A stretch of DNA of 64,000 nucleotides, from NCBI GenBank assembly GCA_947472795.1, contig CANJBL010000001.1, positions 62,001 through 126,000 on the forward strand, read 5' to 3'. The position numbers were made by a program, and so were the translations under genes. Every line of letters starts with the position of its first letter. The first letter of the stretch is position 1. Positions 1-64,000 of this stretch are shown one piece after another. The notes under the pieces are model-generated. The model searched no databases. It was not told the origin of the DNA and saw nothing but the letters and a program-made list of their open reading frames with translations. The DNA comes from Fidelibacterota bacterium. Lineage in GTDB: Bacteria > Pseudomonadota > Alphaproteobacteria > Rhodospirillales > Rhodospirillaceae.

Positions 1-6
1 TGCCAT
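1..6 (-). CDS. first two codons of a gene leaving the window
   Basis: An ATG-GCA start lies on the minus strand at the left edge, preceded by a good Shine-Dalgarno (TAGGAGA, six bases from the ATG). The upstream reductase gene stops ten bases before it, so the two are probably co-transcribed. Only Met-Ala is visible; nothing can be said about the product. Confidence 0.4.
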
Positions 7-15
7 AGACATCTC

Positions 16-795
16 CTAACGCGAAAAGGCGCAGTCGAACAACATATCGCCGCCGGGCAGTGCGTGCACGCTCACGTGCGGACGCAGTGCTTTTTCCAAT
101 GTGTCGATGACCGGAAGTTGAGCGCCGGCAGGCCCCGACCCGATAATCATCGGTGCCGTCATGACATGAAGCCGGTCGAGGCATCCCGCTCCCAGAAAGC
201 GCGACAGGGTCGCCGGGCCGCCTTCGATGAGAAGGCGCTTGAGGCCAAGACCGCGCAACGCTGCAATCACATCGCCGGCAATAAAACCCGCGCGCGAAGC
301 GGGCAGGGATATGTGCTCGACGCCGGCGACCTTGGGCGGCGCGCCGACAACGATGCGCCGCGCACCATCATTGGCGAGGCATTTAGCGGCGGACGACATG
401 CGCCCCTGAGGGTCAATAATAACGCGGGCCGGTTGCGGCCGGCCGGGCGCTTTTGCCGCGCGGCGCACCGTCAGCTGCGGGTCATCGGCAACGACAGTGC
501 CGACGCCGACCACAACCGCATCCACCAATGCGCGCAACCGGTGTAGGTGCACGAGAGCTGCCGGGCCGTTTATATAATGTGAGTGCCCTGTAGGAGTGGC
601 CACGCGCCCGTCCAGCGACTGGCCGATCTGGCCGATCACGAAACTTTGATCTTCAGGCAGCGTTGCGACCAAGGGCCCATAAATGGGCCACAGGAAATTA
701 CCGGAAAAAGCGCGGTTTTCGCCGCAATTCCCGGCTATTGCACATATCTCCAGCCATTGCGGAGTGTCCCGCTCCCAGTCCACAATGGTGTCCAT
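16..795 (-). CDS. RibD C-terminal-type (dihydrofolate reductase fold) pyrimidine reductase
   Basis: A 259-residue stand-alone protein of the RibD C-terminal/DHFR-like reductase family, which reduces the ribosyl chain of the aminopyrimidine intermediate in riboflavin synthesis using NADPH. Family signs are QIGQSLDGRVAT (about residues 57-67), the VVGVGTVVADDPQLTVR stretch after residue 95 and IEGGPATLSRF near residue 205. The deaminase domain of bifunctional RibD is absent. The frame stays open to 1032, but the ATG at 795 is preferred because AAGAAAG lies just upstream and the extension would run antisense into ribA. It diverges from ribA with 28 bases between starts, which supports a flavin or pterin role. 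The substrate is inferred; a related pteridine or drug-type reductase is possible. Confidence 0.75.
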   Translation of the reverse strand: MDTIVDWERDTPQWLEICAIAGNCGENRAFSGNFLWPIYGPLVATLPEDQSFVIGQIGQSLDGRVATPTGHSHYINGPAALVHLHRLRALVDAVVVGVGTVVADDPQLTVRRAAKAPGRPQPARVIIDPQGRMSSAAKCLANDGARRIVVGAPPKVAGVEHISLPASRAGFIAGDVIAALRGLGLKRLLIEGGPATLSRFLGAGCLDRLHVMTAPMIIGSGPAGAQLPVIDTLEKALRPHVSVHALPGGDMLFDCAFSR

Positions 796-823
796 GTCAC
801 TTTCTTGAAATGTAAGGTTACGC

Positions 824-1966
824 GTGCCCAACGAAGACGTGAAGATTGGTACCGTCGACGTCGACTTGGCAAGGTGGTTCGGCAACCCCGGACGCCTGAC
901 CATGCAGCGCGCCATCGCCGAGCTGCGCGCCGGCCGGCCCGTGCGCGTCATCGGCACCGATGGCTCCGCCCTCACCGTTGCGGCTGCGGAAATGCTGGGT
1001 GGCGAGCGCATCGCGGCCTGGAACCGGGCCACGGGCGGCGCGCCCGGCCTGATCCTGCCCGCGCCGCGCCTGGCGCACTTGGGCGTTGCCGTACAAAGTC
1101 ATGCCTTCCTTTCCCTGGCCGGTCTGACCGATGAGGAGATTGACACCATCCTGCGTGGTGTCGAACCGCGGGTGCCGGTGTTCGAACACCGCCCAGCGAC
1201 CGCGCATGAAGAAGCCGCCCTGGAGCTGGTGAAGCGCGCCTATCTTCTGCCGGCCGCCGTGGTGCTGCCGCCGGCCGCCGCCGATGAGCAGCCCGCGCTG
1301 GCCGAAGTGAGTGTATACGCGGTCATGAACTTCCACGAGCAGTCGGCGCGCGACCTCACCATCGCCGCGCGCACGCGCGTGCCGCTGGCGGAAGCGCATG
1401 ATGCCGAATTCGTCATCTTCAGCGGCGGCGACGGCCTGCGCGATCAGGTCGCCATCGTCATCGGCAATCCCGATCCGCAGAAGCCCGTGCTCACCCGTTT
1501 GCATTCCGCTTGCCTGACGGGCGATCTGTTCGCCAGCTTGAAGTGCGATTGCGGCGATCAGTTGCGCCTGGCCGTCGGCGAAATCGCGGCGGCGGGCAGC
1601 GGCGTGCTGCTGTATCTCGATCAAGAAGGCCGTGGCATCGGCCTCCTGAATAAAATGCGCGCCTACGGTTTGCAGGAATTGGGCCACGATACCTTGGACG
1701 CTGACGCGGTGCTGGGGTACGGACCCGACGAGCGCCGCTATGCCATTGCCGGCGCCATGCTGTCGCTGCTCGGCTTTCGCCGCATCACGCTCATGACCAA
1801 CAACCCCGGCAAGATTTCAGCGCTGGAAAGTTTCGGCGTCAACGTCACGGGCCATCAGCGCATCATGGGTGCGGTGAACCCGCACAATCAGAATTACTTG
1901 CAGACCAAGGAGCGGCGCGCCGGCCACCTCTTGGGTCAGCTTCGGCGCGAGCCTCCCAAGACTTAA
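824..1966 (+). CDS. ribA: GTP cyclohydrolase II with degenerate N-terminal domain
   Basis: GTP cyclohydrolase II converts GTP to the 2,5-diaminopyrimidine that starts riboflavin synthesis. The C-terminal half (about residues 195-370) has the zinc ligands in SACLTGDLFASLKCDCGDQ, the DQEGRGIGLLNKMRAYGLQ motif and the closing GKISALESFGV block. The first ~170 residues resemble RibB (DHBP synthase) only around MQRAIAELRAGRPV and lack its acidic metal-binding cluster, so this looks like a decayed RibB domain kept as an extension, as in other alphaproteobacterial RibA proteins (380 residues against ~200 for a single-domain enzyme). Start is GTG. The TAA directly abuts the stop of the convergent creatininase gene. 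Confidence 0.92.
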   Translation: MPNEDVKIGTVDVDLARWFGNPGRLTMQRAIAELRAGRPVRVIGTDGSALTVAAAEMLGGERIAAWNRATGGAPGLILPAPRLAHLGVAVQSHAFLSLAGLTDEEIDTILRGVEPRVPVFEHRPATAHEEAALELVKRAYLLPAAVVLPPAAADEQPALAEVSVYAVMNFHEQSARDLTIAARTRVPLAEAHDAEFVIFSGGDGLRDQVAIVIGNPDPQKPVLTRLHSACLTGDLFASLKCDCGDQLRLAVGEIAAAGSGVLLYLDQEGRGIGLLNKMRAYGLQELGHDTLDADAVLGYGPDERRYAIAGAMLSLLGFRRITLMTNNPGKISALESFGVNVTGHQRIMGAVNPHNQNYLQTKERRAGHLLGQLRREPPKT

Positions 1967-2746
1967 TTATTTCTGTCCTGGTTTCCACGGCGCCGCCGCG
2001 ATCTCCTGCAGGAGATCGAGCAGCTTCTGCGCGGCGTGATTGACCAGCATATGACCCAAGGCCGGCGTGGCGAGATCGGGGTGCCCGATCCAGCCGCCGA
2101 CTTTGTCATTGTTACTCGCGAGATCATCCAGCTTCCAGCCCCAGGCGATGGGGCCTTTCGGGAAAAGGCTGGCCGCCGGTGGTGATGGGGCCCGCGCGCG
2201 GATCGCATCCTTCACCACGAGATGTGGCGCCATGTGCAGCAGCACGGATGTTTCGATCCAGCCGCCATGCACGTCTTCCATGGCCGGCTTGGGCGGCACG
2301 AGTTGGGGCGGAAGGCCGAAGTCCAACCAGTGCGCACTGGCCACCAGCATGTTGAGCCGTGTGCGCAGCTTCAAGGCAGCGATGGCGGCAGCGGCGATGT
2401 TGCCGCCGTGGCCATTGAACAGCACCAGCCGCTGAATGCCGCTGGCCGATAAGCCTTCGGCAATACTGACGATCTGCGCGATGAGTTGCTCGGGCTCCCA
2501 GCTCAGGGTGCCGGCGCGGCCGGCATGCTCACAAGACGCACCCAGCCACAACAGCGGCAGACGCAGGATCTCGGTTTTGGTGGTGTCGAGTTCAGTAGCG
2601 CGGTCGAGAAGACCTTCAGCGATGAGGCCGTCAGTGCCCAGCGGCAAGTGAGGTCCATGCGTTTCCATGGCACCCAACGGCAGGACGGCGACACTGTTGG
2701 TGCGCGAAGCCGTTGTCTGTGTCTGGTGCGAGAAGTGGATGAACAC
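1967..2746 (-). CDS. creatininase-family metal-dependent amidohydrolase
   Basis: A 259-residue creatininase-superfamily protein; members hydrolyse cyclic or linear amides with a two-metal site (creatinine, formamidopyrimidines, mycofactocin precursor peptide). The signature metal motif LPLGAMETHGPHLPLGTD is at about residues 23-40 and the second metal/glycine motif FNGHGGN at about 113-119. HGGWIETS near residue 160 supplies further ligands. It is the last gene of a minus-strand operon, 12 bases after the sulfatase-fold gene. The physiological substrate cannot be read from sequence; the operon suggests a lipid- or envelope-linked amide rather than creatinine. Confidence 0.85.
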   Translation of the reverse strand: MFIHFSHQTQTTASRTNSVAVLPLGAMETHGPHLPLGTDGLIAEGLLDRATELDTTKTEILRLPLLWLGASCEHAGRAGTLSWEPEQLIAQIVSIAEGLSASGIQRLVLFNGHGGNIAAAAIAALKLRTRLNMLVASAHWLDFGLPPQLVPPKPAMEDVHGGWIETSVLLHMAPHLVVKDAIRARAPSPPAASLFPKGPIAWGWKLDDLASNNDKVGGWIGHPDLATPALGHMLVNHAAQKLLDLLQEIAAAPWKPGQK

Positions 2747-2758
2747 GTGTCAGGCCCT

Positions 2759-4426
2759 TTAGGGGGTTCCAGGAGGTGGCGTTGTGGCCGGCGCAGGCTC
2801 GGCCGCTGGCGCCGCTTCGTCCGGCTTCGGCGTGAAACCTTCCAGGATATGACCACGCAAGGCATCCATGGGCCAAGAGGGGCTGGAGGTATTGGGCAAC
2901 ATGCCGGCTGTCCATGCGCCGTCATCAATGGCCGCGAGCACCGCAGGATCCTTCGCAATCATATGGATCGGCACCTCGTGGCTGGCCCCTTCGCCCGCGA
3001 CGAGGGAGATGGGCTGGTGATCACCCAGGATGATCAGCACAGTGTTGTCGTCGGCATAAGTGGTGACGAAGGACATCAGCGTCTGCAGGGCGTAGTCGAT
3101 GGTCAGCGCATAGTGTTCCGGGAATTTCTTTGCGTCCCAGATTTCTTCCTTGCCGACCAACGTGCGCGCCGTAGTGAAGATCGTGCCATCACCCACTTCG
3201 TCCCACGGCACCAGCTTGGGGATCGGCGCCCAGGGTAAGTGGCTTGTGACCAGCGCGATCTCGGCCATGACCGGTGGGCGATCAACCGCCGCCAGTTCCC
3301 GTGCCTGGAACGCAGAGAGCGTGAACTGATCGGGCATGGTGATGTATTCGAAGGGCTCGCCCTTATAGCCAAGGTCCGGCGCCGCATAGATCTTGGAGAA
3401 GTGGAAGAAGTCCGCCTCGGGCCAGGGCATGGTGATTTCGGGCATCACCGTCACCGTGCGCCAGCCGGCATCGCCAAAGTCGCGGATCAATGTGCGGGTG
3501 CTGCTGCCGAGCAGCTGCGTATAGCGCTGCTGATTTTCGATCCAGAGACCGGAGACCAGAGTGCTGTGTGCGAGATAGCTCTCGCCGCCGAAGGTGGGCG
3601 ATTTGACCCAAGCGCTGCGGGCACTGAAGCCTTTTTCCCTGAGCGCCGCGTCGAAGTGCTGCAACGTATCTTTGATGCGGCCGGCGAGCGGCGAGCGATC
3701 CAAAGCCGATCGTCCGTAAGATTCGACGAAGACCAGCAGCACATCCTTGCCCTTCAAACCCGCGAGACGATTTTCCACGGGCAGGCCGCTGAAGGGGTCC
3801 TGCTGCAACTGCACGCGGAACTTCGGCGCGTCGGCGGCGCTGCGCGCCACAAACACCGTTTCATCGCGCACAAACGCGCTCGCGGCAAAAGTGCCGTAGG
3901 GCGTGAAGAAGAAACCAAGGGCCGCAAGCGCCAGCACCGCAATGGGTGTGCGCGCCCCGCCTTCGGCGCTTTTGACAATCACACCCGTCGCCCACGTGAG
4001 CACGCCGATGAGCAACACTATCACCAGCGCGATGCCGGCGAGCACCAACCCTTCCGCCCAAAGCCCCCGGCTTTTGGCGAGCGTGTCGAGCGCGACGGGC
4101 GCCATGAGCAAATCGACCATGGGATTGAAGGGTCGGTCGAAACCGAAAAAGACCGCCATGTTGGCGAGCTTGAAGATCAATATCAGCGCGAGCAGGAGAA
4201 TGACCGCGACGCGCACGAGGCGGCGCGGCCAGCCTTGCAACACTGCGAGCAGGAATACGGCGACGGGCAATTCAAGCGGCGCGCGCTGGAAAATTCCCAG
4301 GCCCAGATAATCAATATGATCCGGGATCACCAGGATCACGACCATCAGCGCCAGCGCCACGCACCAGCGTAGTGCATCGTTCAACAGTGAAGGTTCAGTG
4401 CGGCGGGCGAAACGTCGGCTTTTCAT
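2759..4426 (-). CDS. sulfatase-fold membrane transferase (LtaS/OpgB/EptA-like)
   Basis: A 555-residue inner-membrane protein with about five N-terminal membrane helices (roughly residues 15-180) and an alkaline-phosphatase/sulfatase-fold catalytic domain facing the periplasm. Sulfatase-fold marks are KDVLLVFVESYGRSALD (about residue 222 on), TFGGESYLAHSTLVSG holding the probable Ser/Thr nucleophile, SHLPW, and ILGDHQPIS near residue 465 with metal-binding Asp and His. Relatives move glycerophosphate or phosphoethanolamine from phospholipids to glycans or lipids. The tail is Pro/Ala-rich and dispensable-looking. It starts 12 bases after a CDP-alcohol phosphatidyltransferase, which could supply its lipid donor; this link is inference. 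Confidence 0.82.
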   Translation of the reverse strand: MKSRRFARRTEPSLLNDALRWCVALALMVVILVIPDHIDYLGLGIFQRAPLELPVAVFLLAVLQGWPRRLVRVAVILLLALILIFKLANMAVFFGFDRPFNPMVDLLMAPVALDTLAKSRGLWAEGLVLAGIALVIVLLIGVLTWATGVIVKSAEGGARTPIAVLALAALGFFFTPYGTFAASAFVRDETVFVARSAADAPKFRVQLQQDPFSGLPVENRLAGLKGKDVLLVFVESYGRSALDRSPLAGRIKDTLQHFDAALREKGFSARSAWVKSPTFGGESYLAHSTLVSGLWIENQQRYTQLLGSSTRTLIRDFGDAGWRTVTVMPEITMPWPEADFFHFSKIYAAPDLGYKGEPFEYITMPDQFTLSAFQARELAAVDRPPVMAEIALVTSHLPWAPIPKLVPWDEVGDGTIFTTARTLVGKEEIWDAKKFPEHYALTIDYALQTLMSFVTTYADDNTVLIILGDHQPISLVAGEGASHEVPIHMIAKDPAVLAAIDDGAWTAGMLPNTSSPSWPMDALRGHILEGFTPKPDEAAPAAEPAPATTPPPGTP

Positions 4427-4438
4427 CTCAACTCATAC

Positions 4439-5167
4439 TCAGATATTGCGGTGAACGATGACCCAGGCCACGTCCACGGCGAAGGAATAAACCAGGAGGA
4501 TCAGCGCCGCGGCGGCGGCATAGGCACTGGCCGGCGGCGTGATCACGGGTGCCAGCAGCATGACAAGCACGCCGCACTGCGCCACGCAAACAATCTTTCG
4601 CCGCGCGCTGTCGGGCAGAGGGTGCGCCAGTGGCGGCCACAGCCATCCGCCCGCTACATATATGTAGCGCAACAAACCAGCAGCGATGACCCAGGCGCCT
4701 GCTTTCTGCAAGGTGAAGGCGAGGATGGACAGCACGAGGATGAACAGCGCGTCGGTTTCCATGTCGAAGCGCGCCCCGAACGCCGACGCAAGCCCGGACC
4801 TTCGCGCAACATAGCCATCGACACCGTCGAGCATGAGTACAAAAATCCCCAGCGTGCAGAAGGACCACGCTTCTTCATCGCGCAGGACTCCGTCCGTCAT
4901 GGCCGTCTCACCAACAAGCCCTGCAAAAAGACATGTGAGGACCAAGCGCGCGAGCGTGAGACCATTGGCCGCTCCGAAGCGCCTGTGCGGATGGAAGGCC
5001 GCGATGCGCAAGACCACAAGCACCGCCACGCCGAGGTAAAGGAGGCCCGCCAAGACCCCCGCCCCAGACTCGAAGCCCAGGAACCGCACGGCACCCCCGG
5101 CCAGGAGCGCCTCGGCGGCGGCCCCCAGGCTTAAGGCCGTAACAGTGCTGCGGACTAGAGCGTTCAT
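4439..5167 (-). CDS. CDP-alcohol phosphatidyltransferase family protein
   Basis: A 242-residue integral membrane enzyme that joins an alcohol to a CDP-linked lipid with release of CMP. The complete family motif is visible: Asp114, Asp117, Gly118, Ala121-Arg122, Gly131, Asp135 and Asp139, spaced as D-x2-D-G-x2-A-R-x8-G-x3-D-x3-D. About six hydrophobic segments surround it. It is the promoter-proximal gene of the operon with the sulfatase-fold and creatininase genes. The housekeeping enzymes PgsA and PssA normally sit elsewhere, so this is probably a specialised paralogue; its alcohol acceptor is unknown. Confidence 0.88.
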   Translation of the reverse strand: MNALVRSTVTALSLGAAAEALLAGGAVRFLGFESGAGVLAGLLYLGVAVLVVLRIAAFHPHRRFGAANGLTLARLVLTCLFAGLVGETAMTDGVLRDEEAWSFCTLGIFVLMLDGVDGYVARRSGLASAFGARFDMETDALFILVLSILAFTLQKAGAWVIAAGLLRYIYVAGGWLWPPLAHPLPDSARRKIVCVAQCGVLVMLLAPVITPPASAYAAAAALILLVYSFAVDVAWVIVHRNI

Positions 5168-5408
5168 TGTTCCGGTGATTCCGGTGCGTCCGAGTATGAC
5201 AATAAATATATAATATGTAAGTGCAATAAGGACTTAGACTACTTCTGTGGCTTTGGCGAGCATCGTTCCGCCCGCCTTGACCCCGAAAGGACGCCGGGCC
5301 CTTCCTGGGATGCCCCTTGGTCATCTCCATCCGGGCTGTACACTCCTGGTTTATTGGCCCGGTTCATGGGCCTGCTACCTCTGAAGCATTTGATATTTGA
5401 GATGTTTG
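5168..5408. promoter_or_regulatory. divergent intergenic region of the lipid operon and the efflux operon
   Basis: This 241-base gap separates two divergent operons and must hold both promoters. An A/T-only patch around 5199-5218 stands out in the GC-rich context and is a likely promoter or curved-DNA segment for the minus-strand operon. A direct repeat TTCCGGTG-AT-TCCGGTG lies at 5169-5184. No convincing -35/-10 pair or operator could be assigned by eye. Confidence 0.35.
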
Positions 5409-6647
5409 ATGTTTGAGCCCCGCAACATCCTGCCGAAGACCTCGCCTTTCCTCACCCGGGAACGCGGGCGGCGCGCGCGCTGGGTGATGCCGGCCCTCAC
5501 AGTTGCCATTCTGGCAATTCTTGGCGCCGGCGCGTGGCTTTTGTGGGGCCGCGAGAACGCCGAGGGCACGCTGCTAACCCAGAAAATCGCCGTCGGCACG
5601 GTCGAGGACACCGTCACCGCCATGGGGACGTTGCAGCCCTTGCAGTATGTCGATGTGGGCACGCAGGTCTCGGGTCAGATCAAGGTCATCCACGTGGACT
5701 ACGGCGCCACCGTGCAGAAGGGCGAGCTGCTCGCCGAGGTGGACCCCACACTTTATGAGTCGCGCCTCAACGGCGATCAGGCGCAGCTCTTAAACTTGCG
5801 CGCCCAGCTCGCGCAGCGCCAGGCCCAACGCGCCCTTACCGAACTGCAATTCAAGCGCCAACAAGAACTCCTGAAGGAGAACGCCACAAGCCAGGACGCC
5901 TTCGACAGTTCCGACTCTGCCTTGAAGGTGGCGCGCGCGCAGATCACGCAGTTGGAAGCCCAGATACAGCAAACAGAATCCACGCTCATCGGCGATCGCG
6001 CCAACCTGGGCTACACCAAGATTTACGCCCCCATGGCGGGCAGCGTGGTCAACCTCGCCGTCAAACAGGGACAGACTCTCAACGCCAATCAGACCGCGCC
6101 CATTGTGCTGCGCATCGCCGATCTCAAAACCATGACCGTCTGGGCGCAGGTGTCGGAAGCGGATGTGGCCAAGCTCAAGATGGGCATGGATGCCTACTTC
6201 ACCACGCTCGGCTCTCAGGAGAAGCGGCGCTACGGCAAGCTGCGCCAGATCATTCCCACGCCCGAGATCATCAACAACATCGTGCTCTACGATTGCTTGT
6301 TTGATGTCGCAAACCCCGATGGCGATTTGCTCACCCAGATGAGCGCGCAAGTCTATTTCATCGCTGCGCAAGCGAAAGACGTGACCGTGGTGCCCATGGC
6401 GGCCTTGCGGCCCTTGCGCGGCGAGAACGGGCGCATTTCGCGCTATAGCGCGCGCATCGTCACCGACGACGGCGATGTCGAGACGCGTGAGGTAGAGCTC
6501 GGCGTCACCACCCGTCTGACGGCGGAAGTGAAATCAGGTCTGAAGGTCGGCGAAGAAGTCGTGCTCAATGGCCCCATCGGCGACACTCACGGACCGCAAG
6601 CCCCGCCGCAACCCAACGTTCCGCTCAGGGCTGGTTCCCGCCGATGA
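5409..6647 (+). CDS. macA: MacA-like periplasmic adaptor (membrane fusion protein)
   Basis: A 412-residue HlyD/RND-type adaptor that bridges an inner-membrane MacB exporter and an outer-membrane channel. An N-terminal membrane anchor (about residues 27-47) is followed by a lipoyl half ([21 protein letters not shown]), a Gln/Glu-rich coiled-coil hairpin (about 118-200), the second lipoyl half ([21 protein letters not shown]), and beta-barrel and membrane-proximal domains. A TTG four codons upstream is also open; ATG at 5409 is chosen although no strong Shine-Dalgarno is visible. The stop overlaps the macB start by four bases, indicating translational coupling. Confidence 0.88.
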
Positions 6648-8677
6648 CGGCGCTCGGCGATCCCAGGATGGGCGATCAACGACACAACGTTGAGACGCAC
6701 CCGCGTCCTGCGGAAGCCGGTCCGTCCGAACCACCCCCTATCATCAGCCTGCGCGATATCACCAAGACGTTCTACCGCGGTGATATGGCTGTGGAAGTTC
6801 TGCACGGTGTCTCGCTCGATATCCACGCCGGCGAATTCGTCGCCATCATGGGATCCTCGGGCTCGGGCAAAACAACCTTGATGAACCTCTTGGGCTGTCT
6901 CGACCGGCCCACATCCGGCAGCTATCTCTTCGACGGAGAGGAAGTGTCAGGGCTGAACCGGGATGAACAAGCCCTCCTGCGCCGCAGTGCTTTTGGTTTC
7001 ATCTTCCAACAATACAACCTGCTGGCCACGGCCTCCGCGATGGAGAATGTGGAGGTGCCGGCGATCTACGCTGGGCTCAGTCATGGTGAACGTGTCGCGC
7101 GGGCCGAGGAACTTCTGACATCACTCGGTCTCGGCGACCGCTTGGATCACCGCCCCAACCAGCTCTCCGGCGGTCAGCAGCAGCGTGTGTCTATCGCGCG
7201 CGCGCTCATGAATGGCGGCGCCGTCATCCTGGCCGATGAGCCCACCGGCGCGCTGGACAGCAAAAGCGGCGAAGAAGTCATGCGCCTTTTGCGCGATCTC
7301 AATGCACGCGGCCATACGGTGCTTATCATCACGCATGACGCGAAAGTGGCGAACCAGGCACGGCGCGTTGTGGAACTGAAAGACGGCGTCGTCGTTTCTG
7401 ACTCAGGCGCCGGCAAGGTGCCCACCCACTCCGACCGGCACGTGCCTTTGACCAACGTGAAAGCCATTCCCCTCTACGCCACAGCGCCCGACGTGATCGA
7501 GGCCGCCAAAATGGCCTTGCGCTCGCTGCGCACCAACTGGATGCGCACGCTGCTGACACTGCTTGGCATCATCATCGGCGTCGGCTCGGTAGTGGCCATG
7601 CTGGCCATCGGCAACGGCGCCAAGAAGCAAGTGCTCGACAACATCTCCGCCATGGGCACCAACCTTTTGCTGATCCGCCCGGGTGCGCCGAACCAGCGGT
7701 TTGTCGGCGGCTTCCGCGCAACCCTTGTCCCAGCCGATGCCGATGCGCTGGTCGATCTGCCGAACGTGCTGACAGCCGTGCCGGAATACCCAAGCAGCGT
7801 GACCATCCGCTACGGCAAGAACGACTACCAAACGCAGGTGGACGGCACGAGCCAGAACTACCCCATGGCCCGCGACTGGTACCCCGCCTACGGCTCCTTC
7901 TTTACCGCCGATGATGTGGAAACCTATGAGCCGGTCGTCGTGCTGGGCGAGACCGTGGTGAAGGCAGTGTTCGCGCCCAATGAGAATCCCATCGGCAAGT
8001 ACGTTCTTCTGAACAGCCATCCGTTCCTGGTCGTGGGCGTCATGAACCCCAAGGGCGCCGACACGTCGGGCAATGACCGGGACGATATTGTCTTCACGCC
8101 CATCAGCACGGGCGCTTTGCGCATCTATGGTCAGCGCTATGCGCGCACCATCACTGTCGCTGTGGAAGATGTGGACAAGATCGACGCGACTCAGGCCGTG
8201 GTCACGCGCTTTCTCACCAACCGGCACCGCAGCGAAGACTTCCAGGTGCGCAACATGGCTTCGGTGCTCGAGGCCGCCGCCGATACCCAGAACACGCTTA
8301 CCATCCTGCTGGGGTCCATCGGCGCCATCTCACTGCTCGTGGGCGGTATCGGCGTCATGAATATTATGTTGGTCAGCGTGACCGAGCGTACGCGTGAGAT
8401 CGGCATTCGCATGGCCACGGGTGCGCGCAAGCTCAATATCCTTTTGCAATTCAACACCGAGGCTCTGGTGGTCTGCGCCATCGGCGGCGTCATCGGCATT
8501 ATCGTCGGTATCGTGTGCGCCTGGGTCTATTCGCACTTTGGGAAACCGATCCTGATTTCGCCGGGGCCTATTTTCCTCGCCTTCTCCTGTGCTTTCGCGA
8601 CCGGCCTGCTCTTTGGTTATCTGCCGGCGCGCAAGGCCGCCAATCTCGATCCCGTTGTTGCTCTTGGTGCCGAATAA
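6644..8677 (+). CDS. macB: MacB-like ABC transporter (ATPase-permease fusion)
   Basis: A 677-residue inner-membrane protein with an N-terminal ATPase and a C-terminal FtsX-type permease, as in E. coli MacB (648 residues). Walker A is GSSGSGKTT (about residue 69), the signature is [15 protein letters not shown], and Walker B is [12 protein letters not shown]. One membrane helix near residue 300 precedes a large periplasmic domain; three helices close the protein (about 550-670). MacB works by mechanotransmission, driving macrolides, peptides or lipids from the periplasm through a TolC-type channel. It is encoded between its likely adaptor and outer-membrane partner. The substrate is not predictable. 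Confidence 0.92.
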
Positions 8678-8692
8678 TTGGAGCTGAATGAG

Positions 8693-10120
8693 ATGCGTAT
8701 GTTGCGGATGACGTTGCCTAGTTTTGCATTGATGGCCCTTGCCTCATGCGCCTCCATGACACCGCCCGCACTGACTTTGCCTGAGACCTGGCGCAGCACC
8801 GCACTCGTCAGCGAACAAACGCCGGTCGAGGAGTTGACCTCGCAGTGGTGGGAGCGCTTCAACAGTCCGGAGCTGAACCGCCTCATCACCCAAGCTTTCG
8901 ATCGTAACCACGACCTGAAGGGCGCGCTTGCCCGCGTGCTGCAAACGGAAGCCAACGCGCGCAGCACCAGCGCGGGCTTCTTCCCCAGCATCTCGGCGGG
9001 CGTGAGCGGCAGCCGCACCGAGCGCCAGCAGCCGAACGGGCCCGACGTCGCGAGCAGGGGATATCAGGGCACCTTGCAGGCGGCATACCAAGTGGACCTC
9101 TTCGGGCAGATCCGCAACGCGGCGGCGTCCGCCAACCGGCGCTTGGAGTCCAGCCTCTACGACCGCGAGACCGTTGCCATCACGCTCGTCTCCAGTGTCA
9201 TCACCTCGTATCTGCAAGTTCTCTCCGCGCGCGAGCGCCTGCAACTCACGACCGAGCGCCTGAAGAATGCCGAAGAGATCCTGCGCCTCCTGGAGACTCA
9301 ACGCCGCGTGGGCGTGCTCTCCGATCTTGAACTCGCCCAACAGCGCAGTGCGCTCGCCAGCCAGCGGGCCGCGCTGCCCGGCTTGCGGCTTGCCGAGCGT
9401 CAATCGCTCAATGGTCTTGCTGTGCTCCTGGGGCAGAATCCTGAAGGCTTCGATATTCAGGGTCGCGCGCTGACGGAGCTGTCCTTGCCCGTGATCGCAT
9501 CAGGCATTCCCTCGACACTGCTCATGCGCCGCCCGGACCTGCGCAGCGCCGAATCGGGTTTACGTGCCGCCAACTTTGACGTGGCCGGCGCGCGCGCCGC
9601 GCGCTTCCCCAGCATTCAACTCACGGCGTCCGGCGGATCATCGTCGGGCGCGCTGGCCGATCTTTTTGCCACCGGCACGTTTTTCTACACGTTGGGAGCC
9701 TCTGCCTCTGAGACCATCTTCGCGGGCGGACGTCTGCTGGCCCAGGAGCAAGGGGCACGCGCACGCTATCTGGAATTGTCCGAGGATTATCAGCAGTCGG
9801 TCATCGCCGCCTTCCGCGACGTAGAGAACGCTTTGGAAGCCGTGTCGCAGAACGGCCAGCAATACGACCTGGCGCGCGAAGCCTCGACCCAGGCCGACTT
9901 GGCCTATCGTCTGGCACAACTGCGCTACCGCACGGGCTCGGCGGATTTCCAAACGGTTCTGAATGCGCAGAATTCCGCCTTCTCGGCGCAGGAATCCGTC
10001 GTGCAGGGCGAACTGTCGCGCTTTTCGGCGGTTGTCAGCCTGACGCTTGCCTTGGGTGGCGGATGGGACGGCGCGACCCCAGATAAGCCGTCCATGGATG
10101 CGGTGTATCAACCCCTTTAA
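8693..10120 (+). CDS. NodT-type outer membrane efflux lipoprotein (TolC family)
   Basis: A 475-residue outer-membrane factor forming the exit duct of the MacAB-type system. A lipoprotein signal with lipobox LASC ends near residue 20, followed by SQWWERFNSPELNRLI, typical of the NodT/OprM family, and two OEP repeats rich in heptad-like Gln/Ala/Leu segments (about residues 60-240 and 270-450), including the MRRPDLRSAE motif. An in-frame TTG lies at 8678, directly after the macB stop, but GGAG nine bases before the ATG at 8693 favours the later start. It completes a three-gene tripartite operon. Confidence 0.9.
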   Translation: MRMLRMTLPSFALMALASCASMTPPALTLPETWRSTALVSEQTPVEELTSQWWERFNSPELNRLITQAFDRNHDLKGALARVLQTEANARSTSAGFFPSISAGVSGSRTERQQPNGPDVASRGYQGTLQAAYQVDLFGQIRNAAASANRRLESSLYDRETVAITLVSSVITSYLQVLSARERLQLTTERLKNAEEILRLLETQRRVGVLSDLELAQQRSALASQRAALPGLRLAERQSLNGLAVLLGQNPEGFDIQGRALTELSLPVIASGIPSTLLMRRPDLRSAESGLRAANFDVAGARAARFPSIQLTASGGSSSGALADLFATGTFFYTLGASASETIFAGGRLLAQEQGARARYLELSEDYQQSVIAAFRDVENALEAVSQNGQQYDLAREASTQADLAYRLAQLRYRTGSADFQTVLNAQNSAFSAQESVVQGELSRFSAVVSLTLALGGGWDGATPDKPSMDAVYQPL

Positions 10121-10148
10121 AAGCGGGCCGCTCTGAAGGAGGAGACAC

Positions 10149-10787
10149 ATGTTTCTCGCCAAAAACAGAATGCCCAGCGCCACGGATGCTCTGCCCGGCC
10201 GTGCCGATGCCATGCCCGTGCCCGAAAAACACTTCGTCAACGGCAATCGTTTGAAGGGACCATTCCCAGAGGGTCTTGAGACAGCCATGTTTGGCCTCGG
10301 CTGCTTCTGGGGTGTAGAGAAACTGTTCTGGAAAATTCCCGGCGTGTATTCGACGCAAGTGGGCTACGCCGGCGGCTTCACGCCCAACGCCACCTACCGC
10401 GAAGTGTGCAGCGGTCAGACCGGCCACAACGAAGTGGTGCGTGTGCAGTATGACCCTTCGAAAGTCTCCTATGAGACGTTGTTGAAAAAATTCTGGGAGG
10501 GCCACGACCCGACGCAAGGCATGCGCCAAGGCAACGACGTGGGCACGCAGTACCGCTCGGGCATCTATGTATTTAACGAGGCACAGCGCCGCGTGGCTGA
10601 AGCCTCAAAGGCGGCTTACGAAAAGGCGCTCAAGGAAAAAAGCTACGGCGGCGTCACCACGGAAATCATCGACGCACCGACGTTCTACTATGCCGAAGAC
10701 TATCATCAGCAATATCTCGCTAAGAATCCCGGCGGCTATTGCGGGCATGGCGGCACCGGTATCGTCTGCCCCGCCTTTCCGGCGTAA
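10149..10787 (+). CDS. msrA: peptide methionine-S-sulfoxide reductase
   Basis: A 212-residue MsrA, which reduces the S-epimer of methionine sulfoxide in oxidised proteins and free amino acid. The catalytic GLGCFWG motif has Cys52. Downstream [16 protein letters not shown] and [11 protein letters not shown] blocks match the family, and Cys residues in the C-terminal GGYCGHGG region can act as resolving cysteines. A strong Shine-Dalgarno (AGGAGGAG) precedes the ATG. The ~45-residue N-terminal extension has no clear export signal, so the enzyme is probably cytoplasmic. It follows the efflux operon by 28 bases and precedes a GFA-type gene. Confidence 0.95.
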
Positions 10788-10798
10788 GGATTACGCAG

Positions 10799-11176
10799 AT
10801 GCAAACCTATGAGGGCGGTTGTCATTGCGGTCGTGTGCGGTTCCGTGTGCGCGGTGACCTTGCCGATACGCTGGACTGCAACTGCTCGGTCTGCACCAAA
10901 AAAGGATTTCTGCATCTCATCGTGCGGCCGGAACACTTCACATGCGTCTCGGGTGAAGATGCGTTGACGGCATACCGGTTCAACACCGGCACCGCGAAGC
11001 ACCTTTTCTGCGCCACCTGCGGCATTGCACCCTTCTATGTGCCGCGCTCTGACCCGGACAAAATCGACGTCAACGTGCGTTGCTTGGATAACATCGATGT
11101 TGGAACGCTGCGCCCGAAACCCTTCGACGGACGGAATTGGGATGCGGCCAACGCCGCCCATCACGCGAACGACTAA
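10799..11176 (+). CDS. GFA-type (glutathione-dependent formaldehyde-activating-like) zinc protein
   Basis: A 125-residue protein of the GFA/CENP-V fold. Zinc-binding cysteines are visible in GGCHCGRVRF (about residue 8), DCNCSVCTKKG (about 30) and CATCGIAPFY (about 78), the classic spacing of the family. The founding member was proposed to condense glutathione with formaldehyde; most members lack assigned chemistry. The ATG at 10799 lies 11 bases after the msrA stop, so the two are probably co-transcribed, giving a loose thiol/oxidative-stress theme. The upstream open frame overlaps msrA and is not used. Confidence 0.85.
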   Translation: MQTYEGGCHCGRVRFRVRGDLADTLDCNCSVCTKKGFLHLIVRPEHFTCVSGEDALTAYRFNTGTAKHLFCATCGIAPFYVPRSDPDKIDVNVRCLDNIDVGTLRPKPFDGRNWDAANAAHHAND

Positions 11177-11185
11177 GCCGATCTC

Positions 11186-12277
11186 TTAGACGAACCGCAG
11201 CGCGTACACCGGCGGCAGGTGCGCCGAGAGCAGGCTCCAGGCTTCGCCGCCATTGTCGGACGTCCATACCGCGCCCGTCGTGGAACCCATGGCCAGGCGC
11301 TGGCCCGTGCGGTCGACGACAAGGCCGTGCCGGTAGATGAGATCGAAGGCATTCTCCTGTGGCAAGCCGGCGCGCAACACGTCGAAAGTTTCCCCACCAT
11401 CGCGTGTGCGCTGAACGACGATTTTGCCGTCGACGGGATAACGGTGTTCGTCCTTCTGGGCCGGAGCGAACCACGCCGTCGATGGGTCTTGGGGATGAAC
11501 CGCAACAGCAAAGCCGAACTTCGACACCGGCGCTGTGGTGATCTCGTGCCAGCTCTTCAGATCATCCGTGGAGCGGAAGATACCGTTGTGGTGCTGGATC
11601 CAATAAACCTTGGGATCGGCCGGACACTGCACCATCAAGTGGGCGTCCTGGATATCAGGATCGAATTGCTTGTCCGGCGGCATGAACTCCGCGCGCAGGC
11701 CCTGGCCCGCCACGGTCCAGGTCTTGCCGCCATCTTCCGTCAGCGTGACGCCGCCGCACGACACTGCCACCGCGACCCGTTTGGCATCGCGCGGGTCCAC
11801 ACATATAGAGTGCAGCGCTGTATCCACCGTGCCGCCGCCGAACCACTTCTTGCGGGTCGGCAAATTCCATAGACCTTCGTTCAAGGTCCAGGTGTCGCCG
11901 TTGTCGGCGGAATGGAACAACGCGGCGGGTGCCGTACCGATCCACAACGTGCCGGGCTTAGCCGGGTCCGCCCACTCCATAGCCCAGATGGCATTGACCG
12001 CGGGCGCCTTCTCATCCTTCTCGCCGCCGTCCTGCTTGGGGAACTGCGGCGCTTGAAGTTCCGTCCAGGTCGTGCCGCCGTCGGTTGAACGATGCAATTT
12101 CGTCCCGAAATGCCCGAAATTGAGCGCGGCAAAAAGCGTGCGGTGGTCGGGCGAGACCAGAACCATGGACACAGGTGAGCCCAGGAACGCAGTCGCGACG
12201 TGGCGCCAGACATTTCCCGTTTGCTCATAGGTCATCAGACCTTTGCGCGATGCGATGTAAAGCCGCTCAGCCATCAT
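11186..12277 (-). CDS. BNR/WD40-like beta-propeller protein
   Basis: A 363-residue protein built of sialidase-type BNR (Asp-box) repeats: STDGGTTWTE, SADNGDTWTL, TEDGGKTWTV, STDDLKSWHE, TRDGGETFDV and TSDNGGEAWSL are evenly spread and predict a six- or seven-bladed propeller. There is no signal peptide, so it appears cytoplasmic, unlike secreted sialidases, and no sialidase catalytic set is evident. Its ATG overlaps the stop of the MoaD/ThiS-like gene by one base (TGATG), indicating translational coupling. A TTG just upstream and a second ATG three bases later are alternative starts. Function is unknown; a scaffold for the Gly-Gly protein is plausible inference. Confidence 0.8.
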   Translation of the reverse strand: MMAERLYIASRKGLMTYEQTGNVWRHVATAFLGSPVSMVLVSPDHRTLFAALNFGHFGTKLHRSTDGGTTWTELQAPQFPKQDGGEKDEKAPAVNAIWAMEWADPAKPGTLWIGTAPAALFHSADNGDTWTLNEGLWNLPTRKKWFGGGTVDTALHSICVDPRDAKRVAVAVSCGGVTLTEDGGKTWTVAGQGLRAEFMPPDKQFDPDIQDAHLMVQCPADPKVYWIQHHNGIFRSTDDLKSWHEITTAPVSKFGFAVAVHPQDPSTAWFAPAQKDEHRYPVDGKIVVQRTRDGGETFDVLRAGLPQENAFDLIYRHGLVVDRTGQRLAMGSTTGAVWTSDNGGEAWSLLSAHLPPVYALRFV

Positions 12278-12543
12278 CAACCCCCGGAAAGAGCCTGCAT
12301 GATGTAAAGCTCGCTGTCAGGCCGCAGCGGATGATCGAGCATATTCTTGCGCACATGTTCACCGTCAACAAAGACGGCGATGTGCAGGCGCAGGCGATCC
12401 TGATCATCGAGGACATAGCCGCGCAACATTGGATAACGGCCAAAGACATGACGCAAGGCTTCGGCTACGTTATGTCCATCAACAACTATCGCTCCATCCG
12501 GTGCGACGGATTTCAGGTGAGCCGTGAAGAAGACGTTGGCCAT
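12277..12543 (-). CDS. MoaD/ThiS-like ubiquitin-fold small protein
   Basis: An 88-residue protein with a beta-grasp-type pattern that ends in LSGG; the C-terminal Gly-Gly is the residue pair adenylated and thiocarboxylated in MoaD and ThiS. Motifs include ALRHVFGRYPMLRGYVLD and SELYIMQALSGG. The ATG at 12543 has AGGAG upstream; the longer open frame to 12606 is not needed. No E1-like MoeB/ThiF, MoaE or cysteine desulfurase gene is nearby. It is coupled to the propeller gene downstream on the same strand. It may be a sulfur carrier or a protein modifier; molybdopterin synthesis is less likely given the missing partners. Confidence 0.78.
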   Translation of the reverse strand: MANVFFTAHLKSVAPDGAIVVDGHNVAEALRHVFGRYPMLRGYVLDDQDRLRLHIAVFVDGEHVRKNMLDHPLRPDSELYIMQALSGG

Positions 12544-12630
12544 GCGTGATGCTCCTAAGACCCATGGTGCAGAACCGCGTCGCTTGAGACAAGACTCCCT
12601 GCCCACTACGATGCGCCGATAGGGGTTGTC

Positions 12631-13653
12631 ATGAACGCGCCGTTCGCCGAAGCCAGGGCCGCACTACTGGCTGACTATAGAAAAGGTGCCGGTGGCGCCG
12701 ATATCCTGCGGCGTTTGGACGCGGCTGTGACCGAGCCTCTGGACCGCAGCGCCGAGAACGCCGAGCTTCTGCTGGCGCACGCTCAACTCGCCTGGATCGC
12801 CGATCAGCGCAACCCCAATGCCAGCCGCGCACGCCAGTCCGCCGAGCGTCTCATCGAGATGGTGCCGGACCTTGCCGACGGCTACCGGCTTTTTGGTTTT
12901 GCCTGCCTTACGCGGCGCGAATATCGCGATGCCTTCCTCGCGCTTTCGGCGGTGAAGACGATCCCCACGCCCATGACACTCGACAATTTTCGCGCCCTCG
13001 CGCGCTTTCTCATGAGTGGCGTGCCTAAGGTCAGCTTTCCTTTGGCCGGCGAGACCTACGCTTTCGACCTCACCACGCACAATGCCGCCGCCATTGAGTC
13101 CAGCGCCTTCCATAGTGTGGGCCTCTTGACCGAGTGGGAAGAATTGCAATATCTCGCGACACTTCTGGACCCGGCGAAAGTGAAACGTATCGCCGAAGTC
13201 GGCGTGCTGCTGGGTAATCACACGGCGTTCTTCCTCAAGACCCTGAAGCCGTCGCACATCACACTCATCGATGCCGATCCCGCCAATACAGCCTTCATCG
13301 CCCGCACCGTCGCCTACAACCGCGCGAGTCCACATCCCGAAGTGCGCCAGGAAACGGCCTTCGTCGGGGCGGCGACGGGCGAGATCACCTTCGCCGGCAC
13401 CAAGGTTCCCGTGCGGCCCCTGACGGCGCTGGTGGAAGGTCCGGTGGATTTCCTGAAGATCGACGTGGACGGCGGCGAGGAGACGCTGCTGCAAGGTGCA
13501 GCTCCCGTTATCGAGAACACAAAACCAATCGTCATGATTGAGACCACGCCACGCACACATACGCCCGTGGAACAGTGGTTCACCGCGCGCGGCTACACCA
13601 CACGCAAAGTCTTCGACCACGGCGACTACCGCAACGTGGTGCTGATGCCATGA
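12631..13653 (+). CDS. FkbM-family methyltransferase with helical N-terminal region
   Basis: A 340-residue protein. About residues 1-135 form a helical, TPR-like region (RSAENAELLLAHAQLAW, ADGYRLFGFACLTRREYRDA). The rest is an FkbM-type SAM-dependent O-methyltransferase: RIAEVGVLLGNHTAFF is the SAM-binding loop, ITLIDADPAN the acidic strand, and DFLKIDVDGGEETLLQG the FkbM hallmark. Such enzymes usually methylate sugar hydroxyls in surface glycans. Its stop overlaps the next start by four bases (ATGA), and it opens a four-gene plus-strand operon with a probable glycosyltransferase and a second FkbM enzyme. Confidence 0.85.
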   Translation: MNAPFAEARAALLADYRKGAGGADILRRLDAAVTEPLDRSAENAELLLAHAQLAWIADQRNPNASRARQSAERLIEMVPDLADGYRLFGFACLTRREYRDAFLALSAVKTIPTPMTLDNFRALARFLMSGVPKVSFPLAGETYAFDLTTHNAAAIESSAFHSVGLLTEWEELQYLATLLDPAKVKRIAEVGVLLGNHTAFFLKTLKPSHITLIDADPANTAFIARTVAYNRASPHPEVRQETAFVGAATGEITFAGTKVPVRPLTALVEGPVDFLKIDVDGGEETLLQGAAPVIENTKPIVMIETTPRTHTPVEQWFTARGYTTRKVFDHGDYRNVVLMP

Positions 13654-14681
13654 ACCCGGAAGCAGCACGTAAAGCCTTCGGCAAAGGCATCTACCTGCAT
13701 GCGGCGGGGGGGCCCCTCACTCACAACGCCGGCTGTCTCGCCGAAGGCCTGATGGAGTTGGGCATTCCGGTGAAACTCAACACCGACAAGATCACCGCGC
13801 GGCCGGTCTCCATGCCGTTGGCGGGCGTTGATCTCGCGTCCTTGGTCTCGCCCGCCTATACAAACCTTGCGGGCTATGTGGTGGATATCACGCACACCAA
13901 TGCGTATGTGCCTTTTGAGGGTGTGCCGCCGGCGCGTGTGATCTATCTCAACCAAAGCGACGCTGCCGCCTTCTCGCGCCTGCCCGACGATCAGGTTCTG
14001 CTGGTGGCGCACGAGAATAGCTTTGCCGACAAAGGTGGCGTGCGCCGTCCCATCGCTTTTGGTTTAAGCAAACGGCTCATCGCCGCCACGGAAAAGCGTC
14101 CGGCTTTTTTTGCGCGGCAACACGGCGCTTTGCGCAACTTCCGCCCCACGCTCAATCAGGGTGTGCGCGCCCTTCTGGACATCGCTTTCGTGCCGCATCT
14201 TGCGCGGCATATGCCCGTGGACTCTTCCTTACGCAAAGCCGATGCCTATCTCGCGGCCTTACTGAGCAATTCCGTTTGCCTCGCCTACGGCGGCGACTTC
14301 TACAGCCCCATCGCCGATAATCCCTGGTTCGCGAAACACGAACCCGCCACAGCCGAAGCGCATGCATTTAAGCACTTGTCGGCGCCGGCAATGGTGTTGC
14401 GCTGGGACAGCTTTCGCCTGTGGGAATCCTTCGCCGCCGGCTGCCTGACAGTGCATCTCGATTTCGCCAAGTATGGCTTCGCGCTGCCGGTGATGCCGGA
14501 ACCCTGGGTGCATTACGCACCGCTTGACCTCGACAACCTCGTTGGGTCCGTCGAAGAACTTCTGGACCGCGAGAAGCAATGGCCCGACATCGCCGAAGCC
14601 GGGCGCGCGTGGGCTATCCAGCATTACGCGCCCACGCCCACCGCCCTGCGTGCGCTCGCCGTGCTTACCGTGCGCTCTTAA
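13650..14681 (+). CDS. probable glycosyltransferase-like protein
   Basis: A 343-residue protein of no family I can name with certainty. The pattern is GT-B-like: an N-terminal half with YLHAAGGPLTHNAGCLAEGL and VIYLNQSDAAAF, and a C-terminal half with RWDSFRLWESFAAGCLTVHL, which resembles the nucleotide-sugar-binding E-(x)-A-A-G segment of glycosyltransferases (Glu and Ala-Ala-Gly before a hydrophobic strand), then a terminal helix with EAGRAWAIQHYAPTPTALR. There is no signal peptide or membrane helix. It is coupled to the FkbM gene upstream by an ATGA overlap. The glycosyltransferase role is inferred from fold-like motifs and context. Confidence 0.6.
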   Translation: MNPEAARKAFGKGIYLHAAGGPLTHNAGCLAEGLMELGIPVKLNTDKITARPVSMPLAGVDLASLVSPAYTNLAGYVVDITHTNAYVPFEGVPPARVIYLNQSDAAAFSRLPDDQVLLVAHENSFADKGGVRRPIAFGLSKRLIAATEKRPAFFARQHGALRNFRPTLNQGVRALLDIAFVPHLARHMPVDSSLRKADAYLAALLSNSVCLAYGGDFYSPIADNPWFAKHEPATAEAHAFKHLSAPAMVLRWDSFRLWESFAAGCLTVHLDFAKYGFALPVMPEPWVHYAPLDLDNLVGSVEELLDREKQWPDIAEAGRAWAIQHYAPTPTALRALAVLTVRS

Positions 14682-14720
14682 CAGCTTGCCTCCCCAACAA
14701 GGGCGGACTATGACCGTGCC

Positions 14721-14879
14721 ATGCAGATGATCCTGCTTTATTTCTTTCTGGCGCTGGTGATCCTGGGCGGTGTGATGCTGGCCGTTCCCGATGACACGCC
14801 TGCCGGCGCGACGGCCACCGAACAGCCCTTTTCGCCGCGCGATATTCTCCTTCAGGTAAAACCCCAGGGAAACCAATGA
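14721..14879 (+). CDS. 52-residue single-pass membrane protein
   Basis: A short gene beginning MQMILLYFFLALVILGGVML: one hydrophobic helix (about residues 3-22), then a polar tail with DDTPAGATATEQPF and ending in KPQGNQ. Its TGA overlaps the ATG of the downstream FkbM gene by four bases (ATGA), the same coupling seen at the other end of this operon, and it fills the otherwise unexplained gap between two co-directional genes. No homologue is recognised. The Shine-Dalgarno is weak (GGGCGGA about 12 bases upstream). It may be a membrane anchor or assembly factor for the glycan enzymes. Confidence 0.55.
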   Translation: MQMILLYFFLALVILGGVMLAVPDDTPAGATATEQPFSPRDILLQVKPQGNQ

Positions 14880-15643
14880 GCATGCCCGCTGAAGTCCCTG
14901 CTGGCTGGACGCCCCCGTACTCTTTCGAGGAGCGGGTGAAGTACGCGCTTGTACCGCCGCGCCTCTATATGTGGCGGCTTATCCGCAAGCACTTGCGCAA
15001 GGGCGAGCCGGAATTGAAAATCCTGCCGCAGATTGTCCCAAAGGGCCGCATCGCCATCGACGTCGGCGCGAACAAGGGCGTGTACAGCCACCTGCTGGCC
15101 CGCGTCGCGCAGAGCGTGGAGGCCTTCGAGCCCAATCCTAAAATCTACCGCATCCTCACACGCGCTTTGCCGCGCAACGTGACCGCTCATCAGGTGGCAT
15201 TGTCGGATCGCGTCGGCACGGCGGAGTTGATCGTACCCATGTACGGCGGCGGCTTCTCCAACCAGACAGCCTCGCTGAACCCACGCAAGCGCAACGAGGG
15301 CGCTGGTGTTGTGAAAGTGGCCCAACGTACGCTGGACTCCTACGGCTTTAACAATGTCGGCTTCATCAAGATCGACGTGGAAGGCTTTGAAGCTGCCGTG
15401 TTGGCCGGGGCGAAGGAAACCATCCTGCGCGAGCGGCCCGTCATGCAGATCGAGTTGGAGGAACAGCACACCGGCCTCACGATTGAAGAGTGCCTTGCCA
15501 GTGTGACGTCGCTGGGCATGGAAGCATTCTTCTTGCGAGACGGCACCTTGCGGCCTATCGCGGAGTTCGATCCGGTGCGCAACCGCGAAGCTTTCAAAAC
15601 CCGTGATGGCTACATCAACAACTTCATCTTCAAACCGAAATAG
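14876..15643 (+). CDS. FkbM-family SAM-dependent methyltransferase
   Basis: A 255-residue methyltransferase. AIDVGANKGVYSHLLA (about residue 60) is the SAM-binding motif I, VEAFEPNPKIYRIL binds the ribose, and FIKIDVEGFEAAVLAGAKE is the FkbM hallmark, followed by MQIELEEQHTGL. Unlike the upstream FkbM enzyme it has only a short N-terminal extension. It ends the four-gene operon and is translationally coupled to the 52-residue membrane protein. The likely role is O-methylation of a sugar in a surface polysaccharide; the acceptor is unknown. Confidence 0.88.
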   Translation: MSMPAEVPAGWTPPYSFEERVKYALVPPRLYMWRLIRKHLRKGEPELKILPQIVPKGRIAIDVGANKGVYSHLLARVAQSVEAFEPNPKIYRILTRALPRNVTAHQVALSDRVGTAELIVPMYGGGFSNQTASLNPRKRNEGAGVVKVAQRTLDSYGFNNVGFIKIDVEGFEAAVLAGAKETILRERPVMQIELEEQHTGLTIEECLASVTSLGMEAFFLRDGTLRPIAEFDPVRNREAFKTRDGYINNFIFKPK

Positions 15644-15662
15644 CCCGCCGCTTCCAAGGCTT

Positions 15663-15695
15663 AGGTTCGCTGGCTTGTAGCCATCCGGCGAACCT
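15663..15695 (+). other. strong hairpin after the FkbM operon
   Basis: AGGTTCGC and GCGAACCT form an eight-base-pair stem (15663-15670 with 15688-15695), with a small inner GGC/GCC pairing. No uridine run follows, so it is not a classical intrinsic terminator; it may mark the end of the glycan operon or be part of a leader for the next gene. Confidence 0.45.
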
Positions 15696-15711
15696 GATAA
15701 ACACGCGGCCC

Positions 15712-15769
15712 ATGGCACAGGTCATCCAGAGCAAACGAATTATGCACCCGGTTCTCTAACGAGACCGGG
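15712..15769 (+). promoter_or_regulatory. possible leader peptide and hairpin upstream of threonine ammonia-lyase
   Basis: A 15-codon frame (15712-15759) encodes MAQVIQSKRIMHPVL, with five branched-chain residues (Val, Ile, Ile, Val, Leu). Its stop codon lies in the loop of a hairpin whose arms, CCCGGT-CTC and GAG-ACCGGG, span 15747-15769. A branched-chain-rich leader ending in a hairpin 39 bases before ilvA would suit ribosome-mediated attenuation, but the Shine-Dalgarno is weak and no uridine tract follows, so the case is suggestive only. Confidence 0.25.
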
Positions 15770-15808
15770 ACACCCGTATTTCGTCTGCCTCTTTTCAGGA
15801 TCACCGCC

Positions 15809-17059
15809 ATGACTCCCTCATTTTCTTTTGACGCCCCCTCTCCGTCTTTGAATGCCGCCTTGGTGCATTCCGCTCGCGCGCGCACGCAAGGCCAGTTCAT
15901 CGTCACACCCACATTGAATCGCCCTGCTCTCTCGCAGCTCACCGGCTGCGAGGTGTTCATCAAGTACGAGAACATGCAGCACACGGGCTCGTTCAAATCG
16001 CGCGGCGCCATCGCCAAGCTCACCACGCTCAACGCCGAGCAGCGTACGGCAGGCGTGGTGTGCATGTCGGCCGGCAATCATGCGCAAGGTGTTGCCTTTC
16101 ACGCGACGCGACTTGGCATCCCCGCCACCATCGTCATGCCCAGGGGCACACCCTTCAACAAGACACGCAAAACCAGCGACTACGGCGGCCAGGTGGTGCT
16201 GGAGGGCGAGACGCTGGCGGACTCCGCAGCCGCAGCTCACCGGCTTGCCAAGGAGCATGGTTTCACGTTCATCCATCCTTACGACGATCCGGATGTCATC
16301 GCTGGTCAGGGCGTCATCGGCTTCGAGATGCTGGAGGCTGTGCCCGACCTCGATGTCATCGTTGTGCCCGTGGGTGGCGGCGGATTGATCGCAGGTCTCG
16401 CGCTGGGGGCGAAAGACATCACTCCGGAGATCGAGATCCTCGGCGTTGAGGCGGCACTTTATCCCGCCATGATCAATGCCGTCACCGGATCGCACAAGCC
16501 GTGCAGCGGATCGACGGTCGCGGAAGGCATCGCCGTGCGCGATGCCGGACGGCTGGCCGTGCCCATCGTCAAAGCTCTGGTGAAGGAAACGCTCACGGTC
16601 TCCGAGACTAATATGGAACGCGCCATCAGCATGTACGCCACCATGGCCAAGACCGTGGCCGAAGGTGCAGGCGCCGCACCGCTCGCCGCACTGCTGGAAT
16701 ACCCCTCCATGTTCAAAGACCGCAAAGTCGGCTTAGTCCTTTCCGGCGGCAACATCGATGCGCGCATGCTGTCTTCGGTGTTGATGCGCGATCTTGTGCG
16801 TGTCGGCCAAGTGTTGACGCTGTCCATCGAGATGCCTGACCGTCCCGGCTCGCTCTATGCCGTTGCGGGCATCTGCGCCGAGATGGGCGCCAATGTCTTG
16901 GAGGTCTCTCACGGACGTTTCGCGCTGGACTTGTCGGCCAATGCCGCGCGCCTGGCCATCACCATCGAAACGCGGGACGCTGCGCATGCGCAGGCGGTCA
17001 TGGACCGAATTCGTGCTGCCGGTTTCATGCTCTCCGTGCGCGACCCCAACGAAGCTTAA
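15809..17059 (+). CDS. ilvA: threonine ammonia-lyase with C-terminal ACT domain
   Basis: A 416-residue PLP enzyme that deaminates threonine to 2-oxobutyrate, the first step toward isoleucine. The PLP lysine is Lys63 in HTGSFKSRGA; SAGNHAQGVAFHA is the substrate loop and VPVGGGGLIAGLA the phosphate-binding glycine loop. Residues from about 335 (LTLSIEMPDRPGSLYAVAGI) form a single ACT domain, as in the IlvA/TdcB-type enzymes common in alphaproteobacteria; E. coli IlvA (514 residues) has a longer regulatory region. The gene stands alone, with a possible attenuator in its leader. Confidence 0.92.
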   Translation: MTPSFSFDAPSPSLNAALVHSARARTQGQFIVTPTLNRPALSQLTGCEVFIKYENMQHTGSFKSRGAIAKLTTLNAEQRTAGVVCMSAGNHAQGVAFHATRLGIPATIVMPRGTPFNKTRKTSDYGGQVVLEGETLADSAAAAHRLAKEHGFTFIHPYDDPDVIAGQGVIGFEMLEAVPDLDVIVVPVGGGGLIAGLALGAKDITPEIEILGVEAALYPAMINAVTGSHKPCSGSTVAEGIAVRDAGRLAVPIVKALVKETLTVSETNMERAISMYATMAKTVAEGAGAAPLAALLEYPSMFKDRKVGLVLSGGNIDARMLSSVLMRDLVRVGQVLTLSIEMPDRPGSLYAVAGICAEMGANVLEVSHGRFALDLSANAARLAITIETRDAAHAQAVMDRIRAAGFMLSVRDPNEA

Positions 17060-17109
17060 GGCTCCCAATGCTTTAGAGGCGGCATACACGCAACGAGAGC
17101 TGCGCTAGA

Positions 17110-17376
17110 ATGGCACGCATGAATGCAAGCCCCCCTTCACCCTGGCAACACAGCCGCCCGGGCAGCAGGATGAACACGCGCCGCGTCATTTTCTGGATGA
17201 CCGTCGCGGTGTTCTTTGTGTTGAGTGTTTTAGCAGTGTTGTTTTTCCACGGCATTCCGCCGTGGCCGGTACTCGCGTGCTTCGCCGTGAGTCACGGCGC
17301 CTTTTGCCTTATCGTCGCGCGAGTGAAGCCCTATCTCGGTCCTTACACCGCGCCGATGGAAGAGCCTCGGCCATGA
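17110..17376 (+). CDS. small hypothetical membrane protein
   Basis: An 88-residue protein with two hydrophobic segments (about residues 26-46 and 52-72) separated by a short GIPPWP turn, and a proline-rich tail; a probable two-helix inner-membrane hairpin. No family is recognised. Starts at 17122 or 17170 (Met-Asn-Thr-Arg-Arg) are equally possible, as no clear Shine-Dalgarno distinguishes them. Its stop overlaps the next start (ATGA), so the two small genes form a unit after ilvA. Confidence 0.6.
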   Translation: MARMNASPPSPWQHSRPGSRMNTRRVIFWMTVAVFFVLSVLAVLFFHGIPPWPVLACFAVSHGAFCLIVARVKPYLGPYTAPMEEPRP

Positions 17377-17582
17377 CCCAGAAAGATAAATCGGGGAAGG
17401 ATAAGGGCAAACCGGCGAAGGCAAAATTGCCGGCGCTCAAAGTCGCTGGCGGCCATGGCCGCGCCGCACGCAACGTGGAACAGATCCGCACCAAGTTGTC
17501 GGCCGCTCTGGACGATCCGCACCAGCGCGATCAGATCGTTGCGGCCATGCGCCGCCTCATCAATGAGGACACCGACTCTTAG
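17373..17582 (+). CDS. small basic hypothetical protein
   Basis: A 69-residue soluble protein: a Lys-rich N-terminus (KDKSGKDKGKPAKAK) followed by a helical segment (NVEQIRTKLSAALDDPHQRD and RRLINEDTDS). No family is recognised. It is translationally coupled to the upstream two-helix membrane protein through an ATGA overlap, and its TAG shares four bases with the stop of the convergent TfoX gene. Confidence 0.6.
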   Translation: MTQKDKSGKDKGKPAKAKLPALKVAGGHGRAARNVEQIRTKLSAALDDPHQRDQIVAAMRRLINEDTDS

Positions 17583-17971
17583 CGCCTGCGCCGGGGAGGC
17601 GCCGCCAATCCGCGGCGGCGCGCCTTAGGTTTGCTGGCAACGGCTTTGCGGCCACTGAGCGCGATGGCAAAGGCCTTCTGGGCCCAGATCACAAGCAAAC
17701 TGGCGTCCTCGATGATGTCTTCCGGTACAAACCAGTAGGACAAATTGATCGTGCGCCCGCGCGCTTGATACTGGAACGGTTCCGACTTGCGCTCCTGGAA
17801 ATCGGCCCGGTTGGTGTCATCGACTTTAAGATACAGCTCGCCGTCGAAGATGATGCCGAACATCACGCCGCTTTTAAAAAGGCCAACGCCGCCGAACATG
17901 GGCCGCGCTGACACACCGCCAAAGCCCGCAAGTTGCTCGATCACGTATTCCGGAAAGAAATGGTCTGCCAC
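17579..17971 (-). CDS. TfoX/Sxy N-terminal-domain protein
   Basis: A 130-residue protein with the TfoX N-terminal domain: SARPMFGGVGLFKSGVMFGI, GELYLKVDD and SYWFVPEDIIED are characteristic. In gammaproteobacteria TfoX/Sxy regulates competence together with CRP, but single-domain versions are widespread and mostly uncharacterised; no competence genes are in this window. The C-terminus is a basic Arg/Lys/Pro tail that might contact nucleic acid. It overlaps the convergent small gene by four bases. Confidence 0.82.
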   Translation of the reverse strand: MADHFFPEYVIEQLAGFGGVSARPMFGGVGLFKSGVMFGIIFDGELYLKVDDTNRADFQERKSEPFQYQARGRTINLSYWFVPEDIIEDASLLVIWAQKAFAIALSGRKAVASKPKARRRGLAAPPRRRR

Positions 17972-18142
17972 GAAGAAACGCCGCCTGTTTAAGAATGTGG
18001 ATGTGCGATCTTAGCCCAGCGACGCGCGGCTTTCACGCAAGCTCTTGAAAAGATGTAACGAAAGAGCGGGCGATCATCTCACACCTTTCTTCCGCGCGGT
18101 TTTGGCTCTATATGTCCTGACAAGAATCTTACGGAGAATCCC

Positions 18143-18757
18143 ATGACCCCCGCGACCAAAGGCTTGCTGGCGATCGGCGTTCTGGCTCTGGCTGGCATTG
18201 CCTACGTTTCCTATACCGGCGCCCGCGCGCCCGGCGCATCCCACGCCGCCCTGCAAACCGCGGCGGCCAGCGACGGCAAACCGGTGAATGCCTGCGCCCT
18301 GCTCACACAGGCCGAGGTAGCGGCAACGGTAGGCGCCGAAGTGGCGGCCGGCGAACGGCGCGACGACGGAGAAGTTGGCGGCATGGGTGACTTCGCCACC
18401 CCCGGCACCTATTCCTCCACCTGCTTTTGGCGGTTCGTCGATACGCGTGAGGAAAATCCCGACTTGCCCATGGGCGGCCACCGCTTCGTCATCCTGAACG
18501 CCATGGTGTGGCCCAAGGACACCGACGCCCACAAATTCCTGCAAAGCTTCCATGACGCTTTCAAGGAAGACCTGATCCCCAGCGATCCCGTCATGCTTGA
18601 GAATCTCGGCGACGAAGCCTTGTGGTGGGGCGACGGCACCGCCGTGCGCAAGAACGCCAAGAGCTTCGGCGTCTCGGTCTTCCTGCAGAACGGCGACAAG
18701 CCGACGCAGAAGAAGATGGAAGAAGCCCTCGCCCGGAAAGTGGCCGGACGCCTCTAA
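18143..18757 (+). CDS. exported hypothetical protein
   Basis: A 204-residue protein with an N-terminal hydrophobic segment (about residues 7-25) acting as a signal or anchor. Shortly after comes NACALLTQAEVAATVGAEV, a motif seen near the start of several secreted DUF3558-like proteins, then paired cysteines (Cys60 region and STCFWRF) that could form a disulfide in the periplasm. Shine-Dalgarno GGAGA precedes the ATG. It is monocistronic. I do not assign a function. Confidence 0.7.
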   Translation: MTPATKGLLAIGVLALAGIAYVSYTGARAPGASHAALQTAAASDGKPVNACALLTQAEVAATVGAEVAAGERRDDGEVGGMGDFATPGTYSSTCFWRFVDTREENPDLPMGGHRFVILNAMVWPKDTDAHKFLQSFHDAFKEDLIPSDPVMLENLGDEALWWGDGTAVRKNAKSFGVSVFLQNGDKPTQKKMEEALARKVAGRL

Positions 18758-18769
18758 CATACTCCGCCT

Positions 18770-19189
18770 TTAAGCAGACTCTTCCGGCGTGTTCACGGCA
18801 GCCAGCACAACAGCCACCGCGAACACCGCCCAGCCGGCCAGCGATGCTGTGCCGCCCCAAGGCGCGAAGAACGCCGGTCCATCAAAGGACAGCGAATAAA
18901 GCCCTGCCGGGAATAGAAGTGCTGCAACAGCCAGCAGCAGCGCGGCGGCTCGCATGAGCCCGCGCGCACGGCCCGCTTCGAGCTGATCGGCGATGGCCGC
19001 GACAAGAATCACGCCCAAGGCATGGCTCATCTGAAAGTCCGTGGCGGTCTTGAACCACTCCAGGGCCTGCGCCCCCGTCGGTGCGATGCGCTGCAAGCCG
19101 TGCGCGGTGAGCGCGGCCAACGCCACCGACACAAGCGCCGATAGGGCGGCAAAAACATAGAGGCTCGCGGCAAATTTGCTGATTTTCAT
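18770..19189 (-). CDS. DUF423 (YgdD-type) membrane protein
   Basis: A 139-residue protein with four membrane helices (about residues 8-30, 50-70, 80-100, 110-132). The conserved AALTAHGLQRI and KTATDFQMSHALGVILVA motifs identify DUF423. Members are small inner-membrane proteins of unknown function, often near housekeeping genes. It begins 12 bases after the HD-domain gene on the same strand, so the two are likely co-transcribed. Confidence 0.88.
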   Translation of the reverse strand: MKISKFAASLYVFAALSALVSVALAALTAHGLQRIAPTGAQALEWFKTATDFQMSHALGVILVAAIADQLEAGRARGLMRAAALLLAVAALLFPAGLYSLSFDGPAFFAPWGGTASLAGWAVFAVAVVLAAVNTPEESA

Positions 19190-19201
19190 TTTGTCCTCTT
19201 C

Positions 19202-19927
19202 TTATCTTCCCTGCAAAGCGACTGCTTTTTCCAATGTCCGGAAGCCTTCTAGGAATTTCCGCTCGGCCTCGACCACCGGCAACGGCGTGAGTTTCACATC
19301 CGCCAGCGGCTTTTCTTTGAAGTTGAGCACACTGCGGCATTCGGCGGCGGTGAAGCCGGCCAACTGCACGGCCTCGGTGGCGGCGGCAATGATGTCGGCC
19401 TTCTTGATGAGCACTTTATCTTCCAGCGCCAATACAGGCGCTAGACCGAAGCGCAGAAAAATCGCCGAGGTGAGACGCTGCTCCACCTCCTTGAACACAT
19501 CTCCCACCACCGACTTCAGCGGCGTGATGAGGTCGTGTGTCACGTATTCCGAAGCGTCGTGCAACTTCGCGGCCAGCAACAGGCGGGCCGGCGCCCGGGG
19601 CTTCAACCGCCGCACAATCTCCACCACCAGATCCGAGTGCTGCGCCACGCTCCAACCATGAGGGCCTTGCGTCTGGCCGTTCCAGCGCGTGTTCCGCGAC
19701 AGGCCCAGCGCGATGTCCTCGATCTCGATGTCCAGGGGCGACGGGTCCACGAGGTTCAGGCGCCGGCCCGACAGCATGCGCTGCCAGGTCCTTGGCGCGT
19801 GAGCGCTTAAATGACTGGCGGGCGACACAATTGGCGGTTTTGTTGGCGCCTTGGACGGCGATTTACCCGACTGTTTGGAGGGCGACTTCAGGGGCGTATT
19901 CCTTGGGAACGGGTTGGATTTTGCCAA
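19202..19927 (-). CDS. HD-domain phosphohydrolase (YfbR-like)
   Basis: A 241-residue protein with an HD-type metal-dependent phosphohydrolase domain: GPHGWSVAQHSDLVVEI gives the first His, KLHDASEYVTHDLITPLK the HD pair, and KKADIIAAATEA the final Asp. The RMLSGRRLNLVDPSPLDIEIED opening is typical of proteins annotated as 5'-nucleotidase- or hydrolase-like. About 50 Ser/Pro/Lys-rich residues precede the domain and depend on a TTG start; an ATG at 19777 would remove them, and the true start is uncertain. Nucleotide dephosphorylation is inferred from the family. Confidence 0.8.
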   Translation of the reverse strand: MAKSNPFPRNTPLKSPSKQSGKSPSKAPTKPPIVSPASHLSAHAPRTWQRMLSGRRLNLVDPSPLDIEIEDIALGLSRNTRWNGQTQGPHGWSVAQHSDLVVEIVRRLKPRAPARLLLAAKLHDASEYVTHDLITPLKSVVGDVFKEVEQRLTSAIFLRFGLAPVLALEDKVLIKKADIIAAATEAVQLAGFTAAECRSVLNFKEKPLADVKLTPLPVVEAERKFLEGFRTLEKAVALQGR

Positions 19928-20029
19928 CGGAAAGAATACCTTAAAGTTTCGGGGGCATCCTTCCGAATGTTGGGGTAGGCCAGGACGCCAAAAGGGCTCC
20001 GGCTTACGTGAGGGTATGAGCGCGTCGTC

Positions 20030-20620
20030 ATGGTATCGGCCACATCAGATTACCTGAAACCGATCAGCTTCCTGGTTGTGGATGACCGTGCCTATATGCG
20101 CCGGGTGATCAAGAGCATTCTTGAGACCCTCGGCTGCAAACGCATCGACGAAGCCCATCACGGGGGCGAGGCCCTGTCCATCATGCGCAGCTGGCCACCC
20201 GATATCGTGCTGACGGAAGCCTTGCTATCGCCCATGAGCGGGTTGGAGCTGCTGCGGGCCGTGCGCGCCGACAAGGGCCCTCTGAAATTCACGCCAATGA
20301 TCATGATCACCTCGGAGACGCGGCGTGAGAAAGTCGTGCTCGCGCGTAATGCGGGCGTTACCGAATATGTCGCCAAGCCTTTCAACGCCAAGAGCCTCAT
20401 CTTGCGCATCCGTGAAGTCATCGAACGTCCGCGTCCCTTCGTGGCTGTGGGCGGTTACTTCGGACCCGACCGGCGCCGCCGCTCCGAAGTCATGGCCGAA
20501 GGCGAAGAGAAGCGCGGCAAGGGCGGACCTCGTCCCACCACCAAGGAAGATCCGCGCGAGGGTCTCACGCAAGAGCAGATCGACAAACTGGTGGCCGGCG
20601 ACGCCATCCGCGAACGCTAG
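20030..20620 (+). CDS. CheY-like response regulator with Glu at the phosphoacceptor site
   Basis: A 196-residue protein with a receiver domain (about residues 11-132) and a C-terminal extension carrying GPDRRRR, a motif common to alphaproteobacterial stand-alone receivers, plus a short helix (GLTQEQIDKLV). The acidic pocket Asp18-Asp19, switch Thr (ITSET) and Lys (VAKPF) are present. The phosphoacceptor position, aligned on VLTEALLSPMSGLELL against the usual VITDxxMxPMDG, is Glu63 instead of Asp. This should prevent ordinary phosphorylation and may mimic the active state. No kinase is adjacent, and there is no DNA-binding domain. Confidence 0.85.
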   Translation: MVSATSDYLKPISFLVVDDRAYMRRVIKSILETLGCKRIDEAHHGGEALSIMRSWPPDIVLTEALLSPMSGLELLRAVRADKGPLKFTPMIMITSETRREKVVLARNAGVTEYVAKPFNAKSLILRIREVIERPRPFVAVGGYFGPDRRRRSEVMAEGEEKRGKGGPRPTTKEDPREGLTQEQIDKLVAGDAIRER

Positions 20621-20655
20621 AGCGGCGTTGGACGCTCTTTCCTGATGAACGCCCA

Positions 20656-21861
20656 ATGAACGACAGCGTCCTCATTGTCGGCGGCGGACAAGCTGGCGCC
20701 CAGGCGGCACTCTCTCTTCGTCAAGGCGGCTTTGCGGGCGCGCTCACCATCCTGGGCGATGAGCCTTATGTGCCTTACGAACGCCCGCCGCTTTCCAAAA
20801 GCTTTCTCGCCGGCGATGTGACGGAAGAGCGCATGTTCATGCGCCCGGAAGCCTTTTACGCCGAGAAAACCATCACTTTAAGGCGCGGGCGCGCTGTTTC
20901 CATCGCACGCGGCCAGCATCGCCTTCATCTCGAAAATGGCGAGCATCTTGCCTACGGCACACTAATCTTGGCCACGGGCGGGCGCGTGCGTCACTTGAAT
21001 TGCCCCGGCGCGGATCTTGCCGGCGTTCACTACCTGCGCACCATTGATGATGTTCTGGGCTTCAAGAACCGGCTGCAAGCAGGGGCGCGCGTCGTCATTG
21101 TCGGCGGCGGCTACATCGGCCTCGAGACCGCCGCCGTCGCCGTCAAACGGGGCTGCAAAGTCATCGTGCTCGAAATGCAGCCGCGCGTGCTGGCCCGTGT
21201 TGTGGCGCCGGAGATGTCGGCCTTCTACACGCGCGTGCACCGCGAGGCTGGTGTCGATGTGCGCATCGGCGCGGTCGTCACGGGCTTCGGCGGCACAGGT
21301 AAAGTCGAGCACGTCATCTGCGGCGATGAGATCATTCCCGCCGACGTGGTGATCGTCGGCATCGGCATCGTTCCCAACGCGGAGTTGGCCGACGACGCCG
21401 GCTTGGATGTGGACGACGGTATTGTCGTCGACGAAAACGCGCGTACCTCCGATCGTGATATCTTTGCCGCCGGTGATTGCACCCGGCAGTTCAACACCAT
21501 CGCCGGTGAGTCCATACGTCTGGAGTCGGTCCCCAACGCCCTGGCGCAAGGCAAAGCTGCCGCGCTCACCATCCTCGGCAAACCCGTTCCGCCGGTGGAA
21601 GTGCCGTGGTTCTGGTCGGATCAATACGATTTGAAACTGCAGATGGCGGGCCTCGCCAAGCCCGGCGATGCGGTGGTGATTCGCGGCGATGAAGCCACCC
21701 GCCGCTTCTCGGCCTGCTACCTCAGGGACGGAGTCTTTGTCGCCTGCCATGCCGTCAACATGGCCAAGGACTTCCTCCAGTCCAAAAAACTCATCGCGGA
21801 CCGGGCCCGGCCCGACTTGGCGAGACTCGGCGACCCAGCCCTGGCCCTGAAAGACCTGTAA
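20656..21861 (+). CDS. FAD-dependent NAD(P)H:ferredoxin/rubredoxin reductase
   Basis: A 401-residue flavoprotein of the BphA4/CamA ferredoxin-reductase type that passes electrons from NAD(P)H to a ferredoxin or rubredoxin. VLIVGGGQAGAQAAL (about residue 5) binds FAD, VVIVGGGYIGLETAAV (about 146) binds NAD(P)H, and DIFAAGDC closes the FAD site. The C-terminal reductase domain includes PWFWSDQYDLKLQMAGL, typical of this family. No ferredoxin, P450 or dioxygenase gene is adjacent, so the partner is unknown. Confidence 0.9.
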   Translation: MNDSVLIVGGGQAGAQAALSLRQGGFAGALTILGDEPYVPYERPPLSKSFLAGDVTEERMFMRPEAFYAEKTITLRRGRAVSIARGQHRLHLENGEHLAYGTLILATGGRVRHLNCPGADLAGVHYLRTIDDVLGFKNRLQAGARVVIVGGGYIGLETAAVAVKRGCKVIVLEMQPRVLARVVAPEMSAFYTRVHREAGVDVRIGAVVTGFGGTGKVEHVICGDEIIPADVVIVGIGIVPNAELADDAGLDVDDGIVVDENARTSDRDIFAAGDCTRQFNTIAGESIRLESVPNALAQGKAAALTILGKPVPPVEVPWFWSDQYDLKLQMAGLAKPGDAVVIRGDEATRRFSACYLRDGVFVACHAVNMAKDFLQSKKLIADRARPDLARLGDPALALKDL

Positions 21862-21956
21862 CCTACTAATAGTTGTAATGATTCGGCCAGGCAGCCATTT
21901 CACGGTTGAAAGCGTTCCTGTGGCGAGGCATTTTGGCGTCTCACGGGGACAAGATC

Positions 21957-22145
21957 ATGGATCCAATCAGCAGCGAAGCGAGCGGTTTTCAGCAGACGCA
22001 GAGCACGCGGGTCAAAGACCCGGGCCCGGCGCAGGATGCCAATCCGCCTCCGCCACCCCGGCCCGCGGCAAAGACCACGGACGCCTCGACGGATGCGCCG
22101 AGCCCGCACCCTTTCCGCGGCCACTCCCTCAACACTGTCGCCTGA
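21957..22145 (+). CDS. doubtful small Pro-rich ORF
   Basis: A 62-codon frame encoding a polar, disordered-looking peptide with a run of six prolines, in the 329-base gap before the malonyl-CoA synthetase. GGGGACAAG lies at Shine-Dalgarno distance. No family, hydrophobic segment or coupling supports it. The rest of the gap (21862-21956 and 22146-22190) shows no terminator or clear promoter. It may be a real small protein or chance coding potential. Confidence 0.25.
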   Translation: MDPISSEASGFQQTQSTRVKDPGPAQDANPPPPPRPAAKTTDASTDAPSPHPFRGHSLNTVA

Positions 22146-22190
22146 AGCGCTGTCCTTGGTTATGAAGAGACCCCTTGTCTCGGGGTTTCC

Positions 22191-23738
22191 ATGGCCAACA
22201 TCTCTGACAATCTCTTCGACATCTTTCGCGCGCGTTTCGCGCCGAACCTCGCCAAGCCGTTCATCACGCAGCAGGACGGCACGGTGTTCACCTATGCCGA
22301 TACGGACGCCGCCACAGCGCGCTTTGCCAATCTGCTCGTTGCTCTTGGGATAAAACCCGGCCACCGCGTCGCCGTGCAGGTGGAGAAGTCGCCGCAAGCG
22401 GTGTTCCTTTATCTCGCCTGTCTGCGCGCAGGCGCGGTGTTCCTGCCGCTCAACACCGCCTACCGCACCGACGAGCTGGACTACTTCCTCTCCGACGCGG
22501 AACCCGCCGTCGTCATCGGCGATCCGGCCAGCAAAGATCTCGCTGGCTTGTGCGCCTCCAAAGGCATCAAGCATGTGCTCACCCTCGACGCCGAGGGGCG
22601 TGGCACGCTGATAGAGCGCAGCGCGGGTCAGCCCGGCACCTTCGCGACACTGGCATGCGGACCCAGCGATCTTGCCGCCATTCTTTATTCCTCCGGTACC
22701 ACCGGTAAGCCCAAGGGCGTGATGCTCACGCACCGCAATCTGTCGTCCAACGCGGCAGCCCTTCATGAGAAATGGAGATTCCGCGCCGACGACGTGTTGC
22801 TGCACACGCTGCCGATCTTCCATGTGCACGGCCTGTTTGTGGCGCTCAACACCACGCTCATGAACGGCACCGGCATGATCTTCCACGCGCGTTTCGATGC
22901 CAATGCCGTCGTCGCCGACTTGCCGCGCGCCACGCTCTTCATGGGTGTGCCGACGTATTATGGGCGCCTGGCCACACACCCGAAACTGACGCCGGAGCTG
23001 TGCGCCCACATGCGCCTGTTCATCAGCGGCTCGGCACCGCTGCTGGACGAGACGTTCACCACTTTCGCCGCGCGCAGCGGAAAGCAGATCCTTGAGCGCT
23101 ACGGCATGACCGAAGCCGGCATGATCACCAGCGCCGAGATCGACAAGCCGCGCAAGGCGGGCTCCGTTGGCTGGCCTTTGCCCGGCGTGACGTTGCGCAT
23201 CGCCGACCCTGACAACAAAGATGTTCCACGCGGCGAGACCGGCGAAATCCAGATCAAGGGCGAAAACCTTTTTGCTGGTTATTGGCGCAAGCCCGAGAAG
23301 ACCGCCGAGGATTTCACCGCCGATGGCTTCTTCAAGACCGGCGACCTCGCCTGCATCGCGCCCGACGGCATGGTGAATATCGTCGGCCGCGCCAAGGACA
23401 TGATCATCAGCGGCGGCTACAATGTCTATCCAAAGGAAATCGAAGAAGTGATCGACGCGCTGCCCGGCGTGGCCGAGTCTGCCGTGGTAGGCATGCCGCA
23501 CCCGGACTTCGGCGAAGCGGGCCTTGCCATCATCACACTGCAATCAGGCGCCCCGGTCCTCGACATCGCCGCCGTCCGCGCGGCGCTGAAGGACGCGTTG
23601 GCCAACTACAAGATCCCGAAAATGATCGTCCTGGCTGAAACCCTGCCGCGCAACACCATGGGTAAGGTGCAGAAGAACCTGCTGCGCGGCACGTATCGCT
23701 CGGCTTGGGATGCGCATTTGCAGGGCTCCCCTTCTTGA
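22191..23738 (+). CDS. matB: malonyl-CoA synthetase (acyl-CoA ligase)
   Basis: A 515-residue adenylate-forming ligase. The AMP-binding P-loop is YSSGTTGKPKGVMLTH (about residue 166). LPIFHVHGLFVALNTTL, LFMGVPTYYGRL, LFISGSAPLL and ILERYGMTEAGM match malonyl-CoA synthetases (MatB) better than fatty acyl-CoA ligases; SGGYNVYPKEIEE and the catalytic Lys in PRNTMGKVQKN end the protein. MatB makes malonyl-CoA from malonate, ATP and CoA. Its neighbour is a FadE-like dehydrogenase; no malonyl-CoA decarboxylase (matA) or transporter is present, so a scavenging or detoxifying role is inferred. Confidence 0.85.
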   Translation: MANISDNLFDIFRARFAPNLAKPFITQQDGTVFTYADTDAATARFANLLVALGIKPGHRVAVQVEKSPQAVFLYLACLRAGAVFLPLNTAYRTDELDYFLSDAEPAVVIGDPASKDLAGLCASKGIKHVLTLDAEGRGTLIERSAGQPGTFATLACGPSDLAAILYSSGTTGKPKGVMLTHRNLSSNAAALHEKWRFRADDVLLHTLPIFHVHGLFVALNTTLMNGTGMIFHARFDANAVVADLPRATLFMGVPTYYGRLATHPKLTPELCAHMRLFISGSAPLLDETFTTFAARSGKQILERYGMTEAGMITSAEIDKPRKAGSVGWPLPGVTLRIADPDNKDVPRGETGEIQIKGENLFAGYWRKPEKTAEDFTADGFFKTGDLACIAPDGMVNIVGRAKDMIISGGYNVYPKEIEEVIDALPGVAESAVVGMPHPDFGEAGLAIITLQSGAPVLDIAAVRAALKDALANYKIPKMIVLAETLPRNTMGKVQKNLLRGTYRSAWDAHLQGSPS

Positions 23739-23817
23739 ACGTCACCTGCCTTGACGGAACAGTGAAACCGCAGGATCGTTGAAGCTCCGAGAGCGATCTT
23801 CCCCGCACGGAGCGCCC

Positions 23818-26079
23818 ATGGCCACATCAGAAACCTCGCCGCCTGCCTCCTCTTCCGGCGGTTTGAAGGCGTGGCGGCGCAATGTCATCACGCGCCCCCT
23901 GCTGAATTGGTACCGCAGCCGCATCCCGCCCATGTCCAACACCGAGCGCGAGGCCATCGAGGCCGGCACAGTGTGGTGGGACGCAGCACTTTTCACAGGC
24001 AAGCCCGACTGGCGCATTTTGTTGAAAGCGCCCAAGGCTGGCGTATCGGCGGAGGAAGAGGCCTTCATCGCCGGTCCGGTGGAACAGCTCTGCCTGATGC
24101 TCGACGACTGGCGCATCGAACATGAATGGCGTGATTTGCCCCCCGAGGTTTGGGCCTTCATTAAGGCCAATAAATTCTTCGGTATGATCATCCCGAAGCA
24201 ATACGGCGGGCTCGGCTTCTCCGCGCAAGCGCACTCGGCCATCGTCAGCAAGATTTCCACGCGCAGCATCACCGCCGCTGTGACGGTGATGGTGCCCAAC
24301 TCGCTGGGCCCCGCCGAACTGTTGCTGCACTACGGCACTGACGCCCAGAAGAATTACTATCTGCCGCGCCTTGCCTCCGGTCAGGACATTCCCTGTTTCG
24401 CGCTGACAGGACCAGAAGCGGGCTCCGATGCCTCTGCCATGCCCGACGTGGGCATTGTCTGCCGTGGCACGCATGAAGGCCGCGAGACCATGGGCCTGCG
24501 TGTCACGTGGTCGAAGCGCTACATCACGCTGGGACCTGTCGCGACGGTGATGGGCTTAGCGTTCAAAGTACGCGATCCCGATCACCTGCTGGGCGACACC
24601 GACGAGCTGGGCATCACCGTGGCGTTGATCCCCACCACGCTGCCCGGTGTTGAGATCGGACGCCGCCATCTGCCCGCACATCAAGCTTTCCAAAACGGTC
24701 CCAATCACGGCAAAGACGTGTTCATCCCCATGGACATGCTGCTGGGCGGGCAGGAGCGCATCGGTCAGGGCTGGCGCATGTTGGTGGAATGCTTGGCTGC
24801 CGGGCGCGGCATTTCGCTGCCCGCGCTATCCGCCGGCGGCATCAAACTCGCGGCACGCACCACTGGTGCGTACGCGCGTGTCCGAAAACAATTTGGCGTG
24901 CCCGTCGGCAAGTTCGAAGGTGTGCAGGAAGCATTGGCGCGTATCTCAGGCTCGGCTTACCTAATCGAGGCCATGCGCCGCCTGACGGCCGTGGCCATCG
25001 ACATGGGCGAGAAGCCTTCGGTGCTCTCGGCCATCATCAAGTTTCACGCCACCGAGATGATGCGCAAGGTCATCAACGACGCCATGGATGTGCACGGCGG
25101 CAAAGGCATCATCGACGGGCCGAAGAATTATATCGGCAACATTTATCACGCCATGCCCGTGAGCATCACCGTGGAGGGCGCCAACATCCTCACGCGCAGC
25201 CTCATTATTTTTGGCCAAGGCGCCATCCGCTGCCATCCCTACCTCTATAAAGAGATGGTCGCCGCGCGCGAGACGGATGCGAAGAAGAGCCTTGTCGACT
25301 TCGACAATCTTATCTGGCGCCATCTCGGCCATATGATCGCCACCAAGCTGCGCGCCTTTGTGCACAATCTCACCGGCGGTGTTTTTGCTTCCGCCCCCAA
25401 AGCGGGCCACGCCACCCGGCACTATAAACAGTTGGCCCGCGCCAGCGCGTCCTTTGCCTTTGTGGCCGAGGTGGCGATGGTGCTGTTGGGCGGCGCACTG
25501 AAACGCAAGGAGAGCCTTTCCGCCCGCCTCGGTGACGCGCTCTCTTATATGTATATGCTGAGCTGCGCCTTAAAGCGCTTCGAGGACGATGGCCGGCCCG
25601 ACGCCGATCTGCCGTTACTCGACTGGGCGGCCAAGCACTGTCTTTACGAGATTCAAACCGCGCTGGACGGCACGCTAGCTAATTTCCCCTACGGCCCACT
25701 CGGTTGGCTCATGCGTATTGTGGTGTTTCCCCTCGGTCGCCGCCGGCGGCCGCCTGCGGATAAACTCAATGGCGACATTGCCGAGTTGATCCTGGCCCCG
25801 TCCGATGTGCGCGAGCGCCTGACGGCAGGCATTTACTTAGGTCCGCCCGATCAACCCATTGGTGAACTGGATCGCGCGCTGCAGGCCGTCGTCAACGCCG
25901 ACGCCATCCTGCACCGCTTGCGCAAAGCCGGCATCAAAGACCCCGCACAAGCACCCGCCAATGCCCTCACGGCGGAAGAGCGCGGCATCCTCGACCGCGC
26001 GGATGATCTTACGCGCAGCGTCATCGCCGTCGATGACTTCGCCCCGGGCGACGTGTCGCCACTCTGGAAAAGCCGTTAG
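23818..26079 (+). CDS. FadE-like acyl-CoA dehydrogenase
   Basis: A 753-residue long-form acyl-CoA dehydrogenase. The flavin and substrate region shows FGMIIPKQYGGLGFS, ALTGPEAGSDASAMP and ARISGSAYLIEAMRR; DAMDVHGGKGIIDGPKNY and HAMPVSITVEGANILTRSL carry the usual C-terminal catalytic region. The last ~250 residues are the extra helical domain (DUF1974) of FadE, the enzyme for the first step of beta-oxidation. ATG at 23818 has GGAG upstream; an in-frame TTG at 23779 is less likely. It follows matB by 79 bases and overlaps the convergent ABC gene by four bases at the stop. Confidence 0.9.
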   Translation: MATSETSPPASSSGGLKAWRRNVITRPLLNWYRSRIPPMSNTEREAIEAGTVWWDAALFTGKPDWRILLKAPKAGVSAEEEAFIAGPVEQLCLMLDDWRIEHEWRDLPPEVWAFIKANKFFGMIIPKQYGGLGFSAQAHSAIVSKISTRSITAAVTVMVPNSLGPAELLLHYGTDAQKNYYLPRLASGQDIPCFALTGPEAGSDASAMPDVGIVCRGTHEGRETMGLRVTWSKRYITLGPVATVMGLAFKVRDPDHLLGDTDELGITVALIPTTLPGVEIGRRHLPAHQAFQNGPNHGKDVFIPMDMLLGGQERIGQGWRMLVECLAAGRGISLPALSAGGIKLAARTTGAYARVRKQFGVPVGKFEGVQEALARISGSAYLIEAMRRLTAVAIDMGEKPSVLSAIIKFHATEMMRKVINDAMDVHGGKGIIDGPKNYIGNIYHAMPVSITVEGANILTRSLIIFGQGAIRCHPYLYKEMVAARETDAKKSLVDFDNLIWRHLGHMIATKLRAFVHNLTGGVFASAPKAGHATRHYKQLARASASFAFVAEVAMVLLGGALKRKESLSARLGDALSYMYMLSCALKRFEDDGRPDADLPLLDWAAKHCLYEIQTALDGTLANFPYGPLGWLMRIVVFPLGRRRRPPADKLNGDIAELILAPSDVRERLTAGIYLGPPDQPIGELDRALQAVVNADAILHRLRKAGIKDPAQAPANALTAEERGILDRADDLTRSVIAVDDFAPGDVSPLWKSR

Positions 26080-27953
26080 AGAAATCCCCCCGCCTGGCGA
26101 TGCCAAAGCCGGGCGTAAGTTCCATTCATGGCAAGCAGCGCGGCGTGCGTGCCCTGCTCAGTGATGGCGCCGTTCTCCAGCACAATGATGCGATCAAGAT
26201 GCATGATCGTGGATAGCCTGTGCGCCACGGCGATGACCGTTCGCCCGTACATCAACTTCAGCAGACCGTCTTGGATCAGATGTTCGGCCTCGCTGTCCAA
26301 GGATGATGTCGCTTCATCGAGGATCAGGATTGGTGCGTTTTTCAAGAAAGCACGTGCAATGGCGACACGCTGGCGCTCGCCACCGGAAAGCTTCATGCCC
26401 TTCTCGCCCACGACCGCGTCATAACCACCCGGGCGCTGCGCGATGAAGTCGTGGCAGTGCGCGAGCTTTGCCGCGGCGATCATCTCCGCGTCCGTGGCGT
26501 TGAGCCGGCCATAGACAATATTGTCGCGCACGGACCGGTGAAAAACGCTGGGCGTCTGGGCGACTTCCGCCATGGCTTCGTGCAAGGAATCCCACGTGAC
26601 GGCGGCGACATCCTGACCGTCGATGAAAATCTCGCCCTCTTGTAATGGGAACTGGCGGCGCAGGATGCGCAAAAGCGTGCTTTTGCCCGCACCCGAGGGT
26701 CCTACGAGCCCGATCTTCTCACCCGGGGCGATGGCGATGTTGAGGTGATCAAAGACGCGCGTACCGTCGGGATAATGGAACGAGACATCGCGCACGTGCA
26801 CACCGCCGCCCGTCACGTGCAAGGGCTGTGCGCCGGGCTGATCGACGATCTCGTGCGGTTTGGTGATGGTCTCCAAACTGTCAGTGAGCGTGCCGAGTTC
26901 TCCGAAAAACACGAGTAGATTATCGCCCAACACATTGACGTTGCCCGAGATGAGCAGGCTCAAGGACATGAGCATGGTGAATGTACCGACGGAAATATGC
27001 GCCGCCATGGCCTCGGTGAAGGCCCACCACACCACAACGAGCAGGAACACCACACTGACCGCGTGCAAGGCCATGCGCATGCGGAACATCACGACACGCA
27101 ATTCCACACCGGCTTCGTATTCCCGGCCCGCAAAAGGCGCCAGCGTCGCGCGTTCCGCCATGCGGCCTGCAAAGACCCGCACGAGATCCCAGTTGTTGAG
27201 GGAATCCACAAGGCGGCCGGCATATTTCGTGGCGGCGACGGAGTTGGCCTTGGCGTATTTACGACAGCTTTGCGCCATACCCGCAGCGACGACGATAAAC
27301 ACCACGGCGAAGGCGGCGAAGAGCAGCAGGAATTGTGGTGCCTGGCGCGACACCAGAATCGCCGAGACAATGAACAGCACGGTAAGTCGCGGCAGTGTGG
27401 AAATCAGATAGTCAATAATGGCGGTGGCTGCTGTGGAAGCATTGCGCACTTTCGACGACAGCGCGCCGGAAAGCTGGTCCAGAAAGAAGCGGGGCGCGTG
27501 GCCGTGGACATAAACGAAAAGCTCGTCCTGGATGTGGCGGCGCAGGCGCAGCATGTTGGTGGTCGTGGTGAGCGTATGCACGCGCGAAAGCACCGGGCCC
27601 AGAAGCCAGATGGCGCAGAGCACACTGAACCACGTGAGCGCCTGATGGTCGGTGAGTGCCGCGGCTCCGCCCGCCTGCGCCACCGCCGCGAGGGCATTGA
27701 CCAGCGCACCCAAGGCATACGGCTGCAGGTTGTCGACCAAAGCGCCAACGAGCGCGAAGGCGATGATGCCGATCACGCGCCAGTCGCCGTTGCGGCGCAC
27801 TTGCGCCCAGATGAAATGGAACGGGGTGCTGGGCGGCCCGGGCGGCGATACCACGGATGCGGAGCGAGCAGTGAAGGTCGCGGGTGAACGGGATTCGTCA
27901 GGCATCAGCAATTTTGCGGATGAAAGCCCGGTGCTGGCAAGAGTCTCGTGCAC
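26076..27953 (-). CDS. ABC exporter (fused permease-ATPase)
   Basis: A 625-residue half-transporter of the MsbA/lipid-peptide exporter type. Six membrane helices (about residues 60-325) precede the ATPase: Walker A GLVGPSGAGKSTLLRIL, signature LSGGERQRVAIARAF, Walker B ILILDEATSSLD and switch His in IAVAHRLSTIM. It should act as a homodimer. Start is GTG at 27953 or ATG at 27905; the longer form adds 16 polar residues. It is monocistronic and its substrate is not predictable. Confidence 0.88.
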   Translation of the reverse strand: MHETLASTGLSSAKLLMPDESRSPATFTARSASVVSPPGPPSTPFHFIWAQVRRNGDWRVIGIIAFALVGALVDNLQPYALGALVNALAAVAQAGGAAALTDHQALTWFSVLCAIWLLGPVLSRVHTLTTTTNMLRLRRHIQDELFVYVHGHAPRFFLDQLSGALSSKVRNASTAATAIIDYLISTLPRLTVLFIVSAILVSRQAPQFLLLFAAFAVVFIVVAAGMAQSCRKYAKANSVAATKYAGRLVDSLNNWDLVRVFAGRMAERATLAPFAGREYEAGVELRVVMFRMRMALHAVSVVFLLVVVWWAFTEAMAAHISVGTFTMLMSLSLLISGNVNVLGDNLLVFFGELGTLTDSLETITKPHEIVDQPGAQPLHVTGGGVHVRDVSFHYPDGTRVFDHLNIAIAPGEKIGLVGPSGAGKSTLLRILRRQFPLQEGEIFIDGQDVAAVTWDSLHEAMAEVAQTPSVFHRSVRDNIVYGRLNATDAEMIAAAKLAHCHDFIAQRPGGYDAVVGEKGMKLSGGERQRVAIARAFLKNAPILILDEATSSLDSEAEHLIQDGLLKLMYGRTVIAVAHRLSTIMHLDRIIVLENGAITEQGTHAALLAMNGTYARLWHRQAGGFL

Positions 27954-27972
27954 CCCAGATGAAGAGCAGCAT

Positions 27973-28002
27973 AAAAGAAAAAGGCCGGGAGTGACCCGGC
28001 CT
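27973..28002 (-). terminator. intrinsic terminator of the CHRD gene
   Basis: AGGCCGGG (27982-27989) pairs with CCCGGCCT (27995-28002) around a five-base loop. On the minus strand the hairpin is followed by a uridine-rich tract (TTTTCTTTT, complement of 27973-27981), about 38 bases past the CHRD stop. A textbook intrinsic terminator. Confidence 0.9.
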
Positions 28003-28039
28003 CTTTCAAGAAAAGCCTACGCCCTTACTTGTGGACGAC

Positions 28040-28480
28040 TTATTTATGTACAATCTGGGCGCGGATCTCACCGCCCTTATTAGCTGCGGTGTGAACGTTG
28101 ACATAGTCCTTGCCGGCCAAGATGTCGGCGAGCTGAGCATCTGTCAGAGTTGCCTTACCTTCGATGGGACTCTTCGGCGAGGAGCCTTGCGGCACCAGCG
28201 CGGCAACGACGCCGGCATTGGCACCGGCAGCCGCCGGACCATGAATATGGGCCGCGGTGGCTTCACCGGTCAGACCTTCGTAGGTCACCTTCCAGCTCAC
28301 TTCCTTGGTGGCATCGTTTACGGTGATCTCGGCGGTGCCTTTGCCGGTGGATGTGTTGGCAGGCACTTCCTGGGCGCTGGTGAGATCAACCTTGAACTTG
28401 TGTTCGGCAGCGTTTGCGCTCGCGAAAGTCAGTCCAGCGGCGATCAAAGAGCCGGCGGCGATACGAAACAATGTGGTCAT
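28040..28480 (-). CDS. secreted CHRD-domain protein
   Basis: A 146-residue protein: a signal peptide (cleavage after ANAA, about residue 25) and one CHRD domain of the type found in chordin. Motifs are LTSAQEVPA near the N-terminus of the mature protein, TAAHIHGPAAAGANAGVVAAL, and YVNVHTAANKGGEIRAQI at the end. Bacterial CHRD proteins are periplasmic or extracellular and mostly uncharacterised; conserved histidines suggest metal binding. Shine-Dalgarno AGGAGGAGG is strong and a terminator follows, so it is a well-expressed single-gene unit. Confidence 0.9.
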   Translation of the reverse strand: MTTLFRIAAGSLIAAGLTFASANAAEHKFKVDLTSAQEVPANTSTGKGTAEITVNDATKEVSWKVTYEGLTGEATAAHIHGPAAAGANAGVVAALVPQGSSPKSPIEGKATLTDAQLADILAGKDYVNVHTAANKGGEIRAQIVHK

Positions 28481-28721
28481 TGAATCCTCCTCCTGAATGC
28501 GTCAAAACGGATGGGTGGGCCTTTTTTGGGGTGCTCAAAGGCGCCGGAAGGATAGTCCCTTGGACAAGCCTGTCCAGTGAATCCATGCTTGCAGGTTGAA
28601 GTTAGAGCAATCAGGTCGTTGAAATTAATGTGCAATAAAGGGGAACAAACGGTGCGGAGCGCGCATGTCTTGATTCTCCTTCTCGTGCCCCACAAGCGCT
28701 TGCGCTGATCAGGTCCTTTCG

Positions 28722-30806
28722 GTGTCCATCGCGACGCAAGACATCCAAGCGGCGATACAAGTCCTGTTGAATGGCTTGGCGGGATGCAAATCTTCCGACC
28801 AGACCGGCCAACTGATTTTCAAAGTGCATCAGTTTATCGGCGGGCTGGATCCGGCCGATGCAACTCACGTGCTTCTGGCACGCCCTCTTGTTGAAGCTAT
28901 GCTGAACAGCATCTTTGCGCGCATCCCGGAAAACATAAACGGCGTGGCGAGCACATCCGTGATGGCCTTTTTGGCCGCTCCCACCCTCAACGAGACGTGG
29001 CTTTCGCCCGCTGTCCCGCAAGCCCGCTGGCAAGACATGCACCACAACTTGATGACGGAAGCCGCGCGGCGCCCCACGGACTTCGCGGTGATCTTTCTTC
29101 TCATTGTCTGCGAGGGAATGCTTCTCGGTCCAAAGGGCGCTTTGGTCAAATTCATGGATCGTCTGTCCTATGTGAATTTTGAAACGACGCCCGATACGGC
29201 CGGGCGCCTGGGCAAGCTCGGCAGCGGCTTCATGATGTTCGGCTGGCTGGATCAGCCGTTTCCCGAGCTCACCGAAAAACTGGAAGCCGCGACGCAGCGG
29301 CAAATCGGTTTTGGTTCATCGGCCTTTAATGAATTCGTGAGGAAGACGCTCGCCATGTGGCGGTTCGATGTCAGCATGAGCGCGGCCTGGCTCGATTTTC
29401 TGACACACGCGCTTATGGTGCCTGCCCTCAAAGCCGCAGCACACGATACTGCGCTCGCCGAATTGGCGCTCCACTTAGATGAATTGCTGTACCTGGTCCC
29501 GCTGAAAAAGACCGAAACGCAAGCGGCCTTCAAAAACCTATATGCAACGATCGGTCCGCTTTTGACGGCGGCCGGCGAACAATTCGGGCGCGCGCATCCC
29601 ATGCCGCCGCGCGCCCTTCGTCCGGCCCATGAGCGGGTTCGGGTCGCATTTTTTCTCTGGGGCGATTTCACGACAGCGCACGCCGCTGCTCTCTTCCTGC
29701 TTTTGCGCGCCATGAATAAACTGGACTCCTGTCCGCTTCAGCTTTTCGTTCTGGTCGTGGACCGGCCCGGCGGCAATCTTCAGTATCTTCTTGATGCCGT
29801 CGCGAATTTGAATGTGACTGTGCGTTGGCCGGATATGCCAAAGACAACGGTTGCGGATGATATCCTCTGGATGCGCCGCCAGGCGGCCGCGGATGATATC
29901 GATAGCGTCATCTTTGTCTCGGTCACGATGATGGTGTGTTTCATGGCGGGGCTGGGACTTGCCCCCGTGCACACGTGGTGGACCTTAAAATACCACGACC
30001 TCTACGTGCCCCAGATCCAAGGCTATCTCGCCCTCGGTCTTTTTGGTCGGCTGAAGCTCGATCTCGGCCCCAACTGGACGATTGCCGATGTCTGCACGCC
30101 CGAGCTTACGGACCTTTCATTAGCGCCCGAAGCACGGCACCTCGCCCATGAGTATTCGGAAGGTGGCAAATACGTTCTGCTAGGGTGCATGGGGCGCTCC
30201 GAGAAACTTGTGGATCCTCGGTACGGCAGATCCTTGGCCCGCATTCTTCGCGCCTGTCCCGATGCCAAGTTCCTCTATACTGGCCGAACCCAGCGCCCGG
30301 AATTCACCCGCATTCTCGCTGAGGAAGGGATAACTGACCGTTGCCATTTCATCGGCTGGATCAATACAAAACTCTATGCCCAGGTGCTGGATGTTCAGGT
30401 TGACTCTTTCCCTTTTGCCTCTGGCATCACCACCATGGAGATGATGGCGGTGGGACGGCCAGCGGTGACACTATTGACGCCTGAATCAATGGAAACATCG
30501 GCGGCCACGTACTTCGTGCCGGTCTATCGCGGGGAAATCGGCGGCGCCGAAGACCAAGCCTTTGTCCAGAACCTCTTCAGGGACGACGAAGGGCCCGGGC
30601 TGTTTCCTTTTGCTGAAACCATCGAGATGTACGAAAACCTCGCCATTCGTCTTACAAAGAGTGCAGATTTGCGCGCGCGCGTTGGCGCCGCTTGCCGTGC
30701 ATTTATTGAACGCTATATGAGGAATGAAGCGCGCCACGCGCACTCCATGGGGCAGGAGATCATGAAAATCATCCACGGCCCCCAGCACCCCGGCGGGCCA
30801 TCTTAG
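28722..30806 (+). CDS. GT41/HMW1C-like GT-B glycosyltransferase, tandem copy 1
   Basis: A 694-residue protein. Residues 1-300 are helical without clear repeats. From about 305 (VRVAFFLWGDFTTAHAAAL) to the end there is a GT-B glycosyltransferase with two Rossmann halves; the C-terminal half has KYVLLGCMG, KFLYTGRTQRPEF, HFIGWINTKLYAQVLDVQVD and SFPFASGITTMEMMAVGRPA, resembling the UDP-sugar site of GT41 (OGT/SPINDLY) and HMW1C enzymes. No signal or membrane segment, so it is cytoplasmic. GTG start. It is paralogous to the next GT gene, about 83 % identical by eye over the ~136 residues around the active site and much less in the N-terminus. Acceptor unknown. Confidence 0.75.
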   Translation: MSIATQDIQAAIQVLLNGLAGCKSSDQTGQLIFKVHQFIGGLDPADATHVLLARPLVEAMLNSIFARIPENINGVASTSVMAFLAAPTLNETWLSPAVPQARWQDMHHNLMTEAARRPTDFAVIFLLIVCEGMLLGPKGALVKFMDRLSYVNFETTPDTAGRLGKLGSGFMMFGWLDQPFPELTEKLEAATQRQIGFGSSAFNEFVRKTLAMWRFDVSMSAAWLDFLTHALMVPALKAAAHDTALAELALHLDELLYLVPLKKTETQAAFKNLYATIGPLLTAAGEQFGRAHPMPPRALRPAHERVRVAFFLWGDFTTAHAAALFLLLRAMNKLDSCPLQLFVLVVDRPGGNLQYLLDAVANLNVTVRWPDMPKTTVADDILWMRRQAAADDIDSVIFVSVTMMVCFMAGLGLAPVHTWWTLKYHDLYVPQIQGYLALGLFGRLKLDLGPNWTIADVCTPELTDLSLAPEARHLAHEYSEGGKYVLLGCMGRSEKLVDPRYGRSLARILRACPDAKFLYTGRTQRPEFTRILAEEGITDRCHFIGWINTKLYAQVLDVQVDSFPFASGITTMEMMAVGRPAVTLLTPESMETSAATYFVPVYRGEIGGAEDQAFVQNLFRDDEGPGLFPFAETIEMYENLAIRLTKSADLRARVGAACRAFIERYMRNEARHAHSMGQEIMKIIHGPQHPGGPS

Positions 30807-30810
30807 AATC

Positions 30811-30921
30811 ATGTGTGGCATTACCGCCTTTCTGAATTATCTTCCGTCGCGCCTGTGCCATGTGGACCATCGGCGCCGGTCCATCATTAACCGAACCACC
30901 TACCGCAAGCGCTTGGGCTGA
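30811..30921 (+). pseudogene. internally deleted remnant of the asnB 5' end
   Basis: A 36-codon open frame begins MCGITAFLNYLPSR, matching the first 14 residues of the intact AsnB at 33023 (MCGIAGFLNFLPSR). It then jumps to CHVDHRRRSIIN, which matches AsnB residues CHLGHRRLSIID; about 33 codons are missing between. Both the remnant and the intact asnB lie four bases after a GT stop codon. After the remnant, CAAGCGCTTG-x-GCTGA leads into the second GT gene and also occurs just before the first GT gene. It is the scar of a tandem GT-asnB duplication; whether the 36-residue peptide is made is unknown. Confidence 0.88.
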
Positions 30922-30933
30922 CGAGGATCATTC

Positions 30934-33018
30934 GTGTCGACTGAAATGCAAAAGACCGCGGCCGAGATCGAGACGCTTTTGCAGGATTTGGCAACGAGCA
31001 GGAACGCCGAACAGATCAACCAGCTTGCTTTCAAATCTTATCAGGTGATCTCCAGCCTGGATCCGGCTGTAGAGGCTCACAGGCTTCACGCCCAGCCGCT
31101 GGCGGAGCTTGTATTGGATCGCATTCTTTTGCTCGTTACCGAAGGCATGAAAGGTGGCAACATCGTCGTTGCTTTAACTTTCCTTGCCGGGCCAACCATC
31201 AAGGATCGGTGGCTTCATCAGGTCCCATCTCTCACCGCCTGGCAGAACTTGTACACCACTGCCCTGGATGAGATTTCGCGGCGACCCTCCGATTTCGGCG
31301 TTCTGCTGCTACTGCTGACATGCGAAGGCCTTCTCTTCGGCCGTGATCAGGCTTTAACGAAATTCTCTGATCGCCTGTCGCAGGTGAACTTTGTGACATC
31401 CCCCGAGATCGTCGCCCCCCTCAACGCGCTCGGCAACGGCTTCTCGCTTTTTGGATGGATGGATGACCCTTCCCCGGAGTTCGGTAGGAGCTTGGAAGCA
31501 GGCGTTGAGCGCCAGATTGGGTTTGGTCCGGTGTCATTCTCGCATTTCCTGTACAATGTACTCACGATGTGGCGCTTGGACGTCAACTCGAGCTCCGCCT
31601 GGCTCGCATGCCTGACCCAATATTTGGCAGCGCCTGCCCTCAAGGTATCAGCCGAGCACGCCAGCCTTTCGGATTTGGTCCTCTATCTCGACCGACTGAT
31701 GTATCTCGTCAATCTCAAGAAGATCGATACCGCCGCCAACTTCAAGGCTCTGTACGCCACCATCGGGCCGCTGCTGGCAGCGGCCGGAGAACGGCTTGCG
31801 CGCGCGCACCCTCTGCCGCAGCGTACGGCGCGCGCCGCGCACGAACGCCCGCGTATAGGGTTTTTCATCTGGGGCGATTTCACGACGGCGCATGCCAGTG
31901 CGCTGCTCCTGCTTCTGCGCGCTGTGCATAGGCTCGATCCGTGTCCGCTCCAGCTTTATGTCCTTGTGCTCGACCGGCCCGGTGCCAATCTTCAATATCT
32001 TCTTGATGCCGTGGCAGACCTGGACGTCGCGGTGCGCTGGCAGCAAACGCCCACGACCAGCGTCACCGACGACATCCTGTGGATGCGCCGGCAAGCCGCG
32101 GAAGACGAACTCGACGGCTTTGTCTTCATTTCCGTCACCATGATGATGTGCTTCATGGCCGGATTGGGAATGGCGCCCGTTCACATTTGGTGGACACTCA
32201 AGTATCACGATCTTTATCTGCCCCAAATCCAAGGCTACCTGGCGCAAGGTCTTTTCGGCCGGTTGAAATTGCAGCTCGGTGCGAATTGGACCATTGCTGA
32301 AGTTTGCGTCCCGGAATTGACCGATCTTTCGCTGGCGCCCGAAGCAGCGCGACTGGCTCATGAACATTCGGAAGGGGGCAAGTACGTTCTGCTGGGCTGC
32401 ATGGGGCGCGCCGAAAAGATCATCGATCCGCGTTATGGCAAGTCACTGGCGCGTATTCTGCGGGCCTGCCCACAGGCCAAATTCCTTTACACCGGACGCG
32501 GGCAACGTCCCGAATTCCTGCGGATGATGGAGGAGGAAGGTATCGCCGACCGCTGCCATTTCATTGGGTGGATCAACACCAAGCTTTATGCCCAAGTACT
32601 GGACGTGCAGGTTGACTCGTTCCCCTTCGCTTCAGGCATCACCAGCATGCAAATGATGGCAGTCGGCCGGCCCGTGGTGACGATGATCACGGCGGAGTCC
32701 ATGGAAACGTCGGCGGCCACCTACTTCGTGCCGGTTCATCACGGCGAAATCGGCACGGCGGAAGACCAGGCATTTGTGCGCATACTCTTTACGGATGATG
32801 ACGGATCTTCGATTTTCCCCTTCCTTGAGACGGCGGACGCCTATGAAGCCCTCACCATCCGTCTTGCGCACGACGCCCGCCTGCGCTCTCGCATCGGCGC
32901 CGGTTGCCGCGCCTTTATCGAGCGGTATATGAGAAACGAAGAACGCTACGCACGCTCGGCGGCGCACGAGCTCACGAGCATCGTGACGCGCATGCAGCAT
33001 CCTAGCCCGGAACACTAA
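30934..33018 (+). CDS. GT41/HMW1C-like GT-B glycosyltransferase, tandem copy 2
   Basis: A second 694-residue protein of the same architecture as the gene ending at 30806: a diverged helical N-terminal region (1-300) and a strongly conserved GT-B domain with PRIGFFIWGDFTTAHASAL, KFLYTGRGQRPEF, HFIGWINTKLYAQVLDVQVD and SFPFASGITSMQMMAVGRPV. GTG start with GAGG nine bases upstream; the leader resembles that of copy 1. It is followed four bases later by intact asnB, so the two are probably translated together. Conserved catalytic half with drifting N-terminus suggests the copies now recognise different acceptors. Confidence 0.75.
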   Translation: MSTEMQKTAAEIETLLQDLATSRNAEQINQLAFKSYQVISSLDPAVEAHRLHAQPLAELVLDRILLLVTEGMKGGNIVVALTFLAGPTIKDRWLHQVPSLTAWQNLYTTALDEISRRPSDFGVLLLLLTCEGLLFGRDQALTKFSDRLSQVNFVTSPEIVAPLNALGNGFSLFGWMDDPSPEFGRSLEAGVERQIGFGPVSFSHFLYNVLTMWRLDVNSSSAWLACLTQYLAAPALKVSAEHASLSDLVLYLDRLMYLVNLKKIDTAANFKALYATIGPLLAAAGERLARAHPLPQRTARAAHERPRIGFFIWGDFTTAHASALLLLLRAVHRLDPCPLQLYVLVLDRPGANLQYLLDAVADLDVAVRWQQTPTTSVTDDILWMRRQAAEDELDGFVFISVTMMMCFMAGLGMAPVHIWWTLKYHDLYLPQIQGYLAQGLFGRLKLQLGANWTIAEVCVPELTDLSLAPEAARLAHEHSEGGKYVLLGCMGRAEKIIDPRYGKSLARILRACPQAKFLYTGRGQRPEFLRMMEEEGIADRCHFIGWINTKLYAQVLDVQVDSFPFASGITSMQMMAVGRPVVTMITAESMETSAATYFVPVHHGEIGTAEDQAFVRILFTDDDGSSIFPFLETADAYEALTIRLAHDARLRSRIGAGCRAFIERYMRNEERYARSAAHELTSIVTRMQHPSPEH

Positions 33019-33022
33019 CATC

Positions 33023-34825
33023 ATGTGCGGCATCGCGGGCTTTCTGAACTTTCTTCCGTCGCGCTCTCCGCAGGCGATTCGCGATCTCGTGCTAGCCATG
33101 AATCAGGCCCAAGCCCATCGCGGGCCCGATGCCGACGGTTACTGGGCGGATGCCGAAAATCGCTGTCACCTCGGTCATCGCCGCTTGTCGATCATCGATC
33201 TGTCCACGGCGGCCAACCAGCCGATGCTGGATGAGACCGGCCGCTACGCCATGGCATTCAACGGCGAAATCTACAACTTCAAGGATTTGCGCCGGGACCT
33301 GGAAGCGCGCGGCATTCAGTTCCGCACCCATTCCGATACCGAAGTACTCCTGCGTCTGTTCATCGCGGAGGGTCCCGCCGCCTTCAAGCGCTGCGACGGC
33401 ATGTTCGCCGTGGCGATCTACGACACCCACACCAAAACGCTGACGCTGGCCAGAGACCGCTGCGGCGAGAAGCCCCTGTACGTCGCAACCACGGCCGGGT
33501 TTTTCGCCTTTGCTTCGGAACTGCGCGCGCTGACGGCGCTGCCGGACTTTACCTACGAGATCTCCGAAACCGGCCTCGCACTCTATATGGCGCTCCGCTA
33601 TGTGCCGCCGCCGCGGACTATTTTTGAAGGCATCGGCAAGCTTGAGCCGGGCTGTTTTCTTCAGATCGGGCCCGACGGCGTGCAGCGCCGCGAGCGCTAT
33701 TTCCATTTTCAGATCGACGATGCTCGGGCCGCTGCGCCGCAAGACATCGATGCGTACGCGGAGCAAGTAGAAGCCGCTCTGCAAAGTTCGCTTGAAGCGC
33801 GCCTCAACAGCGATGTGCCATTGGGAGCTTTCCTCTCGAGCGGCGTCGACTCATCCTTGGTGTGCGCCATCCTGGCCAAAAAAATGCAGCGGCCGCTGCA
33901 CACTTATACTGTTGGCTTTGCCGACGATGCACAAAGCGAGGATACAGCGGCACGGGCCATCGCCCGGCACCTCGGCACCCAGCATGAGGATTTTGTTTTT
34001 GGGGCCGCCGACTTCGACGCCATTTGCGGCAAAATCGGCACCCTGCTGGATGAACCCAACGGCGACCGCAGCTGCGTTCCCACGTATCTCCTGTCCCAGT
34101 TCGCGCGCCAGCACGTGAAGGTGGCGATCTCCGGCGACGGCGGCGATGAACTCTTCGCGGGTTATGGGCGGTATATCGCTTTCATGGCACAGACCGCCCA
34201 GACCAAATGGCCTTCGGCGGCGGCCATTCCCCAATATTATTTTTCCGCGGCCTTGCCGGTGTTCCCGTGGCAGGCGATCCAGGATGTAGCACCGGGCGGC
34301 ATGGGCGAAGTTCAGGGCTTCACCGGTTCTTTCGGCAATCTCTTCACAGCGCCGGGCCGCAACATGCTCAACGCGTTGCGCCTGCTGGACTTCGAGACCT
34401 ATATGCCGGGCGCGGTGCTGGCCAAGGTTGACCGCATGAGCATGCAACACGGGCTGGAAGTGCGCACACCTTATCTCTCCCCGGCCCTCATGGCCTTGAG
34501 CAGCACGGCGCCGCTGCCTGCCCTGTTCGACGGCAAGGCGCAAAAAGCGGTGTTGCGCCGCCTCATGGCGAAATATGTGCCGCAGGAATTCGCCTATGCC
34601 CCCAAGAAGGGTTTCGGCATGCCGGCCAGCGTCTTTCTGCAGAATGCGGATCGTGTGCGCGCCGAGATCAATTCCGCCATCGGCGCGCTGGCGCAAAGCT
34701 CCTTCTTTGCCGCGCGCAAAGGCAGTATCGAGAAGCTGGCGGTCTGGGCGGGCCACAACACCAACTCCATCTGGGCGACAATCGTGCTCGGCAAATGGAT
34801 CGAATCCCTTGGGCGGCCCGTCTAG
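33023..34825 (+). CDS. asnB: asparagine synthetase (glutamine-hydrolysing) family protein
   Basis: A 600-residue class II glutamine amidotransferase/synthetase. Cys2 after the initiator Met is the glutaminase nucleophile (MCGIAGFLNF); HRGPDADGYW and AFNGEIYNF complete that domain (about 1-210). The synthetase domain has the PP-loop LSSGVDSSLVCAIL (about 273-286) and SGDGGDELFAGYGRY. Genuine AsnB makes asparagine; homologues in polysaccharide loci amidate sugars or other carboxylates. Here it is embedded among glycosyltransferases, so a glycan-modifying role is as likely as amino acid synthesis. A decayed copy of its 5' end precedes GT copy 2. Confidence 0.88.
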   Translation: MCGIAGFLNFLPSRSPQAIRDLVLAMNQAQAHRGPDADGYWADAENRCHLGHRRLSIIDLSTAANQPMLDETGRYAMAFNGEIYNFKDLRRDLEARGIQFRTHSDTEVLLRLFIAEGPAAFKRCDGMFAVAIYDTHTKTLTLARDRCGEKPLYVATTAGFFAFASELRALTALPDFTYEISETGLALYMALRYVPPPRTIFEGIGKLEPGCFLQIGPDGVQRRERYFHFQIDDARAAAPQDIDAYAEQVEAALQSSLEARLNSDVPLGAFLSSGVDSSLVCAILAKKMQRPLHTYTVGFADDAQSEDTAARAIARHLGTQHEDFVFGAADFDAICGKIGTLLDEPNGDRSCVPTYLLSQFARQHVKVAISGDGGDELFAGYGRYIAFMAQTAQTKWPSAAAIPQYYFSAALPVFPWQAIQDVAPGGMGEVQGFTGSFGNLFTAPGRNMLNALRLLDFETYMPGAVLAKVDRMSMQHGLEVRTPYLSPALMALSSTAPLPALFDGKAQKAVLRRLMAKYVPQEFAYAPKKGFGMPASVFLQNADRVRAEINSAIGALAQSSFFAARKGSIEKLAVWAGHNTNSIWATIVLGKWIESLGRPV

Positions 34826-34885
34826 ACTCACCTAGGTCTAGAATCCCCCGGTGTTTCGGCTTTTCGTAAGGTACCTTCGGCCATC

Positions 34886-36478
34886 ATGATCCAGCCGCTT
34901 CCACACGATCTCGCGACAAAATTGGCCCAAGCGGAGCAGGCCTTGCGGACGCATCGGTTCGACGAAGCCCGTCGGCTTTGCAAAATTGTACTCGCGAAGG
35001 AATCCCGCTCGACCGGCGCCTTGAGAATATTGAGCGCCGCGGAACTGGGGCTTGGTAATGCGCCGCGCGCGATCCAGGGTCTTCGGCGCGCCCTCCAGCT
35101 CTCTCCGGCTGACGGCGCCATTGTGCGTGAACTCATCGGAGCGCTTGACGCATCAGAGAGTGACGACGAGGCCATAGCCATTCTGGAGCAAGCCAGCCTC
35201 GGCGCTCCTTCCTCGTACGATATATATGTCGCGCTAGTCGGGCTTTACGCGCGCACAAACAAGCTGGAATCGGGGATTGCCTTCCTCAAGAGCGCACATC
35301 AGCGCAACTCACAAGAATCCCTGCCGCTGCCTTTTCTCAGTCGCTTGTATCAGATGCGCGGCATGCTCGAAGACGCCGCCACCTATGCGCTGGCCTCGAT
35401 TGCGTTGAGCCCGCAATCAACTTTTGGCAGATATCAATTGGCTGCAACGCGTCTTTTTCAGAAGGACATTGCCGGCGCCAGGGATCTCTTGCGGGAGTGT
35501 CTTTTATCAACGCCTGAGAGCGGCAATGATAGGAATGCTTTGACGGATATTTTTAAAGACGCAGAGATGATTCTGCAGATTGAGCCGGGGTTGAAGAAAC
35601 GCGATTTCGCGTCTGTTCAGCAAAACGACTTTAGAGATGAAGCCGAAAAGAACATGGCGAACGCGTTTCGTCATCAGTTGGGCGAGCCTGGACAAAGGCA
35701 CATCGTTTTCTTTCACGTAGATTGGAAAGGCCGACATCCATTTCTCGCTGGGGGGACGGCGGAGGTGGATTACAGCAATACGCTGGCAACCGCCTGCGAC
35801 GCCGCCGCGCGCGCGGCGCCGGATGCCGCTATCCTTCTTCTGACCGACAAGGCCAGCCGAACAGACCATCTCCCGGCCGCGGTGCGCGTTTTGCGGGCGG
35901 AGGTCGACTCGGCACAGATGATGTACGCCCGCATGAAGGCTTACCGCGCCCTTGCGATGACACAGACGCTTGCCGGGCCAACCCTCTTTCTGGATACGGA
36001 TGTCTGCCTGAATCGCGATTTCCGCGAATTGGTGACCGGCGATTTTGATATCGGCCTGACGTACAGAACCGGTATTGGGTTTTGGCACATGCCCGTGAAC
36101 GAAGGTCTGATCATCGCACCCGATGGGGCCTCACCGGCGCTCACGCAGTTCTTCGGCGAAGCGCTTGAGATCTACGATTGGCTGGCGGAGCAGGAGGCGA
36201 TCAGGGCGCGTTACGGCTTTGATGTGCGCATGTGGCGCGGCGGGCAACTCTCGCTCGGCGCCTTGCTGAATTGGGATACGCCACCTTGTGCGCCCGACAC
36301 CCTCACCCTGCGCCAGGTGCGCTACCGGTTCTTTCCCGCCGATACCTACAATTATTCTGTCCGCCCCAATGATTCTTTCGCCCGCCTCGCCGGGAAATGG
36401 GCGGTCCATTTCAAAGGCGCTCAGACCAAAGCCATGATGACCGCCTATAACCAGACGGCCCACCAGCGCAGGGCCTGA
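34886..36478 (+). CDS. TPR-repeat protein fused to a GT-A-like glycosyltransferase domain
   Basis: A 530-residue protein. Residues 1-200 contain about five TPR-like repeats (AEQALRTHRFDEARRLCKIVL, split over repeats; GLRRALQLSPADGAIVREL; ATYALASIALSPQ). Residues ~270-520 form a probable GT-A domain: HIVFFHVDWKG opens it, LFLDTD holds the metal-binding Asp370-x-Asp372, and MPVNEGLIIAPDG and WRGGQLSLGALLNW follow; AVHFKGAQTKAMM at the end may place a nucleotide-binding His. Cytoplasmic by prediction. It lies 60 bases after asnB on the same strand and probably serves the same glycan or protein-glycosylation pathway. Confidence 0.72.
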   Translation: MIQPLPHDLATKLAQAEQALRTHRFDEARRLCKIVLAKESRSTGALRILSAAELGLGNAPRAIQGLRRALQLSPADGAIVRELIGALDASESDDEAIAILEQASLGAPSSYDIYVALVGLYARTNKLESGIAFLKSAHQRNSQESLPLPFLSRLYQMRGMLEDAATYALASIALSPQSTFGRYQLAATRLFQKDIAGARDLLRECLLSTPESGNDRNALTDIFKDAEMILQIEPGLKKRDFASVQQNDFRDEAEKNMANAFRHQLGEPGQRHIVFFHVDWKGRHPFLAGGTAEVDYSNTLATACDAAARAAPDAAILLLTDKASRTDHLPAAVRVLRAEVDSAQMMYARMKAYRALAMTQTLAGPTLFLDTDVCLNRDFRELVTGDFDIGLTYRTGIGFWHMPVNEGLIIAPDGASPALTQFFGEALEIYDWLAEQEAIRARYGFDVRMWRGGQLSLGALLNWDTPPCAPDTLTLRQVRYRFFPADTYNYSVRPNDSFARLAGKWAVHFKGAQTKAMMTAYNQTAHQRRA

Positions 36479-36506
36479 TGGCGGGATGATTCATGACAAA
36501 TTGAAG

Positions 36507-36583
36507 TGGCGCGCCCGGAAAGACTCGAACTTCCAGCCTTCTGATTCGTAGTCAGATGCTCTATCCAATTGAGCTACGGGCGC
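36507..36583 (-). tRNA. tRNA-Arg (anticodon ACG)
   Basis: Read on the minus strand, the acceptor stem GCGCCCG pairs with CGGGCGC, the D-arm carries AGCTCAATTGGATAGAGC, the anticodon stem TCTGA/TCAGA holds loop CTACGAA with anticodon ACG (read as ICG after deamination), and the T-arm has GTTCGAGTC. Discriminator G and an encoded CCA end the 77-base gene. It sits 28 bases after the TPR-glycosyltransferase gene, on the opposite strand, at the right border of the glycosylation island; tRNA genes are common integration sites, but no att-like repeat was found. Confidence 0.97.
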
Positions 36584-37015
36584 ATCGCTGGACCAATGGG
36601 GAACCCACCGGCCGCTTTCGGAACCCCTGGGGACGGAGCAAACGCAAGCCGTACAGCGACTTGCTGGATTTTTCGCCCCGGTCCCGTCGGGGAGGCTTGG
36701 GATACTAAGATCGCCCGGGCGATGCAAGGAAAACAATTGGGTGGCATCCACATGCTTGGCGCCCTGCGAGTCGTCTGGCGGCTTGTTCTGGGAGGTGCCA
36801 TCGCGTAAAGTCGCTTCTTGCATGGGGTGTTGCCGAATTTTGGAGCATCCCCAAGCCTTTGGGGGCGGTTCCTAAAGAGTGTTATGGGGCATTGTTTCGG
36901 GGCAGACCGGAAGTTTGGGCAAGGCGTGGTGCGTCGGCTCATCGGTCGTGGGAATGTGAGTGTCAGGATGCAGGTACAGGGGCTGTCCAGCCAGGACCGG
37001 GAACAAGGCAAAAGC
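36584..37015. other. 432-base intergenic region
   Basis: The gap between the tRNA and the lipoprotein gene must hold the tRNA promoter (minus) and the lipoprotein promoter (plus). Small GC-rich hairpins occur (CCCCG/CGGGG around 36678-36694; CCCCAA/TTGGGGG at 36849-36864). Open frames crossing it overlap the tRNA or lack start signals and are not accepted. No clear -35/-10 pair stands out. Confidence 0.3.
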
Positions 37016-37993
37016 GTGAGTTCTCAGCATAAAGCGGGCTTCGCCATGGGCAGGCCGATGATCGTAATCTCCCTGGTACTGGGCCTGAATGCCTGCGCCG
37101 CGCCCAGCCAAAGCGCCGCTGCCGCCGAGCGGCAAGTGGCCGCGGCCGACGGTGTCCAGGCTCAGCCGCTGGCGCCGGCCAGCAGTTCCAGCAGCAAATT
37201 CGGCCCCACCGCCGTGGGCCAGAAAGCCGTCCAGTTCCGCACCGACTTCGAAAAGCTGAAAACCAATACCCAAACCCGTTCGGCGCAGCTCGATACTGTG
37301 CGCGCCCAAACCGTCGCCAATGTGAACTCCTATCACACGCTGGTGGGCACGATCCGCTCGCGCCTGCAGATGGGCTCGACCCCCGGCAACCCGGAACTGC
37401 TCGCCCAGTGGAGCCAGGCCCAGACCCAGATCACCCAGATCGATGCCGACATCGCTACCCTGAACCAGCTGTCGACTCAGGTGTCGGGCGATGCGGGTAC
37501 ATCGTCTTATCTTTTAGAGAATATCCGCGCCGCCTATGGCCTTTCGGGCGCCCTGGATGAAGACCACCGCCAGCTGCGTCTGCTGGAAGATGAAGTGAAC
37601 CAGAACGCTATCGCCATTGACCGCGCGCTGCTCAACCTGAACAGCGAGATCAATCGCCAGCAGCAGTATGTGACCACCGAGCGCACCGCGCTGGTGCAAC
37701 TGGCCTCTGACATCAACGCCGGTCAATCCTATGGCACGGCCGGTGCTGCAATGCGCCGTGCGGCCGTACCGGCCCGCGCCGTGGCCAGCGTGACCCCCGC
37801 CTCTTTCGCCGACAAGAAGCCGCTGGTGGTCATCAAGTTCGATAAAGCTGACGTTGCCTATGAACCAGCGCTCTATCAGGCCCTGAGCCGGGCGCTGGAA
37901 CGCCGCCCTGACGCCACTTTTGATCTGGTGGCCGTGTCGCCGACGGAAGGCAACGCCGCTGCCGCCCGCACCGATGCCGATTCTGTCTTCTAG
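37016..37993 (+). CDS. coiled-coil envelope lipoprotein, probably cut short by an amber codon
   Basis: A 325-residue protein with a lipoprotein signal (lipobox LNAC, Cys about residue 27), a Ser/Ala linker, a long helical region with coiled-coil character (about 65-230), and a C-terminal alpha/beta part (PLVVIKFDKADVAYEPALYQ, TFDLVAVSPTEGN) that reads like an OmpA-type peptidoglycan- or envelope-binding fold. GTG at 37016 is preferred (AAGG seven bases upstream); a longer frame to 36818 lacks support. The frame hits TAG at 37991, but 32 further in-frame codons downstream continue the domain and end in a natural TAA, so the stop may be a nonsense mutation, a suppressed codon or a sequence error. 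Confidence 0.7.
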   Translation: MSSQHKAGFAMGRPMIVISLVLGLNACAAPSQSAAAAERQVAAADGVQAQPLAPASSSSSKFGPTAVGQKAVQFRTDFEKLKTNTQTRSAQLDTVRAQTVANVNSYHTLVGTIRSRLQMGSTPGNPELLAQWSQAQTQITQIDADIATLNQLSTQVSGDAGTSSYLLENIRAAYGLSGALDEDHRQLRLLEDEVNQNAIAIDRALLNLNSEINRQQQYVTTERTALVQLASDINAGQSYGTAGAAMRRAAVPARAVASVTPASFADKKPLVVIKFDKADVAYEPALYQALSRALERRPDATFDLVAVSPTEGNAAAARTDADSVF

Positions 37994-38092
37994 TCCATGA
38001 CCAACATGGGCTTGCCGGCGGAACGCGTCGCCATGTCGGCCATGCCCAGCACCACCGCCCGTACGCCGGAAGTGCACATCTACGTGCACTAA
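37994..38092 (+). pseudogene. in-frame continuation of the lipoprotein after the amber codon
   Basis: Directly after TAG (37991-37993) the same frame reads SMTNMGLPAERVAMSAMPS and ends EVHIYVH before TAA. Together with the upstream NAAAARTDADSVF this forms the expected helix-turn-strand ending of an OmpA-like domain (GLPAERV, then a strand with EVHIYV). The coding quality and natural stop argue that this segment was recently part of the protein. Confidence 0.7.
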
Positions 38093-38127
38093 ACCACGTG
38101 CACTCAGCACGCGGATATTTTTCTAAA

Positions 38128-38991
38128 TCACGCTTGAGGAATCGGCACGTTGTCGATGAGCCGCGCGCGTCCTAAGTACGCCGCGGCCAGCACGCGACCC
38201 GGCTGTGTGGCCGCCGTCAACGGCGCCAGTGTATCGGCGAGGCGTGCTTCCAAATAATCGACCTTGCTGAACCCGGCTTTCAATAACGCCTCGTGGCCCG
38301 CCTTCACGGACGCGGCGATGTCCCCGCCTTTGGCGATGGTGATAGCGACTTCCTTCAGCACTTTATAAAGCGCAGATGCGCGCACGCGTTCTTCCGCTGT
38401 GAGATAAGCGTTGCGCGATGACATGGCCAGACCGTCCGCTTCGCGCACAGTCGGCACATCGATCACATCGACGGGAATGTTCAGATCCGTCACCAGGCGG
38501 CGGATAATGACGAACTGCTGGTAATCCTTCTCGCCAAAGAGCGCTATATCCGGCTGCGTTTGCTGCATCAACTTGGTGACCACCGTTGCCATGCCGTCGA
38601 AATGGCCGGGGCGTTCAGCGCCTTCAAGGATGCTGCCGAGCGCGCCCACGTGAACCGTTGTGTCATAGCCTTGGGGATACATGGCGGCCACATCGGGCGC
38701 GAACAAAAGATGCACCCCCGCGGCACTCAGCATCTCGAAGTCATCTTGCTCGCGGCGCGGATAAGCTTCGAAATCTTCTTTGGGGCCGAACTGCTTTGGA
38801 TTGACGAAAATCGTGGCCACCACGCGGTCGGCCATCTTGAGTGCGATCTTCATGTTGGCGATGTGACCCGCATGAAGCGCGCCCATAGTGGGCACCAGCG
38901 CAATGGACTTGCCTTCGCGCCGCCAGGCCTGAATGCGGCGGCGCAGGCTTTCCACATCGCGCACAGCGATTAAGATGGAGGTATAGGGCAT
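38128..38991 (-). CDS. panC: pantothenate synthetase
   Basis: A 287-residue enzyme that joins pantoate and beta-alanine using ATP in coenzyme A synthesis. Family motifs are VPTMGALHAGH (about residue 33, with the ATP-binding His pair), IFVNPKQFGPKEDFEAYPR, GHFDGMATVVTKL, DIALFGEKDYQQFVIIRR and the KMSKS-like MSSRNAYL. Length matches the family (about 280). It starts 15 bases after panB on the same strand, the usual panB-panC operon. Confidence 0.96.
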   Translation of the reverse strand: MPYTSILIAVRDVESLRRRIQAWRREGKSIALVPTMGALHAGHIANMKIALKMADRVVATIFVNPKQFGPKEDFEAYPRREQDDFEMLSAAGVHLLFAPDVAAMYPQGYDTTVHVGALGSILEGAERPGHFDGMATVVTKLMQQTQPDIALFGEKDYQQFVIIRRLVTDLNIPVDVIDVPTVREADGLAMSSRNAYLTAEERVRASALYKVLKEVAITIAKGGDIAASVKAGHEALLKAGFSKVDYLEARLADTLAPLTAATQPGRVLAAAYLGRARLIDNVPIPQA

Positions 38992-39006
38992 GGCGCGTGA
39001 ACCAGA

Positions 39007-39885
39007 CTAACGCTTCTGTTTTGATTTGGCGGACGGCTTTTTCTTTTCGGCCGTTGACTCAGTGAAGCAATGCTCCAGCGCCGGGAAACGCCCCGCGCGC
39101 ACGTCGGCGGCATAAGCACCAATGGCCTTGCGCATGTCGCGGCCGATCTCGGCATAGCGTTTGACGAACTTGGGTTTGAAAGCATCGAAGATGCCAAGCA
39201 CGTCGTCCAGCACCAGCACCTGGCCATCGCAGGCAGGCGATGCGCCGATGCCGATGGTGGGCACAGGCACGGCCTTGGTGATGGCGCGGGCCAAGGGCTC
39301 GATAGTCTTCTCGACAACAATGGCGAAGGCGCCTGCATCCGCAATCGCCTTCGCATCGGCCATGATCTTCTTGGCTTCGTCGGCGGTGCGCCCCTGCGCC
39401 CGGTAGCCGCCGAACCTGTTCACCGATTGCGGCGTAAGGCCAACATGCCCAACCACCGGAATGCCGCGCGCGATCAAAAACCGCACGGTTTCGGCCATTT
39501 CGATGCCACCTTCGAGTTTCAAGCCGGCGCACCCCGTCTCGGCCATGACGCGCGCGGCCGAACGGTAAGCATCCTGCGGCGAGGCTTGGTAAGAGCCGAA
39601 GGGCATATCGACAATGACGCACGCGCGCGCGGAGCTGCGCACTACGGCCCGGCCATGGGCAATCATCATGTCGAGTGTGACGCCCAAGGTGGAGTCCATG
39701 CCGTAGAGCGTCATGCCCAGCGAATCACCCACCAGGATCGCATCGACATAAGGGTCCATGGCGCGCGCCGTCGGCGCGGAATAGGCCGTCAGCCACACCA
39801 TGGGCTCGCCGCCTTTACGCTTGGCGAGATCGCGAGTGGTCAGGCGGGCCGCATGCGGCGGCGCGGATTTTGGTTCAATGCTCAA
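39007..39885 (-). CDS. panB: 3-methyl-2-oxobutanoate hydroxymethyltransferase
   Basis: A 292-residue enzyme that transfers a hydroxymethyl group from 5,10-methylene-THF to ketoisovalerate, forming ketopantoate. Motifs are [71 protein letters not shown] and [18 protein letters not shown]. The C-terminus carries a short Lys-rich tail beyond the typical ~265 residues. First gene of the panB-panC operon. Confidence 0.96.
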
Positions 39886-39978
39886 GACTGATCGCTCAGG
39901 ATTGTGTCATACAAAAAGCGAGATGCGGCGAAGGTCTAGCCTATTTTTGTGCTTTGCAGAAGAGCGCCCGGAGCAAGG

Positions 39979-40059
39979 CTAACGTGCGCGGTAATACCAA
40001 AAGACAGCAGCGATAGCTGCTCCCAGCAGAACAAGCCCCAATATCTCGGATAGCCCCAC
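39979..40059 (-). CDS. possible 26-residue single-pass membrane peptide
   Basis: A GTG-initiated frame encodes MGLSEILGLVLLGAAIAAVF followed by WYYRAR: one hydrophobic helix with aromatic residues and positive charges at the C-terminal end, like known bacterial microproteins. AGAGG lies nine bases before the GTG. It sits between the histidine kinase stop (40115) and the panB start (39885), on the same strand as both. Too short for statistical support; no homologue recognised. Confidence 0.35.
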   Translation of the reverse strand: MGLSEILGLVLLGAAIAAVFWYYRAR

Positions 40060-40114
40060 GAGTTACCGCCTCTTGCGCGTTACATATCGGTGACGACCCC
40101 GCGCGGGGCCACCG

Positions 40115-41578
40115 TCACAGCGGAAGACGCACGACAAAGCACGAGCCCTCCGCCGATGTCCAGAGCAGCGTGATGTCGCCGCCCTGGGCGCGGATCAATT
40201 CGCGGGCGATGGGCAGACCCAGCCCGAAACCTTCCGCGCGCGCCGAACCGGCGAAGGGTACGAAGAGATTGTCCTGCGCTCTCTTGGGCAGGCCAGGTCC
40301 GTTATCGATAACATGGATGGTGTGCCGCTCGCCGTCCGCCCCGGCTTTCACCTTCACAGCTTTCAATTCCACCGACGTCGCGCCGGCCTGATCGGCGTTC
40401 TGCACGAGATTCTCAAAGGCGCGGTACAAAAGTTCAGGATCACCGGCAATGGACACATTTTCGCCGCCAACAATATGGAGCGTGGCGTTCTTCAGCGTGG
40501 GCTGCAGTTCGGTCTTGAGTTCGGCAAGAAAGTGGCTGAGCTGAACATCCTGCTTGCGAACGTGGGGCAAGCCTTCCTTAGCGAAGCGCAGCGTCGAGGT
40601 CGACAGCTGCGCGGCGCGCTCGATAGCGCGCACCATGCCGGCTGCCAGGCGTCGCACCTCCGGGTCGGGCAAGGCTTCCAGACGCTCGGACTCCAGCATG
40701 GCCGTGGCCAAGATGTTCTTCAGATCGTGCGATATCTTGGTGACGGCCGTGCCCACACCTGCAAGGCGTTCTTTCTGCAAGAGGGCCGCGCGCAGTTCCT
40801 GCTGCATGACCGCGAGCGTGCGTTCCGCCACGCCTACTTCATCGTTGCGCGTGGACGGCGTGATGATACTGCGTGGATCTTCCGGTGCTTTCTGAAAGCC
40901 CGTCATGCTGATCGTCAAGCGCCGCAAGGGGCGCACCGCCAGCCATTGGATGGAGACGTAAACCAACGCGGCGGTGGAGATGGAGATGAACAGGCTGAAG
41001 AAGAAAATGCGTTGCGCGTAAGCCCACATGTTCACACGCAAGGGCCGTTCGTCGAACACCACTTCCACGATCACCGCGGGGTTGGCCGGGCTGACCCCGA
41101 TGACGTCGATGGCATAGGTGTCACGCCGCCACATCGTATAAAAGGCATTCGAGACGAGATCCCAGAACGTGCTGGTGCGCAGGTCATAGGCGATGGGAAT
41201 GCGCGCGGGGATGGCGGGGCCGAAGGTGCGCTTGGGAAGGCCGGGGCGCTGCACCGACATGCCAAGGACACGCCCCTGAGACAACAGATTGTCGCGCAGG
41301 AAGGGGTCGATCTGGCCGGTCTTGTTGGCGGCAACGTCGAGCGCGGTGAAGACAAGGTGCGCCGTCGCCAGCTTCTCGTTGAGATACTCAAAACGGTAGC
41401 GCGCCATGGTCGGCACAAAGATCACCACCTCGGCGATCATGCCGAAGGCGATGGTCAGCAGCAAAAGGCGCATGGACAGGCGGTGCGACGGCGGCGCGTT
41501 CTCGGCAGCTTTCCGGTTCTCCGGGATGGCCGTGGACCGGGCGGCAGGAATGGGGGTGGGATCGGTGATATCGACCAT
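40115..41578 (-). CDS. orphan sensor histidine kinase
   Basis: A 487-residue membrane kinase. Helices at about residues 35-58 and 205-228 enclose a periplasmic sensor region; a HAMP-like linker (WLAVRPLRRLTISM) follows. The dimerisation box is VTKISHDLKNILATAM with His284 as the likely phosphorylation site; ATP-binding motifs are ENLVQNADQAG (N box), VIDNGPGLP (G1) and GFGLGLPIAREL (G2). ATG at 41578 is preferred; the frame extends to 41713 through a region holding five GANTC sites. No response regulator is adjacent. A GC-rich hairpin after the stop (about 40084-40110) lacks a uridine tract. Confidence 0.9.
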   Translation of the reverse strand: MVDITDPTPIPAARSTAIPENRKAAENAPPSHRLSMRLLLLTIAFGMIAEVVIFVPTMARYRFEYLNEKLATAHLVFTALDVAANKTGQIDPFLRDNLLSQGRVLGMSVQRPGLPKRTFGPAIPARIPIAYDLRTSTFWDLVSNAFYTMWRRDTYAIDVIGVSPANPAVIVEVVFDERPLRVNMWAYAQRIFFFSLFISISTAALVYVSIQWLAVRPLRRLTISMTGFQKAPEDPRSIITPSTRNDEVGVAERTLAVMQQELRAALLQKERLAGVGTAVTKISHDLKNILATAMLESERLEALPDPEVRRLAAGMVRAIERAAQLSTSTLRFAKEGLPHVRKQDVQLSHFLAELKTELQPTLKNATLHIVGGENVSIAGDPELLYRAFENLVQNADQAGATSVELKAVKVKAGADGERHTIHVIDNGPGLPKRAQDNLFVPFAGSARAEGFGLGLPIARELIRAQGGDITLLWTSAEGSCFVVRLPL

Positions 41579-41627
41579 GACGGGGAAGTTTAGCCTTCCT
41601 CGCCCGTCCCTTACCAGGAAGGCCCGA

Positions 41628-41680
41628 GAATCATTCAAGAATCGTTCGGGAATCCCTCCCGAATCACGCGCCCGCGAATC
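41628..41680. repeat. five GANTC (CcrM-type) sites, four at exact 11-base spacing
   Basis: GAATC occurs at 41628, 41639, 41650, 41661 and 41676, always in the same orientation; the first four are exactly 11 bases apart, one helical turn. GAATC is an instance of GANTC, methylated by the cell-cycle methyltransferase CcrM in many alphaproteobacteria. The cluster lies 50-102 bases upstream of the histidine kinase start and 116 bases before the rpmH promoter. Eleven is not a multiple of three, so the array is not a protein-coding repeat. Confidence 0.85.
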
Positions 41681-41795
41681 GGTCGGACGGGGGTGTTGCA
41701 CGGCGGGAACCATTGGCCCGTCGAGCGGTCACTTAAAAAGGCCCCCTAAAGGGCTGAAAAGGACGGATTTTCGCCCTTTTGCTGGGCGTGCTGCA

Positions 41796-41824
41796 TTGAC
41801 TTTGCCGCCCCCCGCCCTTATACA
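41796..41824 (+). promoter_or_regulatory. sigma70-type promoter of the rpmH operon
   Basis: TTGACT (41796-41801) and TATACA (41819-41824) are separated by exactly 17 bases, close to the consensus -35 and -10 boxes. Transcription would begin near 41831 and give a ~58-base leader containing a GC-rich hairpin (41837-41855) before rpmH at 41889. Confidence 0.85.
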
Positions 41825-41888
41825 CCGCCCCCTTAACGCTCCCCGCTTGGGGGCGCCCTTCTTTCTCTGAACAACTGGAGTTGGTGAC

Positions 41889-42023
41889 GTGAAACGCACC
41901 TATCAGCCGAGCAAACTGGTCCGCGCGCGCCGTCACGGCTTCCGCGCCCGCATGGCGACTGTCGGCGGCCGCAAGGTCATTGCCAACCGCCGTGCCAAGG
42001 GCCGCAAGCGCCTCTCCGCCTAA
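41889..42023 (+). CDS. rpmH: 50S ribosomal protein L34
   Basis: A 44-residue basic ribosomal protein beginning [20 protein letters not shown] and ending [12 protein letters not shown], the universal bacterial L34 sequence pattern and length. GTG start with TGGAG upstream (41876-41880). First gene of the conserved rpmH-rnpA-yidD-yidC run, with the promoter at 41796. Confidence 0.98.
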
Positions 42024-42057
42024 TCCCACTGCGCCTTCCGGCGCAGGGTGACAACGC

Positions 42058-42525
42058 GTGAGGGTCACGCCCGCCGTCGGATGGAACGCCATGGCCTGGG
42101 ATACGGAGCACGCCTTAAATCCTGAAACGACTCAAAGCGCCCCTGGTCAAAAATTCCATGGCCGCGCTTGGATTTGTCTGCCCAAACGATCGGACTTCCT
42201 GCGTGTGGGGGCCAGCGGCATCCGGCGCGCAACACCGGGCTTCGTCCTGCAAAGCGCACCCAATCCCGAGCCGGCCACACTGCGCATCGGCTTCACCGCC
42301 AGCCGCAAAGTCGGCAATGCTGTCGCGCGCAATCGGGTGAAGCGCCGCCTGCGCGCGCTGGTCGATAAGGTCATGCCCGACGCCGCCGATCACAGCCGCG
42401 ACTACGTCCTCATCGGCCGCACGGAAACCCTCACGCGCGACTTTGCCGTCCTGGAGCGCGAGTTGCGCGCGACCTTGAAAAAACTGTCCGACAAAAAGCT
42501 AACGGACACCGCGGTGAAGGCATGA
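42058..42525 (+). CDS. rnpA: ribonuclease P protein component
   Basis: The protein subunit of RNase P, which with the M1-type RNA matures tRNA 5' ends. [14 protein letters not shown] and the RNR motif [16 protein letters not shown] are diagnostic. At 155 residues it is longer than usual (~120) because about 30 residues precede the core; GTG at 42058 has AGGG at a suitable distance, while ATG at 42091 is an alternative. It follows rpmH by 34 bases and overlaps yidD by four bases. Confidence 0.93.
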
Positions 42526-42803
42526 TCGGTTTTATCGTGAACCTTCCGGGCTACGCTTTGCGCGCGCTGATCCGCCTCTATCAACTTGTCGTCGCGCCGC
42601 TGCTGGGTCCGCGCTGCCGCTTCCTGCCGAGTTGCTCAACCTATGCCGCCGAAGCCATCACGCACCACGGCGCCGTCGCCGGTTCGTGGCTGGCGGCGAA
42701 ACGCCTGTGCCGTTGCCATCCCTGGCACGAAGGCGGTTTTGATCCCGTACCGGAGAAAGCGTCCCGCTTTGTCTGCATCCCCCTCTCCAGCCAAGTTGAA
42801 TAA
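42522..42803 (+). CDS. yidD: membrane protein insertion efficiency factor
   Basis: A 93-residue YidD protein, thought to help YidC-dependent membrane protein insertion. An amphipathic N-terminal helix ([15 protein letters not shown]) is followed by [15 protein letters not shown] and [16 protein letters not shown], with the conserved cysteines. Start overlaps the rnpA stop (ATGA), and yidC follows after five bases. Confidence 0.97.
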
Positions 42804-42808
42804 GACGT

Positions 42809-44548
42809 ATGGATAACCGCAACACCATCCTCGCGATTCTGCTTTCCATCGGCATCCTTCTGGGGTGGCAGTTCTTCTTCGCACCCAAGACCACGCCGAC
42901 AAGCGACACGCCCCCGGCCACAGCACCCGCTGCTCCGCCCGCGACACCGGGCTCTGCAGATGGCAGTGCGGTGACGGCGCCCGCTGCCGGCGTGCCCACG
43001 GCGGAAACACCGGCCGTGCCCGAGAAACGCATCACCATCACCACGCCCTTCGTGCATGGCACGCTGTCGCTGACGGGCGGACGTTTTGATGACATCACAC
43101 TGGTGAACTACCGCGAGACACAAGACCCCGAAAGCCCGGCCATCGTGCTGCTGGCACCTGCCGCTACACCGAAGCCGTACTATGCCGAATGGGGTTGGAT
43201 CACCAACGACAGCAGCGTTGCCGTGCCCGGTCCCTCGACCATCTGGCAAACGGAAAATCCCGACGCAATGCTGACGGAGACAACACCCATTGTCCTCACC
43301 TGGGACAATGGGCAGGGCCTCGCCTTCAAGCGCACCATCCGCGCCGACAAGCAGTATCTGTTCACCATCGAGCAAAGCGTTGCCAACAGCGGCGGGAAGC
43401 CCGTGACCCTTTACCCCTACAGCCTCATCGCGCGCCTTGATCCGGTGACGAGCTCGACATTGGGCGCGGGCCATGAAGGCCCCCTCGGTGTCTTCGACCG
43501 CACGCTGAAAGAAGTGAAATACAGCGATCTGAAAAAGCGCGGACGCGACAGCATGGAGTCCGCGGGCGGTTGGATTGGCGTCACCGACAAGTACTGGCTG
43601 ACGGCCGTGTCCTTCGGGCCCAGCCTTAAAATCAGCGCCAATTACCACTACACCGATGTGAACGGCCACGAGCGCTATCAGACCGACCTGCGCGCCGATC
43701 CCATTACCGCAGGCCCCGGCGAGACCAAGAGCGTCACCGGCTTCCTGTTTGCCGGCGCCAAAGAATTGCAGCTTCTGGATGCTTATGCCGAAAACCCCGG
43801 CATCCCGCGCTTCGATCTGGCCATCGATTTCGGCTGGTACTACTTCCTGACCAAACCCTTCTTCCTCGCGCTGCGCTGGCTGCACGGAGTCATGGGTAAT
43901 TTTGGTTTGGCCATCATCGCCTTCTCTACTTTGGTGCGCATGCTGATGTTCCCGATCGCGAACAAGCAGTTCAACACCATGAACAAGATGAAGAAGCTGC
44001 AGCCGGAGATGAAACGCCTGCAGGAGAAACACGCCAACGACCGCACCAAGCTGAACCAGGAATTGATGGAGCTTTACAAGCGCGAGAAAGCCAACCCGTT
44101 GTCCGGCTGTCTGCCGATCCTGATTCAGATCCCGGTGTTCTATGCGCTTTATAAAGTGCTGTCGGTCACCATCGAGATGCGCCATGCGCCGTTCTTCGGT
44201 TGGGTCCACGACCTCTCGGCGCCGGACCCCACCAGCATCATCAATATCTTCGGCCTTCTGCCGTTCACGCCGCCGACGTTCATGCACGTCGTCAGCATTG
44301 GCGCCTGGCCCATCATCATGGGTGCCACCATGTGGATTCAGCAGCGCCTCTCGCCGCAGCCCGCCGATCCCATGCAGGCGCGCGTCATGATGCTGATGCC
44401 GCTCATCATCACGTTCGTACTGGCACCCTATGCCGCCGGGCTTGTGATCTACTGGGCGTGGAGCAACACCCTGGGCATCCTGCAGCAGTACGTTCTGTTG
44501 AAGCGCTCTGAAGCCGAAGCAACGCCACCGCCCGCAACCGTAGCCTGA
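42809..44548 (+). CDS. yidC: membrane protein insertase
   Basis: A 579-residue YidC, inserting and folding inner-membrane proteins alone or with Sec. One N-terminal membrane helix (about residues 7-23), a Pro/Ala/Thr linker, the large periplasmic P1 domain (about 70-340), and a C-terminal core of five helices (350-565) with HGVMGNFGLAIIAFSTLVRM, the cytoplasmic helical hairpin KMKKLQPEMKRLQEKH, PLSGCLPILIQIPVFYALY and VIYWAWSNTLGILQQY. Length and order match Gram-negative YidC. The stop overlaps the engB start by one base. Confidence 0.97.
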   Translation: MDNRNTILAILLSIGILLGWQFFFAPKTTPTSDTPPATAPAAPPATPGSADGSAVTAPAAGVPTAETPAVPEKRITITTPFVHGTLSLTGGRFDDITLVNYRETQDPESPAIVLLAPAATPKPYYAEWGWITNDSSVAVPGPSTIWQTENPDAMLTETTPIVLTWDNGQGLAFKRTIRADKQYLFTIEQSVANSGGKPVTLYPYSLIARLDPVTSSTLGAGHEGPLGVFDRTLKEVKYSDLKKRGRDSMESAGGWIGVTDKYWLTAVSFGPSLKISANYHYTDVNGHERYQTDLRADPITAGPGETKSVTGFLFAGAKELQLLDAYAENPGIPRFDLAIDFGWYYFLTKPFFLALRWLHGVMGNFGLAIIAFSTLVRMLMFPIANKQFNTMNKMKKLQPEMKRLQEKHANDRTKLNQELMELYKREKANPLSGCLPILIQIPVFYALYKVLSVTIEMRHAPFFGWVHDLSAPDPTSIINIFGLLPFTPPTFMHVVSIGAWPIIMGATMWIQQRLSPQPADPMQARVMMLMPLIITFVLAPYAAGLVIYWAWSNTLGILQQYVLLKRSEAEATPPPATVA

Positions 44549-45204
44549 TGGCAGAAACCACCCTTAATCCAGCCTTCAAACCTGAGGTCGTGGAAACCGG
44601 CCGCAGGCTCTTCGCGCGCGACTGTGAATTCATGCGCGGCGTGCTGAAGCTGGAGCAGATGCCCGATACCGCGATCCCGGAGATCACGTTCGCCGGCCGG
44701 TCCAATGTGGGCAAATCCAGCCTGGTCAACGCGCTCACAGGGCGCAAGACCCTCGCGCGCACGTCCGTGACTCCGGGCCGCACGCAAGAGATCAATTTCT
44801 TCGATCTGGACCACCGGCTGATCATGACCGATTTGCCGGGTTATGGATTCGCGCAAGCGCCCAAGGACACGGTCGCCGGCTGGACCGACGTCATCAAACT
44901 CTATCTCAAGGGCCGCCCGCCCCTGCGCCGCGCCCTGGTGCTGATCGACTCGCGCCACGGCCTCAAGGACCTGGACCGCGAGATCATGAAGCTGATGGAT
45001 GACTCGGCGGTGAATTATCAGATCGTGCTCACCAAGGCCGACAAAGTGAAGCCCGGCCCGCTGGCCACGACCAAGGCCAGCATCGCCAAGGAATTGACGG
45101 AGTACGTGGCCGCCCATCCCGATATTCTGGTGACCAGCGCCAGCGACGGATTTGGCCTCGCCGAGGTGCGTGCCGCCTTGTCAGAACTGGCCCTGCCAGA
45201 GTAA
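44548..45204 (+). CDS. engB: ribosome biogenesis GTPase EngB (YihA/YsxC)
   Basis: A 218-residue GTPase required for 50S subunit assembly. G1 is [14 protein letters not shown] (about residue 51), G2 lies around [16 protein letters not shown]3 is DLPGYGFA, G4 is LTKADK, and TSASDGFG ends the domain. Length is usual. Translationally coupled to yidC (TGATG). Confidence 0.96.
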
Positions 45205-45242
45205 CAAGTTCAGCGAAGCTGGAACCAGGAGCGCTGCCGCCC

Positions 45243-46151
45243 ATGCCCGCCGATTCGAAAACCGACCAGGATATTTGGCTGGAGAAGGCCGGGATTTTGG
45301 CCGAGGCCCTGCCGTTCATGCGCGAGCATTCCGGCGAGACCGTGTGCGTGAAATACGGCGGCCATGCCATGGGTGATGACAAGGTTGCCGAGCGTTTCGC
45401 CCGCGACATCGTCCTCTTGAAGCAGGTCGGCATCAATCCCATCGTCGTCCACGGCGGTGGTCCTCAGATTGGCGCCATGCTCGACCGCCTCAAGATCAAG
45501 AGCGAGTTCATCGATGGCCTGCGCGTCACCGATGCGGCCACGGTGGAGATCGTGGAGATGGTGTTGTGCGGCTCCATCAATAAACAGATCGTCTCAGCCA
45601 TCAACAAGGCGGGGGGCTTTGCTGTCGGCATGTCGGGCAAGGACGGCAACCTCATCAAGGCGCGCAAATTGCGCCGCTCGAAGAAAGACCCGGGCTCCAA
45701 CATCGAGAAGATCCTCGACCTCGGTTTCGTCGGCGAGCCCTACGAGATCAACCCGCACATCCTCGACACCTTTGAAGAATCCGACATCATTCCCGTCATT
45801 GCGCCCATCGGCATCGGCCCCAACGGCGAGACCTTCAACATCAACGCCGACACTGTCGCCGGCGCCATCGCCGGGGCTGCGGGTGCCGCGCGCCTCTTGA
45901 TGCTGACTGACGTGCCTGGCGTGCTTGATGATACGGGACGCCTGATCAAGGAAATGACCGTCGAGCGCGCCAAGACTCTGATCCAGTCCGGCACCATCTC
46001 CGGCGGCATGATCCCCAAGGTCGAGACCTGCCTGGAAGCCGTGGAACTGGGTGTGGAAGGTGCGGTCATCATCGACGGCCGCGTACCGCACGCCGTGCTT
46101 CTGGAATTGTTCACGCCCTCTGGCGCCGGCACGCTGATCCGTGCCCGATAA
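45243..46151 (+). CDS. argB: acetylglutamate kinase
   Basis: A 302-residue amino acid kinase catalysing the second step of arginine synthesis. [12 protein letters not shown] binds ATP phosphate, [13 protein letters not shown] and [18 protein letters not shown] bind the substrate, and [13 protein letters not shown] and [16 protein letters not shown] are family-specific. AGGAG precedes the ATG. The C-terminus overlaps the next gene by 11 bases. Confidence 0.97.
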
Positions 46152-46836
46152 GAACGGCGCGCATCCCGCGCCCGGGTTCGATCACATCGACACCTGGGTC
46201 TTCGATCTCGACAACACGCTCTATCCGGCGGCGTCGCATCTGTTCCCGCAGATCCAACACCGCATGAATTCCTACATCGTCGAGCACCTCAAAATGCCGA
46301 TGGAAGACGCCTTCGTCCTGCGTCGGCGTTATTACCTGCAATACGGAACGACCCTGCGCGGCTTGATGCTGAACCACGACATTAAGCCCGAAGGCTTCCT
46401 CGACTATGTGCACGACATCGATCATTCGGTGCTGGCGATAAACCCGCTGCTGGACGCGGCCCTCGGCCGGCTTCCGGGCCGCAAGATCATCTATACCAAC
46501 GGCTCAGAACGTCATGCGGTGAAGGTGCTCGATAGGCTCGGCATCAGCCGGCACTTCGAAAGCATCTACGACATCTGCGCCAGCGATTATATTCCCAAGC
46601 CGGATCCTGCCGCCTACGACGGCCTGGTCGCGCGCCACAACATCGCACCCGCCAAATCCATCATGTTCGAGGATATCCACATCAACTTGAAACCGGCGGC
46701 GGCCTTGGGCATGGCGACGGTGTGGGTGCATCACGGCGAGAAACCCGCCAAGCCCGACGAGGACCTGAGCCACTGCATGTACGTTACGGATGATCTGGTG
46801 GGCTGGCTGGACAAGGCCGTTCCGAAGCGCCCTTAA
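46141..46836 (+). CDS. HAD-family pyrimidine 5'-nucleotidase (SDT1-like)
   Basis: A 231-residue HAD phosphatase. The nucleophile motif is [11 protein letters not shown], motif II is IIYTNGS, the Lys is in [10 protein letters not shown], and the metal Asp is in [18 protein letters not shown]; a helical cap with [16 protein letters not shown] is typical of the SDT1 type that dephosphorylates pyrimidine monophosphates. GTG start inside the end of argB, an arrangement common in alphaproteobacteria. It shares four bases with the convergent DUF2336 gene. Confidence 0.88.
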
Positions 46837-48128
46837 GAGACCGCCGCTTTTCCCTCGGCGACATCCTTGAACATGTCGAGCTGCCACTCGAGCTCGGCTT
46901 CGGTGGAATCGAAGCCGCCGCCGGCGCGCGGCTTGATGACCGCATCGGGCGTCACACGCGCCACCTTCACTTGCAGCTGCACGGCATCCTCGGCGCTGAA
47001 ATCCGCTGCCCAGGCCACGGCCAGCATGCCCTTGGCGCTGGCAGCCCGCACCACTTCGGCCACGGCCTTTACCGGCAAATCGGCAAGGCGCGCGAGCGAT
47101 GCCACCACCAGCGGCGTCACACCTTCCGCAGCGAGGATGAGGATATACGCCGGGTTAAGCTTACCGGCCCCGGCTAGGGTGTCGACTTGGCGGCCGGCCA
47201 TGCGCAAGGCGTCCTCGGCCAAAGCCGCATGGGGATCGTCGGGCGCGAGACCGCTCTTACCGTCTTCGCGCCGCAGCTTTTCGCGCACGATCTTGGTGAG
47301 GATGATAGCGGTTTCCGTATCGATGTCGGTGCGCGCCGCAAGATTTTGGATGAAAGAATCGGCGACGAATTCGGCGATACGCAACGCCGCGCGTGCGTTC
47401 AAGGTGGGCCGGTGCACCAGCGGCTCATGCCAGGAGGCCTGCCGGGGCGCGGCGTCAATAATGGCGTCCAGCGTCTCTTCGCGGATTTGAGCGCTCGCGT
47501 TCTTCAACAAGGCGGTAATGGCATCGACATTGCCGGTGCCGACAATGGCATTTGAAACTTCTTCACCGACGTTGATGCGCCGGGAGATGGCGGCCAGCTG
47601 CGCCGTCATGGGGCTCGCCAGGATAACGGCCTGCAAGTCCTCATCCGTCAGCACCGGCGAGAATTCCAGCATCGGCGCCGAGACGGACGCTTCTGTGTCC
47701 ATGGCGAGCGTGAAGACCACGTCATGCGGCGCGTCGGGCAGTGCTTTCAAAGCTTCCGCCAAGGCACGGCGCACACGGGGCAACTGGTCGCGCGCGAGCA
47801 ACGTGAGCACCTGATGGATCGTGCGCCAGGCTTTGGCCTGCTGGTCCTGGGACAACCCGGGCACAAGGCGTCCCACACGGTCGGCGAGATCGTGACGCAC
47901 ATCTTCGCTCTCGTCGCTGGCCAGCAGCAGTGACGCTTTGAAAGGCGCTGCCGCATTTACCGCGAGCGCGCGCCGCACCGTGGTATCGGGATCGCGCGCG
48001 AGGAAGTAAAGGATCTCGGGCTCGAGATCATCGCGCGCAGCCAGGGTGAGCCGCACGGCGGGATCGGGATGATCGAGCAGCGCGCGCGCTTGCTCATAGG
48101 TCACCCGCTGACCGGAAAGGCCCAACAT
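46833..48128 (-). CDS. DUF2336 helical-repeat protein
   Basis: A 431-residue protein made of HEAT-like helical repeats (HPDPAVRLTLAARDDLEPEI, ARDPDTTVRRALAVNAAAP, SDESEDVRHDLADRVGRLV), the hallmark of DUF2336, an alphaproteobacterial family of unknown function. A GTG two codons upstream is an alternative start. No signal or membrane helix. It follows the PAS/GGDEF gene by 45 bases on the same strand, so the two may form a signalling unit. Confidence 0.85.
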   Translation of the reverse strand: MLGLSGQRVTYEQARALLDHPDPAVRLTLAARDDLEPEILYFLARDPDTTVRRALAVNAAAPFKASLLLASDESEDVRHDLADRVGRLVPGLSQDQQAKAWRTIHQVLTLLARDQLPRVRRALAEALKALPDAPHDVVFTLAMDTEASVSAPMLEFSPVLTDEDLQAVILASPMTAQLAAISRRINVGEEVSNAIVGTGNVDAITALLKNASAQIREETLDAIIDAAPRQASWHEPLVHRPTLNARAALRIAEFVADSFIQNLAARTDIDTETAIILTKIVREKLRREDGKSGLAPDDPHAALAEDALRMAGRQVDTLAGAGKLNPAYILILAAEGVTPLVVASLARLADLPVKAVAEVVRAASAKGMLAVAWAADFSAEDAVQLQVKVARVTPDAVIKPRAGGGFDSTEAELEWQLDMFKDVAEGKAAVS

Positions 48129-48173
48129 GTGCACCAGGCGCTTTCGTTGGTGTCATGGCTGAGGGCCCGGCAC

Positions 48174-49958
48174 TCATGCGGTGGCCTCGATCGGCGCCGG
48201 ACCGGGCGCAATGCTGAACGAGCCTTTGCCGCCGCGCTTGGCGTGGTACATGGCCTCATCGGCGCGCGCGAGCAATCCGTCCATGTCATCGCTGTCCTGC
48301 GGATGCCAAACAGCGATGCCAATAGACATGCCCACCGGCCGGTCCGGGCTGCCAGACAAATGATGAAGCTGGCCGATGCGCTCCAGGAACTGCGTGGCAC
48401 GGGTCTTGGCGATGGTGAGATCAGCGCCGTTCAGCCACACGGCGAACTCATCTCCGCCCAGGCGCGCGACGGCGTCGGTGGGGCGGGTCTGCTGCAAGAG
48501 AATATCGCGGACCTTCAAAAGAAGGTCATCGCCGGCTTGATGCCCGCGGATATCGTTGACGCACTTGAAGTTGTCGAGATCCACATACATCAGCACGGCT
48601 TTGCCGCCTTCGCGTTTCAGGCGCGAGAGGAACCGGCGCAGCCCGTCCATGAAGGCGCCGCGGTTGAGCAGGCCGGTCAGGGCATCGGTGCGCGATATTT
48701 TCAGCACATGCTCATGATGCGTAAACTGCTCGATGGTGATGCCCACCTGGTTGGCGATGTCGCCAATGAGCAGGCGGTCGTCGTCGCTCCAGGCGCCGCG
48801 TTCCACGGGCCGCCACAACACGACAGCGCCGTTGGACTCACCTTGATAGCGCGCGGGCGCTGCCAGCACCTGACGTCCGCCGAGCAGAAGTTCTACCGCG
48901 CCGGCACCACCGGCGATGGTGGCGAGCACGGGCGCGGCCTGGGCCGCGTTGAGGTCGCCGTACTTTGCCGCGAGTTGATAACCGGGCGTCGCGCTGGGAG
49001 CGGGCGTCACGCCCGGCGCGGGTGCTGCGATAGCGTCGGCGCTGATGCCGCGGAAAATGTGGCAATGCTCGGCGCCCAAGCCCTTGGCCAAGGCTTCGGC
49101 GGCGACGCTCAGCATAGCTTCGGGGTTCACCTCGTCGCGGAAGGCGCGCACGATACGCGTCAGAACACGCTCTCTATTGCGCACACGGGTCAGCGTGGCT
49201 TCACGGTCGCGCGTCTCGGTGACGTCGCGGCAAACACCGCGCGCGCCGACCCAATCGCCGTCCTTGGTGAACAGCGGCATGGCCGAGATGACGACACAAG
49301 CCGAGCGGCCATCGCTGCGGCGCAACCAGCACTCTTCGTTCTCGATGCGGCGCTGGGTGAAAAAAGGATTGTCGCTCGCCGACGCGGCGTCGTTCATCAT
49401 CAGGGTATCGGGCCTCAAGACCATGAGCCCGTCAGCGGTATAACCGAGTGCCCCGCGCGGCGGCACAAAGACAAAACGCTGATCGGCGCCCACTTCCCAA
49501 GCGAAGTCGGCCGAGATATCGATGAAGTCCTTATAGCGCCGGCGGCTATCGACCAATGCTAAGCGCAGCGACGTATCGAGGGTGAGATCGCGCACGAACA
49601 GCAGCGTGCCCTGGTTCTCATCGAGCGGCACAAGTGTCACTTGGAGATTCTGCATGCGCTCGCCGTGGCCCACATCAACCATATCGACCAGCGCACGGTC
49701 GGCGCTCTTGGACTTGGCCGCGGCTGTAGCCAGGCGGCCCACATCTTCCAAGGAGAGACGTGTGGCAAACTCCGTGGCGACAGGATTGGCGGCTTCGATC
49801 TTGCCGTCTGGCCTCACGCAGAAGACGGCTTCTTCATATCTCTGTAAGGCAGCAGCAGAGACACCTAGCGGTCGCAGCGCGGATGACGGTTGCGCCTGCG
49901 GTGAAGGCGACTGAGATGGCGACTGAGAAGCCGGTGCGTCGGCGCGATCGAGCGCCAT
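48174..49958 (-). CDS. diguanylate cyclase with PAS and GAF-like sensor domains
   Basis: A 594-residue cytoplasmic protein. A Ser/Pro/Gln linker is followed by PAS-like domains (about 40-130 and 145-260, the latter ending MPLFTKDGDWVGARGVCRDV), a GAF-like region (about 275-420) and a GGDEF domain (about 430-585). The active-site signature ARLGGDEFAVWL is intact, and DALTGLLNRGAFMDGLRRF starts the domain, so it should make cyclic di-GMP. No EAL domain. The allosteric I-site RxxD upstream of GGDEF is not obvious, implying weak product inhibition. Confidence 0.9.
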   Translation of the reverse strand: MALDRADAPASQSPSQSPSPQAQPSSALRPLGVSAAALQRYEEAVFCVRPDGKIEAANPVATEFATRLSLEDVGRLATAAAKSKSADRALVDMVDVGHGERMQNLQVTLVPLDENQGTLLFVRDLTLDTSLRLALVDSRRRYKDFIDISADFAWEVGADQRFVFVPPRGALGYTADGLMVLRPDTLMMNDAASASDNPFFTQRRIENEECWLRRSDGRSACVVISAMPLFTKDGDWVGARGVCRDVTETRDREATLTRVRNRERVLTRIVRAFRDEVNPEAMLSVAAEALAKGLGAEHCHIFRGISADAIAAPAPGVTPAPSATPGYQLAAKYGDLNAAQAAPVLATIAGGAGAVELLLGGRQVLAAPARYQGESNGAVVLWRPVERGAWSDDDRLLIGDIANQVGITIEQFTHHEHVLKISRTDALTGLLNRGAFMDGLRRFLSRLKREGGKAVLMYVDLDNFKCVNDIRGHQAGDDLLLKVRDILLQQTRPTDAVARLGGDEFAVWLNGADLTIAKTRATQFLERIGQLHHLSGSPDRPVGMSIGIAVWHPQDSDDMDGLLARADEAMYHAKRGGKGSFSIAPGPAPIEATA

Positions 49959-50172
49959 GGTTCATTCCCCCAAAAAACATCTGCCGGTCATCCTGACCCG
50001 CAGTCGCCACGCTCACGCGAGACCTTAGAAGTTTCGAGTGAAACGAATATTACTCTGGCCGGCCCGCTCAAGCTACAGCGTTGCCCGTCGCGAGGCAGGC
50101 TTTCAGCCGTAAAATCCTGGCCAGCCTTTGACTTAAAGGCTCAAAAAACCGGAATCCGCGTGCGCCTCGGCG

Positions 50173-50200
50173 TTGACTCGCTCCCGCCAGAGGCTATGTT
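50173..50200 (+). promoter_or_regulatory. likely promoter of dapD
   Basis: TTGACT (50173-50178) and TATGTT (50195-50200) are separated by 16 bases, giving a start near 50207 and a ~38-base leader. The rest of the 286-base gap from 49959 holds a GTTTC/GAAAC inverted repeat near 50029-50042 that could serve the divergent GGDEF gene. Confidence 0.6.
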
Positions 50201-50244
50201 TTGGCGCAACTATAGTCTCGCCGCCCAAAAATCCGGAAATATCC

Positions 50245-51084
50245 ATGCAAGTCAATGAGTTAATGTCGTCTGTCGCGGCGGCTTGGAATACCCGCGACAG
50301 CTTGAGCCCCGCCACGCAGGGCCCCGTCCGCGAGGCCGTCGCGCAGGCGCTGGCTCTGCTCGACCGGGGCGAAGTGCGCGTGGCCGAGAAGAAAGACGGC
50401 CGCTGGGTCGTCCATGAATGGCTCAAGAAGGCTGTGCTGCTGTCGTTCCGGCTTAACGACAATGCCATCATGCCCGGACCCGGTGTCTCCAACTGGTTCG
50501 ACAAGGTGCCCTCCAAGTTCGCGGGCTGGGACGAGAAGCGTTTCCGTGACGCCGGCTTCCGCGCCGTGCCCGGCTGCGTGGCGCGTCACTCGGCCTATAT
50601 CGCGCGCGGCGTGGTGCTGATGCCGTCCTTCGTCAATGTCGGAGCCTATGTTGATTCCGGCACCATGGTCGACACGTGGGCCACAGTCGGTTCGTGCGCG
50701 CAGATCGGCAAGAACGTGCACCTCTCGGGCGGCGTCGGCATTGGCGGCGTGCTTGAGCCTTTACAAGCCGCCCCTGTCATCATTGAAGACAACTGCTTCA
50801 TCGGCGCGCGTTCGGAAGTGGTCGAGGGCGTCATCGTCGAGGAGGGCGCGGTGCTTTCCATGGGCGTGTTCATCAGCGCCACCACCAAGATCATCGACCG
50901 CGCCACCGGCGAAACTTTTGTCGGGCGCGTGCCGGCTTACAGCGTCGTCGTGCCGGGGGCCTTGCCCGGCAAGCCGCTGCCCAACGGCAATCCTGGCCCG
51001 AGCTTGAGCTGCGCGGTCATCGTCAAGCGTGTCGATGCCCAAACGCGTTCCAAAGTTTCCATCAACGAACTGCTACGCGATTGA
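50245..51084 (+). CDS. dapD: tetrahydrodipicolinate N-succinyltransferase
   Basis: A 279-residue left-handed beta-helix enzyme of the succinylase route to lysine and diaminopimelate. The N-terminal helical domain includes [14 protein letters not shown]; the hexapeptide-repeat region (about 110-240) has [19 protein letters not shown] before it and [20 protein letters not shown] and [16 protein letters not shown] within it. ATG at 50245 matches the family start. dapE follows with overlapping stop and start codons. Confidence 0.96.
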
Positions 51085-52235
51085 GCAACCCGGCCCTCAC
51101 CGATGCGCTGCCTCTCGCGCAAGACCTGATCCGCAAGCCCAGCGTCACACCGCGTGATGAAGGGGCTTTGGACGTTCTGCAGAAGGCCCTCGCGGCGCTG
51201 GGCTTTACCTGCGAGCGCATGCGCTTCGAAGGTGACGGCGGTGAGCCCATCGACAATCTCTATGCTCGCCTGGGAACAGCCGCGCCCAATTTTTGTTTCG
51301 CCGGACACACGGACGTGGTGCCCGTGGGCAATGGATGGACGGCCGAGCCCTTCGCCGGCGATGTGATCGACGGTCATTTGTACGGGCGCGGCGCCGCCGA
51401 TATGAAAGGCGCCATTGCCGCTTTCGTGGCGGCCACGGCCCGGTTCCTGAAAGACAGCAAACCCCCGGGTTCTATCAGTCTGCTCATCACCGGCGACGAG
51501 GAAGGCGATGCCATCAACGGCACGGTGAAGATGCTGGCGCGGCTGAAAGAGCGCGGCGAGAAGCTCGATGTCTGCGTGGTGGGTGAGCCGACCAATCCGA
51601 CGAAACTTGGCGAGATGATCAAGATCGGCCGGCGCGGCAGCCTGACCGCGAAGCTCACGGTCTTCGGCACGCAAGGTCATTCCGCTTATCCCCACCTCGC
51701 CGACAACCCTATCCCTCGTCTGATGAAGATGCTGGCGGCCATTACCGACAAACCGCTGGATCAAGGCACCGCGCACTTCCAGGCCTCGACCCTTGCCATC
51801 ACCACGGTCGATGTGGGCAACACAGCCTCCAATGTGATCCCGGCGCAAGCAAAAGCCGCCTTCAACATCCGCTTCAACGATGGCCACAGCGGTGCCAGCC
51901 TCATCGCCTGGTTGCGCAAAACCTTCGATACAGCCGCCAAGGATCAATACGAGCTGACCGCGCGCATCTCGGGCGAATCCTTCCTGACGCCACCGGGTAC
52001 GCTCAGCACGCTTGTGGCCGATGCGGTGAAGGATGTTCTGGGCGTCACACCCGAGCTTTCCACCACCGGCGGCACCTCCGACGCGCGCTTCATTAAGGAT
52101 GCCTGCCCCGTGTGCGAGTTCGGTATGGTGGGCCTCAGCATGCACAAGGCCGACGAGCGGTGTGCGCTGACCGACTTGGAAAACTTGACGGCCATTTATC
52201 ATAAGGTTCTGTCGCGATATTTCGCGCAGGCCTAA
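51081..52235 (+). CDS. dapE: succinyl-diaminopimelate desuccinylase
   Basis: A 384-residue M20-family zinc peptidase that removes succinate from N-succinyl-L,L-diaminopimelate. [11 protein letters not shown] and [14 protein letters not shown] supply zinc ligands (about residues 72-112), [13 protein letters not shown] the catalytic Glu pair, and [13 protein letters not shown] and GLSMHKADE the C-terminal ligands. The only start that keeps the family N-terminus is TTG overlapping the dapD stop (TTGA), so expression depends on translational coupling to dapD. Confidence 0.95.
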
Positions 52236-52261
52236 CCCGACGCTTAGGTGCGGTGCGCGCG

Positions 52262-52825
52262 ATGATCTCCATAAGGCAGCTGGCCGGCGCACTGAATGGC
52301 TTGTGGCTGCTTTACAAGTTCGACGCCCGTGCCTGGGATTATTTTGACAGAAGCCAGCAAGGATTCTGGGCCTCGTTCATCGTTGCGGTTGCGCTGGCGC
52401 CGGTGCAAATCGCCCACCGCCTGCTGCAATTTTCGCCCAAGGCCGGCGGCCTCGACTTCGTGCCCTATGCCGTGGTGCAGGTCCTCTCTTACAGCCTGAC
52501 CTGGACGCTGTTCCCATTTCTCATGCTCTTCATCGCCCGCCTTTTGGAGCGCGAGTCGCGTTACTTCGCTTATATGGTTCCCTACAATTGGATGCAGCTG
52601 CCGTTGGCTGTGCCGCTGTTCACGCTGCAATTGCTGACCGACGTGCACCTCTTGCCGCCGGCGGTCCTGGGCTTTCTCAACCCCGTCGTGATGGTGGCTT
52701 TCATTGTCTATGGCACCTTCGTGGCCGGAATCGGCCTGCAAGTGGCCACGGGCACGGCTTTGGGTCTGGTGGTGCTGGATTATGTCGTAGGTCTTTTGGC
52801 CGACGGCATGATTGGCAAAATCTAA
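52262..52825 (+). CDS. hypothetical multi-pass membrane protein
   Basis: A 187-residue protein (190 if the GTG at 52253 is used) with about four hydrophobic stretches (roughly residues 35-55, 70-95, 105-135, 140-175). FDARAWDYFDRSQQGFWASF near the N-terminus and the overall pattern recall small alphaproteobacterial membrane proteins found beside dapE and truA, but I cannot name a family. It lies 26 bases after dapE and shares four bases with the convergent truA stop. Confidence 0.7.
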   Translation: MISIRQLAGALNGLWLLYKFDARAWDYFDRSQQGFWASFIVAVALAPVQIAHRLLQFSPKAGGLDFVPYAVVQVLSYSLTWTLFPFLMLFIARLLERESRYFAYMVPYNWMQLPLAVPLFTLQLLTDVHLLPPAVLGFLNPVVMVAFIVYGTFVAGIGLQVATGTALGLVVLDYVVGLLADGMIGKI

Positions 52826-53565
52826 TCTGGATATCTCACATGCGTGAGATAAAGGCCTTCAGGCACTGCCGTGGGCCCAGCGAGGGCGCGGTCCCGGGCC
52901 TCCAGCACGCGCTTCACGTCCCCTGTCGACCACTTGCCTTCACCGACGAGTCTCAGCGTGCCGACGATATTGCGCATCTGGTGATGCAAGAAGGAGCGCG
53001 CACGCGCGCGCACCAGAATGAGATCGCCGTCGCGCGCAACACTGATCTCGTCCAGGGTCCTGACCGGCGAGTCTGCCTGGCACACGCCCGCGCGGAAGGA
53101 AGAGAAGTCGTGTCGGCCCACAAGGTGCTGTGCGCCTTCGTGCATGGAGGCAGCGTCTAACGGCGCGGATACCCACAGTGCGCGGTTGATTTCCAGCACG
53201 GCGGGCGCCCGGCGATTGACGATGCGATAGACATAGCCGCGCTCGATAGCAGAGAAGCGCGCATGGAAATCGTCGGAAACCTTCTCAGCTTTGAGCACCA
53301 CAATCGGATGAGGCCGCAAATGCGCGTTGAAAGCCTTGGCCACCACTTCGGGCTGGTCGTCGCGCGGCAAGTCCACATGCGCCACCTGCCCCGTGGCATG
53401 CACCCCCGCATCGGTACGCCCCGCACCTTGCACCACGCCCTCCACCTGACAGTATCCAAACACAGCCGCTTCAAGCGCAGCCTGCACGGACAGTCCATTG
53501 TCCTGGCGCTGCCAGCCGACAAAGGGCGTTCCGTCATATTCGATGGTGAGTTTGAAACGGGGCAT
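52822..53565 (-). CDS. truA: tRNA pseudouridine(38-40) synthase
   Basis: A 247-residue enzyme modifying the anticodon arm. The catalytic Asp is in QGAGRTDAGVHATGQVAH; YDGTPFVGWQRQDN, GRHDFSSFRA and SFLHHQMRNIVGTL are family motifs. The start MPRFKLTIEYDG is at 53565; the open frame continues upstream only because it crosses a palindromic repeat (53570-53660). It is the distal gene of a def-fmt-GNAT-truA run, 157 bases after the GNAT gene. Confidence 0.95.
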   Translation of the reverse strand: MPRFKLTIEYDGTPFVGWQRQDNGLSVQAALEAAVFGYCQVEGVVQGAGRTDAGVHATGQVAHVDLPRDDQPEVVAKAFNAHLRPHPIVVLKAEKVSDDFHARFSAIERGYVYRIVNRRAPAVLEINRALWVSAPLDAASMHEGAQHLVGRHDFSSFRAGVCQADSPVRTLDEISVARDGDLILVRARARSFLHHQMRNIVGTLRLVGEGKWSTGDVKRVLEARDRALAGPTAVPEGLYLTHVRYPD

Positions 53566-53569
53566 TAGA

Positions 53570-53660
53570 GCATTTTCCGGCGAAGTGGATTCCGGTTCGC
53601 TGCCGGCGAAAGGCCGGCAACTTTTAATATGCGCGCGTTCCAGCGCGCGCCGGAAAATGC
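53570..53660. repeat. palindromic multi-hairpin intergenic repeat, copy 1
   Basis: GCATTTTCCGGCG (53570-53582) and CGCCGGAAAATGC (53648-53660) form a perfect 13-base outer stem. Inside are GCCGGC-GAAAG-GCCGGC and GCGCGC/GCGCGC hairpins, giving a cloverleaf-like fold of about 91 bases. The segment GAAGTGGATTCCGGTTCGC and the flanking GCGACCAAA link it to the second element at 59553. It begins four bases upstream of the truA ATG, so it lies in the truA leader. Confidence 0.8.
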
Positions 53661-53722
53661 GACCAAACAAAAATCGAGGGCAAGTTTGCGATTCAACATG
53701 AGTAAAACATGCCCGGGAGCGC

Positions 53723-54313
53723 TTAAACCACTTGGCTCACGCGCGTGAAAGGAATGGTGCGGTCGTGCGCTGCCAGCCATTCCTCCGCGAGGATGGTCCA
53801 ACGTTCGTGATCGCGCCACATGCCGCCCACCTGCAGGAACGCCGGCGAGAACCCTTCTTTGCGGAACCCGATGCGCTGCACCAGCGCGAGAGAGGCCGCG
53901 TTCTCCGGTTGGATGTTGGCCTCCAGGCGGTGGAAGTTGAGATTGGTGAAGGCCTGATCGAGCACAAGGGCGAGCCCCTCGCTCATATAGCCGCGCCCGC
54001 AATAAGCGGCGGCGGCGTAATACCCGAGCGAGGCCGAGCGGAAGCCCCCCATGATGGGATCGTTGATGTTGATGACGCCGACCATGGTGTCGTCCTCGAC
54101 ACGGGCGACGAAGAAACCGTGCGCGAAGCCTTGTTCCACGCGCTGCAAATACCCACGGAAATTCTTGGGCGTGGTGGCGGGATAGACCCAGGGCTGGTGA
54201 AAATTCTGGCTGCCCGTGGTCAGAGCGAGGAAATCTTCGGCCAGCTCCTTGGCTGGTTCAAAGAGATAGACATTCTCGCCCTGTGCGATGATTTTCCGCC
54301 GCCGTCCGAACAT
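53723..54313 (-). CDS. GNAT-family acetyltransferase (RimJ/RimL-like)
   Basis: A 196-residue N-acetyltransferase. FLALTTGSQNFHQPWVYP at the start, then GVININDPIMGGFRSASLGYY, the acetyl-CoA pyrophosphate loop YCGRGYMSEGL and NFHRLEANIQPENAASLALV are typical of ribosomal-protein alanine acetyltransferases. The exact substrate is not certain; RimJ-like acetylation of S5 or another N-terminus is likely. It follows fmt by eight bases and is probably co-transcribed with def and fmt. Confidence 0.87.
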   Translation of the reverse strand: MFGRRRKIIAQGENVYLFEPAKELAEDFLALTTGSQNFHQPWVYPATTPKNFRGYLQRVEQGFAHGFFVARVEDDTMVGVININDPIMGGFRSASLGYYAAAAYCGRGYMSEGLALVLDQAFTNLNFHRLEANIQPENAASLALVQRIGFRKEGFSPAFLQVGGMWRDHERWTILAEEWLAAHDRTIPFTRVSQVV

Positions 54314-54321
54314 GCTTTAGT

Positions 54322-55233
54322 TTACGCGAGCACTGCCGATTTGGGCAATGCGTAGCCGCGCAGGAAAGCGTCCGCTTCCATGGGTCCTTTGCCGGCGCGC
54401 TGTACGGTCAGCAGGCGAACCGCACCCGTGGCGCAGGCAATCGTCAGGCGATCATCGATTATGGTTCCGGGCACACCCTGTCCTTCGGTTCTTTCGGCCT
54501 TCAGCACCTTGATGCGTTCATTGCCGTGGGCGAACCAGGCCCCGGGGAACGGCGACAGCCCATGGATGTGGCGCAGCACCGTGGCGGCTTCGCGGTTGAA
54601 ATCGATATGGGCTTCGGCTTTGTCGATCTTGGCGGCCAGCGTCACGCCTGTCTGCGGCTGTGGTATCGCGGGCAACGCGTCTTGCGCCAGCTTATCAAGC
54701 GCCGCGACGATGAGTGCTGCGCCTTGCACAGCCAGGGCATCATGCAGCTCGCCCGCCGTGATGCGGTCGTTGATCGGCACCTCGCCCTTCAGCAACATCG
54801 CGCCTGTGTCGAGACCTGCGTCCATCTGCATGATGGTGACGCCGCTCGCCTTATCTCCCGCCATGATGGCGCGCTGGATGGGGGCCGCACCCCGCCAGCG
54901 CGGCAACAACGAAGCGTGGATATTGATGCAGCCCAGCTTCGGCGCATCCAGCACGGCTTGCGGCAGGATGAGGCCATAGGCCGCCACCACGGCCACATCG
55001 GCGTTCAGACCAGCGAACTCCGCCTGCGGCTCCGGCTTCTTTAAGCTCTTGGGTGAATACACAGGGATGCCATGGCCCTCGGCGAAGATCTGCACCGGGC
55101 TAGGACGATCCTGCTGTCCGCGGCCCGCCGGGCGCGGCGGCTGGGTATAGACGGCGATAATGTCGTAATGGGCCGCAAGGGCGGCCAGCGCCGTCACGGC
55201 GAAGTCGGGCGTGCCCATGAACACAATGCGCAT
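54322..55233 (-). CDS. fmt: methionyl-tRNA formyltransferase
   Basis: A 303-residue enzyme formylating initiator Met-t[16 protein letters not shown] opens the protein, the folate/catalytic region has [19 protein letters not shown] and [17 protein letters not shown] (with the catalytic Asn, His and Asp), and [11 protein letters not shown] marks the C-terminal OB-fold domain. Shine-Dalgarno GAAGGAG is strong. It follows def by 14 bases. Confidence 0.97.
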
Positions 55234-55247
55234 GGGCCGCTCCTTCT

Positions 55248-55790
55248 TTAAGCGGATTCCAGAGCGTGGCGCTTGGATCCGGTTTCCAGTTTCTTCTGCT
55301 TGGTAAGGCGCTTCATGATCATGCTGCGCTTGAGCGACGAAATGTGATCGACAAACAGCGTACCATCCAGATGATCGATCTCGTGCTGGACGATGACCGA
55401 GAGCAGGCCGTCGGCTTCCAGCGTGCGGATCTCGTTGTGCTCGTCCACATAGCGCACCTTGATGCGGTCGGGGCGCTGGACCATCTGATATTCTTCCGGC
55501 AGCGAGAGGCAGCCTTCCTCGTGGTCCTTCTTCTCTTCCGAAGACCAGATGATTTCCGGATTGGCCATCATGAGGGGGGCCGGCGGCGCTTCTTCGCGCG
55601 CGGGGTCCACGACAATGATGCGCTTCAACACGCCCACTTGCGGCGCGGCAAGGCCCACGCCCGGCGCGTCGTACATGGTCTCCAGCATATTGGCCATGAG
55701 TTTGGCGGTGGCGCCGTCCACACGCTCCACCGCCGCCGCCTTCTTCTTCAGGCGGGGGTCGGGAGCCACAATGATCTCAAGGAGCGCCAT
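55248..55790 (-). CDS. def: peptide deformylase
   Basis: A 180-residue metalloenzyme removing the formyl group from nascent proteins. All three motifs are intact: [20 protein letters not shown] (Cys ligand) and [12 protein letters not shown] (two His ligands and catalytic Glu). Length is normal. First gene of the def-fmt operon. Confidence 0.97.
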
Positions 55791-55871
55791 ACCGGGTCTT
55801 TCGCTACGGTTTCATCGCCGTCACATAAGGCCCGGCGTCCGCGAGGTCAACGCCCAAGCCCCTTTCGGGAC

Positions 55872-57407
55872 CTAGAACACCGACTTCACATTATATTCCA
55901 GCACCGTCTGGCCCTTGGCCGGCACGTCCAGCAGCCATTCGGAGGTGGGACCCGTGCCGCGCTTGTGCGGCGCCGACTCCTTGGTGATCTCCCAGGAGTC
56001 GGGCATGGGCTCAACGATCCGCACCTTCACCGGCTTGGCCTTGGCATTCTTGACGGTGAGCTTCCAGGCGCTGACGGTAATGGTGTCCGACGCCCGCACG
56101 AAGTTGGTCTGCTCGCGTGTCATGGACACGTCGAAGTCGCGCCCCAAGGGCACACGCACCTCGCTGCCCACGGGCTTGTGGTCGATGCGCGACTCACCAA
56201 TGAATTGCGCCGCACCTTTGTCGTCCTGGCCATAGACGCGCACCACACCCGCCGGCAAGGCCACACCTAATTTGGCGTCGCCTTCGTTCTTGAAGCTGAT
56301 TTCAATGGCCGCCTTGCTGTCCTGGATCTGGCGCGGACTGGCATTGGAATAGAGATAGGGTTGGGCATTGCGCACGATCAGCTCGCGCGTCACAGGCACG
56401 CTCTGGGCACCCAGCAAAGACAATTGCTTCGTGGCCTTATCCACCAACGTTGTAGCCTTGGCGATGGTGTAGATGTGGCTACCCTCCAACTCGCCTTCGC
56501 TGACGCCGTCGGCCATGGGCGCGGGCGGCGGGGCTGCCATGGCCATAGGCGCACGCGAAGCCTTCGCCATGAACTCACGCGGCGCATACACACGGGCGAT
56601 ATCGCCGGCGACAAGCTTCAAGCGTGCGTCGTTGAAATCGACGCCGGTGGTGTTGATGACGGTGGCCCAGCCGGTCAAATCCATGCGCCCCGCATCGGCA
56701 TCGTAGTTCATCACATAGTCGGCATGCCACGCGAGGCCGCTGGTGAGGTAGCTGAATTCGGCGTCCGCTTCTTTGTTGGCACCGCCCGCGACGTTGAGCA
56801 CCAGGGTCGGCGCGGCCCGCAGGCCAGACGGTAAAGTGTCGAAGATGATTCGGCCCGCAAGGCCCGTATGAATCTTGCCGTCGATCTCATAGACCGGCCC
56901 GTCCGCCGAAAGCACGCGGGCGCGCGTCGGTGTGCCGACACCCATCGCGTTGGGCAGCACGACCGTCACGTCCTTGCCCACCGAGCGCTGCAACAGCTCT
57001 TCGGGGTTGAGCACATTGAAGTAGAAGTTTTGCTCGGTGATCTTGATGGGATCGCCCTTCACCACCTCCAGCAGCGCGGTTTCCGGCTGCATGCTGCGGC
57101 TGACGCCCATGAAGGCCAGCTGCGCCGACGCCGTGGGCAGGCGAAAATTACGCCGCTCGCGCACCAGGGCGAGGTCGCTGTTATAGACCGTGATATCCGC
57201 ACCACCCGTGGCCGAGGGCACGGCGACTTCCGCAACTGGCCCCAAGGGAGCACTCGTGGGTGCACTCGTGGGAGAGGCTGTTGGGGCGACCTTTGGTGCA
57301 TTGGGAGCCTTGGCGGCAGGTACGCTCCTCGTCGCGCCGGGCGTAGCAGCCGCGGCTGCCGACGCTGTGAAAACGGCAAGGGCGGCGAGGTGGAGAATTT
57401 TGTTCAT
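55872..57407 (-). CDS. exported DUF4139-domain protein
   Basis: A 511-residue protein with a signal peptide (MNKILHLAALAVFTASAAAA) and Pro/Thr/Ala-rich linker. The DUF4139 domain covers most of the rest: ADITVYNSDLALVRERRNF, AEFSYLTSGLAWHADYVMNYD (about residue 225) and the C-terminal beta-rich region ending WLLDVPAKGQTVLEYNVKSVF. Members are secreted or periplasmic beta-sheet proteins of unknown role. ATG at 57407 starts the signal; the frame runs open to 57476. Monocistronic. Confidence 0.87.
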   Translation of the reverse strand: MNKILHLAALAVFTASAAAAATPGATRSVPAAKAPNAPKVAPTASPTSAPTSAPLGPVAEVAVPSATGGADITVYNSDLALVRERRNFRLPTASAQLAFMGVSRSMQPETALLEVVKGDPIKITEQNFYFNVLNPEELLQRSVGKDVTVVLPNAMGVGTPTRARVLSADGPVYEIDGKIHTGLAGRIIFDTLPSGLRAAPTLVLNVAGGANKEADAEFSYLTSGLAWHADYVMNYDADAGRMDLTGWATVINTTGVDFNDARLKLVAGDIARVYAPREFMAKASRAPMAMAAPPPAPMADGVSEGELEGSHIYTIAKATTLVDKATKQLSLLGAQSVPVTRELIVRNAQPYLYSNASPRQIQDSKAAIEISFKNEGDAKLGVALPAGVVRVYGQDDKGAAQFIGESRIDHKPVGSEVRVPLGRDFDVSMTREQTNFVRASDTITVSAWKLTVKNAKAKPVKVRIVEPMPDSWEITKESAPHKRGTGPTSEWLLDVPAKGQTVLEYNVKSVF

Positions 57408-57490
57408 TCTGAATCCAGATGCACTGACAAGCGTGGGGTGGCACTCCAGCACAATGGCACTGAAGCCGCTTTTCATTTAGGCTCGGGATC

Positions 57491-57531
57491 ATGGCAGGCT
57501 TTAGGCAACGTGCAAGTTGCAAGCCTGCCAT
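57491..57531. other. long inverted repeat between DUF4139 and rmuC genes
   Basis: ATGGCAGGCTT (57491-57501) and AAGCCTGCCAT (57521-57531) are perfect 11-base complements, and GCAAC/GTTGC inside extends the stem to about 16 pairs with a small bulge and a six-base loop. It lies about 84 bases upstream of the DUF4139 start and 52 before rmuC, inside the shared promoter region. It is not followed by a strong T tract. Confidence 0.7.
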
Positions 57532-57582
57532 TTTGGGCACCTACAGTCTTGAACGAATTGCGGAATTCATGAGTACTTATCA

Positions 57583-58740
57583 ATGAGTGTTGGGGAAATC
57601 GTGCTGGCTGGCGCGGCCATTATCGCAGCCGTCGCCGCGATCATCCTGGCCCTGCGCACGGGCCAGCGCGGCAGCGGTCCCGACCTCGCAACCACCGCCG
57701 CCAAGCTCACCGAAGCGCAAGCTGCCCTGACGGGCCGCCTCGCGCAGATGGCCGAAGGCCAGGTCGCCGCACAGGCGCGCATGGCCGAGCAGCTACAGGG
57801 GCAGGAACGCGCCGTCACCAAGATGCTCGACGAACGCCTTGCCGACGTCACACGCCGCATCGGCGAGAACCTGCAGAAGACCAGCGACAAGAACACCGAG
57901 ACCATGGGGCTCTTGCAGCAGCGCCTCGCCGTGATCGACGCCGCCCAGAAGAACATTACAGAACTCTCCGCCGAAGTCGTGAGCTTGCAGGATATCCTCT
58001 CCAACAAGCAGGCGCGCGGTGCCATCGGCCAGACGCAGATGGAAGACCTGGTGCGCAACATGCTGCCGCCGGGCGCTTTTGACTTCCAGGTCACGCTGTC
58101 CAACGGCAAGCGTGCCGACTGCGTCGTGCGCCTGCCCAATCCGCCGGGCCTGATCGCGGTGGATTCCAAATATCCGCACGAAGCTTTCATGCAACTTGTG
58201 AACGCCCGCGACGAACGGGAGCGCACCGCCGCCGAGCAAGCCTTCCGCACCGACGTCACCAAGCACATCCGCGATATCGCCGAGAAATACATCATCCCCG
58301 GCGAGACGTCCGACTCGGCCATCATGTTCGTGCCGGCGGAATCGGTCTTCGCCGAATTGCACGACCGATTCCCGGGGGTCGTGGAGGAAGGCTTTAAGCG
58401 GCGCGTCTATATCGTCTCGCCCACCACGCTCATGGCCACGCTCAACACCGTGCGCGCTATTTTGAAAGATGCGCGCATGCGCGAGCAGGCGCACATCATC
58501 CAGAGCGAAATCGGAAAATTGATGGAAGACATGGTGCGCCTGGATAAGCGCGTCGCGCAGCTTTCCACGCACTTCACGCAGAGCCAAAAAGATGTGGAGG
58601 AGATCAGAGTCTCCACCAGCAAGATCATCAAACGCGGAACGGCGATTGAGAATATTCAGCTGGGGGAGCCAACCGGCACGACGCCCCCAGCGCTGACGTT
58701 GGTACCGGACGACGAAACGCCAATCCCGCGACTGCAGTAG
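57583..58740 (+). CDS. rmuC: DNA recombination protein RmuC
   Basis: A 385-residue RmuC, a predicted nuclease-like protein that limits inversions at short inverted repeats. An N-terminal membrane helix (about residues 4-24) precedes a coiled coil (30-125) and the RmuC domain (about 145-340) with FQVTLSNGKRADCVVRLP, VDSKYPHEAF, AEKYIIPGETSDSAIMFVP and YIVSPTTLMATLNTV. The tail is Pro/Thr-rich. Monocistronic in appearance. Confidence 0.93.
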   Translation: MSVGEIVLAGAAIIAAVAAIILALRTGQRGSGPDLATTAAKLTEAQAALTGRLAQMAEGQVAAQARMAEQLQGQERAVTKMLDERLADVTRRIGENLQKTSDKNTETMGLLQQRLAVIDAAQKNITELSAEVVSLQDILSNKQARGAIGQTQMEDLVRNMLPPGAFDFQVTLSNGKRADCVVRLPNPPGLIAVDSKYPHEAFMQLVNARDERERTAAEQAFRTDVTKHIRDIAEKYIIPGETSDSAIMFVPAESVFAELHDRFPGVVEEGFKRRVYIVSPTTLMATLNTVRAILKDARMREQAHIIQSEIGKLMEDMVRLDKRVAQLSTHFTQSQKDVEEIRVSTSKIIKRGTAIENIQLGEPTGTTPPALTLVPDDETPIPRLQ

Positions 58741-58762
58741 CGTACACATAGAGGAGGAGAAT

Positions 58763-59551
58763 ATGCGTCACACGGTGGCAGGCATTCTGGGCGCAACGCT
58801 TATGTGCTGTTCCTTGGATGCGTCCGCGCAAAGCACAGCTCCGCCGGCGGTGCCCGAGCAAAGCATCGAAAGCCGGCTTCAGATCGACTTTCACGTGAGC
58901 GAAGATGCGCTGGCGCAAATTCTGCCGCCGGGCTGGGACTTGGCCGTTGCCACCAGCGGGCCCGCGAAAGATTGCAATTTGCGCCTGATCTTCATCGACC
59001 GCATGAGCGTCAATGGCACCGACGGCAAGCCTTTGGGCAAAGGCGCCGGGCAGATTGTCTATCTGACCGTGCCCATGAAAGAGGCCAGCGGCACGGGCGT
59101 GAACGCACAAGTGGTCATTGCCGGCTGGACGTCAGAAGCGGCCGACGCGCCGGGACCTTTTGATGTCTATCGCCATGCGCCCGATCACAAGCTGACGCGA
59201 GCGACCACCATTGGCAAAGACGGTGCGGCGCTGGAAGAACAGACGTGGAGCTTCACCACCCCGAATGGGAACCATATCGAAAGTCACGTGAAGTACGAAC
59301 GTGTCGCCGCGGCGCGCACCACGCGCGAGACAACCTATATCTCCGCGATTGATCCCAAGCTCGCCCTGGTTTCCAAGATCGACAGCACGCTCAATATTGC
59401 GCGCAACGCCAGTGTCGAGACACCCGACCGTGTGAAGGACTTCAGCTACAAGGTTGTCGACAGCCGGTTCAAAGCTTTGTTTGACGGAACCGAAAAAGTT
59501 CTCAGCATCGATTTCTTTCCGTGGATGAGCCTTGCCACCACGCCGCGCTAG
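58763..59551 (+). CDS. exported hypothetical protein
   Basis: A 262-residue protein with a signal peptide (cleavage likely after ASAQ, about residue 23). The mature part shows LQIDFHVSEDALAQILPPGW and FIDRMSVNGTDGKP, then a beta-rich body with FTTPNGNHIESHVKYE; the opening recalls proteins of the acetoacetate decarboxylase-like fold, but catalytic residues are not evident and I assign no function. AGGAGGAG precedes the ATG. It lies 22 bases after rmuC. Confidence 0.68.
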   Translation: MRHTVAGILGATLMCCSLDASAQSTAPPAVPEQSIESRLQIDFHVSEDALAQILPPGWDLAVATSGPAKDCNLRLIFIDRMSVNGTDGKPLGKGAGQIVYLTVPMKEASGTGVNAQVVIAGWTSEAADAPGPFDVYRHAPDHKLTRATTIGKDGAALEEQTWSFTTPNGNHIESHVKYERVAAARTTRETTYISAIDPKLALVSKIDSTLNIARNASVETPDRVKDFSYKVVDSRFKALFDGTEKVLSIDFFPWMSLATTPR

Positions 59552-59552
59552 A

Positions 59553-59596
59553 GCGTCGTGCCGAAAAGTGGGAACCGGTTTTCGGCATAACGACGC
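59553..59596. repeat. palindromic intergenic repeat, copy 2
   Basis: GCGTCGT/ACGACGC form an outer stem and GCCGAAAA/TTTTCGGC an inner stem around GTGGGAACCGG. The core AAAAGTGGGAACCGGTTTTC is a pattern I recognise as frequent between alphaproteobacterial genes, and the flank GCGACCAAA is shared with the element at 53570-53660. It begins directly after the stop of the exported hypothetical gene. Confidence 0.8.
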
Positions 59597-59666
59597 GACC
59601 AAATAATAAATTTGGGCAAGCAGCCCGATACTAACTTAACGCCTCTTGCTCTCGCGTGCGGCGCAT

Positions 59667-59702
59667 AAAAAAACCGCCGCAGCCTTTACAGCCGCGGCGG
59701 CG
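59667..59702 (-). terminator. intrinsic terminator of the DUF4136 gene
   Basis: On the minus strand CCGCCGCGGC and GCTGCGGCGG form a GC-rich stem around TGTAAAG, followed by seven uridines (complement of 59667-59673). It begins about 20 bases past the DUF4136 stop. Confidence 0.92.
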
Positions 59703-59720
59703 CGTTTCGCTCGAACTTGC

Positions 59721-60431
59721 TTAGTAGCTGGAGACGGCGGACGGATGTGGTGCCGCGGCGCCGCTTTCAACTGTCTCGGGCACCTGCACCGTCACGGTGT
59801 TGGTGCGCCCCGATTGGCCGGGGAAGTCCTTGATCACCGCGTCCAGCATGTAAGGCATCACGGCTTCGATCTGGCCGTTGCGCCCGGCACTGATGGCGCG
59901 GCCTTCAAAGACGCGCTGACGGTGGTCGGTGTTGTAGGTGGACCCACGGTACATATCCATCTCGACACGGCGGGTGAAAACGTCGCGCGTGCGGATCATC
60001 GGGTAATCGTCGAAGAACGGGTCATAGGCAAAGCCGTAGCCGAAGTGGCGGCCGTAGCGGCCAAAGCCGAACCCGAAGTGCGACCGTGGAAACGGCATGG
60101 GATCGACTTCCACGCTCTGCGTCGGGCCGTACACTTCATACTGCAGCGTCACGACATAGTCGGCGCTGGCAGGATCCGTGCCGGAATACTGACGCATGCC
60201 CAGCGACGTCAGGCGCGCGTTGATCTGGTCGCCGAACTGACGGAAAGCGATGCTCTCACCCTGCTGCGGGCTCACCGACATGATGGCGAAGGTCTGACCC
60301 GAGACCGATCCGCTGAGAGTATTGAAGCGCGTCACGTCCGAGGTGACGTATTTAGGGCTCGCGCAGGCCGCTAGGGCGACAAGCACAGTCAGCGCCGCGA
60401 CAAAACGTTTGATCCCAAAGTTTTCGATCAT
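59721..60431 (-). CDS. DUF4136 lipoprotein
   Basis: A 236-residue envelope lipoprotein: signal with lipobox LAAC (Cys about residue 23), then the DUF4136 domain with SADYVVTLQYEVYG and a Gly/Phe/Tyr-rich loop (FGFGFGRYGRHFGYGF) typical of the family. RVFEGRAISAGRNGQIEAVM and PYMLDAVIKDFPG close the domain. Its function is unknown in all members. Shine-Dalgarno AGGAGGAG is strong, and an intrinsic terminator follows. Confidence 0.88.
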   Translation of the reverse strand: MIENFGIKRFVAALTVLVALAACASPKYVTSDVTRFNTLSGSVSGQTFAIMSVSPQQGESIAFRQFGDQINARLTSLGMRQYSGTDPASADYVVTLQYEVYGPTQSVEVDPMPFPRSHFGFGFGRYGRHFGYGFAYDPFFDDYPMIRTRDVFTRRVEMDMYRGSTYNTDHRQRVFEGRAISAGRNGQIEAVMPYMLDAVIKDFPGQSGRTNTVTVQVPETVESGAAAPHPSAVSSY

Positions 60432-60561
60432 GGTCTCCTCCTGGATACCGGTGCGTGCAATATACTAGCATAACGCGCGACCAGCGTGTTTCACTCCGCC
60501 GATCTAAGGGACAATTGTGGCTACGGCGTGACTTTTTGGCCTTAAACAGGGACGCCGCGCG

Positions 60562-61155
60562 TCAAACAGGACGCCGCGCCCTTAAGGCAGCGGAAATCGT
60601 GCCATCATCAAGATAATCCAGCTCGCCGCCAATGGGCATGCCTTGCGCCAGACCTGATACCGCGACATCGGTTCCTTGAAGCTTCTCGGCGATGTAGTGC
60701 GCCGTGGTCTGCCCATCCACCGTAGCGCTTAACGCGAGGATGACTTCGCGCACATCGGGGTTTCCGGCGCGCGTGACGAGCTTATCCAGCTTCAAATCAG
60801 ACGGACCGATGCCGTCCAGCGGCGAGAGCAATCCGCCCGTCACATGATAAAGGCCCCGGAAGGCCGCCGTGCGCTCTAACGCCCACAGGTCGGCCACATC
60901 CACCACCACGCAGATCACGGACGCATCGCGGCGCGGATCGGCACAGATGGAGCACGGGTTCTGACTGTCGTAGTTGCCGCAGGATGAGCAGATCTTCACT
61001 GTCGACGCGGCAGCGCTCAGCGTTTGCACCAGAGGATCGAGCAAGGTCTCGCGGCGCTTGATGAGTGCCAGCGCGATGCGCCGCGCCGAGCGCGGACCCA
61101 ACCCCGGCAGCTTGGAGAGCTGACGGATCAGAGCTTCGATTTCAACGCCGGCCAT
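60562..61155 (-). CDS. recR: recombination mediator protein RecR
   Basis: A 197-residue protein that with RecO loads RecA at gaps. A helix-hairpin-helix ([19 protein letters not shown]) is followed by the four-Cys zinc finger [16 protein letters not shown] and a Toprim domain ([14 protein letters not shown] to [13 protein letters not shown]). ATG at 61155 is used; a TTG two codons earlier is also open. It is the third gene of the dnaX-ybaB-recR operon. An 18-base near-direct repeat spans the stop codon (60544-60581). Confidence 0.96.
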
Positions 61156-61173
61156 GGCCAAAAAAAAGATGAG

Positions 61174-61497
61174 TTAGAAGGGAAGCTTAAAGCCCGGCGG
61201 CAGCGGCAGACCACCCGTGAGCTTGCTCATTTCCGTTTGCGTCATGTCGTCCACCTTGGCCTTGGCATCGTTGATGGCGGCGATCACCAAGTCTTCCAGC
61301 ACTTCGATCTCAGCAGGATTGACCAGCGATGGATCGATCTTCAGCGCTTTCATGGCGCCCTTGCCGTTGAGCGTGACCTTCACCATGCCGCCGCCGGACG
61401 CCCCGTCGATTTCAAGATCACCCAGCTTGTCCTGCATGTCGGCCATGCGGGTCTGCATGTCCTGCACTTGCTTCATCATCTGCCCGAGATTTTTCAT
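61174..61497 (-). CDS. YbaB/EbfC nucleoid-associated protein
   Basis: A 107-residue DNA-binding protein of the YbaB/EbfC family, a dimer that binds DNA and affects nucleoid structure. The N-terminal helix has KNLGQMMKQVQDMQTRMADM; GGGMVKVTLNGKGAMKALKI and LEDLVIAAINDAKAKVDD follow; the C-terminus is Pro/Gly-rich. ATG at 61497 has GGAG upstream. It lies between dnaX and recR, its near-universal position. Confidence 0.94.
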   Translation of the reverse strand: MKNLGQMMKQVQDMQTRMADMQDKLGDLEIDGASGGGMVKVTLNGKGAMKALKIDPSLVNPAEIEVLEDLVIAAINDAKAKVDDMTQTEMSKLTGGLPLPPGFKLPF

Positions 61498-61540
61498 CGG
61501 CAGCACGCTCCTTCAAACATACTTACTTATTTATCGCCCG

Positions 61541-63247
61541 CTATTTTTCGTCAGCTCTGCGGATGGATTCAATCGTTGCACCGGGGAACGCGTCCAGAAT
61601 CGATTTCACCAGCGGATCGGCCTTGGCGTGTTCCAGTTCCTGTTCGTGCAATGTTGGCTGTCCGGCAGCGTTGACCACGCTCACCACCCAGCGCTGGCCG
61701 GTCCATTGGGTGAGCAGCTTTCCCACTTGGCCCGACATATCCTTGGGCACATTCTTTTCGGGATTGAATTCGATGAGGCCGGTCTCGAAGCGCACCAGGT
61801 GCACATTGCGCTTCAAGTGCGTGGCGATGATAGGCTCGCGTTTCTCGTTGAACAGCTCGACCACGTCCGCGAAGGTTTGCGGCGCGACCAATGCCTGCGG
61901 CGCCGCTTGTGGCAAAACTTGAGCGACCGGTTGCGCCAAGGATTGTGGGGGCGCCATCGCCGTTTCCGGCAAGGCCCGCGCGACAGCGCGCGCACCACCG
62001 CCACCATTTGATGGCGCGGGCGAGACGGTCGGGCGCGGCACGGGGGCTGCGCCACCTTCCAACGATTTTATGGTATCAGCCGGCGTCGGCAGATCGGCCG
62101 CATAGGCCATACGCACCAACACCATCTCCACTGCTTGCAACGGCATCGGCGCGGCGCGTGCTTCGCTCAAACCCTTCAGCAGCATCTGCCAGGAGCGGCT
62201 CAGCACACCCATGCCCAGCTTCTCGGCCATGACCAGACCGCGTGTCCGTTCGGTCTCGGCGAGCGCGGGATCGGTGGCGCCATCGGGGGCCACCTTCATG
62301 CGCGTGAGCCAATGCACCAGCTCCAGCAGATCCTGCAGCACGACAACGGGGCTCGCGCCAGCTGCGTATTGCGCGGCCAGTTGATGGAGCGCGGTCTTCA
62401 CATCGCCGCGCATGACAGCGTCGAGCAGATCAAACACCAGCGCACGGTCGGCGAGGCCCAGCATGTCGCGCACGGCGCCCTCGGTGACCTTGCCGCCGCT
62501 AGCCTGCGAAATGGACTGATCGAGAAGGGAGAGCCCGTCGCGCGCCGAGCCGTCGGCGGCCCGCGCGATCAAAGCGAGCGCGCCCTCATCAACACTGGCG
62601 CCTTCGCGTTTGCTGATCTCAGCGAACAGCGTCTGCAGATCCTTGCTCTCGATGCGGCGCAGATCAAAACGCTGGCAACGCGACAGCACGGTCACCGGCA
62701 CCTTGCGGATTTCGGTGGTGGCGAAAATGAACTTCACATGCTCCGGCGGCTCTTCCAGCGTCTTCAACAACGCATTGAAGGCCTTCTCCGAGAGCATGTG
62801 CACTTCGTCGACGATGTAGATTTTGTAGCGTGCCGAAGTGGGGCGATACCGCACACCCTCGAGCAGTTCGCGGATGTCATCGATGCCGGTGCGGCTGGCG
62901 GCATCCATCTCCAGCACATCCACATGGCGGTCTTCGGCGATGGCCGTGCAATGCACGCACACACCACAGGGGGCCGGCGTCGGCCCGCCCTTGCCGTCGG
63001 CGCCAACACAGTTGAGGGCGCGGGCGATGAGCCGGGCGGTGGTGGTTTTACCCACGCCGCGCACACCGGTCAGCATGTAGCCCTGGGCCAGGCGGCCGGA
63101 GGTGATGGCGTTGGTCAGGGTGCGCACGAGCGCATCCTGACCGATCAGCTGGGTAAAGGTGGTGGGGCGATATTTGCGCGCGAGAACCCGGTAAGCATCT
63201 GCGGCACCTGCATTTTCTGACCGATCGGCGGAGGTGCGGTCGGTCAC
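61541..63247 (-). CDS. dnaX: DNA polymerase III subunits gamma and tau
   Basis: A 568-residue clamp-loader ATPase. Walker A is GVRGVGKTTTARLIA (about residue 65), the zinc module is LNCVGADG followed by CGVCVHC, Walker B/DEAD-like is YIVDEVHML, and sensor 1 and the Arg finger lie in FATTEIRKVPVTVLSRCQRF. Domain III ends near 370; a Pro/Ala linker and C-terminal tau region follow. No A-rich slippery site typical of programmed frameshifting stands out. First gene of the dnaX-ybaB-recR operon. Confidence 0.96.
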   Translation of the reverse strand: MTDRTSADRSENAGAADAYRVLARKYRPTTFTQLIGQDALVRTLTNAITSGRLAQGYMLTGVRGVGKTTTARLIARALNCVGADGKGGPTPAPCGVCVHCTAIAEDRHVDVLEMDAASRTGIDDIRELLEGVRYRPTSARYKIYIVDEVHMLSEKAFNALLKTLEEPPEHVKFIFATTEIRKVPVTVLSRCQRFDLRRIESKDLQTLFAEISKREGASVDEGALALIARAADGSARDGLSLLDQSISQASGGKVTEGAVRDMLGLADRALVFDLLDAVMRGDVKTALHQLAAQYAAGASPVVVLQDLLELVHWLTRMKVAPDGATDPALAETERTRGLVMAEKLGMGVLSRSWQMLLKGLSEARAAPMPLQAVEMVLVRMAYAADLPTPADTIKSLEGGAAPVPRPTVSPAPSNGGGGARAVARALPETAMAPPQSLAQPVAQVLPQAAPQALVAPQTFADVVELFNEKREPIIATHLKRNVHLVRFETGLIEFNPEKNVPKDMSGQVGKLLTQWTGQRWVVSVVNAAGQPTLHEQELEHAKADPLVKSILDAFPGATIESIRRADEK

Positions 63248-63290
63248 GGGCGCGGGCGTCCTGGCTTAAAGAGTGTGCGGCGGAAAGGGT

Positions 63291-63386
63291 GAGAGACTGG
63301 ACAGCGACCCGCACCGAAACTCGTTACGGCTGCTTCCTTCCGGACCTGACCGGGTTGGCGAGGGGTACGTCCACCGCCAGCCTCTC
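63291..63386 (-). ncRNA. ffs: 4.5S-type signal recognition particle RNA
   Basis: On the minus strand the sequence holds the universal SRP helix 8 core, GGTCAGGTCCGGAAGGAAGC (asymmetric and symmetric loops that bind Ffh), with AGCC continuing. The ends GAGAGGCTGG and CCAGTCTCTC pair as the terminal stem, giving a ~96-base hairpin. It lies 44 bases upstream of dnaX on the same strand, a common alphaproteobacterial arrangement. Exact ends are approximate. Confidence 0.95.
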
Positions 63387-63450
63387 GAGGGTCACTATAT
63401 CAGATGTTCTGCGGGGCCATGCAAGCCCGGCCAGAGGTTCATTTCAGGAC

Positions 63451-63479
63451 TGCCAACCAATTCCAGGGGTTGGCTTTTT
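63451..63479 (+). terminator. intrinsic terminator-like hairpin upstream of gpmI
   Basis: GCCAACC (63451-63457) pairs with GGTTGGC (63467-63473) and is followed by six uridines on the plus strand. No plus-strand gene precedes it; it lies 87 bases before the gpmI start, so it could end antisense transcripts across the SRP RNA or act as a leader attenuator. Confidence 0.7.
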
Positions 63480-63565
63480 TGCGGTTGCAAGCAAAGGGCG
63501 AAGCGGTCAAAAACCCTGGCATGTCCTGGCCTCAAAGGGGCCAAGCGCTTATATAGTCAGGCAGC

Positions 63566-64000
63566 ATGAGCACACCCGCCCACACGCGCCCCAAACCCCT
63601 GATTCTCTGCATCCTCGACGGCTGGGGATATAGGGCGGAAAAGCAAGATAACGCCATCGCCCAGGCCCGCATGCCGACCTGGGACCACCTGCTGGCCACC
63701 TACCCCCATGCCCTTCTGGAAACCAGCGGACTCGACGTCGGCCTGCCCCAAGGGCAGATGGGCAACTCCGAGGTGGGCCATATGAACATCGGCGGCGGAC
63801 GGGTCATGACCCAGGAATTGCCGCGAATCGACATCGCCGTGGAAGACGGCAGCCTCGCCCGGAACCCGGACCTGCAAGATTTCATCGCCAAACTGAAGGC
63901 CAGCGGCGGCACCAGCCACCTGCTTGGTCTCGTTTCACCGGGCGGCGTGCATTCGCACCAGGACCATCTCGCGGCTCTCGCGCGAATCGTCGATGGCGCC
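63566..64000 (+). CDS. gpmI: 2,3-bisphosphoglycerate-independent phosphoglycerate mutase (5' part)
   Basis: The first 145 codons of a metal-dependent phosphoglycerate mutase of glycolysis and gluconeogenesis; the gene leaves the window. LILCILDGWG carries the first metal Asp, GNSEVGHMNIGGGR holds the phosphorylated Ser68, and VSPGGVHSHQDHL the catalytic His region. ATG at 63566; the Shine-Dalgarno is weak. A terminator-like hairpin sits in its leader region. Confidence 0.95.
   Translation, partial: MSTPAHTRPKPLILCILDGWGYRAEKQDNAIAQARMPTWDHLLATYPHALLETSGLDVGLPQGQMGNSEVGHMNIGGGRVMTQELPRIDIAVEDGSLARNPDLQDFIAKLKASGGTSHLLGLVSPGGVHSHQDHLAALARIVDGA

Follow-up and report, generated by a model that had tools for sequence, protein, structure and literature searches.

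What does a 36-codon open reading frame between two paralogous glycosyltransferase (GT) genes represent, and how did it come to lie there? The original prediction, made from the letters of the DNA, read it as the fossil of a tandem duplication in which an asnB gene had been lost between two GT copies. Here the locus is analysed within the window, the whole 64,000-nt stretch of DNA under study, which sits within a 441,778-base contig of a draft genome of 3.2 Mb (51 contigs, 97% complete).

Gene order and identity of the 36-codon frame

The two GT genes (copy 1, 28722-30806, + strand; copy 2, 30934-33018, + strand) each encode 694 amino acids, and their products align over the whole length with 63% identity. 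Copy 1 is a glycosyltransferase group 1-like protein and scores 26.1 bits against Glyco_trans_1_4, just under the cut-off of 27, while copy 2 lies above it at 28.3 bits. The GT family profile matches chain 5djs_A, which we take to be a bacterial OGT-like enzyme. GT copy 2 is followed by an intact asnB-like amidotransferase gene (33023-34825, +; 600 amino acids), whose product contains Asn_synthase and GATase domains and scores above the TIGR01536 cut-off, and then by a TPR gene (34886-36478, +; 530 amino acids). Downstream of the TPR gene lies a 391-codon open reading frame (36818-37993) without a Pfam or NCBIfam match at E<=0.001.

The frame between the GT genes (30811-30921, +) starts 4 nt past the stop codon of GT copy 1 and translates as MCGITAFLNYLPSRLCHVDHRRRSIINRTTYRKRLG followed by a stop. 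It consists of two blocks that correspond to separate parts of the intact asnB gene. Block 1 (30811-30852) represents AsnB codons 1-14 (33023-33064), with 35 of 42 nucleotides and 11 of 14 amino acids identical, and block 2 (30853-30900) represents AsnB codons 47-62 (33161-33208), with 29 of 48 nucleotides identical. Homology in block 2 is strongest over 30856-30891, where remnant codons 16-27 and AsnB codons 48-59 share 8 of 12 amino acids.

That this frame is homologous to the start of AsnB had been proposed from the sequence, and the comparison bears it out. The two-block protein score against AsnB is 96.9; none of 2000 shuffles reaches it (maximum 51.4) and neither does any of the 390 other small open reading frames of the 64-kb window (maximum 49.1). 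Taken singly, each block outscores all 5000 of its own shuffles, and BLASTP of the remnant against AsnB alone with short-query settings returns E=5e-11. When the peptide is searched in its own genome, the matches are itself and AsnB (E=0.046, residues 1-15) only. A Pfam search of the 36-mer gave no match at E<=10, which is unsurprising given its length.

Most of the coding sequence has been lost, with 36 codons left as against 600 in the intact gene. Missing are 32-33 codons in frame between the two blocks (codons 15-46/47) and everything after about codon 62. The internal gap amounts to 33 residues, in agreement with the earlier estimate, or to 32 if Leu15 of the remnant is aligned to Arg47 of AsnB, and the frame does stay open behind it, running uninterrupted from 30811 to 30921 as had been claimed. 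Relative to five AsnBs, one of which (L049) itself has an internal stop, the remnant is changed at six residues identical in all of them: G6A, L50V, G51D, L55R, D59N and L60R. These changes show that the remnant is decaying. The motif FLNxLPSR is common to the remnant and the AsnB of the window and is absent from all four relatives. The complete GATase and synthase domains that define a functional AsnB/GATase are not present in the remnant; because it has 36 residues, no synthase domain and lacks most of the GATase domain, it likely has no catalytic role. Judged by its sequence, the 36-codon frame is an asnB gene remnant and an ordinary case of duplication followed by gene loss.

Repeat anatomy and the upstream element

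Direct repeats run along the GT genes with a spacing of 2212 nt (families D1, D4 and D14), and the last repeat, of 183 nt (D2; 30670-30852 and 32882-33064), covers the GT end, the stop codon and asnB codons 1-14 without interruption. The distance from GT stop to ATG, noted before as the same in both places, is indeed 4 nt behind each copy (TAG-AATC-ATG at 30804-30813; TAA-CATC-ATG at 33016-33025). A 32-nt element upstream of GT copy 1 (28690-28721, +) recurs before GT copy 2 (30903-30934, +) at 2213 nt (D6), the two being 78% identical. An alignment of the two units, which the original prediction had suggested, yields direct repeats at 2212-2213 nt across the GT gene, the asnB start and the upstream element. 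This anatomy gives good support to a head-to-tail duplication of a unit that reached at least into the beginning of asnB.

The upstream element contains a perfect palindrome, CAAGCGCTTG (28693-28702 in the first copy), together with GCTGA, and may be a regulatory or ribosome-binding element. Its second copy provides the last codons of the remnant, the TGA stop (30919-30921) and a Shine-Dalgarno-like stretch, GAGGA (30923-30927). The 16-nt pattern CAAGCGCTTGNGCTGA, reported earlier before both GT starts, occurs exactly in two places in the draft genome, one before each GT start; when up to 2 mismatches are allowed it is found in 16 places, versus 8 for the pattern read backwards. Between the two copies all 15 specified core bases and 25 of 32 bases overall are conserved, which is better than at the fourfold-site rate of the GT genes (P of about 1e-6 for the core, a value that is too small as the core was picked after being seen, and 1.5e-5 overall). 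Since the element is better kept than silent sites, part of it is probably functional, most simply as the ribosome-binding region of the GT genes. Before six more distant GT relatives the element was sought and not found, the best candidate agreeing at 9 of 15 bases.

The stretch CAAGCGCTTGGGCTGA was considered as a leftover 3' end of asnB and rejected, its match to the asnB end being at chance level (481 of 1000 shuffles were as good). Against the upstream region of GT copy 1 none of 1000 shuffles was as good, and the last codons and stop of the remnant match the element before GT copy 1, not the asnB end. The four gaps at 28482-28721, 30807-30933, 34826-34885 and 36479-36817 were scanned in six frames for further traces of asnB, the TPR gene or GT copy 2 (200 shuffles per comparison), and only the known remnant scored.

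Substitution pattern and competing histories

Silent sites of the GT pair are near saturation, with 95 of 236 fourfold sites identical (0.40 versus 0.31 expected from composition). The remnant and AsnB, by comparison, agree at 55 of 75 sites, divided into 42 of 50 at codon positions 1 and 2 and 13 of 25 at position 3 (Fisher p 0.004), and their differences comprise 13 synonymous and 7 nonsynonymous changes (p 0.0015), whereas in the absence of selection a synonymous share of 30% is expected. Identity at positions 1 and 2 is thus 84%, whereas neutral decay since the duplication predicts 0.525-0.544 under a model that assumes equal silent rates in asnB and GT genes (P 3e-6 to 1e-5; P 0.0004-0.0008 at the upper confidence limit of fourfold identity). 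These timing statistics comprise 25 codons, the start codon being left out; codons 60-62, whose homology is uncertain, are excluded from the 26- and 25-codon counts and included in the 48-nt comparison.

The two blocks contribute unequally. Block 2 alone gives a Fisher p of 0.010 and block 1 alone is not significant (p 0.15). All six fourfold sites of block 1 are identical (p 0.004 at the GT rate), so that the signal of this block may be inflated, either by a short conversion tract copied from the intact asnB or by a low rate of synonymous change close to gene starts. Over block 2 the AsnB of a congener (31 of 48 nucleotides identical) is as similar to the remnant as the neighbouring AsnB is (29 of 48). 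The pattern over the 25 codons favours the view that, during most of the period after the duplication, selection acted on the protein encoded by the first asnB, as in a complete gene and unlike a stump. Given nearly saturated silent sites in the GT genes and conserved codons in the remnant, the first asnB was probably deleted late.

We infer an ancestral order GT-asnB-GT-asnB and consider the following account of its origin and loss to be the likely one. At some remote time, a unit composed of a short upstream element, a GT gene and an asnB-like gene would have undergone a head-to-tail duplication in place. Both GT copies would have been kept while diverging to 63% identity, and the first asnB, initially complete, would have remained intact and constrained at the protein level for most of that time before becoming dispensable beside the second copy. 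It would then have been removed by at least two deletions, one of some 32-33 codons, in frame and close to the start, and another of everything between about codon 62 and the 3' end. The remainder would be a decaying 36-codon frame that may still carry ribosomes from GT copy 1 to GT copy 2. The part of the original prediction that concerns duplication and loss stands, in line with the repeat period of 2212-2213 nt; that the first asnB was complete is favoured by the substitutions and not forced.

A complete first asnB is not dictated by the anatomy of the locus, since the same anatomy would result had the duplication ended within asnB. In that case the first copy would have been born as a stump of ~62 codons, would later have lost 32-33 codons and would never have been complete. 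Such a history needs one event fewer, and the second upstream element starts right where asnB homology stops, at about codon 62. However, a stump would have no reason to be constrained as a protein, yet positions 1 and 2 show 84% identity against an expected 52-54%, and nonsynonymous differences are outnumbered by synonymous ones, so we regard a truncated birth as unlikely. Somewhat less probable still is the juxtaposition, by transfer or recombination, of two related GT-asnB cassettes of different origin, with subsequent deletion of the first asnB. The GT copies (63% amino acid identity; fourfold 0.40) have diverged as much as the AsnB of the window and that of a congener (63%; 0.50), and a search of 18 congeners yielded no GT of such similarity; both observations would suit separate origins. 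Against this, the two GT copies are by far each other's closest relatives, at 63% versus at most 36% for other long matches (a few short ones, of about 50-115 residues, reach 42%), their base composition is alike (GC 0.577 and 0.585) and the identical kind of upstream element precedes both. Duplication of one GT-asnB unit and later deletion of a complete, constrained first asnB is therefore the reading we prefer.

Related arrangements, present role and known systems

The original prediction had pointed to relatives as the place where an intact first asnB or a single GT-asnB unit might be found; neither turned up, and in none of the relatives searched, class and phylum being represented by samples, does asnB come directly after a GT, whether in one unit or in two. 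Within 317 genomes of the order, four including the own genome have a GT match at E<=1e-60, with identities of at most 36% outside the own genome. In samples of the class (385 genomes) and phylum (398 genomes) the own genome alone passes E<=1e-70 for the GT (GT copy 2 in the phylum sample), and no other genome of the phylum samples (398 genomes) has a match to AsnB at E<=1e-180. A profile scan of genome_contigs for the GT confirmed 51 of 242 candidate stretches; ranked by E-value, the top one has 35% identity, and a single short match attains 42% across 115 residues. With GT copy 2 as a single query, 20 stretches of genome_contigs and 2 stretches of viral_contigs fitted a pattern and none was confirmed in either set, and tblastn against plasmids gave 3 records, each with at most 43% query coverage and at most 33% identity. 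No literature on such a locus was found, as far as titles and the beginnings of abstracts tell.

The AsnB of the window matches four of the 41 genomes searched, besides its own, at E<=1e-100 (54-63% identity). No GT of the GT1/GT2 kind lies within the 13 to 19 kb read around asnB in these four relatives (for one of them, L116, the contig holds just 2.5 kb before asnB), and three of them carry a TPR homologue that directly adjoins asnB, preceding it twice and following it once. With the TPR gene beside asnB and the GT absent, the wider partnership appears to be that of AsnB and the TPR gene, and the GT genes would have joined later or been lost elsewhere. In one congener the asnB orthologue (L117:8515-9966, G016:C1) contains an in-frame TAA; its first open reading frame ends after 483 codons and homology continues behind, so this seems to be another breaking asnB, or a sequence error.

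Among the loci from L042 upward, which match AsnB at E<=1e-8, three clusters besides the window contain a GT-family gene and an asnB-like gene: one on contig 12 of the own genome (L042), one in G035 (L043) and one in G022 (L044). There, roughly 1.4 to 2.6 kb containing other open reading frames separate the asnB-like gene from the closest GT; it is on the opposite strand in two clusters and on the same strand in one, and in none does it immediately follow a GT. Two tandem GT-family genes overlapping by 4 nt, with no asnB between, are encoded in a different genome of the family, at L043:6835-11006 (-); tandem GT pairs recur.

Whatever the origin of the frame, it could be kept by selection as a short coupling open reading frame that hands ribosomes over from GT copy 1 to GT copy 2. 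A dying asnB would then have been re-used, the scrap being retained since bridging the two GT genes keeps their translation in step, and a lost gene would have turned regulatory. The frame replaces a gap of 127 nt by two short ones, of 4 nt between the GT copy 1 stop and the ATG and of 12 nt between the TGA and the GTG of GT copy 2, and a GAGGA stretch follows its stop. PMC10666635 reports that coupling is nearly lost once gaps reach about 20 nt, and that in E. coli a small set of genes has gaps around +10 nt, which would suit such a role. The same paper concludes, however, that short overlaps are needed for coupling, and neither junction here has one. GT copy 2 also has its own Shine-Dalgarno-like stretch, and spacing and stop codon are simply a legacy of the duplication. 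A candidate RNA structure over the remnant was rejected, folding being unremarkable (z 0.10), and an Rfam search of 28300-35000 at E<=1 gave one match, to a miRNA model, at 23.8 bits versus a gathering score of 100. Nothing in the data demands coupling, and we hold such a role to be very improbable.

Under the preferred history of duplication and late loss, the locus would be a snapshot of a duplicated operon being pared down, with both transferases kept and one of two amidotransferases gone, and the loss of asnB could be roughly dated by setting the nearly saturated silent sites against the conserved codons. It resembles bacterial gene remnants, or highly degraded pseudogenes, in that a gene start and a short conserved motif are left, most of the gene is deleted and conserved residues are changed; it differs from them in that a single open frame survived the deletions and sits directly between two retained paralogues. 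The youngest Salmonella pseudogenes are very likely removed by deletion, according to PMC2916853, which agrees with an asnB reduced to scrap. Set against the AsnB family of glutamine-hydrolysing asparagine synthases (TIGR01536; PF00733 plus a GATase domain), the remnant resembles the AsnB of the window at its N-terminal start and in the CHLGHRRLSIID stretch, but comprises 36 residues, has no synthase domain and has lost most of the GATase domain. Similar to short coupling or leader open reading frames in operons, it is flanked by two genes on the same strand, at distances of 4 and 12 nt; unlike them, it derives from a lost enzyme gene and overlaps its neighbours at neither junction.
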